Assembly (NCBI GenBank): GCA_019661865.1
Contig: JAIFWJ010000005.1
Coordinates: 1 to 41,285, forward strand
Direction: 5' to 3'
DNA length: 41,285 nucleotides
Source: Candidatus Parcubacteria bacterium
GTDB taxonomy: Bacteria > Patescibacteriota > Minisyncoccia > Phycocordibacterales > Zambryskibacteraceae
Every line of letters begins with the position of its first letter. The first letter of the stretch is position 1. The position numbers and the translations under genes are program-made. Below, piece by piece: positions 1 to 41,285 of the stretch. The notes under the pieces were generated by a model. It searched no databases and was not told the origin of the DNA. It saw nothing but the letters and a program-made list of their open reading frames with translations.

Positions 1-1212
1 TGTGAAGGAGCCATTGGACCATCTCAGAGCTTGAGCACCACCAGTACATGAGGTAAGACCAAAGCCGTTTATAGAGGTGCCGTAGAGGTTAGTGGTAGAG
101 GCAGTAGTTGTGAAGAGGTTGGTGGTGGTGGCGTTGGTAGTTGTCGAGCGAGTTACGATAAGATCAGTTACTCCCTTAAGCACTGCTAAGTTACTAAGTG
201 TGGTAGTAGCTTCTAGAGCAGCATCAAACCTACTTTGAGTAAAGAATAGATTTCCACTCTCGGTTAAGTTAGCAGTGTTAGCGAAGAGGTTAGTAAATGT
301 GGCAGTGGTAGAGAAGAGGTTGGTCGATGTAGCCGAGGTTGTAGTACTTTTACCAATGCGAGTGTTAGTAATAAAGCTATCAAGAAGATTCGGATCGAAG
401 TAGAAAGGTGCTGTGTTCGTTGCATTGGATCCGATAACTGCAATGTCTGTTACGTTATTCGGATAATTTATTAATTGCCCCAGAACTTGAGATGTGGTGG
501 TTGACCATGTGCCGCCTCCGCTTCCTCCTCCACCGGTGATGACATGACAGCCGAAGCTTCCATTAGCCCAAATAAGAGCAGAAGTCCCACCGTTACATGT
601 GGTGAGCCCGAATCCGTTAATGACAGTTCCGAAGAGGTTGGTAGTTGAAGCAAGAGTGGCAAATAAGTTGGTAGTGGTGGCGTTAGTTGAAGTCGAGTAA
701 GTATTGGTAAGACTTGTGTTGGTAAGAGTGGTGATAGTTGATGACGCACTTACAACTGCACCCGCCATCTGTGCATAAGCTGCAGAAGAAATTCTCTGGC
801 GCGGAGTTAGAGTTTCGAAACTAACATCATCACTAGAAACTTCCACCTGAAGATATGTATCAGGCGTTCCGAAGTTAAAGTCCAGTGCATCTGGAAACCC
901 GGCGGAAGTATCACCAATATTTACATTAAAAACTCCTTGCCTAACAGTAGTAGCGAAGGAGTTAGGCGGAAGAGCTGGCCAAAGTTGATTACCGTTCGAG
1001 GCAGCATCCCAAAGTGAAAATTTAAAATAATACGTATTACCTGAGCCACCAAGTAAATTTCCAGAAGCATCAGTGAGACGACCTTGGTAACTTAAAACAG
1101 ATGGAGTTGAAGCCGCGAAGACAGCCGAATACGGAGAAAGTAAGATCGCTAGCGCAAGGAACGCGCTCCAGAAAATTCTAGACTTAAAACCAATGAAATT
1201 TCTGTACTTCAA
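1..1212 (-). CDS. Secreted repeat-rich adhesin/fibre-like protein, N-terminal part (truncated by window edge)
   Basis: Open minus frame from TTG at 1212 (AAGGA upstream) to position 1, absent from ORF track. Translation LKYRNFIGFKSRIFWSAFLALAILLSPYSAVFAASTPSVLSYQGRLTDASGN... has a signal peptide, then repeated TTNLF-type units and two copies of TTNL[FY]GT.INGFGLT.C.GG..AL.W.NGSF. Confidence 0.8.
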   Translation of the reverse strand, partial: MKYRNFIGFKSRIFWSAFLALAILLSPYSAVFAASTPSVLSYQGRLTDASGNLLGGSGNTYYFKFSLWDAASNGNQLWPALPPNSFATTVRQGVFNVNIGDTSAGFPDALDFNFGTPDTYLQVEVSSDDVSFETLTPRQRISSAAYAQMAGAVVSASSTITTLTNTSLTNTYSTSTNATTTNLFATLASTTNLFGTVINGFGLTTCNGGTSALIWANGSFGCHVITGGGGSGGGTWSTTTSQVLGQLINYPNNVTDIAVIGSNATNTAPFYFDPNLLDSFITNTRIGKSTTTSATSTNLFSTTATFTNLFANTANLTESGNLFFTQSRFDAALEATTTLSNLAVLKGVTDLIVTRSTTTNATTTNLFTTTASTTNLYGTSINGFGLTSCTGGAQALRWSNGSFT

Positions 1213-1483
1213 ATTGCTAATTTATCCTTAATTATAGCAACGGAATTCATACTCGAACTATGAAAAAATAAGGATTTTCTAGAATCTTTATCTGCTTAAA
1301 AATTTTGGTGAAATTTATAATTTATTGTACAAATTAGCTAAAAAATTTAGTTAACCAATTAAGTGTTACTTCAGGAAGCTGATCTCAAACAATAAATTCA
1401 TCTCTTATTAAAATTGTTAAAGATATATAAACCTTAATAGAGGTTAAGTAAGACTATGACGTAAGTTAGCCATTATTTACTTA

Positions 1484-2035
1484 TTATTTACCATCGAGTA
1501 AAAACCAGAGATGGAGAGAAAGTTCCGTGTGCTTGCCATTGAAGGCTCGAGCAAGCTTCACCATTTTCGAGTGATCGGGTAATTTCCTTAAATTAAAGGC
1601 TCTCATAAATCCTTTTCTTATCCCCAGGTCTCCTGTGGGAAGTACATTTTTCCTGTTTAGGGCGAAGATAAGAAACATATCTGCAGTCCACATTCCAATC
1701 CCCTTTACCTGTATTAAATGCTCTCTAATTTCCTCGTCACTCATCCTATCAAAGCCACTCGGATCTATAGTTTTGTTTAAAAATTTCCTAGACAAGTCAT
1801 GTAAATATTTAGACTTCTGACTCGATAGACCAGCAGCTCGTAATTTACTTTCTGAAATTTTAATTAGGATTTCCGGTGTAGGAGTCTTACCTTTGAAAAG
1901 ATCTGAAAATTTTTTATAAATCGAATCTCCTGCCTTGGTGGAAATTTGTTGATAAATGATTGATCGAGCTAAAGACAGAAATGGATTAGTGGTCTTCGAC
2001 AACTTCCTTAATTTCTTACGCTCGATTTTTATCAT
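1484..2035 (-). CDS. DNA-3-methyladenine glycosylase / HhH-GPD family (AlkA-like)
   Basis: Helix-hairpin-helix-GPD region ...QVKGIGMWTADMFLIFALNRKNVLPTGDLGIRKG. Start trimmed to Met at 2035 because the listed start (2089) lies inside tRNA-Ser. Confidence 0.85.
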   Translation of the reverse strand: MIKIERKKLRKLSKTTNPFLSLARSIIYQQISTKAGDSIYKKFSDLFKGKTPTPEILIKISESKLRAAGLSSQKSKYLHDLSRKFLNKTIDPSGFDRMSDEEIREHLIQVKGIGMWTADMFLIFALNRKNVLPTGDLGIRKGFMRAFNLRKLPDHSKMVKLARAFNGKHTELSLHLWFLLDGK

Positions 2036-2059
2036 GATGTTTGGTAGTGTGGACCTTTC

Positions 2060-2144
2060 GGAGGGTTCGCATAGTGGTCTAGTGCGCACGCTTGGAAAGC
2101 GTGTAAGGTGAAAGCCTTCAAGGGTTCGAATCCCTTACCCTCCG
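2060..2144 (+). tRNA. tRNA-Ser(GGA)
   Basis: Acceptor GGAGGGT/ACCCTCC, anticodon loop CTTGGAAAG, long variable arm, T-loop GGGTTCGAATCCC; CCA not encoded. Confidence 0.93.
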
Positions 2145-2612
2145 CTACTTTCTCTTTCTTAAAATATTTTCAACATCTTTTATTTCTTTATCAATACCTT
2201 CAATGAGATCGTATTTCTTAAGTTCTTTAGTTGTAATCCATTTAGCATCAATGGTGTCATCATCTAACTTAACAGTGCCGGAAATATATTTGGCGAAGTA
2301 GCTGAGAACCAGAACTGGAACACCATCGGGACGAATAAATGTCAAATCAACCAGAAACTCGGGCTTTCCGATTTTCAACCCTACTTCTTCCTTTACTTCT
2401 CTCCTAAGTCCATCAGTGACTGAGTTGTACCACTGGTTATGAAATGCCGGCCGATTTATGTAATCATCAACGTTTAGTCCACCACCAGGAACTGTCCAGC
2501 GACCCGGATGAGCTTTCTTGCTTAAGCTTCTTCTGGTAATTAAATACTTTCCATTTTTATAAATGATGCAGGTAAGTGCAATTCTATGAAGTTCTTTATC
2601 TTTTATTTCCAT
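2145..2612 (-). CDS. NUDIX hydrolase
   Basis: Nudix box-like GGGLNVDD...LRREVKEEVGL. Confidence 0.85.
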   Translation of the reverse strand: MEIKDKELHRIALTCIIYKNGKYLITRRSLSKKAHPGRWTVPGGGLNVDDYINRPAFHNQWYNSVTDGLRREVKEEVGLKIGKPEFLVDLTFIRPDGVPVLVLSYFAKYISGTVKLDDDTIDAKWITTKELKKYDLIEGIDKEIKDVENILRKRK

Positions 2613-2633
2613 AAATTTAACAAATACATTTTA

Positions 2634-3494
2634 TTACCATCTTCCACTAGCTCCACCTCCTCCAGAGCTTCCTCCACCGAATCCTCCGAATCCGCCACCT
2701 CCTCCGAAACCCCCTCCACCCAGAAACCAAGGAGGTCTTGGCCCACCATCCTTATGATCTTTATAATTTTTAGAAACAATATAATCAAATAGCAGTCCGA
2801 TTGGGACAAGTACAATCATTGCAATTATTCCGGTAAAGAGAAAACCTAAGAATAATCCGACTAGAGCCCCTGCCACACCTCCTATTACTCCTCCTGCCCA
2901 CCAAGACTTGGATCTACCCAAGATACTTCCAAGTATTACTATGAAAAATACAAATGGATAAAATAGTCTTGAAAGATTCGAGAAGTTTATACTCGGTGTA
3001 CTCTCCACAGGTGGTGCTCCCGCCTGAATATCTGCGATTAACCGATCCACAGCCTGAGTTACTCCCGTATTGTATTGTCCCGACTGGAAGGCTGGGGTTA
3101 AAATGTCATTTACTATGTGTCCAGCTTCTATATCTGGTACAGCTCCTTCTAAGCCATACCCTACCTCTATACGCATCTGCCTATCATCCTTAGAAATAAG
3201 GAGTAGCAGCCCATTATCTGCTTGATCTTTACCTATACCCCACTCCTGGAAGAGCTTAACAGCGTAAGTCTCTATAGTCTCATCTGTACCAATGTTCGGT
3301 ACTGTCACAATGGAGATCTCGTTTCCCGACTGTTTCTCGAAACTCCGAAGGGTGTCCTCGAGCTGGAAGCGAGTATCAGGGCCAAGCATCAATGCGAAAT
3401 CATTAACAAAGCCCTGTGGACTCCCCGGTGAGACATAGGCAAAAAGCCAAATGGGGAATATTAAACAGAGGAGTACCAAGACTCCGTTACGCAT
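2634..3494 (-). CDS. TPM-domain (YgcG-like) membrane protein with Gly-rich C-terminus
   Basis: Signal peptide, VNDFALMLGPDTRFQLEDTLRSFEKQSGNEISIVTVPNIG...RQMRIEVGYGLEGAVPD, TM segments, GGGGFGGGGGFGGFGGGSSGGGGASGRW tail. Confidence 0.88.
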   Translation of the reverse strand: MRNGVLVLLCLIFPIWLFAYVSPGSPQGFVNDFALMLGPDTRFQLEDTLRSFEKQSGNEISIVTVPNIGTDETIETYAVKLFQEWGIGKDQADNGLLLLISKDDRQMRIEVGYGLEGAVPDIEAGHIVNDILTPAFQSGQYNTGVTQAVDRLIADIQAGAPPVESTPSINFSNLSRLFYPFVFFIVILGSILGRSKSWWAGGVIGGVAGALVGLFLGFLFTGIIAMIVLVPIGLLFDYIVSKNYKDHKDGGPRPPWFLGGGGFGGGGGFGGFGGGSSGGGGASGRW

Positions 3495-3495
3495 G

Positions 3496-4056
3496 TTAGG
3501 AAGTTAGGTTAACTGTCGGAGCATTCTCTGCACCGGTAGCTGCTTGGAAGTATGATCGGTCATGGAAGCCGAAGAGTCCGGCAGAAATGTTGCCCGGGAA
3601 TCTTTTAACAGTAGTATTGTAGTCGCGTACAATGTCATTAAATCTATTGCGCTCCACCGAGACACGGTTTTCAGTCCCTTCTAGTTGAGTCATAAGATCT
3701 CGGACAGCCTGTGTCGATGTTAGTTGAGGATAATTCTCAACTATGGCTATGAGTCTCCCTAGAGATGACTCAACTTGACTTGCTGCAGCTGCTTTCTGAT
3801 CAGGAGTAGTGGCGGCAGTATACTGACTACGAGCCTTAGCAATATCGCCGAAGACGGTCTGTTCTTGAGTGAGTGCACCTTTAACTGAATTCACTAAGTT
3901 AGGAATAAGATCTAAGCGCCTCTGGTATTGAGCTTCCACTTGAGCCCACTGTGCATCAGCACGCTCATTCAAAGACACAAGCGAGTTATATGAAGAGAAC
4001 GCCCATATCGCAAGCACCACTACCAATGCGAGAATAATTAATGTTCCTTTTTTCAT
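3496..4056 (-). CDS. lemA: LemA family protein
   Basis: N-terminal TM then YNSLVSLNERADAQWAQVEAQYQRRLDLIPNLVNSVKG. Adjacent to a TPM-domain gene, as is common. Confidence 0.93.
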   Translation of the reverse strand: MKKGTLIILALVVVLAIWAFSSYNSLVSLNERADAQWAQVEAQYQRRLDLIPNLVNSVKGALTQEQTVFGDIAKARSQYTAATTPDQKAAAASQVESSLGRLIAIVENYPQLTSTQAVRDLMTQLEGTENRVSVERNRFNDIVRDYNTTVKRFPGNISAGLFGFHDRSYFQAATGAENAPTVNLTS

Positions 4057-4124
4057 ATTTTTAGATTACATAGATTAACTACTTACATACAATACAGCTA
4101 GAAATGAGTCACGTCTAGTACCGA

Positions 4125-5774
4125 CTAATACATCGGAGTCTCAGGAGCTTCTTTCTCTTCCTTAGGTTCTTCTGCTACAGCCACTTCCGTAGTAAGTAAG
4201 ATGGCCACCGCACTTCCAGCATTCTCAACTGCAGAACGAGTGACCTTCACTGGATCTATGATGCCCGATACGAACATATCTTCTATATATATGTCACGGA
4301 GTGCATCATAACCAGCATTTACTCCCATCTTTTGTACTTCATTAAGCACTACTCCGTCTTCCTTCCCAGCATTCCTGGCAATCTGTCTTAGAGGCTCCTT
4401 AAGCGACTCAACTACTGCAAGGTATCCAGCAGCAAACTCACTCGCTTGAGTGTTCTCATGAGCTGACTTAGCTTCGGGAGACTTCTTGAACTTCTCCTCT
4501 AGAGTACGAGAGACTTTAGTAAGTGCTGAGCCACCTCCAGCTACAATTCCTTCTGATATGGCTGCCTTTGTAGCATTCACTGCATCTTCAATCTTAAGCT
4601 TCAAATATTTCATCTCGGTCTCAGTAGCAGCACCCACACGGATCACAGCCACACCGCCTGAGAGTTTACCAATGCGTTCATCGAGCCTTTCCTGGTCAAA
4701 CTTCGACTTCGTCTCTTCTCTTTGCTTCTTAAGTTGAGCCACTCTTTCCTCGATCTCACTCTTCTTACCCTTACCACCCACAATAACAGTGCTGTCTTTA
4801 GTAGATATGACACGGGAAGCTTTACCCAGTACATTTAAATCAGAAGTTTCAAATGTCATGCCAGTATCTTCTGACACAACTTTAGCTCCGACAGTAACCG
4901 CAATGTCTCCGAGTAACTCCTTCTTTCTATCTCCATAGCCAGGAGCCTTGACCGCCAAGATATTAAACCCTCCTCGGAGTTTATTGAGTACAAACGTCGT
5001 AAGTGCCTCACCGTCTACATCATCTGCGATGACTAAGAGTTCCTTCTTTCCAGATGCTGCAAGCTTCTCAAGTAGAGGGAGAATTTCTTTAATAGTAGAA
5101 ATCTTTTTATCAGTTACTAGTATCGCCGGATCCTTATACTCCGCATCCATGCGCTCTGCATTAGTGATCATGTAGTGAGAGATGTAACCCTTATCGAACT
5201 CAAGTCCTTCTACCACCTCAGACTCTACGCCGAAGGACTGCGACTCCTCTACTGTCACCACTCCATCTTTACCAACTTTCTTTATAGTTTCTGCGATAAT
5301 AGCTCCTATCACTTCTGACTCTGCTGAGATGGTAGCAACTTGCTTCACCTCTTCGTCGGTCTTTATGGCTTTAGAAATTTTGCGTAATGCATCTACTGCG
5401 TCATGAGTTGCTTCCTCAATACCGCGACGGATTCCCATCGGATTCGCACCCATGAGCATTTTCTCGAATCCAATATTTGTCAGGGCTTGAGTGAGAACCA
5501 CTGAGGTAGTGGTACCATCTCCTGCCACGTCGTTCGTCTTCGATGCCACCTCCTTCACTATCTCGGCACCCATGTTCTCGAACTTATCCTTGAGTGTAAT
5601 CTCCTTGGCAATGGTTACTCCATCATTTGTGACTGTAGGAGCACCATAACCCTTATCGAGTACGACATTTCTGCCACGAGGACCTATAGTGATCTTCACC
5701 GCATCAGCAACCTTGTCCACCCCGCGCTTTAGTGCCTCGCGTGCCTCTCCTTTATATAGTATTTGCTTTGCCAT
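4125..5774 (-). CDS. groEL: Chaperonin GroEL
   Basis: Full-length Hsp60 ([19 protein letters not shown]); C-terminus [15 protein letters not shown] instead of a GGM repeat. Confidence 0.99.
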
Positions 5775-5792
5775 ATCCGAATTATTTATTAT

Positions 5793-6173
5793 CTATTTAT
5801 TAATGACAGCTAATATCTGATCCTCCTTGAGTAAATACAACTCTTCTCCCTTATGTTCCACTTCGTCATACTCATACTTGGAGAATATGACCGTGTCTCC
5901 GACCTTAACCCTCATGGGTACTAAATGACCGTTTTCAAACTTGCCTTCGCCTACTGCAAGCACCTTGCCCTGTGCTGATTTCTCTTCCTTGACCTTGTCC
6001 GGGAGGATGATGCCGTAGTGACTGACTCCCTCTGCTCTTTGGACCTCTTCTTCTGTAAACGGTCTTATTAGGACTCTGTCTCCCACAGGCACAATTCCCT
6101 CCTTTTTAACCTCTTTTTTATCTACTTTTTTCGTTTTTCTGGCCTTTTTAGGCTTTTTATTCTGCTTTTTCAT
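5793..6173 (-). CDS. groES: Co-chaperonin GroES with Lys-rich N-terminal extension
   Basis: VPVGDRVLIRPFTEEE...YGIILPDKVKEEKSAQGKVLAVGEG...VGDTVIFSKYEYDEVEHKGEELYLLKEDQILAVI; about 27 extra N-terminal residues MKKQNKKPKKARKTKKVDKKEVKKEG. Confidence 0.97.
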   Translation of the reverse strand: MKKQNKKPKKARKTKKVDKKEVKKEGIVPVGDRVLIRPFTEEEVQRAEGVSHYGIILPDKVKEEKSAQGKVLAVGEGKFENGHLVPMRVKVGDTVIFSKYEYDEVEHKGEELYLLKEDQILAVINK

Positions 6174-6181
6174 GTGCTCGG

Positions 6182-6210
6182 ATTATAGGTAGTGGAGCCC
6201 AGAGTGTCAA
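6182..6210 (-). promoter_or_regulatory. Consensus sigma70-type promoter of groES-groEL
   Basis: Minus strand TTGACA (6210-6205), 17 nt spacer, TATAAT (6187-6182), then 8 nt to ATG. Confidence 0.85.
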
Positions 6211-6263
6211 TCGGTTCGGTTGCTGAATTTCATGTTGGATGGTATTCTTCATCCTCGTAGGCT

Positions 6264-6491
6264 ATGCAGCATATTCTTCCCTACATTCAGGTAATACTCA
6301 GCCTTCTTCTCATAGGCGGGGTGCTTCTCCAACGCTCGGAAGCGGGCTTGGGTAGCGCTTTCGGCGCTGATGGCATGTCCATGGGCCGCTTTGTCCGCCG
6401 AGGAGCTGAGAAAACTCTATTTAGAGCTACTATAGCAGTGGCAACCCTTTTTGCTATTGCGGCATTCCTGAATCTCTTTCTAGGTCGTTAA
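6264..6491 (+). CDS. secG: Preprotein translocase subunit SecG
   Basis: Two TM segments with LLIGGVLLQRSEAGLGSAFG. Confidence 0.88.
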   Translation: MQHILPYIQVILSLLLIGGVLLQRSEAGLGSAFGADGMSMGRFVRRGAEKTLFRATIAVATLFAIAAFLNLFLGR

Positions 6492-6511
6492 GACCCTAAG
6501 ACCTTATAGTC

Positions 6512-8266
6512 GTGATCTACTCAAATTTGCGCAACTCTTTAACGAGGCGCTTCCATGTTCGCCACGAACGTCTGATGAACCGGGCAATCCGGGAGTTCAC
6601 TTTAGCCGAGCGAACTATCTTTTATATATTCGTCGGCATTTTCATCCTTTCTTCTATAGTTTTATTGCTGAAGGTTAATAACTCGTACTTAATAAACGTA
6701 CCGATCCGCGGTGGCACACTTATAGAAGGAGTAGTAGGTAATCCTCGATATATAAATCCAGTCTTAGCACTCTCTGAAGCAGATAAAAACTTAACCGCTC
6801 TTGTTTACTCCGGTCTTGTGCGCCTTACTTCAGAAGGAAAAGTGGAGAAGGATCTAGCCGACTCAGTCACTGTATCTGATGATGGACTTATTTATACTGC
6901 ACATATAAAGGACGGAGCAGTCTTCCATGACGGCACACCTGTTACTGCTGACGACATCATATTTACTATCCAGAAAATTACTAATCCTGCTGTGAAGAGT
7001 CCCCAGTTCGGTTACTGGAATGGTATAAGTGTAGAGAAAACCGATGACAGAACTGTGACATTCACTCTTAAGAAGCCCTATACTCCTTTTATAAATAATC
7101 TTTCTCTCGGGATATTACCTAAAGGCATCTGGAACAATGTTTCTGATGACGAATTTCCATTTAGCCAATTTAATTCCTTACCCATAGGTTCTGGTCCATA
7201 TCAGATTGATTCTGTGAAGAGAAACTCTGGAGGAATCCCAGACTACTACGAGCTTGCTCCTTTCTTAGATAATGGTGACGGTCCATACATTGAGAAAATT
7301 GTATTTAAGTTTTATCCCAATGATACCGACCTACTGGGAGCATATAGAAATGGTGATGTAGAAAGTATCTCGGGCGTTTCCCCTGACGAGGCTAAAGATC
7401 TGATCCAGAATGGTGCACATATTATATCTTCTCCACTTCCGCGTATCTTCGGAGTCTTCTTCAACCAGAATGAGTCGAAAGCACTTCTTCAGAAAGAAGT
7501 CCGAGTAGCACTAGACCTTGCAGCACCTAAGCAAGAAATCGTCGACACAGTATTTAATGGATTCGCCGCTTCCATAGAGGGTCCCCTACCGGGAGACTTT
7601 ATAACTGATACTACTTCCACCTCTACTCCACTAAATATCGATGAAAGACTGGCACTTGCATCCTCGACCCTTGCCAAGGCTGGCTGGAAGCCCGGGGTAG
7701 ACGGCATCTTGGAAAAAAAGACGAAAACTGATACACTAACTCTCGCGTTTACCATCTCGACCTCGAATACCGACGAGCTTAAGGCGGTAGCAGAGGAACT
7801 CAGAGTTGCATGGGAGAAATTAGGTGCTCGCGTAGATGTTCAGGTTTTCGAACCAGGAGACCTCAATCAGAATGTCATTCGCCCCAGAAACTTCGAAGCA
7901 CTTCTTTTCGGTGAAGTGGTCGGTCGTGATGCAGATGTATATCCATTCTGGCACTCAAGCGAGCGCCTGGATCCAGGACTAAACATTGCACTATATACGA
8001 ACTCGAAGGTGGATAAACTACTTGAAGAAGCTAGAAGTACAGGCGATGCAGAAACTAGAGAGAAGGATTATCAATCCTTCGACACAGAAGTGAGAAATGA
8101 TACTCCTGCCGTCTTCCTTTATACTCCAAGCTTCCTCTACGTTGTGCCTAAAAGTGTTCAAGGATTAAACTTAGGTGAACTTAGTGTCCCTCAGGACAGA
8201 TTCCTCTCTATTAAAGACTGGTTTATAGATACCCAGAGCGTCTGGAAAGTATTCGTTAAAAAGTAA
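6512..8266 (+). CDS. Peptide ABC transporter substrate-binding protein, family 5 (membrane-anchored)
   Basis: N-terminal TM; GTLIEGVVGNPRYINPVLALSEADKNLTALVYSGLVRLTSEG...ADSVTVSDDGLIYTAHIKDGAVFHDGTPVTADDIIFT. Confidence 0.9.
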   Translation: MIYSNLRNSLTRRFHVRHERLMNRAIREFTLAERTIFYIFVGIFILSSIVLLLKVNNSYLINVPIRGGTLIEGVVGNPRYINPVLALSEADKNLTALVYSGLVRLTSEGKVEKDLADSVTVSDDGLIYTAHIKDGAVFHDGTPVTADDIIFTIQKITNPAVKSPQFGYWNGISVEKTDDRTVTFTLKKPYTPFINNLSLGILPKGIWNNVSDDEFPFSQFNSLPIGSGPYQIDSVKRNSGGIPDYYELAPFLDNGDGPYIEKIVFKFYPNDTDLLGAYRNGDVESISGVSPDEAKDLIQNGAHIISSPLPRIFGVFFNQNESKALLQKEVRVALDLAAPKQEIVDTVFNGFAASIEGPLPGDFITDTTSTSTPLNIDERLALASSTLAKAGWKPGVDGILEKKTKTDTLTLAFTISTSNTDELKAVAEELRVAWEKLGARVDVQVFEPGDLNQNVIRPRNFEALLFGEVVGRDADVYPFWHSSERLDPGLNIALYTNSKVDKLLEEARSTGDAETREKDYQSFDTEVRNDTPAVFLYTPSFLYVVPKSVQGLNLGELSVPQDRFLSIKDWFIDTQSVWKVFVKK

Positions 8267-8270
8267 TTAC

Positions 8271-10073
8271 ATGAACCCAAACACATTCAAGAAATCGAGC
8301 CGACCATCTCTCATGACTCGCAGTATGAGGCAGAAAGGCGCTCACAGGAACAGAGACAACTCTATACCACAGAAGAAACCCCACGACGTTATCCCGCCCA
8401 TTGGAGACAGTATTCGTATTGTCCCACTCGGAGGTGTGGAAGAGATCGGTCGCAATATGACTGCCATAGAGTACGGAGACGACATCATCGTAATTGATGC
8501 CGGAATCCAATTCACAGACGCAGAGACTCCCGGGGTAGACTACATTTTGCCTAATACTAAATATCTTGAGGAGCGCAAGGACAGGATCCGTGCATTAGTT
8601 ATCACCCACGGACACTTGGACCACATTGGAGGTATACCTTACATCATAGGACGCATTGGTAACCCTCCCATTTATACTCGTGAGTTCGGTGCACTTCTCA
8701 TAAGAAAGCGTCAAGAAGAATTTCCTCATCTTCCTCCCCTCGATATCCGTATCGTGGATGCAACAGATAAGTCCATCCCTCTTACACCTAACCTTAAGGT
8801 AAGATTCTTCGGCCTTACTCACTCTATCCCAGACTCAACTGGAATAATTATCGAAACTCCTTATGGAGATATTGTGAACACTGGAGATGTACGTGTCGAC
8901 AACAACAACGGTGTTCCTACAGAGAAAGAAGTGGAGCAGTACAAAATGTTTAAAGACAGAAACATTCTTCTCTTCACTATGGATTCGACAGGTATTGAGA
9001 AACCAGGATTCTCTCCTTCAGAAGAATTCATTCTGAAAAATATTGACTCCATAGTTTCGCAAGTTCCCGGTCGCGTTATCATAGCCACCTTCGCTTCACA
9101 AGTGGAGCGCATAATCGAGTTCATGAAGATCGCCAAACGTTATGGCAAGAAAGTAATTATCGAGGGTAGGAGTATGAAGACGAATGTCGACATCATCAAG
9201 CACTTAGGACTTGTAGAAGTGGACCACGTGGTACCTATTGAGGACATCGAGAAGTACCCACCGAATAAAATCATGATGATAGCAACCGGAGCTCAAGGAG
9301 AAGAGTTCGCAGCTCTTATGCGCATGTCTAACCAGACACATAAGTACGTCCGTCTGGTACGCACTGACACTATCATCCTTTCTTCATCTGTCATCCCTGG
9401 TAACGAACGTGCCATAGCCAAGTTGAAGGATAACCTGTATAGACACGACTCCAAGATCATTACTTATCTTGACTCAGACGTGCACACCTCAGGACACGGC
9501 AAGCGTGGAGAGTTAGAGTGGGTCCACAGACAGATTCCGTATAAATTCTTCATGCCAGTACACGGTCACCACTATATGTTGAAGATGCATGCAGAACTTG
9601 CCGCCTCGCTCGGCACTCCTCGTGAGAACATTATCGTCCCAGACAACGGTTCTATCATTGAGATCAGAGACGGAGGTAAGACTTTAGTTAGACTTCCAGA
9701 GAAAGCTCCTTCAGAAGATATGGTAGTAGAAGGGTTCTCAGTCGGCGATGTCTCTGAAGTTCTTATCCGTGACCGCAAGATGCTCGCAGAAGATGGCATG
9801 TTCGTCATCATTGCTATGGTAAATTCCAAGACTGGAAGACTTAAGAAGAGTCCGGACATTATTTCCCGCGGATTTATCTATCTACGCGAGTCACAAGAAC
9901 TTCTCTCTGAAGCTCGTCACATTATTAAGCGCTCCATAGAGTCCACCACTATAGGCATGAACCCTATTAACTTCGACTACGCTAAGAACGCAGTAAATGA
10001 AGATGTTTCTCGCTTCCTATTCCAAAAGACTGCTAAGAAACCAATAGTTATCCCCGTTATCCTCTCCGTTTAA
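8271..10073 (+). CDS. rnj: Ribonuclease J
   Basis: Metallo-beta-lactamase/beta-CASP RNase: VITHGHLDHIGGIPYI, FTMDSTGIEKPGFSPSE, HTSGHGKRGELEW. Confidence 0.95.
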   Translation: MNPNTFKKSSRPSLMTRSMRQKGAHRNRDNSIPQKKPHDVIPPIGDSIRIVPLGGVEEIGRNMTAIEYGDDIIVIDAGIQFTDAETPGVDYILPNTKYLEERKDRIRALVITHGHLDHIGGIPYIIGRIGNPPIYTREFGALLIRKRQEEFPHLPPLDIRIVDATDKSIPLTPNLKVRFFGLTHSIPDSTGIIIETPYGDIVNTGDVRVDNNNGVPTEKEVEQYKMFKDRNILLFTMDSTGIEKPGFSPSEEFILKNIDSIVSQVPGRVIIATFASQVERIIEFMKIAKRYGKKVIIEGRSMKTNVDIIKHLGLVEVDHVVPIEDIEKYPPNKIMMIATGAQGEEFAALMRMSNQTHKYVRLVRTDTIILSSSVIPGNERAIAKLKDNLYRHDSKIITYLDSDVHTSGHGKRGELEWVHRQIPYKFFMPVHGHHYMLKMHAELAASLGTPRENIIVPDNGSIIEIRDGGKTLVRLPEKAPSEDMVVEGFSVGDVSEVLIRDRKMLAEDGMFVIIAMVNSKTGRLKKSPDIISRGFIYLRESQELLSEARHIIKRSIESTTIGMNPINFDYAKNAVNEDVSRFLFQKTAKKPIVIPVILSV

Positions 10074-10093
10074 GCTAAATCTACTTTATAATA

Positions 10094-10555
10094 GTGTGCA
10101 TGAAGCAGGGTTTAAAAACGCTCATTGCAATTTTAGTGTTAGTTCTAGCTGGATTCGGAATTTATAAGTACCCGCCTGTGAGAAATTTATTCAATAAACC
10201 TGCACCTCCCGAGACTTCAGTCAATACTCCTAAAGCATTAACCACAAACGACATACTGGCAGTTTTTCCTCCTAATATTCCCATTGAGATAAGCAATGTT
10301 ACTGAGAAAAATAAGACGGATTACGGAACGACCATCGTATATTCCCTCGCTTATAGATCTGCCTGGTCAGTAGAGGATCTATACAAGACATATGGCACTT
10401 ACTTTTCTAAAAGTAAACTTTATATAATTAAACAGAAAAGTAGTCCCTCTCTCTCATTTTATGATGTGAAGGTTGGTAATGATGAGTTGTCGATATATAT
10501 CTCTCCTGAAAGTAACCACAGTCTAGTGAAATTGGCTTTAGCACATAAAAAATGA
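10094..10555 (+). CDS. Membrane-anchored hypothetical protein
   Basis: One N-terminal TM and an extracellular alpha/beta-looking domain; ATG at 10100 preceded by TATAAT. Confidence 0.6.
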   Translation: MCMKQGLKTLIAILVLVLAGFGIYKYPPVRNLFNKPAPPETSVNTPKALTTNDILAVFPPNIPIEISNVTEKNKTDYGTTIVYSLAYRSAWSVEDLYKTYGTYFSKSKLYIIKQKSSPSLSFYDVKVGNDELSIYISPESNHSLVKLALAHKK

Positions 10556-12342
10556 TTGGAACCAGACATAAAACTTATATCTTCTTAGGGTTACTGATAA
10601 CTTTTTCTATATTTAATGCTAATAAAGTACTCGCCGGGCAAACCACATTTACAGCAGGAAGTGCCTTCACTTGCCAAGCCACATTCACAGCCAGCATACC
10701 GAGCGGATCATTTATTCCTGGACAAATTGTGGCAATCACGGGAACCGCTAATCTAAGCGGCAGCTGCACAGGAGTATTCATTACATCGTTTTCATTTAAC
10801 CAGAGTGGAGGTGGAGGATTCGGTGGAAGCATGACAAACAACGGAGGAGGAAATTACAGTGGGAGTTTTACAGCACCAGGCACATCTGGAACATATACAG
10901 TAAATTTCAGTGGCTCCACTAACACAGCTAGTGGCTCAGGATCCATTACTTACACTGTTAGTGGTCCAGTCACCGCTACATTCACTGTAACTGCTTGTTC
11001 AGAGGGAGGAACTTGGACAATTGATTCCCCGGCTGGCACTACGTACTCTCCTCCATCACCTGTAACTGTTGCTGTGGCACAAGCAGGGCAACTCACTACA
11101 GTGAATTACACTCCTCCTTCTGGATATAATGCTTCAGCTCAAATAGATGGCTCCGCTGGATGGAGCACTTGGACAATTCGTGGAGGCGCCTATACAGTTG
11201 TCGTCACATGTACTCCGGTCTCTCCTGTTCCTACAGTATCAGTTACCGCTAATCCAAGAAGTATCTTGTCGGGCCAGTCCTCCACTATAAGCTGGGCATC
11301 AACTAACGCCACTTCCTGCACGACTACTTCTGGTTGGCCACCTAGCGGTGCACTATCTGGTTCGACGGTAGTTAGCCCCACAGTAAATACAACTTATGAC
11401 ATGACCTGCTCAGGACCAGGCGGCACAAGTCCTCAAGCGAGCGACACAGTAACTGTCGACTCCTCTGCCACCATAAACGTCACTTCCAACAATTCTAGTG
11501 GCAGTTGGACACTTACTGGAGGTCAGAGCGGATCAGGAACTAGTGGAGGACCATACATCGTTCCAGTTACTCCACCGTTTAGCACATACACTCTTACACC
11601 GGGAGCGGTCAGTGGTTATAGCGTATCGGTAAACAACACTGATAATTCGGGAAGTTCCATGAGTATGTACCCAGGAGATAGTAAAAGTTTCAGTATTGTC
11701 TATACATCAAGTGCAGCATTTAATTATTCTCTGACTAATTCCGGAAACGTTACCGCAACCCAAGGAGATTTACAATCAGAACCCGCGACTACTATAACAA
11801 GACACTATATTGCTGGTACAAGTCAGCCAGTTGATATAGTTGTTACGAATGCTCCTGCCGGAGTTGGGTTCAACAACACGGCGCCGGGTGGTTGTTCACC
11901 AGATTGTGGTACCGATATGAGATTGGCCCCTATTCCGTACACAGTCACTCCTGGTAATTACTCTATAGATGTGGAGGGCTTCTTAAACTCTGATCCTTCT
12001 AATGCTGCTTATTACAAACATACTACTTTTACCTTGACCGTCCTTTCTTCCCCTAACCTCTTTGTCAGCTGTGTTCCATCATCAGGAACAGCTAGGGTTG
12101 GTGAGTCAGTCACGTGGACTGCCACTGCACAAGGAGGCTCCGGAGTTTATACATCTTATTCTTGGTCAGGTCTGGGCATTCCTACAAGCCCTGCACCGAG
12201 CACTCGCACATTTAATATCACTTACTCAACAGTAGGAGCTAAGACAGCTACAGCTACAGTAACGGATGATAGTGGTCATAGTGGCACATGCACTCCAGGC
12301 ACAATCCAAATAAACTTTAAGCCCATATTTAAAGAGATATAA
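10552..12342 (+). CDS. Secreted Ig-like/PKD-like repeat protein
   Basis: Signal peptide; VTANPRSILSGQSSTISWASTNATSCTTTSGW...VVSPTVNTTYDMTCSGPGG; ATGA overlap with upstream gene. Confidence 0.75.
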   Translation: MIGTRHKTYIFLGLLITFSIFNANKVLAGQTTFTAGSAFTCQATFTASIPSGSFIPGQIVAITGTANLSGSCTGVFITSFSFNQSGGGGFGGSMTNNGGGNYSGSFTAPGTSGTYTVNFSGSTNTASGSGSITYTVSGPVTATFTVTACSEGGTWTIDSPAGTTYSPPSPVTVAVAQAGQLTTVNYTPPSGYNASAQIDGSAGWSTWTIRGGAYTVVVTCTPVSPVPTVSVTANPRSILSGQSSTISWASTNATSCTTTSGWPPSGALSGSTVVSPTVNTTYDMTCSGPGGTSPQASDTVTVDSSATINVTSNNSSGSWTLTGGQSGSGTSGGPYIVPVTPPFSTYTLTPGAVSGYSVSVNNTDNSGSSMSMYPGDSKSFSIVYTSSAAFNYSLTNSGNVTATQGDLQSEPATTITRHYIAGTSQPVDIVVTNAPAGVGFNNTAPGGCSPDCGTDMRLAPIPYTVTPGNYSIDVEGFLNSDPSNAAYYKHTTFTLTVLSSPNLFVSCVPSSGTARVGESVTWTATAQGGSGVYTSYSWSGLGIPTSPAPSTRTFNITYSTVGAKTATATVTDDSGHSGTCTPGTIQINFKPIFKEI

Positions 12343-12351
12343 TAGAGATAT

Positions 12352-12379
12352 AAAAAAGGCGAGTACTTTCGTACTCGCC
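12352..12379 (-). terminator. Intrinsic terminator of the 12386-13795 gene
   Basis: GGCGAGTAC-TTTC-GTACTCGCC (12358-12379); on the minus strand it is followed by TTTTTT (12357-12352). Confidence 0.85.
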
Positions 12380-12385
12380 TGCGTC

Positions 12386-13795
12386 TCACGGCGACTTCAT
12401 GATCGGGATCCGGCTTAGCTGATCCTGAATAGATGGTCCCTTCCGTGTGACAGCTTGTTCTGATAGTCCAAGCTCCAACACTCTCTCTCCTTGGTAGCTC
12501 TCTCCCAGAGAAAGGATTGTCCGTCCCGAAAATTCTCTTTCGAGCGCAATCACTCTGTAGTAGAGCTGAATGTATGCGACATCGTTTTCCCGGTAGACGG
12601 GCTCTAGGACAAGTCCTGGACATTCAGCACTCTGGAGCCCAGACCAACCACAACCGTGTCCGAGTCCAAGGCAGTGAGTTAACTCGTGAGCAACCACTCC
12701 TTTGAAACTGTTGTACTGGTCTACATGTTTGAGAGTCACTTTACAACCAGTGAAGTTGATACGTTCTGGAGTCCAGTACGTACCTCCGCAGGCTGCCGGC
12801 TCTCCACCAACAAACGCGCCCTGGCATCCGTTGTCGTTTATGGTGAAGACCATTTGGTGGACTGGGTTAACTGGGTCTCCCAGCTTATATGGCCGGGCCA
12901 TGTCTAGCCCTGTAACGCTCTTCACATACTCGAGTGCGGCCATTACGCTGTCGCGTAATTCGGCTGGGAACGGGTCAGTGAAAACAAGTGGAAGAGGAAA
13001 ATCGATGTGACTGGCTTGAGTAAACCAGTACATGTTCGTCCCTTCTACCTTGTGCATCTCATAGAATGGCTGATGATCAAGTCCACCTGTATCAGCTTTA
13101 GAGAGACTAATCGGTACCACGTGTCCCTCGAACTCCGAAGAGTTCAAAATCTTCGACTGATGAGGCACCACAACTAGACCTAAACCCAGAGAAAGCTCAG
13201 AAGGCAAAACTCGAGCGATGAGCGGATGATACTTACGCCCGCCGCCACCTTCTCGATCCACGACGACCTTTACGGTGTCAGTAGGACTGAAGAAGGATGC
13301 GCTTTCCATGCTGCAATCTCCATCTGGCGAGGCCACTCGTGAGAGTTCTCTGCCACTCACCGTGTATGTAATACGCAGTGATTGTTCCAGGGACTCAGAG
13401 TACGAATGGGCCGGAGAGATATTACAAATTACTCCTGGAGTAAAGGTGTAGGAACTGCACTTCGTATCAGAAGCGAGAGCTCCATGAGCCTCTACGCACA
13501 CTTGGTTTGAACCAGAGTTGAGCGTAAGGTTCGTAGACTTACCCGTACCTTGGCTCACGCCATTTACCTTCCATGAAATGTTCACATCAGGAATGCTCGT
13601 GAGATAGCTCGAGCTCACACTTACTGTGAAGCTCACAACCGGATTCGTATTCCGGATTGAGCTTCCTTCAGCGGGAGTCATCGCTGTCCAAGTAAAGGTC
13701 TCAGGATGTGGTCCGGTTGTCGAACCACCTTCCTCTGACCCACCACTGCATGCACTCACGATAACCGCGAGTGCCAAAGCGAACTGGACTCGCAT
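12386..13795 (-). CDS. Secreted lipoprotein with metzincin-type zinc protease motif
   Basis: Lipobox-like MRVQFALALAVIVSAC-SGG and VVAHELTHCLGLGHGCG (HExxHxxGxxH). SD AAGGAG before ATG; own promoter and terminator. Confidence 0.8.
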   Translation of the reverse strand: MRVQFALALAVIVSACSGGSEEGGSTTGPHPETFTWTAMTPAEGSSIRNTNPVVSFTVSVSSSYLTSIPDVNISWKVNGVSQGTGKSTNLTLNSGSNQVCVEAHGALASDTKCSSYTFTPGVICNISPAHSYSESLEQSLRITYTVSGRELSRVASPDGDCSMESASFFSPTDTVKVVVDREGGGGRKYHPLIARVLPSELSLGLGLVVVPHQSKILNSSEFEGHVVPISLSKADTGGLDHQPFYEMHKVEGTNMYWFTQASHIDFPLPLVFTDPFPAELRDSVMAALEYVKSVTGLDMARPYKLGDPVNPVHQMVFTINDNGCQGAFVGGEPAACGGTYWTPERINFTGCKVTLKHVDQYNSFKGVVAHELTHCLGLGHGCGWSGLQSAECPGLVLEPVYRENDVAYIQLYYRVIALEREFSGRTILSLGESYQGERVLELGLSEQAVTRKGPSIQDQLSRIPIMKSP

Positions 13796-13844
13796 TGTGT
13801 CTCCTTGAGAGAGTTGTCAGAGAACTTGACTTTGTCTAACTTTA

Positions 13845-13873
13845 ATTGTACACCTATTTGCCAAATTTGTAAA
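13845..13873 (-). promoter_or_regulatory. Promoter of the metzincin-like lipoprotein gene
   Basis: Minus strand TTTACA (13873-13868), 17 nt, TACAAT (13850-13845); ~40 nt 5'UTR with SD. Confidence 0.55.
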
Positions 13874-13947
13874 GCATTGGCTAAAAAGCTCTCAACAGAG
13901 CCGTATTTCCTAGTATCTGTGGACAATGTATACTTTATACATAACAA

Positions 13948-15123
13948 ATGCGGCTTAGTGTTCTTCGTCATAAGACTGTCCACGGTTTCTTACCGGTTTA
14001 CCTGGCTGATATTTTCTTCTGTTTACATACTGCACTTACTGCATATGTCGCATCTTCATTCTTAAGAATCTTTCTAACTTACACCGAGGTCAGCCTCCTC
14101 TTCGTCTGCGGAGCCCTTGGGAATTTATTTCTCTTCACACAAGTTCCGAGACTCTTGAGACGCTTCGGTATACGAGGACTATTCTTGCTTCTCTTAAGTG
14201 TCGAAACTGTTGCCACTCTTGAACTTGCCACTAGCCACGACATCGGCATTGTCGTGCTTTCGTTCTTCGTCCAAGAATCGGTGATCATGATCATCTTTTA
14301 TCTTCTAGATATTTTCTTAGAAGACTGCTCCACTAACGGTCGCACCGGACATATCCGAGGTGTTTACTTAACTCTTGGAAACATAGCCATTGCCTCGGCT
14401 CCATTTCTCATGGGACTCATCGCTCCTACTGGTAACTTCCGTCTCTTATATGTGTATTCGACACTCTCTATCCTCCCACTTTTCATTTCAGGATTTTTCT
14501 TCAGACATTTAAATGAAAATAAAGAGAGACACAACAGCCTTAAACTTCCGTGGAGATCCTGGAGCTTGAGTAAAGATGTAAGAAACGTCACCCTGGCCCG
14601 CTTCGCCCTGGAGTTCTTCTACTCGGGCATGGTCATATACACTCCACTTTATTTAAATGCATACTTAGGTTTCAGCTGGGTAACTATAGGAGTTATCTTT
14701 ACTTTCATGCTTTTGCCCTTCGTACTCTTCGAAGCACTTATAGGGGAAGTTGCAGATCGCTTCGGCCATGAGAAGTACATTATGTCGGTAGGACTTTTAC
14801 TTATGGGAATGACACTCTTCTCTATGACTAAGGCACCAGCTTCTGTAGTGGTGTGGATTGTGCTTTTATTTGCCTCACGCCTTGGTGCATGTGCTACAGA
14901 GATCACAACTGAGAGCTTCTTCTTCCGACGAGTGGACTATAGAGACACAGGACTTATTTCTATCTTCAGACTAACTCGCCCACTCTCACTCATTGCCGCC
15001 GCACTTCTTGGTGCCTTCGTTGTGCACTATATGAATATCGAGATTGTCTTCTCCGCCTTCGGGCTAGTGGTACTTTATGGTCTACGTCAGAGCTTAAGTC
15101 TTAATACACACCCAAGAACTTAA
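13948..15123 (+). CDS. MFS transporter
   Basis: About 12 TM segments; FEALIGEVADRFGHEKY resembles the MFS loop motif. Confidence 0.8.
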   Translation: MRLSVLRHKTVHGFLPVYLADIFFCLHTALTAYVASSFLRIFLTYTEVSLLFVCGALGNLFLFTQVPRLLRRFGIRGLFLLLLSVETVATLELATSHDIGIVVLSFFVQESVIMIIFYLLDIFLEDCSTNGRTGHIRGVYLTLGNIAIASAPFLMGLIAPTGNFRLLYVYSTLSILPLFISGFFFRHLNENKERHNSLKLPWRSWSLSKDVRNVTLARFALEFFYSGMVIYTPLYLNAYLGFSWVTIGVIFTFMLLPFVLFEALIGEVADRFGHEKYIMSVGLLLMGMTLFSMTKAPASVVVWIVLLFASRLGACATEITTESFFFRRVDYRDTGLISIFRLTRPLSLIAAALLGAFVVHYMNIEIVFSAFGLVVLYGLRQSLSLNTHPRT

Positions 15124-15553
15124 ATACCGGTGCCATGAAAGGGTCGAAGTGTGTACCATACACAAGCGCTCCTCCAAGTCCTCCAGTGATAGTTATGGCG
15201 AAGAGTCCTGCCAGAGCCAGCGTTACAAGTAGAAAACTAGGAAGTGTAGGTAGACGCAAGTGATATCCCTCGTGCCTGAGCCACCTCAGAAGATAATGAA
15301 GAGATATAATGCCGAAGATTATGAGTGTCATAATGGCAAACCTCTCATGCATATCTATAAGCGCACCTCCTCCTTCCTCTGGACCAGTCATGAAAGCGAC
15401 TATCGCTCCCAGTTCACCGAATATGACAAGCACCGCCTTAATGAAAAACCAGTAAGGCTTGCTCAAAACTCTTTCGAACCGGATAAGCTCAAATACCGAA
15501 TAAAATGTGAGCAGAGCTACAGGGAAATGCACAATTATAGGATGTATATCCAT
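15101..15553 (-). CDS. DUF2231-like membrane protein
   Basis: MDIHPIIVHFPVALLTFYSVFELIRF and four TM segments. Overlaps the MFS 3' end by 23 bp; TGATATAAT-N6-ATG upstream. Confidence 0.75.
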   Translation of the reverse strand: MDIHPIIVHFPVALLTFYSVFELIRFERVLSKPYWFFIKAVLVIFGELGAIVAFMTGPEEGGGALIDMHERFAIMTLIIFGIISLHYLLRWLRHEGYHLRLPTLPSFLLVTLALAGLFAITITGGLGGALVYGTHFDPFMAPVFKFLGVY

Positions 15554-15565
15554 ACTTTTATTATA

Positions 15566-16186
15566 TCAACTCTCGACTATTTCCCCAGCTTTTATCTCTA
15601 TTAAATCTGCCTTACGAAAGCTTACTTTATGGGAAACTACACGCTCATGTAAGCTCTTATCTAGTGCTCGAGAGATGTAGAATAAGTCCTTTTTACTTAT
15701 GATCCAGTCTGACCCAAGTTTCGAAAGGTCGAAGGGCTTGGAGAAGCTTTTAAGTGTCTTAGTTCCATCTTTCAAGAAATATTCGTGGAAGTATGACATG
15801 GCTAGTTCTCTTATAGATTTATAAACCGGCTCACGGTAACGCAAAACAGCATGGTTAGTCTTAGAGATCGCTCCCCACATACCTCGATGTTTATAGAGTG
15901 CTACAACATGGTCGTAGTCTGGTCTCGAAGCTTTTAGATCAAGAAGAAGTGGCTTATGACCGTTCCCCCAGAGTATACTTGCAGCCAATAATGCGCCTTC
16001 CAGACAATGAGCACTCTTGGTTTCTAAAACTTTTTTAGGAGATTTAAGAGTTTCGCCAGATTTCTCAAAGTTAAATTTTAATTTATTTAAAAAATCCTGA
16101 ATCTGCGCAGGTGTGCGCAGTTTAGATAAGTTATAAAAGTTGGGAACCTTAGATATGACAGACGACGTCCGGATGTTTCTCGGCAT
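15566..16186 (-). CDS. Transglutaminase-like domain protein
   Basis: KSAHCLEGALLAASILWGNGHKPLLLDLKASRPDYDHVVALYKHRGMWGAISKTNH, with plausible Cys-His papain/transglutaminase core. Confidence 0.55.
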   Translation of the reverse strand: MPRNIRTSSVISKVPNFYNLSKLRTPAQIQDFLNKLKFNFEKSGETLKSPKKVLETKSAHCLEGALLAASILWGNGHKPLLLDLKASRPDYDHVVALYKHRGMWGAISKTNHAVLRYREPVYKSIRELAMSYFHEYFLKDGTKTLKSFSKPFDLSKLGSDWIISKKDLFYISRALDKSLHERVVSHKVSFRKADLIEIKAGEIVES

Positions 16187-16634
16187 AATCTTGATGATAC
16201 TCCTCTGCGGGATAGAATTCCTTAGCTGGTAGAATTTCAGTGACGATCGGATTTAAGTATCTATGATTTCTTGAGAGTCTGTCACGACTCTCTTCTGCAA
16301 GTCGTTTTTGTACATCACTATGATAAAAGATTCCAGACCTGTATTGCTCTCCTACATCGGGTCCTTGTCTGTGGTAAGTAGTGGGATCATGATGCTCCCA
16401 GAAGAGATCAAGTAACTTCTCGTAAGAAATTCTACTGGGGTCGAACTCCACTTCTACTGCTTCAGCATGACCAGTCGTACCTGTACAAACTTTCTCGTAA
16501 CTTGGATTAGCTAAATGACCGCCGGTGTATCCTGAAGTAGCTTTAATAACTCCGGGAGTGGATTTAAAAAGCGCTTGAACGCCCCAGAAGCAACCCATGG
16601 CGAAAGTAGCTTTTTCACTCTTTGTATCAGTCAT
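16149..16634 (-). CDS. msrA: Peptide-methionine (S)-S-oxide reductase MsrA
   Basis: FAMGCFWGVQALF..GVIKATSGYTGG...YEKVCTGTTGHAEAVEVEFDP...RSGIFYHS...FYPAEEYHQDY. Confidence 0.97.
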   Translation of the reverse strand: MTDTKSEKATFAMGCFWGVQALFKSTPGVIKATSGYTGGHLANPSYEKVCTGTTGHAEAVEVEFDPSRISYEKLLDLFWEHHDPTTYHRQGPDVGEQYRSGIFYHSDVQKRLAEESRDRLSRNHRYLNPIVTEILPAKEFYPAEEYHQDYAEKHPDVVCHI

Positions 16635-16653
16635 ACAAGTATTTTATATGATT

Positions 16654-17493
16654 TTATGTGAAGTGGAGAGTAGATGCGATATCTCGAATGTGCTCCTTAT
16701 CAGCCCAGAGGATAAAGTAGTAGTAAGCAGTACCAGATATACGGATGGGGTTAGGGAACTTCACAATTAATTCTGCTTGGCCATTTAGATTTCCTCCTGC
16801 ATCGGATGAAGGAATGATGATTCTAGCTTCTTGGTTGTCGACTGTGATACTTTCAATTATGGGAGTCCTTCCATATGGACGCAAGACATGGGTCACGTCA
16901 GACTCCACAATGTCATCTATGCTTGCTGTTCCACCTGCCGCAGAAATAGCGAAGAAGCCCGAAGGTCCTTGGTAACGATCTGTCCCTTGGTTCTGAGCCA
17001 GAGTCCAGTCCTTAGGATATTTGAAAGAGATTTTATACTGAGGATTCTCATAAACAGACCAATCCTTGGTTAAGTTCTCGAGCCCTCCAGTGTCCTCTAC
17101 TTTCATTATGGAGAGGAAATTATTATTTTTCAGATTGCATATACCAGTCTTAACCGCTTCCATGCGAGCGGCATAAAGCGGAGTAGAGGTGGAAGTTATG
17201 ATAGAGATAACCCCGACAATACCCGATGGATCACAGTGTAGGCCAGTACTCGGGTTCTTAGTGTGGTTCAAGTAGATAGTTAGTCTGTCACCGGCGGCAT
17301 AGGTGAGAGTCCTACCAGAATCGTTCTCTGTCAGTTCTGTCGGACACTTGCCTATGGCACAGGCACTCGAAGGAGTGGTAGTACTGGTATTATTGTTTCC
17401 ACTAACAAGGCCAGAGGGGTGCTTGGCCCTATACCAATTTAGTCCTGCAATGAGTATTGCCAGGACCACCACTGTAGCAATTATGGATTTCAT
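16654..17493 (-). CDS. Membrane-anchored protein with possible chagasin-like region and PsbP-like region
   Basis: N-terminal TM; GDRLTIYLNHTKNPSTGLHCDPSG...; YENPQYKISFKYPKDWTL. Confidence 0.55.
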   Translation of the reverse strand: MKSIIATVVVLAILIAGLNWYRAKHPSGLVSGNNNTSTTTPSSACAIGKCPTELTENDSGRTLTYAAGDRLTIYLNHTKNPSTGLHCDPSGIVGVISIITSTSTPLYAARMEAVKTGICNLKNNNFLSIMKVEDTGGLENLTKDWSVYENPQYKISFKYPKDWTLAQNQGTDRYQGPSGFFAISAAGGTASIDDIVESDVTHVLRPYGRTPIIESITVDNQEARIIIPSSDAGGNLNGQAELIVKFPNPIRISGTAYYYFILWADKEHIRDIASTLHFT

Positions 17494-17567
17494 CGAAGTT
17501 TCAAGTATTATAACGCACTAACCTGTTCCAGGCTTACTACTCTATATTTTCCTTCCTGATTTGCAAG

Positions 17568-17600
17568 AAAAAAGCCCAGTCCACATTCTAAGGACCAGGC
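17568..17600 (-). terminator. Intrinsic terminator downstream of 17618-17833
   Basis: Minus strand GCCTGGTCC-TTAGAATGT-GGACTGGGC (two G-U wobbles) followed by TTTTTT. Confidence 0.75.
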
Positions 17601-17617
17601 CTTGGCCACAGATACTC

Positions 17618-17833
17618 TCACTCGGGTTCGTGAGGGTTCTGGGTATTCATGTCACGGATCTCTGCTTGGAGATCAATGGATCGTGATCTCCTCCTTCGCT
17701 CTCGTTCCATTTCACGCTGCTCTTTGTTGAAGGTGTACATGTACTGTATCGAGTACAGTTCGCCTTCATTCTTCGGCCAAGGAATAGGCAGGAGATCTTG
17801 AGGCCTATCCTCTCCTTCCTCGGAGTCTGGCAT
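17618..17833 (-). CDS. Orphan small protein (71 aa), Arg/Glu-rich middle
   Basis: SD GAGGT 4 nt before ATG, promoter upstream, terminator downstream. Confidence 0.6.
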   Translation of the reverse strand: MPDSEEGEDRPQDLLPIPWPKNEGELYSIQYMYTFNKEQREMERERRRRSRSIDLQAEIRDMNTQNPHEPE

Positions 17834-17862
17834 GAGTACCTCGCAGGCTTGGGTCTAGGAAG

Positions 17863-17890
17863 ATCTTACCCTAGCCCCTTACGCAGTCAA
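17863..17890 (-). promoter_or_regulatory. Promoter of the 17618-17833 ORF
   Basis: Minus strand TTGACT (17890-17885), 16 nt, TAAGAT (17868-17863). Confidence 0.55.
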
Positions 17891-17907
17891 CTTTATTACT
17901 AGATATT

Positions 17908-18138
17908 TTATATATTCTGGGGGAGCCAGTCGATCATGCGCTTTCTGTGGAGACTCAAGGACCACAACCCGTCAGACTTAAATAAAGATGTATGAGCATC
18001 CTTAAACTTCTGTAGTGTAAAAGCGGTGACACGAGGATAACCATCAGGCATGTTGCCATTGAAGCTTTCCATGAACTCGTGAGTGGTTAGGAAAATTTCG
18101 TCTGGAGGGGTCTTTCTTAGTTTTAGAACCTTCTTCAT
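17908..18138 (-). CDS. Hypothetical protein (76 aa)
   Basis: ORF with TGGTATTAT-N6-ATG directly upstream. Confidence 0.5.
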   Translation of the reverse strand: MKKVLKLRKTPPDEIFLTTHEFMESFNGNMPDGYPRVTAFTLQKFKDAHTSLFKSDGLWSLSLHRKRMIDWLPQNI

Positions 18139-18255
18139 TTACCCATAATACCACGCCTCTTCTAAAATTTCAAGACTGAAGATGATTGAATCTTTCATGA
18201 AATTATTACAACAAATCTTGAAAATAGGCCATTTTTACGTTACTCTATGCGGGAT

Positions 18256-18326
18256 TGCCGATTCGTCTAATGGTAGGACGACCGCCTCTGGAGCGGTTAA
18301 TTGGGGTTCGAGTCCCTGATCGGCAG
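18256..18326 (+). tRNA. tRNA-Gln(CTG)
   Basis: Acceptor TGCCGAT/ATCGGCA; anticodon arm ACCGC-CTCTGGA-GCGGT; T-loop GGGGTTCGAGTCCC. Confidence 0.93.
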
Positions 18327-18336
18327 CAAATTAAAT

Positions 18337-18597
18337 ATGAAAATATTAAATAATCTCTTGTTTTGGTCTGCTGTCTTAGGTTTTACTGGAAGCCTTCTAA
18401 TTACTTTTTTTGGGCTACCTCCTGATCTCCATAGAGATGGAAGTATTTATTTAGCTTTAGAGCAAATTAATACAAATCAGATTGTTCTCGCTAGTATATA
18501 TGATTGCCTGAGTAGAATAGGTTTATGGCTTATTGTAATCAGTTTTCTTTTACAAATCATTAGCATTATAAGGACAAGGGTACGTGAAAACCCTTAA
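18337..18597 (+). CDS. Small membrane protein, two to three TM segments
   Basis: Listed start (18301) lies inside tRNA-Gln; ATG at 18337 gives MKILNNLLFWSAVLGF. Confidence 0.5.
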   Translation: MKILNNLLFWSAVLGFTGSLLITFFGLPPDLHRDGSIYLALEQINTNQIVLASIYDCLSRIGLWLIVISFLLQIISIIRTRVRENP

Positions 18598-18658
18598 GTT
18601 TAAATCCAAACAGGTTCCAACATCGTACCACAGGGCCAGCTCGTGATATTCTAGAAAT

Positions 18659-18769
18659 ATGAAAGAATCATTTGAACTTCCAAAGAGTCCACTCCGAGAA
18701 GTTTATGAACTTCTTGGAGCCACTACGCCACTCGAACGGGATTATAAAAAAGTAAGTCTCTTTGAATAA
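18659..18769 (+). CDS. 36-aa ORF, microprotein or 5' remnant of a truncated gene
   Basis: MKESFELPKSPLREVYELLGATTPLERDYKKVSLFE, preceded by TGATATTCT-N6-ATG; not in ORF track. Confidence 0.4.
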   Translation: MKESFELPKSPLREVYELLGATTPLERDYKKVSLFE

Positions 18770-18781
18770 CATTTACTAAAT

Positions 18782-18809
18782 AAAAAACGCGTTTATTAAT
18801 AAACGCGTT
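18782..18809 (-). terminator. Intrinsic terminator, 24-nt perfect palindrome
   Basis: AACGCGTTTATTAATAAACGCGTT (18786-18809), T-run on minus strand; the stop codon of the 18796 ORF lies inside the hairpin. Confidence 0.8.
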
Positions 18810-18996
18810 CGACTTCAAACCTCAGTGCCGTGCCGACTGGTTCCCCATCATGGAAGCCTTGGAGAGTTCCCGGAGACAAACTTCGAAACTCCTCCACCAG
18901 ATTCCATTCGAAGCCGCTTCCATCTGGCCACTTTCCATCCAGAAGGAGAAGTACTGCATCAGGAGGCAGAGATCTAGCTGGTTTAACGGTCCGCAT
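18796..18996 (-). CDS. Orphan small protein (66 aa)
   Basis: MRTVKPARSLPPDAVLLLLDGKWPDGSGFEWNLVEEF..., SD GAGGTG before ATG, promoter upstream, terminator overlapping stop. Confidence 0.6.
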   Translation of the reverse strand: MRTVKPARSLPPDAVLLLLDGKWPDGSGFEWNLVEEFRSLSPGTLQGFHDGEPVGTALRFEVERVY

Positions 18997-19022
18997 ATTC
19001 ACCTCAGGAATAGTCTCAGGTC

Positions 19023-19050
19023 ATAATAGCTATCTAAATATAAATAACAA
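19023..19050 (-). promoter_or_regulatory. Promoter of the 18796-18996 ORF
   Basis: Minus strand TTGTTA (19050-19045), 16 nt, TATTAT (19028-19023). Confidence 0.5.
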
Positions 19051-19090
19051 GTGAGAAAGTTGAGAGGTCCAATTACGTTATACTTTGAGC

Positions 19091-20002
19091 ATGAAAGTCA
19101 TACTACTTATAGGGCTACCACTAGTCTTCCTAGCGGCATACTTCGGAAGCCATAAGCCCGATATAAAAAGCGGCCCTGAGAGCACCCCTCTGGCTCAAAT
19201 TGGCCCTTCCAGAGAAGTTCAAAAAGAGGTGGGTATTTCTATACTTCCTAGTGAAATCCTCCAGGGCGACCCGGCTGAGATTCTCATTACAGGTACGACT
19301 ACTGTGAAGTCACTTACATTTAACGGTAAGACTGTGCCTACATTTATAAATGACGGTTCCCCCACTGCTCTCGTGGGTATTGATCTCAAGATGCCTAATG
19401 GTTCTTACCCGGTGAAAGTTACTCTAGCGGATGGGAAAGTGATTACAAAAAACTTAATTGTAGGTAAGCGAGTGATAGCCGAGGCCCCGCTTGGTATCCC
19501 AGAGAGTCTCGGGGGTAACACTCCAGAGGGTGAAAAGACTCTATTGAACGCACTTGCCGCAGACAATGCAGTACTCGCGAACATCCCGACTGTCTTGGAG
19601 AAGTTGTGGCAAGGCAAGTTCGCCTACCCAGTGGAGAATCCAGAGGTCACCGATGTATATGGATACACTCGCCTCACAGTCAATACATCAATAAGTCACA
19701 AGGGCACTGACTTTCACGCTCCACCCGGGACACCTGTACTAGCCATGAACTCAGGTGTGGTACGCATAAACAGATTCTTTACTGCATACGGTAACACCAT
19801 AGTCATAGATCACGGCTTTGGCATCTCTACTATGTATATGCACTTGTCTAAGTCAGATGTGAAAGTCGCTGATACGGTAAAGAAGGGTCAAGTCATAGGC
19901 CTCTCCGGCGAGACAGGCTACGCCGAGGGTCCGCATTTACACTTAACGGTGAAAGTGAACAACATCTCCATTGACCCCATGAAGTTCTTAGAACTCTTCT
20001 GA
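19091..20002 (+). CDS. M23 family metallopeptidase (peptidoglycan hydrolase)
   Basis: SHKGTDFHAPPGTPVLAMNSGVV...GNTIVIDHGFGISTMYMHL...GLSGETGYAEGPHLHL. ATG at 19091 is 6 nt after TATACT. Confidence 0.93.
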   Translation: MKVILLIGLPLVFLAAYFGSHKPDIKSGPESTPLAQIGPSREVQKEVGISILPSEILQGDPAEILITGTTTVKSLTFNGKTVPTFINDGSPTALVGIDLKMPNGSYPVKVTLADGKVITKNLIVGKRVIAEAPLGIPESLGGNTPEGEKTLLNALAADNAVLANIPTVLEKLWQGKFAYPVENPEVTDVYGYTRLTVNTSISHKGTDFHAPPGTPVLAMNSGVVRINRFFTAYGNTIVIDHGFGISTMYMHLSKSDVKVADTVKKGQVIGLSGETGYAEGPHLHLTVKVNNISIDPMKFLELF

Positions 20003-20017
20003 TAGAATTAAGGAGAC

Positions 20018-20554
20018 ATGAAGTACTTTACTGGCTTCTTGGTTAAGGGAGAAGCGGCCGAATTTCAACAGAAAATTTCTCGTGAAGTGAGAGAGCAATT
20101 TATGTCTGAGATGCGTTCACCCAAGATCCCTCCACACATCACCATCTTCAGGCCGTTCACCACAGAAGATCCTAAACCGATAAAAGAATTCTTAAAGAGT
20201 TGGACCGAAAGTAATCCTAAACTGAGTAAGCTCACTTTCTCCGACTTCGAGCACTTCGACGACCGTACTATATTTCTACATGTAGATATGGACAAGAAGA
20301 CATGTGACGCTGTCATAGCTCTTCAGCGCGAGATAGAGAAAATCACCGGAGTACATCTGAACTCTCATTCTGTCTGGAACCCACATGTGACAGTAGCAAC
20401 TCGGATTATGCCGCATGAGTTCGAGAGCATCTGGAACAGAGTTAAAGAGGAGGAGAAGAAGGAGTTCACCGTACCCTTCGACAATATTACTCTCTTCAAG
20501 CTTAAGGAAGAGACTAGAGAGTGGATAGTGGACGAGATTTTCCCTATCAAATAG
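20018..20554 (+). CDS. 2'-5' RNA ligase / 2H phosphoesterase family
   Basis: PPHITIFRPF and NPHVTVATRI (paired HxT motifs); SD AAGGAG. Confidence 0.8.
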   Translation: MKYFTGFLVKGEAAEFQQKISREVREQFMSEMRSPKIPPHITIFRPFTTEDPKPIKEFLKSWTESNPKLSKLTFSDFEHFDDRTIFLHVDMDKKTCDAVIALQREIEKITGVHLNSHSVWNPHVTVATRIMPHEFESIWNRVKEEEKKEFTVPFDNITLFKLKEETREWIVDEIFPIK

Positions 20555-20568
20555 TAGATAATAAATTC

Positions 20569-20931
20569 ATGAAATTAAAAATAGTCCGTGGCCTCATTTC
20601 GGCCAGTTTCCTCTTCGCAGGAATTAGTAAGTTATTAGGAACTGATATGCAAATGGCTGGGTTCCAGCACTGGGGATACCCGCTCTGGTTTATGTACGCA
20701 GTAGGAGCGTTCGAGGTAGTGATGGCCATAGCGCTCTGGACTAAGTATTCTAAGTGGGCCAACCTGCTTCTCTTGGCTCAGATGGTCGGAGTGTTCTACA
20801 CTCACATCCACTCACATGACCCAGTACAGGTGATGTCACTTGCCATAGTTACAACTCTTCTCCTTATTACCCACTGGTTCATGATGAAAAGATCCCTTCC
20901 CACCATGCAGCCTATGCAGTCAGCAATATAG
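20569..20931 (+). CDS. DoxX family membrane protein
   Basis: GLISASFLFAGISKLLGTDMQMAGFQHWGYPLWFMYAVGAFEVVMAIALW. Confidence 0.8.
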   Translation: MKLKIVRGLISASFLFAGISKLLGTDMQMAGFQHWGYPLWFMYAVGAFEVVMAIALWTKYSKWANLLLLAQMVGVFYTHIHSHDPVQVMSLAIVTTLLLITHWFMMKRSLPTMQPMQSAI

Positions 20932-20933
20932 TT

Positions 20934-21140
20934 ATGTGGAAGCACTGGGAAGGCACAACCTATAAGCCATCTAAGTTTATCCGCTCCGTTCAGATAATAC
21001 TTCTTTTTCTTATACTTATCGGACTTGGACTTCTAGCCTCATATAAAATGTGGGTACCTGGGTTAGTTGACAAGATTCTCTCACATGACAAGTCGTACCA
21101 AGATACTCTTAAGTTCGTGAAAACACACAGTGCTAAGTAA
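20934..21140 (+). CDS. Small single-TM membrane protein
   Basis: 68 aa with one TM, directly after the DoxX gene. Confidence 0.5.
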   Translation: MWKHWEGTTYKPSKFIRSVQIILLFLILIGLGLLASYKMWVPGLVDKILSHDKSYQDTLKFVKTHSAK

Positions 21141-21142
21141 GA

Positions 21143-21883
21143 TTAAGCCGATACTACACCCTTGAAGGTGGTATAAACCACCAGTCTATGATCATAAGTT
21201 GACCCGTCGGGAGTGAGATTTCCTGCACAGGTAACAAGATTGAGTCTCTTAGCGTCGTTTAGTCCGAAGAGAGTCACAGGTGAAAGGTTCCCTAAGGCAT
21301 AGGTCTTTGTAGTATTAACAACGAAGTGAAGTTTCTTTCCACTGGTAGTAATTATATAAACATCAGAGCCATTCTTAAGATTTTTCAAATTTTCAAAGGC
21401 AGCGAAGACGTGTGCATCTAGGACAGCCGATCCCTGTAGACCCGGCACGATGCCGTACTTATACCACCCCACCACATTTGTCTTGCCACTCGGCACATCA
21501 AGTTCACCCTTGTTGTTTATACCCATGCCTAGTATCGGAGAATCTATCTTCACAGACGGGATGACAATCCTTACAGGAGTATCGGAAGGATTAACAGGTA
21601 TATTAAGGGTAGAATTAAGAGCAGAATCTACTTGAACTTCTGGTATGTGAGTATCCTTACTCTCAACCGGAACTCCGATGGAGGGCATGTCTACTAGATG
21701 AGTGAGTAAGAGTGTAGAAGCATCCCCTGACCCAAGGGCAGTGTAGTCAGGAATAATTTCTACCGTCTTTAAGTTAGACAATCCGCTCCAACTCTCGGCA
21801 GACACTGACTTAGTGGTCAGCAAAGAAGAAAAAAGTGCAAATAAAATAAGCGCGGCTAGTGCGCCCTTTTTGTTATTGAACAT
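21143..21883 (-). CDS. Class F sortase
   Basis: IVIPSVKIDSPILGMGINNKGELDVPSGKTNVVGWYKYGIVPGLQGSAVLDAHVF...LNLVTCAG...HRLVVYT (His, Cys, Arg). Confidence 0.88.
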   Translation of the reverse strand: MFNNKKGALAALILFALFSSLLTTKSVSAESWSGLSNLKTVEIIPDYTALGSGDASTLLLTHLVDMPSIGVPVESKDTHIPEVQVDSALNSTLNIPVNPSDTPVRIVIPSVKIDSPILGMGINNKGELDVPSGKTNVVGWYKYGIVPGLQGSAVLDAHVFAAFENLKNLKNGSDVYIITTSGKKLHFVVNTTKTYALGNLSPVTLFGLNDAKRLNLVTCAGNLTPDGSTYDHRLVVYTTFKGVVSA

Positions 21884-22060
21884 AGAAGCGGATACATCGT
21901 ACTCGCGGGACTTAAGTTTGTCTACTTGACCCAGCACAAAGTCTGCTATTCAGTATTTTATTTTCAAAAAAGCTAGAACCTACAACGTGTAAGAAGGGTT
22001 CTACACCCGCGTCTTTTAATGTGGTGCGACTCAAGTGTCCATAAAAGCAAAACTTAAATC

Positions 22061-22213
22061 ATGCTTACTACAATTGCAGTAATCCTCTTGATACTTTGGC
22101 TCTTGGGAGTTGTGACATCTTTTACTGTAGGAGGCTTCATACATATCCTCCTCGTCATTGCTATAGTCATGATCCTCATACGTCTTATCAGAGGAGAAAA
22201 TCCCGTGAAGTAA
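22061..22213 (+). CDS. lmo0937-family small membrane protein
   Basis: MLTTIAVILLILWLLGVVTSFTVGGFIHILLVIAIVMILIRLIRGENPVK; 50 aa, absent from ORF track, followed by a terminator. Confidence 0.85.
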   Translation: MLTTIAVILLILWLLGVVTSFTVGGFIHILLVIAIVMILIRLIRGENPVK

Positions 22214-22226
22214 TTCACAGGTCAAC

Positions 22227-22257
22227 AAAAAACCTCTCTATCTGGAGAGGTTTTTTG
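22227..22257 (+). terminator. Intrinsic terminator
   Basis: AAAAAACCTCTC-TATCTG-GAGAGGTTTTTT. Confidence 0.88.
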
Positions 22258-22301
22258 TTTTCTCTTTTTTATTTCTTTTTGCAGGATTCCTTTAATTTAC
22301 T

Positions 22302-22754
22302 TTAATTCACTGTTAGTGTGCCCCACATACCCATGGCGCGATGATTGCCGACCGAGCAATAGTATACGAAGCTTCCTGTCTTATCTGCTGTAAACTCCAC
22401 CAGAGCCTCTTGTCCGCTAATTATCCTTGGAGTTCTCACATTGAATTCATCGATCACAAGATCATGGGAGCCGACTGTGTTCTTGAATGTGATACGAACC
22501 TTGTCACCCTTATTTACCGAAAGAGTCTTAGGTGTCATGGCATAATTCGATCCTGAAACTGTAAAGCTTTTAACAACTTGAGTAGTAGTTGGGGTCTCAA
22601 GATTTGCATTGGGATTTGTACTCTCGAGAGGTGCACTAGTGCCACCGCCCGTGACTGGATTCTGTACTGGTTCCACACTCGATTTACCTTTTATAAGATA
22701 AACTCCGAGAATTATAACTATGATAACGACTAATATTCCGATTAATTTATTCAT
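22302..22754 (-). CDS. Membrane-anchored cupredoxin
   Basis: TFKNTVGSHDLVIDEF...GSFVYYCSVGNHRAMGMWGTLTV, type-1 copper ligand pattern His..Cys..His..Met. Confidence 0.88.
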   Translation of the reverse strand: MNKLIGILVVIIVIILGVYLIKGKSSVEPVQNPVTGGGTSAPLESTNPNANLETPTTTQVVKSFTVSGSNYAMTPKTLSVNKGDKVRITFKNTVGSHDLVIDEFNVRTPRIISGQEALVEFTADKTGSFVYYCSVGNHRAMGMWGTLTVN

Positions 22755-22818
22755 GTTGATTTCTTTAGACTTTAGAGTAATATTGTAACGCGACTTAATA
22801 CAGATCGTCTAGAAACGT

Positions 22819-23610
22819 ATGATAAAAGTAGAAAATCTCACCAAGACCTTCGACGAACGCAGAGCAGTAGACAACATATCCTTCGAGGTGGGGAGAGGCG
22901 AGATCTTCGCCTTCTTGGGACCGAACGGTGCTGGCAAGACTACTACTATAAAGATGCTCACCACTCTTCTCGAGCCTACCAGCGGTAAACTCGAGTTGAA
23001 CGGCTTCGACCCTATAAAGGACCCTGGGGAAGTGCGCAAGTCCTTCGGTATCGTCTTCCAAGATGCCTCTCTGGACACCGAGCTTACGGCATACGAGAAC
23101 ATGGAGATCCATGCTGTGCTTTATGGTTTATCCAAGGATCTTTATCAGAAACGCATTGATGAGCTCCTTTTCTTAGTTGAGCTTGCAGATAGGAGAAATG
23201 ACTTAGTTAAAGACTTCTCTGGTGGTATGAAGCGCAGGCTTGAGATTGCTCGCTCTCTCCTCCACCACCCTAAGGTCCTCTTCCTCGATGAACCTACCCT
23301 GGGCCTTGATCCACAGACGAGAAACTTGCTTTGGAATTACATTAAGGATCTAAATACTAAAGAAGGTATAACTGTCTTTCTCACTACTCACTATATGGAG
23401 GAGGCAGACAAGATGGCGAACCGCATCGCTATAATAGACCATGGGAAGATTGTTGGCTCGGGCACTTCCGCAGAACTTAAGGAGAGTACCCAGACCACTT
23501 CCCTAGAGGAAGCTTTCCTTAAACTCACTGGCCACTCTGTCCGTGAAGAAGGTGGTGAGAACCAGATGAGACAAGCAGCTCGCCTCTGGGGTGGCGGTAA
23601 CAGAAGATAG
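22819..23610 (+). CDS. ABC transporter ATP-binding protein (DrrA-like)
   Basis: GPNGAGKTTTIKML, FSGGMKRRLEIARSLLHHPKVLFLDEPTLGLDP. Confidence 0.95.
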   Translation: MIKVENLTKTFDERRAVDNISFEVGRGEIFAFLGPNGAGKTTTIKMLTTLLEPTSGKLELNGFDPIKDPGEVRKSFGIVFQDASLDTELTAYENMEIHAVLYGLSKDLYQKRIDELLFLVELADRRNDLVKDFSGGMKRRLEIARSLLHHPKVLFLDEPTLGLDPQTRNLLWNYIKDLNTKEGITVFLTTHYMEEADKMANRIAIIDHGKIVGSGTSAELKESTQTTSLEEAFLKLTGHSVREEGGENQMRQAARLWGGGNRR

Positions 23611-23628
23611 ACTCTAAGATAAAACAGT

Positions 23629-24372
23629 ATGAAAACTATTTATATACTTTGGCAAAGGCAGTTAAAGCGTTACCTACGGTCCAAGTCTAGGATCGTGGGT
23701 TCCTTAGGCCAGCCCATACTCTTCCTGCTTGCACTTGGATACGGTTTCGGCCCTGTCTACTCACAAGCCGGTGGCGGTAACTACATACACTTTCTCGCTC
23801 CGGGTATCGTGGCCATGTCCATACTCTTCACCGCTATTTTCTCCGGTATTGAAGTCATTTGGGATAAACAATTCGGATTCCTTAAGGAAACTCTGGTCGC
23901 ACCTGTATCACGTATTAATATAATGATCGGTCGCACACTCGGCGGAGCCACCGTCTCTGTGGTCCAAGGTCTCATTGTGCTCATACTCTCCATGCTCTTC
24001 GGCTTTAGACCGAACTCATGGGGAACATTACTGGCACTGGTTATAATGTTTCTTATCGCACTTCTCTACACCGCACTCGGTACGGCCATAGCTTCTATAC
24101 TTGAAGACATGCAAGGTTTCCAACTGATTATGAACTTCTTGGTCATGCCATCATTCTTTCTCTCTGGAGCACTCTTCCCTCTTAGAGGACTTCCTAAGGC
24201 ACTGACTGTAGTTACTCGTATAAATCCACTCACATATGGAGTTGATGCACTACGCGGATCTCTAACCGGCATTTATCAACTCTCACTCTCGCTCGATCTT
24301 ATAGTTCTTACATCTGTATCAGTGATTGTCCTCGGAGTTGGTTCATACTTGTTTACTAAGATTAAAGCTTAG
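23629..24372 (+). CDS. ABC-2 type transporter permease
   Basis: Six TM segments; follows the ATPase gene; FLSGALFPLRGLPKALTVVTRINPLTYGVDALRG. Confidence 0.93.
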   Translation: MKTIYILWQRQLKRYLRSKSRIVGSLGQPILFLLALGYGFGPVYSQAGGGNYIHFLAPGIVAMSILFTAIFSGIEVIWDKQFGFLKETLVAPVSRINIMIGRTLGGATVSVVQGLIVLILSMLFGFRPNSWGTLLALVIMFLIALLYTALGTAIASILEDMQGFQLIMNFLVMPSFFLSGALFPLRGLPKALTVVTRINPLTYGVDALRGSLTGIYQLSLSLDLIVLTSVSVIVLGVGSYLFTKIKA

Positions 24373-24376
24373 AATT

Positions 24377-25303
24377 TTAAACCTTTAAGTATTTCCTGAT
24401 CGCTAGAACTGAAGATATTGCACCGATAAATAATCCTCCAAGGATAATAATAAGAAAGATCTGTGGAAGATTGTGCAAGTAGTAGAGGAAAACATTGAAC
24501 CCGATGAAGAAGTTCTCTGTAATGTGTCCGAGCCAGTAAGTTATAGGTGCAAGGATTACAAGTGTTAGTATCCCTGCCATCAGTCCGTATATCATGCCCA
24601 CCACTATAAAAGGTCCCTGGATATATGCTGTAGAGGCACCAACAAGTCGCATTACACCGATCTCATCACGAGAAATGTAGATAGTAAGACGTATAGTGTT
24701 AAAGGCGGTGATGACAGAAAGAATGATGAACGCCAGTGCGAGTACAAGTCCGAGCTTATCTGCAGCGGTAATGATACTGGTAAGCTTGTCTATGGCAGTC
24801 TTGTTCTGATAATAGTTTACCTGGTCAATGATAGTGAGCCCTGTGTTAGGTAAAGCACTCTTACCCTGGAGGAAGTTTGCCACTGACTGATACTGGGAAG
24901 GATCCTTGGCCTTCACATTGAGTGCAGCGCCAAAGGGGTTCTGGTTGAGCTCGTCTAGTGCAGCAAGGATAGCTTGGTCGTCAGCATGGCGCTCCTTAAA
25001 CTGCTCGAGGACAGCTTCCTTAGAGGTGTATTCAACTCTGGCTACCTCAGGCAGAGTCTCTAGGGAATGCTTAATAGATAGTACGTCTTCCTCAGCCGCT
25101 TTCGGGATGAAGGTTATATTTATGTCTACCTTGTTCCTAAGTTCGTCAAGCGAGGTCTTAAGGACAGCAGAGCCCATGATGATAAAACCAATCACCAAGA
25201 GTGTGACTATCATGGTCAGAACTGAGGCCAGGGAGACCGTACCATTCCTCCAGAAGTTAAAGAATCCAGTCCTCACTATGCGCTTAACATTGGTCCAGAA
25301 CAT
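24377..25303 (-). CDS. ftsX: Cell division protein FtsX
   Basis: Typical FtsX topology; SRDEIGVMRLVGASTAYIQGPFIVVGMIYGLMAG; next to ftsE. Confidence 0.95.
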   Translation of the reverse strand: MFWTNVKRIVRTGFFNFWRNGTVSLASVLTMIVTLLVIGFIIMGSAVLKTSLDELRNKVDINITFIPKAAEEDVLSIKHSLETLPEVARVEYTSKEAVLEQFKERHADDQAILAALDELNQNPFGAALNVKAKDPSQYQSVANFLQGKSALPNTGLTIIDQVNYYQNKTAIDKLTSIITAADKLGLVLALAFIILSVITAFNTIRLTIYISRDEIGVMRLVGASTAYIQGPFIVVGMIYGLMAGILTLVILAPITYWLGHITENFFIGFNVFLYYLHNLPQIFLIIILGGLFIGAISSVLAIRKYLKV

Positions 25304-25317
25304 TTCTTTATTATAAA

Positions 25318-25998
25318 TTAAATGAAGTATTTACCCTCCTTGTCATCACGGATAATCTTACCCTTCTCCATAGCTATGACACGGTGACCAAGGGAGTCTA
25401 TTATACCTTTATTGTGTGTAGTGAGAATGACAGTAGTGCCTAGATCATTAATCTTCTTGAGTATCTGCACTACGTCATATGTATTCACCGGATCGAGATT
25501 ACCTGTGGGCTCGTCAGCCACAATGATGTCTGGTTGATTCACTAGCGCACGGGCTATAGCCACTCTCTGCTTCTCTCCACCAGAAAGTTCATTAGGGAAA
25601 TTCCAAGCCTTGTCATGGAGATCTACAAGCTCGAGCACATGTGGCACATCTGCGGCTATTTCTTCATCAGGCCTTCCTGAGGCTTCCATGGTGAAGGCAA
25701 TGTTTTCATAAACAGTTTTGTCAGGTAGAAGTCTAAAATCCTGAAAGACCATTCCTATCCTCCTTCTGAAATCATTTATCTCTCTTTTATTAAGTTGGTG
25801 GACGTCGGTAGATTCGTAAAAGACTTGCCCTTCTGTAGGATGCTCCTCTGCAAGAAGCATTTTTAAAATTGTGGTTTTGCCCGCCCCAGACTGTCCCACG
25901 ATAGAGACGAACTCCTTGGGCTCTATGGAGAATGTGACGTTTTGAAGGGCTACAGACGAGTCAGGATAAACCTTCGTCACACGATCGAAAAAAATCAT
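25318..25998 (-). CDS. ftsE: Cell division ATP-binding protein FtsE
   Basis: GQSGAGKTTILKMLLAEE, ELSGGEKQRVAIARALVNQPDIIVADEPTGNLDP; ATG at 25998. Confidence 0.95.
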   Translation of the reverse strand: MIFFDRVTKVYPDSSVALQNVTFSIEPKEFVSIVGQSGAGKTTILKMLLAEEHPTEGQVFYESTDVHQLNKREINDFRRRIGMVFQDFRLLPDKTVYENIAFTMEASGRPDEEIAADVPHVLELVDLHDKAWNFPNELSGGEKQRVAIARALVNQPDIIVADEPTGNLDPVNTYDVVQILKKINDLGTTVILTTHNKGIIDSLGHRVIAMEKGKIIRDDKEGKYFI

Positions 25999-26053
25999 TG
26001 CCAAACTATTTTAACATTTATGGTGCTCCTGGCCAAGACAGCCTTAATACAAC

Positions 26054-26932
26054 TTAAAGAAGTTTCTCAGCTTCTATAAATTCATCAAGTTCTCCATTTA
26101 GCACTCCTTCGACGTCAGAGGTTTCTACATCGGTCCTGTGATCCTTCACCATCTTGTATGGATGTAGTACATAAGAGCGGATTTGGTTCCCCCATTCTAT
26201 ACTTGTGGTCTTAGAAATATACATGCCCTTCTCCCTGGCCTTACGCTCATCATCGAGCTTCTTAAAAAGTTTCGCTTCAAGAAGTGCCAGTGCCTTTTCT
26301 TTATTCTGCGCTTGGCTACGTTCTGTTTCTACATGCACTGCAAGGTTCGTAGGTATGTGCACCAGGCGCACTGCAGTCTCGCGCTTGTTCACATTCTGCC
26401 CACCAGGACCAGAAGACTTAGAGTATTCGATTCTTATATCTTCAGGAGGAATTTCTATCTCATGAACACGCTCAAACTTCGGTATGACCTCCACCATGGA
26501 GAAAGAGGTGTGGCGCAGCTTCTTAGAACTAAAAGGTGAGATGCGCACAAGTCTGTGTACTCCGGATTCATTTTTTAAAGTCCCGTATACATTCTTCCCT
26601 TCCACTTCGAGTGTAATGTTTCTATACCCGCCATGATCATTTTCGTTTTTATGTAAAACAGAAATCTTCCACCCCTTCTTCTGAAAATACTTCAGATACA
26701 TATCTAGAAGAATCTTTGAGAAGTCCTCTGCATCATCTCCTCCAGCACCAGAGAAGATAGTTACGACTGCATCACCCTTGTCGTACTTGCCCACTCCTAG
26801 AAGTGCATCCTTAAGTCTCTCTAACTCCTTGATAGTCTCTTGGGCCACATCCTTGTCCGACCAGAAGTCAGAGGACGCCATGCGAGCCTCTATAGCCTCA
26901 ATATGTTTTTGTATTTCTTCCTTATTTGCCAC
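26054..26932 (-). CDS. prfB: Peptide chain release factor 2 (GTG start, shortened domain 1)
   Basis: GVHRLVRISPFSSKKLRHTSFS (SPF motif), SSGPGGQNVNKRETAVRLVHIP (GGQ). Confidence 0.95.
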   Translation of the reverse strand: MANKEEIQKHIEAIEARMASSDFWSDKDVAQETIKELERLKDALLGVGKYDKGDAVVTIFSGAGGDDAEDFSKILLDMYLKYFQKKGWKISVLHKNENDHGGYRNITLEVEGKNVYGTLKNESGVHRLVRISPFSSKKLRHTSFSMVEVIPKFERVHEIEIPPEDIRIEYSKSSGPGGQNVNKRETAVRLVHIPTNLAVHVETERSQAQNKEKALALLEAKLFKKLDDERKAREKGMYISKTTSIEWGNQIRSYVLHPYKMVKDHRTDVETSDVEGVLNGELDEFIEAEKLL

Positions 26933-26953
26933 TTTGTAAGTTTATCAAATAGT

Positions 26954-26981
26954 AAGGGCGCCGTTGGTGTGCGGCGCCCTT
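26954..26981 (-). other. GC-rich hairpin, possible terminator/attenuator upstream of prfB
   Basis: AAGGGCGCCG-TTGGTGTG-CGGCGCCCTT, 10-bp perfect stem 22 nt upstream of the prfB start; only a weak T-tract. Confidence 0.55.
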
Positions 26982-27337
26982 CTGTCAGTAGCAGTGATGA
27001 GTTATCACAGGCTATAACTAGAGCCGAACTCTGCAAGCCAGACTGCTATGCGCAGAATACTTGCTTTACCACTCTGACAGAGCCATATGACCAGAGACAA
27101 ACATGTCTCCTCCTTATACCGGCCAGGTATAGGACCAGTGCACCTTACTCAACTCTCTACCTCTTTACTTGCTTCATTGAGCAAAGCATGACCGGGTGTC
27201 AAGACCGCATGCTGGAACTCTGGGAGAGGGATGCCACCTCTTACCCATCCGCTGCGGTGAAATCATTATGCCTCTATGGATAAATAAAACAAGTGCGTTG
27301 AAATATGAGTCTTTCTATAATATTATCGTTGTTCAGT

Positions 27338-27413
27338 GCCAAGATAGCTCAGTTGGTAGAGCACATCCATGGTAAGGATGAGGTCCCCGGTTCGATCCCG
27401 GGTCTTGGCTCCA
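27338..27413 (+). tRNA. tRNA-Thr(GGT)
   Basis: Acceptor GCCAAGA/TCTTGGC, anticodon arm CATCC-ATGGTAA-GGATG, T-arm CCCCGGTTCGATCCCGGG, encoded CCA. Confidence 0.95.
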
Positions 27414-27524
27414 TAATTCTTGGGATCGAACCGAGAGGGGTCGGGAGAACATTTGGTCTCCCGTGGAGGAAGGACTGGGAAAACCGTGGGTTTCCCAGAA
27501 GTGACATCCCGGGTCTTGGCTCCA
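27414..27524 (+). repeat. tRNA-3'-end-bounded two-hairpin element (att-like duplication)
   Basis: 19-bp direct repeat ATCCCGGGTCTTGGCTCCA at 27395-27413 and 27506-27524; 12-bp inverted T-arm copy CGGTTCGATCCC (27388-27399) / GGGATCGAACCG (27422-27433); internal hairpins GGGAGA..TCTCCC and CTGGGAAA..TTTCCCAG. Confidence 0.7.
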
Positions 27525-27540
27525 GTGATATAGTGTATAT

Positions 27541-27852
27541 ATGTCATTTGAGAATCCAGAAACATCAAACCGCGAGATCCTTATAGAAGCATTGAAAACT
27601 AAGGGTCTTGAAGATCCAGAAACTCGAGAGATGCTTATAAAGTGGACTGAGGATAAAGAGAATGAGGTCGAGAGAGAAGGAACCCGGGATGCTCAAATAA
27701 ATTTCGAATTGGAAAGAGCACAACTTTATCTCGATGCAGGTTACACTGATGATGCTATGCAGACACTTAAAGATGCTATGGATATTGCAACTAATGAAAA
27801 TAGAGATGATCTAGTCGAGTTAGTGCAGCAGAAAATAGATTCTTTGCAATAA
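27541..27852 (+). CDS. Hypothetical helical acidic protein (103 aa)
   Basis: ORF with TGATATAGT-N6-ATG; C-terminal TPR-like helix pair ELERAQLYLDAGYTDDAMQTLKDAMDIATNE. Confidence 0.65.
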   Translation: MSFENPETSNREILIEALKTKGLEDPETREMLIKWTEDKENEVEREGTRDAQINFELERAQLYLDAGYTDDAMQTLKDAMDIATNENRDDLVELVQQKIDSLQ

Positions 27853-27877
27853 CACTCGAAACGCTTAATATATTTAG

Positions 27878-27950
27878 GCCACCCTAGCTCAGTTGGTAGA
27901 GCACCGCTTTCGTAAAGCGGGGGTCCCGAGTTCGATCCTCGGGGGTGGCT
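27878..27950 (+). tRNA. tRNA-Thr(CGT)
   Basis: Acceptor GCCACCC/GGGTGGC, anticodon arm CCGCT-TTCGTAA-AGCGG; CCA not encoded. Confidence 0.94.
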
Positions 27951-27953
27951 CAG

Positions 27954-27987
27954 AACAAAAATCTCTCCGTGTGGAGAGATTTTTGTT
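27954..27987. terminator. Bidirectional intrinsic terminator
   Basis: AACAAAAATCTCTCC-GTGT-GGAGAGATTTTTGTT, 15-bp perfect stem with A/T flanks, between tRNA-Thr (+) and the 27987-28226 ORF (-). Confidence 0.92.
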
Positions 27988-28226
27988 TAGTAACCACCTC
28001 CAGAAGTACCTCCGCTTGAGCCTCCTGACGTGCCCGGTGCTGCACTAGATCCTCCAGGAGTGTTCACTTGAACATTGGTACTACCGCCTGTGCTTGTAGG
28101 AGCTCGTCTGTTCCAGAAGCCGAAGTAGAATGCCAGGGCGATGATGAGTATGACGAGAATTCCTATAACCACCCCCGTAGCCCCGCTATCTTGGGGAGCA
28201 CTTGTATTGTTTTGGATTTCGACCAT
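27987..28226 (-). CDS. Single-TM protein with Gly/Ser/Thr-rich tail
   Basis: 79 aa, TM GVVIGILVILIIALAFYFGF, then low-complexity tail. Confidence 0.6.
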   Translation of the reverse strand: MVEIQNNTSAPQDSGATGVVIGILVILIIALAFYFGFWNRRAPTSTGGSTNVQVNTPGGSSAAPGTSGGSSGGTSGGGY

Positions 28227-28257
28227 AAGTGTTTGACTATCTAGTAAACCACTTATG

Positions 28258-28737
28258 TTAGGACGCTTGTATGTTGGGTTCGCTTACAGTAAATGTAAAT
28301 GCGTAATCACTAGACTTTATTGTGCTGGCTGAGGTCTTGAGGGGATTGACTATTGTGAGAGTGATATCTTCTGCATCTCGAGTAATAGGCTTACCCAGCT
28401 CCATGGTTAATTGTGTTGTACCTTTACTTGAGGTGACTTGCACTAAGATCTTCACAGTACCTGCTTGGATACAGTACACTCCGGCTGGGCAACGACTATC
28501 CTCGGAGACACTTATAGGTTTAAGAGTTATACCGTTCGCATTACCAGACTCTCCAATACGGAGCTTCAAGACTCCTATAGAACTCCCTGGCACACTCGTA
28601 GAGCCGGTGTTATCTGTTGAAGATGCTATCGGAGTGCTAGTACTATTATCTACTTGAGTATTCTGCCCTCCCCTAAGAAGGAAATACCCACCCACTACCA
28701 CTATTAAAGCAACTATGCCCCAAATATATTTATTCAT
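28258..28737 (-). CDS. Membrane-anchored hypothetical protein
   Basis: N-terminal TM; CPAGVYCIQAGTVKILVQV; TGATACAAT-N6-ATG upstream. Confidence 0.65.
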   Translation of the reverse strand: MNKYIWGIVALIVVVGGYFLLRGGQNTQVDNSTSTPIASSTDNTGSTSVPGSSIGVLKLRIGESGNANGITLKPISVSEDSRCPAGVYCIQAGTVKILVQVTSSKGTTQLTMELGKPITRDAEDITLTIVNPLKTSASTIKSSDYAFTFTVSEPNIQAS

Positions 28738-28782
28738 GTTTGTATTGTATCAAACGTAATCAGCTAAGAATTATTGCATATG

Positions 28783-28810
28783 TTGACACTTTTAACCCTG
28801 AGCGTAGCAT
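28783..28810 (+). promoter_or_regulatory. Promoter of the 28832-29272 unit
   Basis: TTGACA (28783-28788), 16 nt, TAGCAT (28805-28810). Confidence 0.45.
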
Positions 28811-28831
28811 GGATATAGGCCAGTTCTTCTT

Positions 28832-29272
28832 ATGACCGCGCCTCCGCCCGCAAGTCCACCATAACTCGAGGGTAGACCCACGTCACGAGCAGAGACCGTT
28901 CCAGGCTACAACACCGGCTCACAGTTAGGTGTCCTCCGCAACAGAATGTCGCATGCCGGGGTACTCCACGCCGACGATGTAGAATCACGGGTCGACAATG
29001 TCGAGTTCCGCAACATTCCCGTAGGTTCTAGTGGACAGAACCGGTTGATCGCGTATTTCTGCCAGAGCGTTCCTGAAGTACTCGAGAAGATCGCGTCCGG
29101 CGACGGCCAGGAACTCCCCGAGGGAGAAGTCGAGGTTCTGGGACTCGAGGCCCTGGATGTAGAGCCTGGGTACTACTCCGTCTTCGGACGATTCAGTTCG
29201 AACGGACACAACACCTTCTCGGTGACGAAAGCCGAAAAGACTCGCCTCTCACAGTACGTCCCCGCCTTCTGA
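28832..29272 (+). pseudogene. Orphan GC-rich ORF with one in-frame TAA (intact part from ATG 28946, 108 aa)
   Basis: ATG 28832 gives MTAPPPASPP then TAA at 28862-28864; the same frame continues open LEGRPTSRAETVPGYNTGSQLGVLRNR-MSHAGVLHADDVES... to 29272. Promoter-like and terminator elements flank it. Confidence 0.45.
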
Positions 29273-29300
29273 CCTACGTCTCCACGATACATGCAATACA

Positions 29301-29327
29301 TGCAGCACCCAGGTGCTGCATTTTATT
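29301..29327 (+). terminator. Intrinsic terminator
   Basis: TGCAGCACC-CA-GGTGCTGCA followed by TTTTATT. Confidence 0.8.
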
Positions 29328-29475
29328 ATCTGTCTCCTCTTTTCTGCCTGGGCTTCTTCACCATTCTTGTACCTCTATTTTGTGAGACATTGCTCATTCT
29401 ATGTGCTTGCCACCTTTCACTTCCTCTGTAACCACCCTTAGCTCCTCCCTTACCAGGGATAAATGAACTTTTCAT
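29326..29475 (-). CDS. Highly basic 49-aa microprotein
   Basis: MKSSFIPGKGGAKGGYRGSERWQAHRMSNVSQNRGTRMVKKPRQKRGDR; TGATATAAT-N6-ATG upstream; below ORF-track cutoff. Confidence 0.6.
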   Translation of the reverse strand: MKSSFIPGKGGAKGGYRGSERWQAHRMSNVSQNRGTRMVKKPRQKRGDR

Positions 29476-29506
29476 AATTTAATTATATCAAAGCTCTGTG
29501 AGTATC

Positions 29507-31258
29507 CTACTTGTCTCCTGCGATTTGTTCTCGCCAGAGGGCAGAGTAGAGACCTCCTCGGCTTATCAGCTCTTCATGCTTACCAGATTCGACAACCTTA
29601 CCTCTTTCGAAAACATATATTCTATCTGCGTGCAGAATGGTCGAAAGCCTGTGAGCTACCAGTACTGTGGAGATGTTCGGGTGAGCCTCACGGATCTTCT
29701 TTATGGTCTCTGTAATAGCTTTCTCTGTAATAGAGTCCAGGCTTGAAGTAGCTTCGTCGAAGACTATGAGGTCGGGCTTACGTAAGAGTGCTCTAGCTAT
29801 GGCTAGTCTCTGACGCTCGCCTCCTGAGAGTCTCACTCCACCTTCACCAATCTTTATATCTAAGCCACTGCCATTCTCTCCTTTATCCAAAATACTTTTA
29901 GCCTGTGCGGACTCAAGAACTTGTACGCACTCTTCATCAGTGGCGTCGGGCCGTACGAAAAGAAGATTTTCTCTTATAGTACCTGCGAAGAGTTGAGTCT
30001 CTTGAGTGACAAGACCGATCCTTCTGCGTAGTTCATCGATGTCTAGATTCTTAATACTTATATTATTAAATAAGATGTCACCCTTGGTCGGATTATAGAG
30101 TCCGGCAAGAAGCTTTATCATACTGCTCTTGCCTGAGCCAGATGGACCGACGAATGCCACCGTCTCACGAGCCTTAACTTCTAAGTTCACGTCTGTAAGT
30201 GCCTCTCTGCCTTCTTGTCCATAACTTAATTCAACGTCCCTATATGTAATGCTCTCAATCTCACCTAAGTGCTTAGGGTTCTCGGGCTTCGGAGTAGGAT
30301 CAAGTTTTAAGATCTCTCCGAGTTGGTCGAGACTGGCTCTAGCTTCTTGGTAACTGGCTGCTACTGTACCGAGCATGGATAATGGTGCGAAGATGGCGAA
30401 GGAGTAGAAGAGTAGTGTGAAGAATTGTCCGAGTGTTATCTCTCCTCTGAATATAAGCCAGAGCATAAGTAGGAGAAGTCCAGATCGAAGAGCGTTTATA
30501 AGTGTGCCTTGTATGAAGTCGAGGGAGCGCACGAACTTCACCTTCTTGAGCTCGAGGTCAAGAATTTTTTCGTTAACATTATTTAGACGATTTATTTCTT
30601 GTCTCTCGAGACCGAGACTCTTCACTAGTTCCACATTACGTAAGGTTTCTGTAGTAGATCCAGAAAGAGCTGCCGTCTCACGGACAATAGCTCTCTGAGC
30701 CTCTTTAATCTTTTTACTAAGTATGAAAGTGGCTGTACCCATGGTCGGAAGTATAAGGAAGTAGACCAGGCCAATGAGCGGATGCACGATTGTCGCATAT
30801 ACAAGTACAAATACGATTCCGATAAGAGAAAGGAAGACAATGTTGATGAGGTTCACGATGAGTGCCTGTGAGTCGGTGCGCGCTTTCTGAAGTTTGTTTA
30901 GGAGCTCACCAGAGCGCTGATCCTCGAAGACTGCATAAGGAAGAGAGAATGAGTGCTCGACACTCTGAGAGTATAGATTCGTCCCTGTCCTCTGTACGAT
31001 GACGTTTACATAGTAGTCTTGGAAGGCCTTGGCTACTCTGGAGACGAAGGCCACACCTACTGTGCCCGCGAGAAGAAGTGAGACACCAGAGATAAAGTCC
31101 GTCCTGGAAAGCGAGCTAGCCTTACTGGCGTAGTTGTCTACAATCAGACGGAATATCTGAGGATCAAGGAGCGAGAAAACTTGGTTAATGGTAGCCAGAA
31201 TGAGCGCTCCGGATAGAATCAGTTTGTATTTCTTTACTTCTTTCCAGAGTAATTTCAT
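29507..31258 (-). CDS. ABC transporter, fused TM and ATPase (MsbA/MDR-like exporter)
   Basis: Six-TM domain plus GPSGSGKSSMIKLLAGL, RLSGGERQRLAIARALLRKPDLIVFDEATSSLD. Confidence 0.95.
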   Translation of the reverse strand: MKLLWKEVKKYKLILSGALILATINQVFSLLDPQIFRLIVDNYASKASSLSRTDFISGVSLLLAGTVGVAFVSRVAKAFQDYYVNVIVQRTGTNLYSQSVEHSFSLPYAVFEDQRSGELLNKLQKARTDSQALIVNLINIVFLSLIGIVFVLVYATIVHPLIGLVYFLILPTMGTATFILSKKIKEAQRAIVRETAALSGSTTETLRNVELVKSLGLERQEINRLNNVNEKILDLELKKVKFVRSLDFIQGTLINALRSGLLLLMLWLIFRGEITLGQFFTLLFYSFAIFAPLSMLGTVAASYQEARASLDQLGEILKLDPTPKPENPKHLGEIESITYRDVELSYGQEGREALTDVNLEVKARETVAFVGPSGSGKSSMIKLLAGLYNPTKGDILFNNISIKNLDIDELRRRIGLVTQETQLFAGTIRENLLFVRPDATDEECVQVLESAQAKSILDKGENGSGLDIKIGEGGVRLSGGERQRLAIARALLRKPDLIVFDEATSSLDSITEKAITETIKKIREAHPNISTVLVAHRLSTILHADRIYVFERGKVVESGKHEELISRGGLYSALWREQIAGDK

Positions 31259-31300
31259 AGGTACAATTGCGCGGGCTAAGGGACGATGTTATAACTAAAA

Positions 31301-31615
31301 TTACTTCACACCAAACATTCTAGAAATTCTAGCAGCTAATTTAGCTTCATCATGACTGACAAGATAATCTACCAAAACCTTCTTATCTAGAACTTTTTCA
31401 TCCAATTCCTTTCTAATTCTTGATACCTCGTCATCAAGGCTATTATAAACCTCGCGGTTATCACCAACATATTGATGAACTTCGGCAAAATCATCGAACC
31501 CTCCCAACTTATCTATAAATTCTTCTCGGGCATCTACAGCTTCTGACAATGATCTGGCAAGTTCTGCCTGCCCTTCCATAGAGATTTCTGCTTCTTGATT
31601 AAATTCTTTATCCAT
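31301..31615 (-). CDS. Hypothetical helical/coiled-coil protein (104 aa)
   Basis: TGTTAGAAT-N6-ATG; helical heptad-like composition. Confidence 0.55.
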   Translation of the reverse strand: MDKEFNQEAEISMEGQAELARSLSEAVDAREEFIDKLGGFDDFAEVHQYVGDNREVYNSLDDEVSRIRKELDEKVLDKKVLVDYLVSHDEAKLAARISRMFGVK

Positions 31616-31640
31616 AAAATTATTCTAACATATACTCTAG

Positions 31641-31714
31641 CGCGGCCGACCGGACTTGAACCGGCAACCTCTCGCGTGACAGGCGAGTGCTCTAACCAGT
31701 TGAGCTACGACCGC
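31641..31714 (-). tRNA. tRNA-Asp(GTC)
   Basis: Acceptor GCGGTCG/CGGCCGC, anticodon arm CTCGC-CTGTCAC-GCGAG. Confidence 0.93.
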
Positions 31715-31760
31715 AATTTGTGTACTGTATCAGCCCTTTTAACTCTCTACAATACACTTA

Positions 31761-31834
31761 TGTCGACGGGTGGGATCGAACCACCGACCTTGGGCTTATG
31801 AGTCCCACGCTCTAACCAACTGAGCTACGTCGAC
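31761..31834 (-). tRNA. tRNA-Met(CAT), elongator-like (Ile2 not excluded)
   Basis: Acceptor GTCGACG/CGTCGAC, loop CTCATAA, GGTTCGATCC. Confidence 0.88.
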
Positions 31835-31858
31835 GCGTTGCTACTATAACTCGAAAAC

Positions 31859-31887
31859 TTGCTTTTCTCAAGAAAAAGGGCTATAAT
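31859..31887 (+). promoter_or_regulatory. Promoter of initiator tRNA
   Basis: TTGCTT (31859-31864), 17 nt, TATAAT (31882-31887), 10 nt before tRNA 5' end. Confidence 0.5.
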
Positions 31888-31897
31888 TATGGATAAT

Positions 31898-31968
31898 AGC
31901 GGGTTGGAGGAGCAGTACCTCGACAGGCTCATAACCTGTAGGCATCCGTGCAAATCGGATACCCGCAA
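31898..31968 (+). tRNA. Initiator tRNA-fMet(CAT)
   Basis: AGCGGGT...ACCCGCA-A with mismatched 1:72 (A:A), ACAGG-CTCATAA-CCTGT; T-loop TGCAAAT; D-loop AGCAGTA. Confidence 0.85.
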
Positions 31969-32000
31969 CATTAAATGGTCGGCCGCTGCGACTTGTAAAT

Positions 32001-32726
32001 CTATACCTCTCCGGCCAGAACCGAGCTTATAGTGATAACTTTACCAGTTGCCTCTATCTTGGCTAGAAGTGGTTCAACACCATGAGACTTCAAGAAATCA
32101 CTCAAATTTACGCCTTCTGCCGCTGAGGCCGAGAGGCCACGATAGATCCGTATGGCTCCAGCCTCATCTCGGCTTAAGAGAGCCCTGAGCTCATCGTATT
32201 TCTTGTTATTTATATAATATGTGGCGACAAGCTGCATGGCATCAGTTGCCATAGAGAGTTTCTCCTCATGTTTGAAGATGATCGGCAAGGCTGGAGAAAT
32301 GTCTCCTCCATGCTTCATGATGTATAAGAGTTCGCTTACTGCTTGGTGTGGCTGGTTGTCTCCTCCGGCCGTCAGATTCTTCAGTGCCTTCTCAAGGTCT
32401 GGGGCTTCTCGTTCTCCTTTCTCCAGAGCTATAACCTTAAGACAGTGCAGAGCTTTCTCTTTATATAAAGGATTGTCTATGAGCTTCTTGAGCGGAGCCA
32501 TAAGATCATCAAAGTTGAGATGCGACAGGCTAGGAGGTACATCTGGATTCTCCTCATCTTCTTCGAAATAAGCCTCCGCCACAATCTTAAGACCGAGTTC
32601 AATATGGTCCGGATCATCTGACTTGAGTAAGGTTTCTGCTTCATCTAGCATCGCTTGCCCATTCTCCAGATACAAGTCTCTCCAATCTTCCGTTTCGCGT
32701 AGGCTCTGTGGTGTAATTTTTTCCAT
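32001..32726 (-). CDS. Hypothetical cytosolic helical protein
   Basis: Start trimmed to Met at 32726 (TGTTATACT-N6-ATG); repeat-like helices. Confidence 0.65.
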   Translation of the reverse strand: MEKITPQSLRETEDWRDLYLENGQAMLDEAETLLKSDDPDHIELGLKIVAEAYFEEDEENPDVPPSLSHLNFDDLMAPLKKLIDNPLYKEKALHCLKVIALEKGEREAPDLEKALKNLTAGGDNQPHQAVSELLYIMKHGGDISPALPIIFKHEEKLSMATDAMQLVATYYINNKKYDELRALLSRDEAGAIRIYRGLSASAAEGVNLSDFLKSHGVEPLLAKIEATGKVITISSVLAGEV

Positions 32727-32777
32727 ACGGTCAGTATAACATTCAAGCTCAAGATAAATACCTGCTATAGTTAATGC

Positions 32778-33209
32778 ATGAATATGCAAAAAATAGTATG
32801 GATTAAGTTACGTTTTGTAATGGCTTTTATATTTTTGTGGGCATTTATTGATAAGGTTTTCGGTTTAGGATTTGCCACAACTACTGACAAGGCGTGGATC
32901 CACGGCGGGTCACCGACAAGTGGCTTTCTTTCCTTCGGAGTTAAGGGACCATTCGCTAGTCTTTTCCACAGCTTAGCTGGAGTGGCTCTAGTCGACTGGT
33001 TGTTTATGCTGGGCCTTCTCTTCGTTGGCCTTACTCTACTTCTTAATAAGTATGTCTTATGGGGTGGAGTAGTCGGAGTGTTAATGATGGTCTTAATGTG
33101 GCTTGCACTTCTCTGGCCAGAAAATAATCCCATCATCGATGAGCACATCGTGTATGCACTTGTCCTTGCGCTCTTCGCAATTAAAAGTAAGAAGGGGGAA
33201 CTTTCTTAG
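32778..33209 (+). CDS. DoxX-like four-TM membrane protein
   Basis: MNMQKIVWIKLRFVMAFIFLWAFIDKVFGLGF...AWIHGGSPTSGFL; TGCTATAGT-N6-ATG. Confidence 0.7.
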   Translation: MNMQKIVWIKLRFVMAFIFLWAFIDKVFGLGFATTTDKAWIHGGSPTSGFLSFGVKGPFASLFHSLAGVALVDWLFMLGLLFVGLTLLLNKYVLWGGVVGVLMMVLMWLALLWPENNPIIDEHIVYALVLALFAIKSKKGELS

Positions 33210-33863
33210 TTAGACAATTTTAAACTCTTTGAATACGGCCTCATACATGGCGATGACACGTTTGGCGTCTCGCTCATTGAGTTCATAGTCTCCACCTGTA
33301 TGAGCTATCTGGTTACGGATCTTATGTGCTTCCCAGGCTTGTTCCAAGCTCAAGAAGTCTGAGGCTTCTACCGCTTTAAGCATCTCACCCAGTGAGTCTC
33401 CATGGTAACCCTGCGCACGCAAGAGTTCTTCTAGCATTACATCGGCTTCAATGATAGCCAGCCTCCAATCTGAGGCATTGGGAGAATTTATATGAGTGAG
33501 CACTCTCTCCCATTTCTCATTCTTCAATATTTTTTCTTCTCCTTGGGTAGTCTGGTGCTCGGCGCCATAAATTTCTTTTTCTTCTTTTATTATGACTGAG
33601 AGCTTTCTCCAAACGTATATGATAAATACTATAGACGCTCCTATGACAAGATAACCCAGACTCTTAAAGAGCGGCCAGAGTCTAGTTATAAAAAAGTATT
33701 TAAACGCATGCCACCAAGATATAGCCGTGACCACGGCTCCAGAGTTAGATAAATAATGGAGCCTCATCCATGCAGCTATGATAATCCCCAGCCCAAGCAA
33801 GAAAACAATTACTTCTGGGAAATAGTCTGGAGCCTTTTTTTCTTCTTCTTTCTTCGGAGGCAT
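33210..33863 (-). CDS. Membrane protein with C-terminal HEPN-like domain
   Basis: Two TM segments; IIEADVMLEELLRAQGYHGDSLGEML...AHKIRNQIAHTGGDYELNERDAKRVI (R-x4-H). Confidence 0.6.
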   Translation of the reverse strand: MPPKKEEEKKAPDYFPEVIVFLLGLGIIIAAWMRLHYLSNSGAVVTAISWWHAFKYFFITRLWPLFKSLGYLVIGASIVFIIYVWRKLSVIIKEEKEIYGAEHQTTQGEEKILKNEKWERVLTHINSPNASDWRLAIIEADVMLEELLRAQGYHGDSLGEMLKAVEASDFLSLEQAWEAHKIRNQIAHTGGDYELNERDAKRVIAMYEAVFKEFKIV

Positions 33864-33868
33864 AAAAT

Positions 33869-35287
33869 TTATTCACCTAAGAAATCTTTACCTATTTGGA
33901 ATAGATTATCCTCTCTTCCAAGATCACTAGAGAGAAGTATACCAAGAGGAAGATTCTTCCCTTCTACTTCCACGAATCCACTGGGGAGAGACATAGATGG
34001 GATCCCAGAAATGTTGGCCGGCACAGTGAAGATATCTTCCAGGTACATGGAGAGTGGGTCAGAGATCTTCTCCCCGATCTTAAATGCCGGACCACTGGTA
34101 CTAGGTGTAAGAAGCACATCAATGTCCTTAAACGCTTCCCTAAGCTCGTCGGTAATCTTCTCCTTAGCTAGGAGTGCAGCACCGTAGAACGAGTCGTAGT
34201 AACCAGATGAAAGCACGAATGTTCCTAATATAATTCTTCTCCTCGTCTCACGGCCGAACCCACTTCCCTTAGTTTTCATATAATCATCTAAGAGGTCAGT
34301 CCCATCTACATAAAGTCCGTACTTCACTCCGTCATAACGAGCTAGGTTGGTGGAAGCTTCTGCGGGCATGATGATATAGTACGCCGCCAGAGAGTACTCT
34401 ATGGAGGGTAGATCTACATCCATAATCTTGTACCCGAGAGACTTAAATTTTTCTTCTGCTTGTTCGAAATTCTTTTTCACATCACTACTGACATTCTTAA
34501 GAAACTTTCTCGGCACTCCGATAGTTTTATTAAACTTCTTCTCTGACTTGTATGTACTATCACTTATAGTAGTTGAATCCAACTTATCTTCTCCCTTTAT
34601 AACATTATAAATAGTCTCTACATCTGTAACCGTGTGGGCGAAGGGACCTACTTGGTCTAAGGATGATCCAAGAGCAATGATTCCAGAACGTGAGACTCTT
34701 CCGTACGTGGGCTTAAGACCGACTATACCTGTAAGCGCAGCGGGCTGCCTTATGGAACCCCCGGTGTCTGTACCGAGCGAGCCAAGTACGAAGTGGGCTG
34801 CAAGAGCGGCTGCTGAGCCTCCCGAGGAGCCTCCTGGGACGCGACTGGTGTCAGTCGGATTCTTGGTCGGTCCGTAGTATGAAGTCTCTGTAGAGGACCC
34901 CATGGCGAACTCGTCCATGTTCGTACGGCCTACGATGACTGCTCCTCCATGACGTTGGAGCTTCGAGGAGACGGTACTATCCGTAGGAGAGACAAATCCC
35001 TCTAGAATATGAGAGCCTGCTGAAGACTTGTGACCGGAGAGTAAAATATTATCTTTAATAGCAATAGGTACGCCGAGTAGTGGTGCCTCTATGCCTTTCT
35101 TAATTTGTTCATCTGCTGCATCGGCTTGGCCAAGTGCATCATCGAAAACTTCTATGAATGCGTTTATCTCACCATCTTCTTTTTTTATTTTATCAATACA
35201 AGCCTCAGTCAGTTCACGAGAAGTGAAGTCTCCTTTCTTAAGACCTTCACGAGCAGACTTGATGGTGAGTTTAGAGAGATCGATCAT
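33869..35287 (-). CDS. gatA: Asp-tRNA(Asn)/Glu-tRNA(Gln) amidotransferase subunit A
   Basis: Amidase signature GSSTETSYYGPTKNPTDTSRVPGGSSGGSAAALAA...SLGTDTGGSIRQPA. Confidence 0.98.
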   Translation of the reverse strand: MIDLSKLTIKSAREGLKKGDFTSRELTEACIDKIKKEDGEINAFIEVFDDALGQADAADEQIKKGIEAPLLGVPIAIKDNILLSGHKSSAGSHILEGFVSPTDSTVSSKLQRHGGAVIVGRTNMDEFAMGSSTETSYYGPTKNPTDTSRVPGGSSGGSAAALAAHFVLGSLGTDTGGSIRQPAALTGIVGLKPTYGRVSRSGIIALGSSLDQVGPFAHTVTDVETIYNVIKGEDKLDSTTISDSTYKSEKKFNKTIGVPRKFLKNVSSDVKKNFEQAEEKFKSLGYKIMDVDLPSIEYSLAAYYIIMPAEASTNLARYDGVKYGLYVDGTDLLDDYMKTKGSGFGRETRRRIILGTFVLSSGYYDSFYGAALLAKEKITDELREAFKDIDVLLTPSTSGPAFKIGEKISDPLSMYLEDIFTVPANISGIPSMSLPSGFVEVEGKNLPLGILLSSDLGREDNLFQIGKDFLGE

Positions 35288-35299
35288 TTTATGAAGTTA

Positions 35300-35575
35300 T
35301 CAAAGAATTTTCTTTACCTTTATGTACTGTCCCTCTCTACTTGGTGCGTTACTAAGAATCTTCTCTGTATACAAACCGCGCTCATGCGGAGAACTGTCAT
35401 TACGCATAATATTTCTTTCTTCTGGCTTCTCACCGGATCTGAGCTTCTTAACCTCCTTAACATCCTCAACATACTTTAAAATCGCCCCGAACTCGTGAGA
35501 AAGTCTTTCGGCTTCTTCGTCCAAGATCTCTATCCTTGCAAGTTTTGCAAGCCGCTGTACTTCTGCTTTATCCAT
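35300..35575 (-). CDS. gatC: Amidotransferase subunit C
   Basis: MDKAEVQRLAKLARIEILDEEAERLSHEFGAILKYVEDVKEV, upstream of gatA. Confidence 0.95.
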   Translation of the reverse strand: MDKAEVQRLAKLARIEILDEEAERLSHEFGAILKYVEDVKEVKKLRSGEKPEERNIMRNDSSPHERGLYTEKILSNAPSREGQYIKVKKIL

Positions 35576-35580
35576 ATGGC

Positions 35581-37599
<2,019 letters not shown>

Positions 37600-37602
37600 T
37601 TA

Positions 37603-38088
37603 CTAGTAGGTAGCTCTAACCGCACGTTCTACTCTCCTAGTATTAGCGGTATCGCATGTGTTGTATCCATAGGCCTCTATAAGGGTGGTATTGTCATCAT
37701 TTTTAGTTACTCGTAACTTGGCACAATACGGATCTGGCTTAAATGTAATATATCCCGAGAGAGGAGGAAAGTTTGATACTCCACTACCACCTCCCACTGT
37801 GCCCTGGTTACCATTCCCCTTACTGAGATCACGGTTACAGTTTATACCTTCAGTAGTGGTCGTGGAGAAGGCGCTTGTCCCTCTTGAATCCTTAACATCC
37901 CAGTAGAGAGCACACTCCATGGCTGTGTCGGCTGCATAGAATGCAAACTGAGACTCGCGACCACTTGAGGTAAGCACAGCCTCCTTCACAGCTATAGATA
38001 TAATCCCCATGGCAACCAATGTAAGAGCTGCTGTGATGATAACCGCTATAAATAATGTGAAGCCTCTATTTTTCATCTGATTTTTCAT
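37603..38088 (-). CDS. PilX-like pilus assembly protein
   Basis: RGFTLFIAVIITAALTLVAMGIISIAVKEAVLTSSGRESQFAFYAADTAMECALYW. Confidence 0.7.
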   Translation of the reverse strand: MKNQMKNRGFTLFIAVIITAALTLVAMGIISIAVKEAVLTSSGRESQFAFYAADTAMECALYWDVKDSRGTSAFSTTTTEGINCNRDLSKGNGNQGTVGGGSGVSNFPPLSGYITFKPDPYCAKLRVTKNDDNTTLIEAYGYNTCDTANTRRVERAVRATY

Positions 38089-38642
38089 TGCCAGTTAAAT
38101 ATATTCTCTCTTATCTTGAACTGTCTGTTTATGAGACCCTTAGACCAGCTGACAGTTACCGTTATGGCTACTTCACGATTAACGAAACCCAAGTTGTTGG
38201 ATGGAACGGTATCAATACTTATCTCTCTGGTGTATAAAGTATCATTCCAACCATTATGGTATCCGTAGAAACCATTAACAGGATCTTGCTGGAGTACTGG
38301 GCAGGGAGTTGCCTCTCCCACATCGTGACACTGTAAAGGCAAGGCGTTATTCACAACATCGACCCTACAAGTCTTACCGAAATAACACGGGTCACTCGAG
38401 TTGTTGGCAATGTTTGTGAGCCAGGCAACACCGTTTATACCATTCTGATCTCTTAGATTTCTTATTGTTTCAATACCTTCGTCTGCAAGATAAACAGCGA
38501 TGATTTGCTCCTTAGAAAGGATAGAGCTTGAAATACCTATCTGGGCTGCAGTGAAAGCACCTATAACACCGAGTGAAAGGACGGTCACAGCGACTAAAGT
38601 TTCTACAAGTGTAAATCCGAAGTTGTTAAATATTTTTTTCAT
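38085..38642 (-). CDS. PilV-like minor prepilin
   Basis: FGFTLVETLVAVTVLSLGVIGAFTAAQIGIS...YLADEGIETIRNLRD. Confidence 0.75.
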   Translation of the reverse strand: MKKIFNNFGFTLVETLVAVTVLSLGVIGAFTAAQIGISSSILSKEQIIAVYLADEGIETIRNLRDQNGINGVAWLTNIANNSSDPCYFGKTCRVDVVNNALPLQCHDVGEATPCPVLQQDPVNGFYGYHNGWNDTLYTREISIDTVPSNNLGFVNREVAITVTVSWSKGLINRQFKIRENIFNWQ

Positions 38643-38643
38643 A

Positions 38644-39210
38644 TTATGGGATATCCAGAGCCCTTTGAGAGACTAGAGTCTGTAGGGTAAAGTCTGTTTG
38701 GGTTTTCTGTTGTGTACCAGCCGTCCCACTCATCTTTATCAAAGTCCTAGGTTGTAACGGATCTCCTACCACTGCTCCAGTGACATAGAAGAAGGAGCTC
38801 GAATTTAATGTTACTTCTGGAGAAGTGGCAGAAATGTATGTAGCACCTCCATCTTCTGACTTCTCCAGAGTAGTACCGTGAATGCGGTAGGCTATCTGGA
38901 TATTATCGCTTGAGAGAAAACTTACCAACTTACCGCCACTGCCACAGTTCTGAACTGAAGTGAATGGCGGACTAGCTCCAGGGTCGGACTCGCAATGATA
39001 ATTTTTCCCATATCTCATCTCTCGAGTCATAGCCTCCATGGCGAAGTCTAGGTTATCCAGAACTACTCTTATACTTCTAGTCTTCCTACTTGCCTCGAAC
39101 ACTCCCAGAATAGCGCCCATAGAGACTGTCATGATGACGACGAAGACCGACACAGCGGTCATGAGCTCTATAAGAGTAAAACCTTTTTCCTTTTTCATGA
39201 GAGTTTTCAT
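38644..39210 (-). CDS. PilW/PulJ-like minor prepilin
   Basis: KGFTLIELMTAVSVFVVIMTVSMGAILGVFEASRKTRSIRVVLDNLDFAMEAMTREMRYG. Confidence 0.75.
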   Translation of the reverse strand: MKTLMKKEKGFTLIELMTAVSVFVVIMTVSMGAILGVFEASRKTRSIRVVLDNLDFAMEAMTREMRYGKNYHCESDPGASPPFTSVQNCGSGGKLVSFLSSDNIQIAYRIHGTTLEKSEDGGATYISATSPEVTLNSSSFFYVTGAVVGDPLQPRTLIKMSGTAGTQQKTQTDFTLQTLVSQRALDIP

Positions 39211-39216
39211 AAAGGT

Positions 39217-39858
39217 TTATAGAGAAGAAATTTGTCCGGTTTTATACACTGTCACTGAATGTGTCTCACCGAATGGTGAGGTCAGTTTAACCCTGACTGC
39301 TTGCGGGCTCCCTGGGAAAGCTGTTATGTCTCCTCCATTCAATCTAATCCTGGCTTTAGTTTCTGGACGTAAAAATATTATATCTACTTTATTTATAGTG
39401 TTATCACAAACTTCAGTTCCATTAGATAAAATATCACAAAATGCTGAAATGTAGTCATTTCCGGAGACGGAAGTAAGCTCAATACACTCTTGCCCAGAAC
39501 AGTTAATAAACGAACCATCATAACTCTGGTTAGAATTAACATCAGCGAAGAACACATAGGCACTATTAGTGCTCATGGCCGTAGAATCGAAGCTAATGCC
39601 GTATGGGGTGGAAAAGTTGTTTGTACCTGGAGTGAGCTCTCTTACGCTGGTGCCATACACTTGAGCCTGTCTCACTGCTAAGGCCAGAGTGTCTACGGCG
39701 TTCCTTATATAAATACCATCAGTGTATTGATTCTGGTGGATCACCACCACGCCCATGATGAGCGCCATGATAGTCATAGTAACGAGGAGCTCTATGAGGG
39801 TAAACCCTCTATTTAGTTTAGGCGGCCAAGACATGAAAAAGGTCAAGTGAGAGGACAA
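39217..39858 (-). CDS. FimT/GspH-like minor prepilin
   Basis: RGFTLIELLVTMTIMALIMGVVVIHQNQY...ALAVRQAQVYGTSVRE; likely start ATG at 39834. Confidence 0.75.
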   Translation of the reverse strand: MSSHLTFFMSWPPKLNRGFTLIELLVTMTIMALIMGVVVIHQNQYTDGIYIRNAVDTLALAVRQAQVYGTSVRELTPGTNNFSTPYGISFDSTAMSTNSAYVFFADVNSNQSYDGSFINCSGQECIELTSVSGNDYISAFCDILSNGTEVCDNTINKVDIIFLRPETKARIRLNGGDITAFPGSPQAVRVKLTSPFGETHSVTVYKTGQISSL

Positions 39859-40606
39859 ATGCGATCCATGCTCCCAAAACTAGAAACGGTGCAAATGGAA
39901 CCTCACTTCTCATTGTAAGTCCTTTTCCCTCAGAGGACAAAGTCTTCTTACTGAGCCTTTGATAAGCCATAAGTATCAAGGTCACTATTGTGCCTATCCA
40001 GAAAGACAGAACAAGAGCGGACAGACCAGTACTAAAACCCAAGAGAAGTCCTATAGAGAGCGCAAGCTTAGCATCTCCGAAGCCCATAGCTCGGCCCCGA
40101 GAGACGACCCATATCAGAGCGAAGAATGAAAAGAGGATTGGCCCAGAAAGCCAGTCGAGAAGAGTACCATGAGCAAAGAAGAGCCGTAGAACCAGAGTAA
40201 GAAGCACTGCTGTATAAGAAAGTTTGTCGGGTATGTAAGTAGTTCGGAAATCAATCACACTTATGACAATATAAATAGAGAAGACAGATAGAAAGAGTAA
40301 GATTATGAGAATTGCAGACAAGTCATAATAGAAAACTTTAAAGGCACTAAAAATACTTGCGAATACTAGTCCTGTCCACACTTCCACAATGACATACTGC
40401 CAGGAGATCGGCGCCTTACACTGACTACACTTGCCTCGAAGGAGGATGAAACTGAACACTGGTACAAGCTCCCACCACTTAAGAGTCTTCCCGCATGACG
40501 GACAAGCTGACCGACCTTCCAAGGAACTTCCCTTCTCCCATCTAAGAGCTACTACATTTAAGAAACTTCCAATAACCGCTCCTAGAACGAAGAAAAGTAC
40601 GAGCAT
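39818..40606 (-). CDS. pilD: Prepilin peptidase (A24 family)
   Basis: FVLGAVIGSFLNVVALR, CPSCGKTLKWWELVPVFSFILLRGKCSQCKAPIS, GFGDAKLALSIGLLLG. Confidence 0.95.
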   Translation of the reverse strand: MLVLFFVLGAVIGSFLNVVALRWEKGSSLEGRSACPSCGKTLKWWELVPVFSFILLRGKCSQCKAPISWQYVIVEVWTGLVFASIFSAFKVFYYDLSAILIILLFLSVFSIYIVISVIDFRTTYIPDKLSYTAVLLTLVLRLFFAHGTLLDWLSGPILFSFFALIWVVSRGRAMGFGDAKLALSIGLLLGFSTGLSALVLSFWIGTIVTLILMAYQRLSKKTLSSEGKGLTMRSEVPFAPFLVLGAWIAFVLSLDLFHVLAA

Positions 40607-40618
40607 GACCCGACCAAA

Positions 40619-41083
40619 CTATGGAGTACACTGATAAATTCCGTCGACTAATGCTACCCCGGTCTGATATGAGCTACCCTTGCTGTCTACGCACCAGTAA
40701 ATGTTCGGCGCACTAATGAGGTTGGCTTCTACTACGTATGAATCATTCGGATAATCTGCATTACAGATTATAGTAACACCTGCAGGATAGTTAGCTGGGT
40801 CGACGAATGAAGCAGCTTGTGATGATGATGTGTCAGTAAACAGACTGTTAGCCGCGCTACAGTCATTGTCTATAACATCTCCGGTAGAATTATATGCGCC
40901 AGTGTTGTCGTGATAAATTTCCGCAGCATTGCGCAAACCAGCGAGTTGAGCTTTGATCTTTGCATCTTTACTCTTGTCTCGTGCAGTATTCACTGAAGCT
41001 AAGACAATAGAAGATAAAACTCCTATGATAGCTATAACTACTAGTAGTTCGATAAGTGTGAAGCCTCTCTCTCCTTTTATCAT
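40619..41083 (-). CDS. Type IV pilin
   Basis: GERGFTLIELLVVIAIIGVLSSIVLASVNTARDKSKDAKIKAQLAGLRNAAEIY. Confidence 0.92.
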   Translation of the reverse strand: MIKGERGFTLIELLVVIAIIGVLSSIVLASVNTARDKSKDAKIKAQLAGLRNAAEIYHDNTGAYNSTGDVIDNDCSAANSLFTDTSSSQAASFVDPANYPAGVTIICNADYPNDSYVVEANLISAPNIYWCVDSKGSSYQTGVALVDGIYQCTP

Positions 41084-41146
41084 GTCTGTATAATTATTTG
41101 TAAGATACGTTCAGAATAACAAGCATGTTCCAAGTGTCAAACAAGG

Positions 41147-41285
41147 TTACGGACAAACAACTATTCCTGCACCTAGTGCAGCAGCTTCAGCCTTGGAAGA
41201 ACCCTTGCTGTCTACACACCATGAGTTAGTACCACCAGCTCCAGGAAGGAGGGCAGATACTGCATAGGCAGATGCACCTGCACCT
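41147..41285 (-). CDS. Second pilin paralog, C-terminal fragment (cut by window edge)
   Basis: GAGASAYAVSALLPGAGGTNSWCVDSKGSSKAEAAALGAGIVVCP; shares WCVDSKGSS with the 40619-41083 pilin. Confidence 0.75.
   Translation of the reverse strand, partial: GAGASAYAVSALLPGAGGTNSWCVDSKGSSKAEAAALGAGIVVCP

What the first reader, a model, noticed from the sequence alone, without database searches (positions are those of the whole stretch)
27388..27524. tRNA-Thr 3' end duplicated around a ~110 bp two-hairpin element with inverted T-arm copy
ATCCCGGGTCTTGGCTCCA (19 bp, including CCA) is repeated exactly at 27395 and 27506. Immediately after the tRNA is an inverted T-arm copy (GGGATCGAACCG), then two internal hairpins. 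It resembles att-like target duplication or a tRNA-derived miniature element, or an RNA co-transcribed with the tRNA. The fully inspected tRNAs nearby (Ser, Gln, Thr-CGT) do not encode CCA, so the encoded CCA here and in the copy is notable.
Basis: partly seen in the sequence, partly recalled or inferred. Interest (0 to 1): 0.66.

Follow-up and report, generated by a model that had tools for sequence, protein, structure and literature searches.

The report
Tiny guide-bearing mobile elements at gene ends
The odd repeat after this tRNA gene is one copy of a previously unlisted family of roughly 100-250-base mobile DNA elements, spread through ultra-small Patescibacteria, that sit at the ends of tRNA and other essential genes, appear to carry a replacement copy of the gene end and a short stretch complementary to the spot they occupy, yet encode no protein.

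Summary
Window 27388-27524 is: the tRNA-Thr(GGT) 3' part; an 8-nt spacer; a 12-nt exact reverse complement of that tRNA's T-arm ('guide'); a conserved two-hairpin core; a 7-nt tip; and a second copy of the tRNA 3' end. The core recurs 5 times in this genome and in 96 of 297 sampled genomes of the order, and more rarely in other classes of Patescibacteria. It is absent from Rfam. I read about 160 loci. Most follow a tRNA gene of almost any isotype; others sit at tmRNA, at the 3' ends of rpmG, rpsI and rplL, or at the 5' ends of lepA, fusA, murD, dnaX, an RNase H gene and a glycosyltransferase gene. Guides match their own target. The gene beside the element is intact; a second gene end lies beyond it. 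In protein genes both ends encode nearly the same residues (94 synonymous, 10 non-synonymous codon differences). The orthologous site in a relative is empty. Best reading: ORF-less integrative elements that restore their target gene and choose it by base-pairing. The insertion and gene-end duplication are well supported. The enzyme, and whether ssDNA or RNA is the active form, are unknown.

The parts
27338..27413 (+). tRNA-Thr(GGT), the intact target gene (A plus B1)
   Evidence: ARAGORN and Rfam
27395..27413 (+). B1: tRNA 3' end attached to the intact gene (first copy of the repeat)
   Evidence: exact 19-bp repeat
27414..27421 (+). spacer TAATTCTT; at about half of other tRNA loci a terminator-like hairpin lies here
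27422..27433 (+). guide GGGATCGAACCG, exact reverse complement of the T-arm 27388-27399
27437..27442 (+). core motif GGGGTC, nearly invariant in the family
27442..27463 (+). core hairpin 1 CGGGAGA..TCTCCCG
   Evidence: covariation over 100 aligned copies
27463..27473 (+). core motif GTGGAGGAAGG, nearly invariant
27476..27497 (+). core hairpin 2 TGGGAAAACCGTGGGTTTCCCA with a bulged A
   Evidence: covariation
27499..27505 (+). tip AAGTGAC; resembles the end of A (GTTCG..) but with a central defect against the guide
27506..27524 (+). B2: second copy of the tRNA 3' end, joined to the old downstream flank
   Evidence: exact repeat; flank orthologous to an element-free relative

Best explanation
A family of ORF-less integrative mobile elements. 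The mobile unit is [B1: replacement end of the target gene, with its terminator or upstream region] + [guide complementary to the target junction A|B] + [about 65-90-nt structured core] + [tip]. It inserts at A|B. The target gene is regenerated as A-B1 and the original end B2 is displaced to the far side, as with genomic islands in tRNA genes. The guide and the folded core are proposed to replace the usual integrase-specific att recognition: one folded strand, most likely ssDNA, pairs its guide with the junction, the tip|B2 arm pairs imperfectly with the same guide, and a host-encoded recombinase makes the exchange. Shown by sequence: family, layout, target-matched guide, intact gene next to the element, second gene end, empty orthologous site. 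Inferred: movement as a unit, B1 being the carried end, ssDNA as the active form, and which recombinase acts.
For: One core at over 160 loci with constant order A-B1, guide, core, tip, B2. Guide is target-specific. Core helices covary. Targets on both strands relative to transcription, always with the gene body on the guide side and intact. B1/B2 in protein genes: 94 synonymous, 10 non-synonymous differences, 7 of 16 Ser codons switched between AGY and TCN, as between orthologues of different species. Three successive lepA starts at one locus fit serial integration. B2 is decayed at about a third of tRNA loci, as expected for a displaced fragment. Empty site in a congener. Patchy distribution.
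Against: No excision, circle or movement has been observed. No enzyme identified: Y1 transposase, RT and IS110 do not track the elements; a single Xer-like recombinase is present in all 12 copy-rich genomes tested but also in all 14 control genomes. The rpmG test of whether B1 is foreign was inconclusive. How guide and B1 are renewed at a new kind of target is not explained. A possible bulged-G RNA motif in extended hairpin 2 (by eye) would favour RNA over ssDNA.
Confidence: 0.6

Rival explanations
1. A very small intron-like (possibly self-splicing) RNA. The guide acts like a group I internal guide sequence: it pairs with the 5' exon end and the 3' exon start, and RNA splicing joins A to B2, giving the same tRNA or protein. 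B1 is a back-up end used when transcription terminates early.
For: Order 5' exon, guide, structured core, 3' exon. B2 keeps the coding sequence in most protein genes. In the predicted RNA fold the 5' acceptor strand pairs with B2 while the T-arm pairs with the guide. Group I introns do occur in some neighbouring loci.
Against: At lepA, fusA, murD, dnaX, RNase H and glycosyltransferase genes the element is antisense to the gene, yet B2 still encodes the right residues. Terminator-like hairpins precede the guide at 55 of 111 tRNA loci. B2 is decayed at about a third of tRNA loci. No ribozyme family matches and the core is far smaller than a group I core (established knowledge).
Confidence: 0.15
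2. A small insertion element that copies itself into new targets and makes a long target-site duplication (B1 = B2 at birth, 30-70 bp), with the complementary stretch made at insertion; both copies then diverge in place.
For: Long identical repeats reaching past the gene end at L270 (60 nt), L085 (42), L088 (32) and L087 (30). In L270 the guide is short (9 nt) and partly supplied by the end of the repeat.
Against: In-place divergence does not easily give Ser-box switches (7 of 16) or lepA starts of different length, and a useless copy should not keep its reading frame. No transposase or RT tracks the elements. It may still describe how an element is born at a new target.
Confidence: 0.15
3. 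A resident regulatory or processing RNA of tRNA and ribosomal-protein genes that is kept by selection and does not move; the complementary stretch controls folding or 3' processing of the transcript.
For: Conserved structured core and complementarity to highly expressed genes.
Against: Patchy presence: 12 of 31 genomes in the family and different targets in different genomes, empty orthologous sites, a 99%-identical core at an unrelated locus of the same genome, and antisense placement at gene 5' ends.
Confidence: 0.07

Closest known systems
Tyrosine-integrase genomic islands in tRNA/tmRNA genes (Islander, PMC4383910) and islands at a gene 5' end (dusA islands, PMC4482086)
   Same: Insert restores the target gene with its own copy of the gene end and leaves a displaced fragment; tRNA, tmRNA and protein-gene targets
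   Different: About 100-250 bp instead of kilobases, no integrase gene, one core serving dozens of targets, and a target-complementary guide
IS200/IS605 elements such as IS608 (PMC5934647) and their hairpin-only derivatives
   Same: Subterminal hairpins, ORF-less derivatives, target chosen by base-pairing with a guide next to a hairpin
   Different: Guide of about 9-19 nt instead of about 4, gene-end duplication, no link with Y1 transposase presence
IS110 bridge-RNA elements (PMC11208160)
   Same: A structured non-coding module with target-matching sequence inside a mobile element
   Different: No recombinase gene; IS110 Transposase_20 absent from 11 of 12 copy-rich genomes; no two-loop bridge RNA seen
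Bacterial group I introns (PMC3984707)
   Same: Guide pairing across the exon junction; tRNA targets
   Different: No group I core match; gene is uninterrupted; antisense placements; core about 65-90 nt
Integron attC sites and cassettes (own knowledge)
   Same: A folded single strand with helical defects as recombination substrate is the idea borrowed here
   Different: Guide changes with the target, no R/L box consensus seen by eye, no cassette gene; no integron-integrase search made

Membership tests
Genomic island in a tRNA gene (tyrosine integrase) | Regenerated target gene plus displaced gene fragment at the far end | tested here: met
   69 of 108 tRNA loci with B2 at 11 or more of 13 matches, control 3 of 107
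Genomic island in a tRNA gene (tyrosine integrase) | Integrase gene inside the element | tested here: not met
   tRNA end to core 8-121 nt and core about 65-90 nt, no room for a gene
IS200/IS605 (Y1) element or its derivative | Y1 transposase in the same genome | tested here: not met
   copy-rich G153, G133, G138, G140, G042, G066, G071 have none
IS200/IS605 (Y1) element or its derivative | Insertion without target duplication next to a fixed short motif | tested here: not met
   gene end duplicated, targets diverse
Retroelement (group II intron or similar) | Reverse transcriptase in the same genome | tested here: not met
   none in G000 and in most copy-rich genomes
IS110 bridge-RNA element | IS110 transposase (Transposase_20) | tested here: not met
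   absent from 11 of 12 copy-rich genomes
Group I intron | Group I catalytic core (Rfam RF00028) | tested here: not met
   no match to the element even at E up to 5
Group I intron | Self-splicing joining the flanking exons | not testable with these tools
   needs RNA-seq or an in vitro assay
Known structured RNA family | Rfam covariance-model match | tested here: not met
Xer-exploiting integrative element | dif-like site and use of the host Xer recombinase | tested here: inconclusive
   Xer-like gene present in all 12 genomes tested and in all controls; no search for dif made

The most novel reading that the evidence does not exclude
A new class of mobile element that needs no protein of its own. 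A roughly 100-nt folded strand (ssDNA or RNA) with a target-complementary guide directs its own integration at conserved gene ends and carries a spare gene end so that the host is unharmed. It would be a natural, compact, guide-directed insertion system.
Probability: 0.4. Interest if true: 0.95.

Novelty: categorically new. Interest (0 to 1): 0.85.

Why it matters
The family is common in Patescibacteria: a third of sampled genomes of this order carry it, with up to 13 copies in genomes of about 1 Mb. In my searches it appears neither in Rfam nor in the open literature. It joins three things I do not know together elsewhere: gene restoration as in islands, a target-matched guide, and no encoded enzyme. 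If integration is really guide-directed, it gives a testable minimal system for guide-directed insertion. Either way it marks tRNA and ribosomal-protein gene ends as hot spots of hidden mobility in organisms that are hard to culture.

Tried and rejected
Rfam at gathering and relaxed thresholds: no family. Viral contigs: a strict pattern gave 0 hits; a looser one gave 7 contigs that all proved to be one unrelated sequence in front of a gene. Phage and plasmid records: none. A Streptomyces hit (L094) was discarded as chance. Y1 transposase, RT and IS110 as helpers: no association. A test whether B1 is foreign by GC3 and pairwise distance in rpmG was inconclusive (an earlier version with a faulty motif returned nothing). 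Group I-like splicing was my leading idea until the antisense insertions at lepA, fusA, murD and others appeared. Encoded CCA as a mark of the element: rejected, because element-free orthologues have it too. Literature searches for a prior description in CPR/Patescibacteria found none; subscription journals and preprints are not covered.

Full report
What is in the window. tRNA-Thr(GGT) lies at 27338-27413. Its last 19 nt, ATCCCGGGTCTTGGCTCCA, recur exactly at 27506-27524. Between them are an 8-nt spacer, GGGATCGAACCG (27422-27433, the exact reverse complement of the T-arm at 27388-27399), GGGGTC, a hairpin, GTGGAGGAAGG, a second hairpin with a bulged A, and the tip AAGTGAC. As RNA or as single-stranded DNA the inverted T-arm pairs with the tRNA's T-arm (DNA z-score -3.7, 0 of 200 shuffles as stable).

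It is a repeat family. The region matches four other places in this 0.6-Mb genome: after tRNA-Gly(TCC), tRNA-Gly(CCC) and tRNA-Tyr, and as a bare core between tRNA-Cys and tRNA-Leu that is 99% identical over 67 bp. A covariance model of the core finds it in 12 of 31 genomes of the family, in 96 of 297 of the order with up to 13 copies per genome, and in 18 of a 381-genome sample of the phylum, including genomes outside the class. A pattern scan of one-genome-per-species contigs returned almost only Patescibacteria: Kaiser-, Taylor-, Nomura-, Zambryski-, Yonath-, Wolfe- and Vogelbacteria among the named ones. Both core helices covary: 111 cells with changes on both sides against 33 in shuffles, and 98.8% paired cells falling to 25-76% when slid. 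Rfam has no such family.

One layout everywhere. I call the gene body A and the gene end B. The order is A-B1, spacer, guide, core, tip, B2. Of 163 distinct loci, 111 lie within 150 nt after a tRNA gene, of nearly every isotype. Others lie at tmRNA or at the 3' ends of rpmG, rpsI and rplL. A third group lies antisense at the 5' ends of lepA, fusA, murD, dnaX, an RNase H gene and a glycosyltransferase gene (gene names are my reading of the translations). In these cases the contiguous gene A-B1 looks intact and the element points away from the gene body, whichever way the gene is transcribed. A minority of loci have no target that I could recognise.

The guide is target-specific. The longest exact complement between guide and upstream DNA has median 11 nt, against 6 for guides swapped between loci. 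Restricted to tRNA loci, own guides match a median of 12.5 of 17 T-arm positions and foreign guides 10 (p=4e-20); loci are related, so the p-value is only indicative. At non-tRNA targets the guides match those genes instead, for example 16 nt at L085 and L293.

The second gene end. At tRNA loci 69 of 108 have a B2 with at least 11 of 13 matches, 51 of them perfect, against 3 of 107 in the control; the rest are decayed. The tip next to B2 resembles the end of A but never equals it (0 of 69). Examples are GTGAGAT or GTTCGATAGCGAAGCG for GTTCGAT, GTTCTTAT for GTTCAAAT, TGCTTGTGG for TGCAAATGG in rpmG, and CCGCAAGTGG for CCGCAGTGG in rpsI. So the guide pairs well with A|B1 but only with a central defect with tip|B2. 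This pattern is an observation; its meaning is inferred.

Protein-gene ends. In 24 B1/B2 pairs the codon differences are 94 synonymous and 10 non-synonymous, and 7 of 16 shared Ser codons switch between AGY and TCN. Both ends are, or recently were, under coding selection. Ser-box switches and different N-terminal variants suggest copies from different species. G326 has three lepA starts in a row: MANIRNF, MSIRNF and MNIRNF. Relatives without an element show the same kind of between-species variation at this position. This is what carried-in replacement ends would leave, and serial integration would give three copies. A direct test by distances and GC3 in rpmG did not settle it.

Empty site. 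In G007, of the same genus, tRNA-Thr(GGT), also with CCA, is followed directly by a small gene and then tRNA-Thr(CGT). The protein is homologous to the one after B2 in the window (35% identity over 63 residues, E=7e-6). The window therefore carries about 111 extra bases at this site.

How it may work. The layout is the signature used to find genomic islands in tRNA genes, a regenerated gene and a displaced fragment (PMC4383910), but the island has shrunk to a guide and a folded core without a gene. About half of the tRNA loci have a terminator-like hairpin between gene and guide (55 of 111), and antisense copies lack an obvious promoter. A DNA-level role, with a folded single strand as in IS608 (PMC5934647) or integron attC sites, is therefore more economical than an RNA-level one. 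A possible bulged-G motif in an extended hairpin 2 (L106, L113, L198; seen by eye only) would point to RNA instead. Y1 transposases, reverse transcriptases and IS110 do not track the elements. Each of 12 copy-rich genomes has one or two Xer-like recombinases, so such a host enzyme is possible but unproven.

Limits. No movement, circle or transcript has been seen. How B1 and the guide are renewed for a new kind of target is not explained; long identical repeats at L270, L085, L087 and L088 suggest that birth at a new target involves duplication of 30-70 bp. The literature search covered open-access papers only. I mark the kind as categorically new because every known class I tested fails a defining feature; if a host Xer enzyme proves to move it, 'new variant of integrative element' would be the better label.

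Noticed in passing
G000:C3:31773-31843 (L038): A bare core, 99% identical to the window's over 67 bp, without guide or gene-end copies, sits between tRNA-Cys and tRNA-Leu; in G015 these two tRNAs are 1 nt apart.
   Followed up: partly
L352 (G326): Three successive lepA N-terminal starts next to one diverged element, as if two integrations had occurred in series.
   Followed up: partly
L119 and L192: Guide and B2 fit an initiator tRNA, but the upstream tRNA is missing and replaced by a TATAAT-like promoter, GTGCCAATCCCGTCCYACGAGTGCAAC and a terminator.
   Followed up: no
L056 (G004) and L057 (G018): tRNA-Thr(GGT) appears split after position 36 by about 180-215 nt, probably an intron; Rfam gave no group I match at gathering score.
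   Followed up: no
L090, L106, L113, L198 (hairpin 2): An extended hairpin 2 carries the module GGGYGACC..GAAGUACYCUYGUGG, which by eye resembles a bulged-G (loop E) RNA motif.
   Followed up: no
L009, around 1340-1500 (G007): Tandem copies of a tRNA-Thr 5' part with GC-rich inserts (GCCAAGATAGCTCAGCCCCGACGAGCGAAGC...) lie directly upstream of the intact tRNA-Thr(GGT).
   Followed up: no
window 26935-27300: About 350 bp between the prfB-like gene and the tRNA with no recognised gene or Rfam match.
   Followed up: partly
window 27541-27852: Small protein of 103 aa, only weak TPR-like similarity; a homologue lies between the same two tRNA genes in G007.
   Followed up: yes
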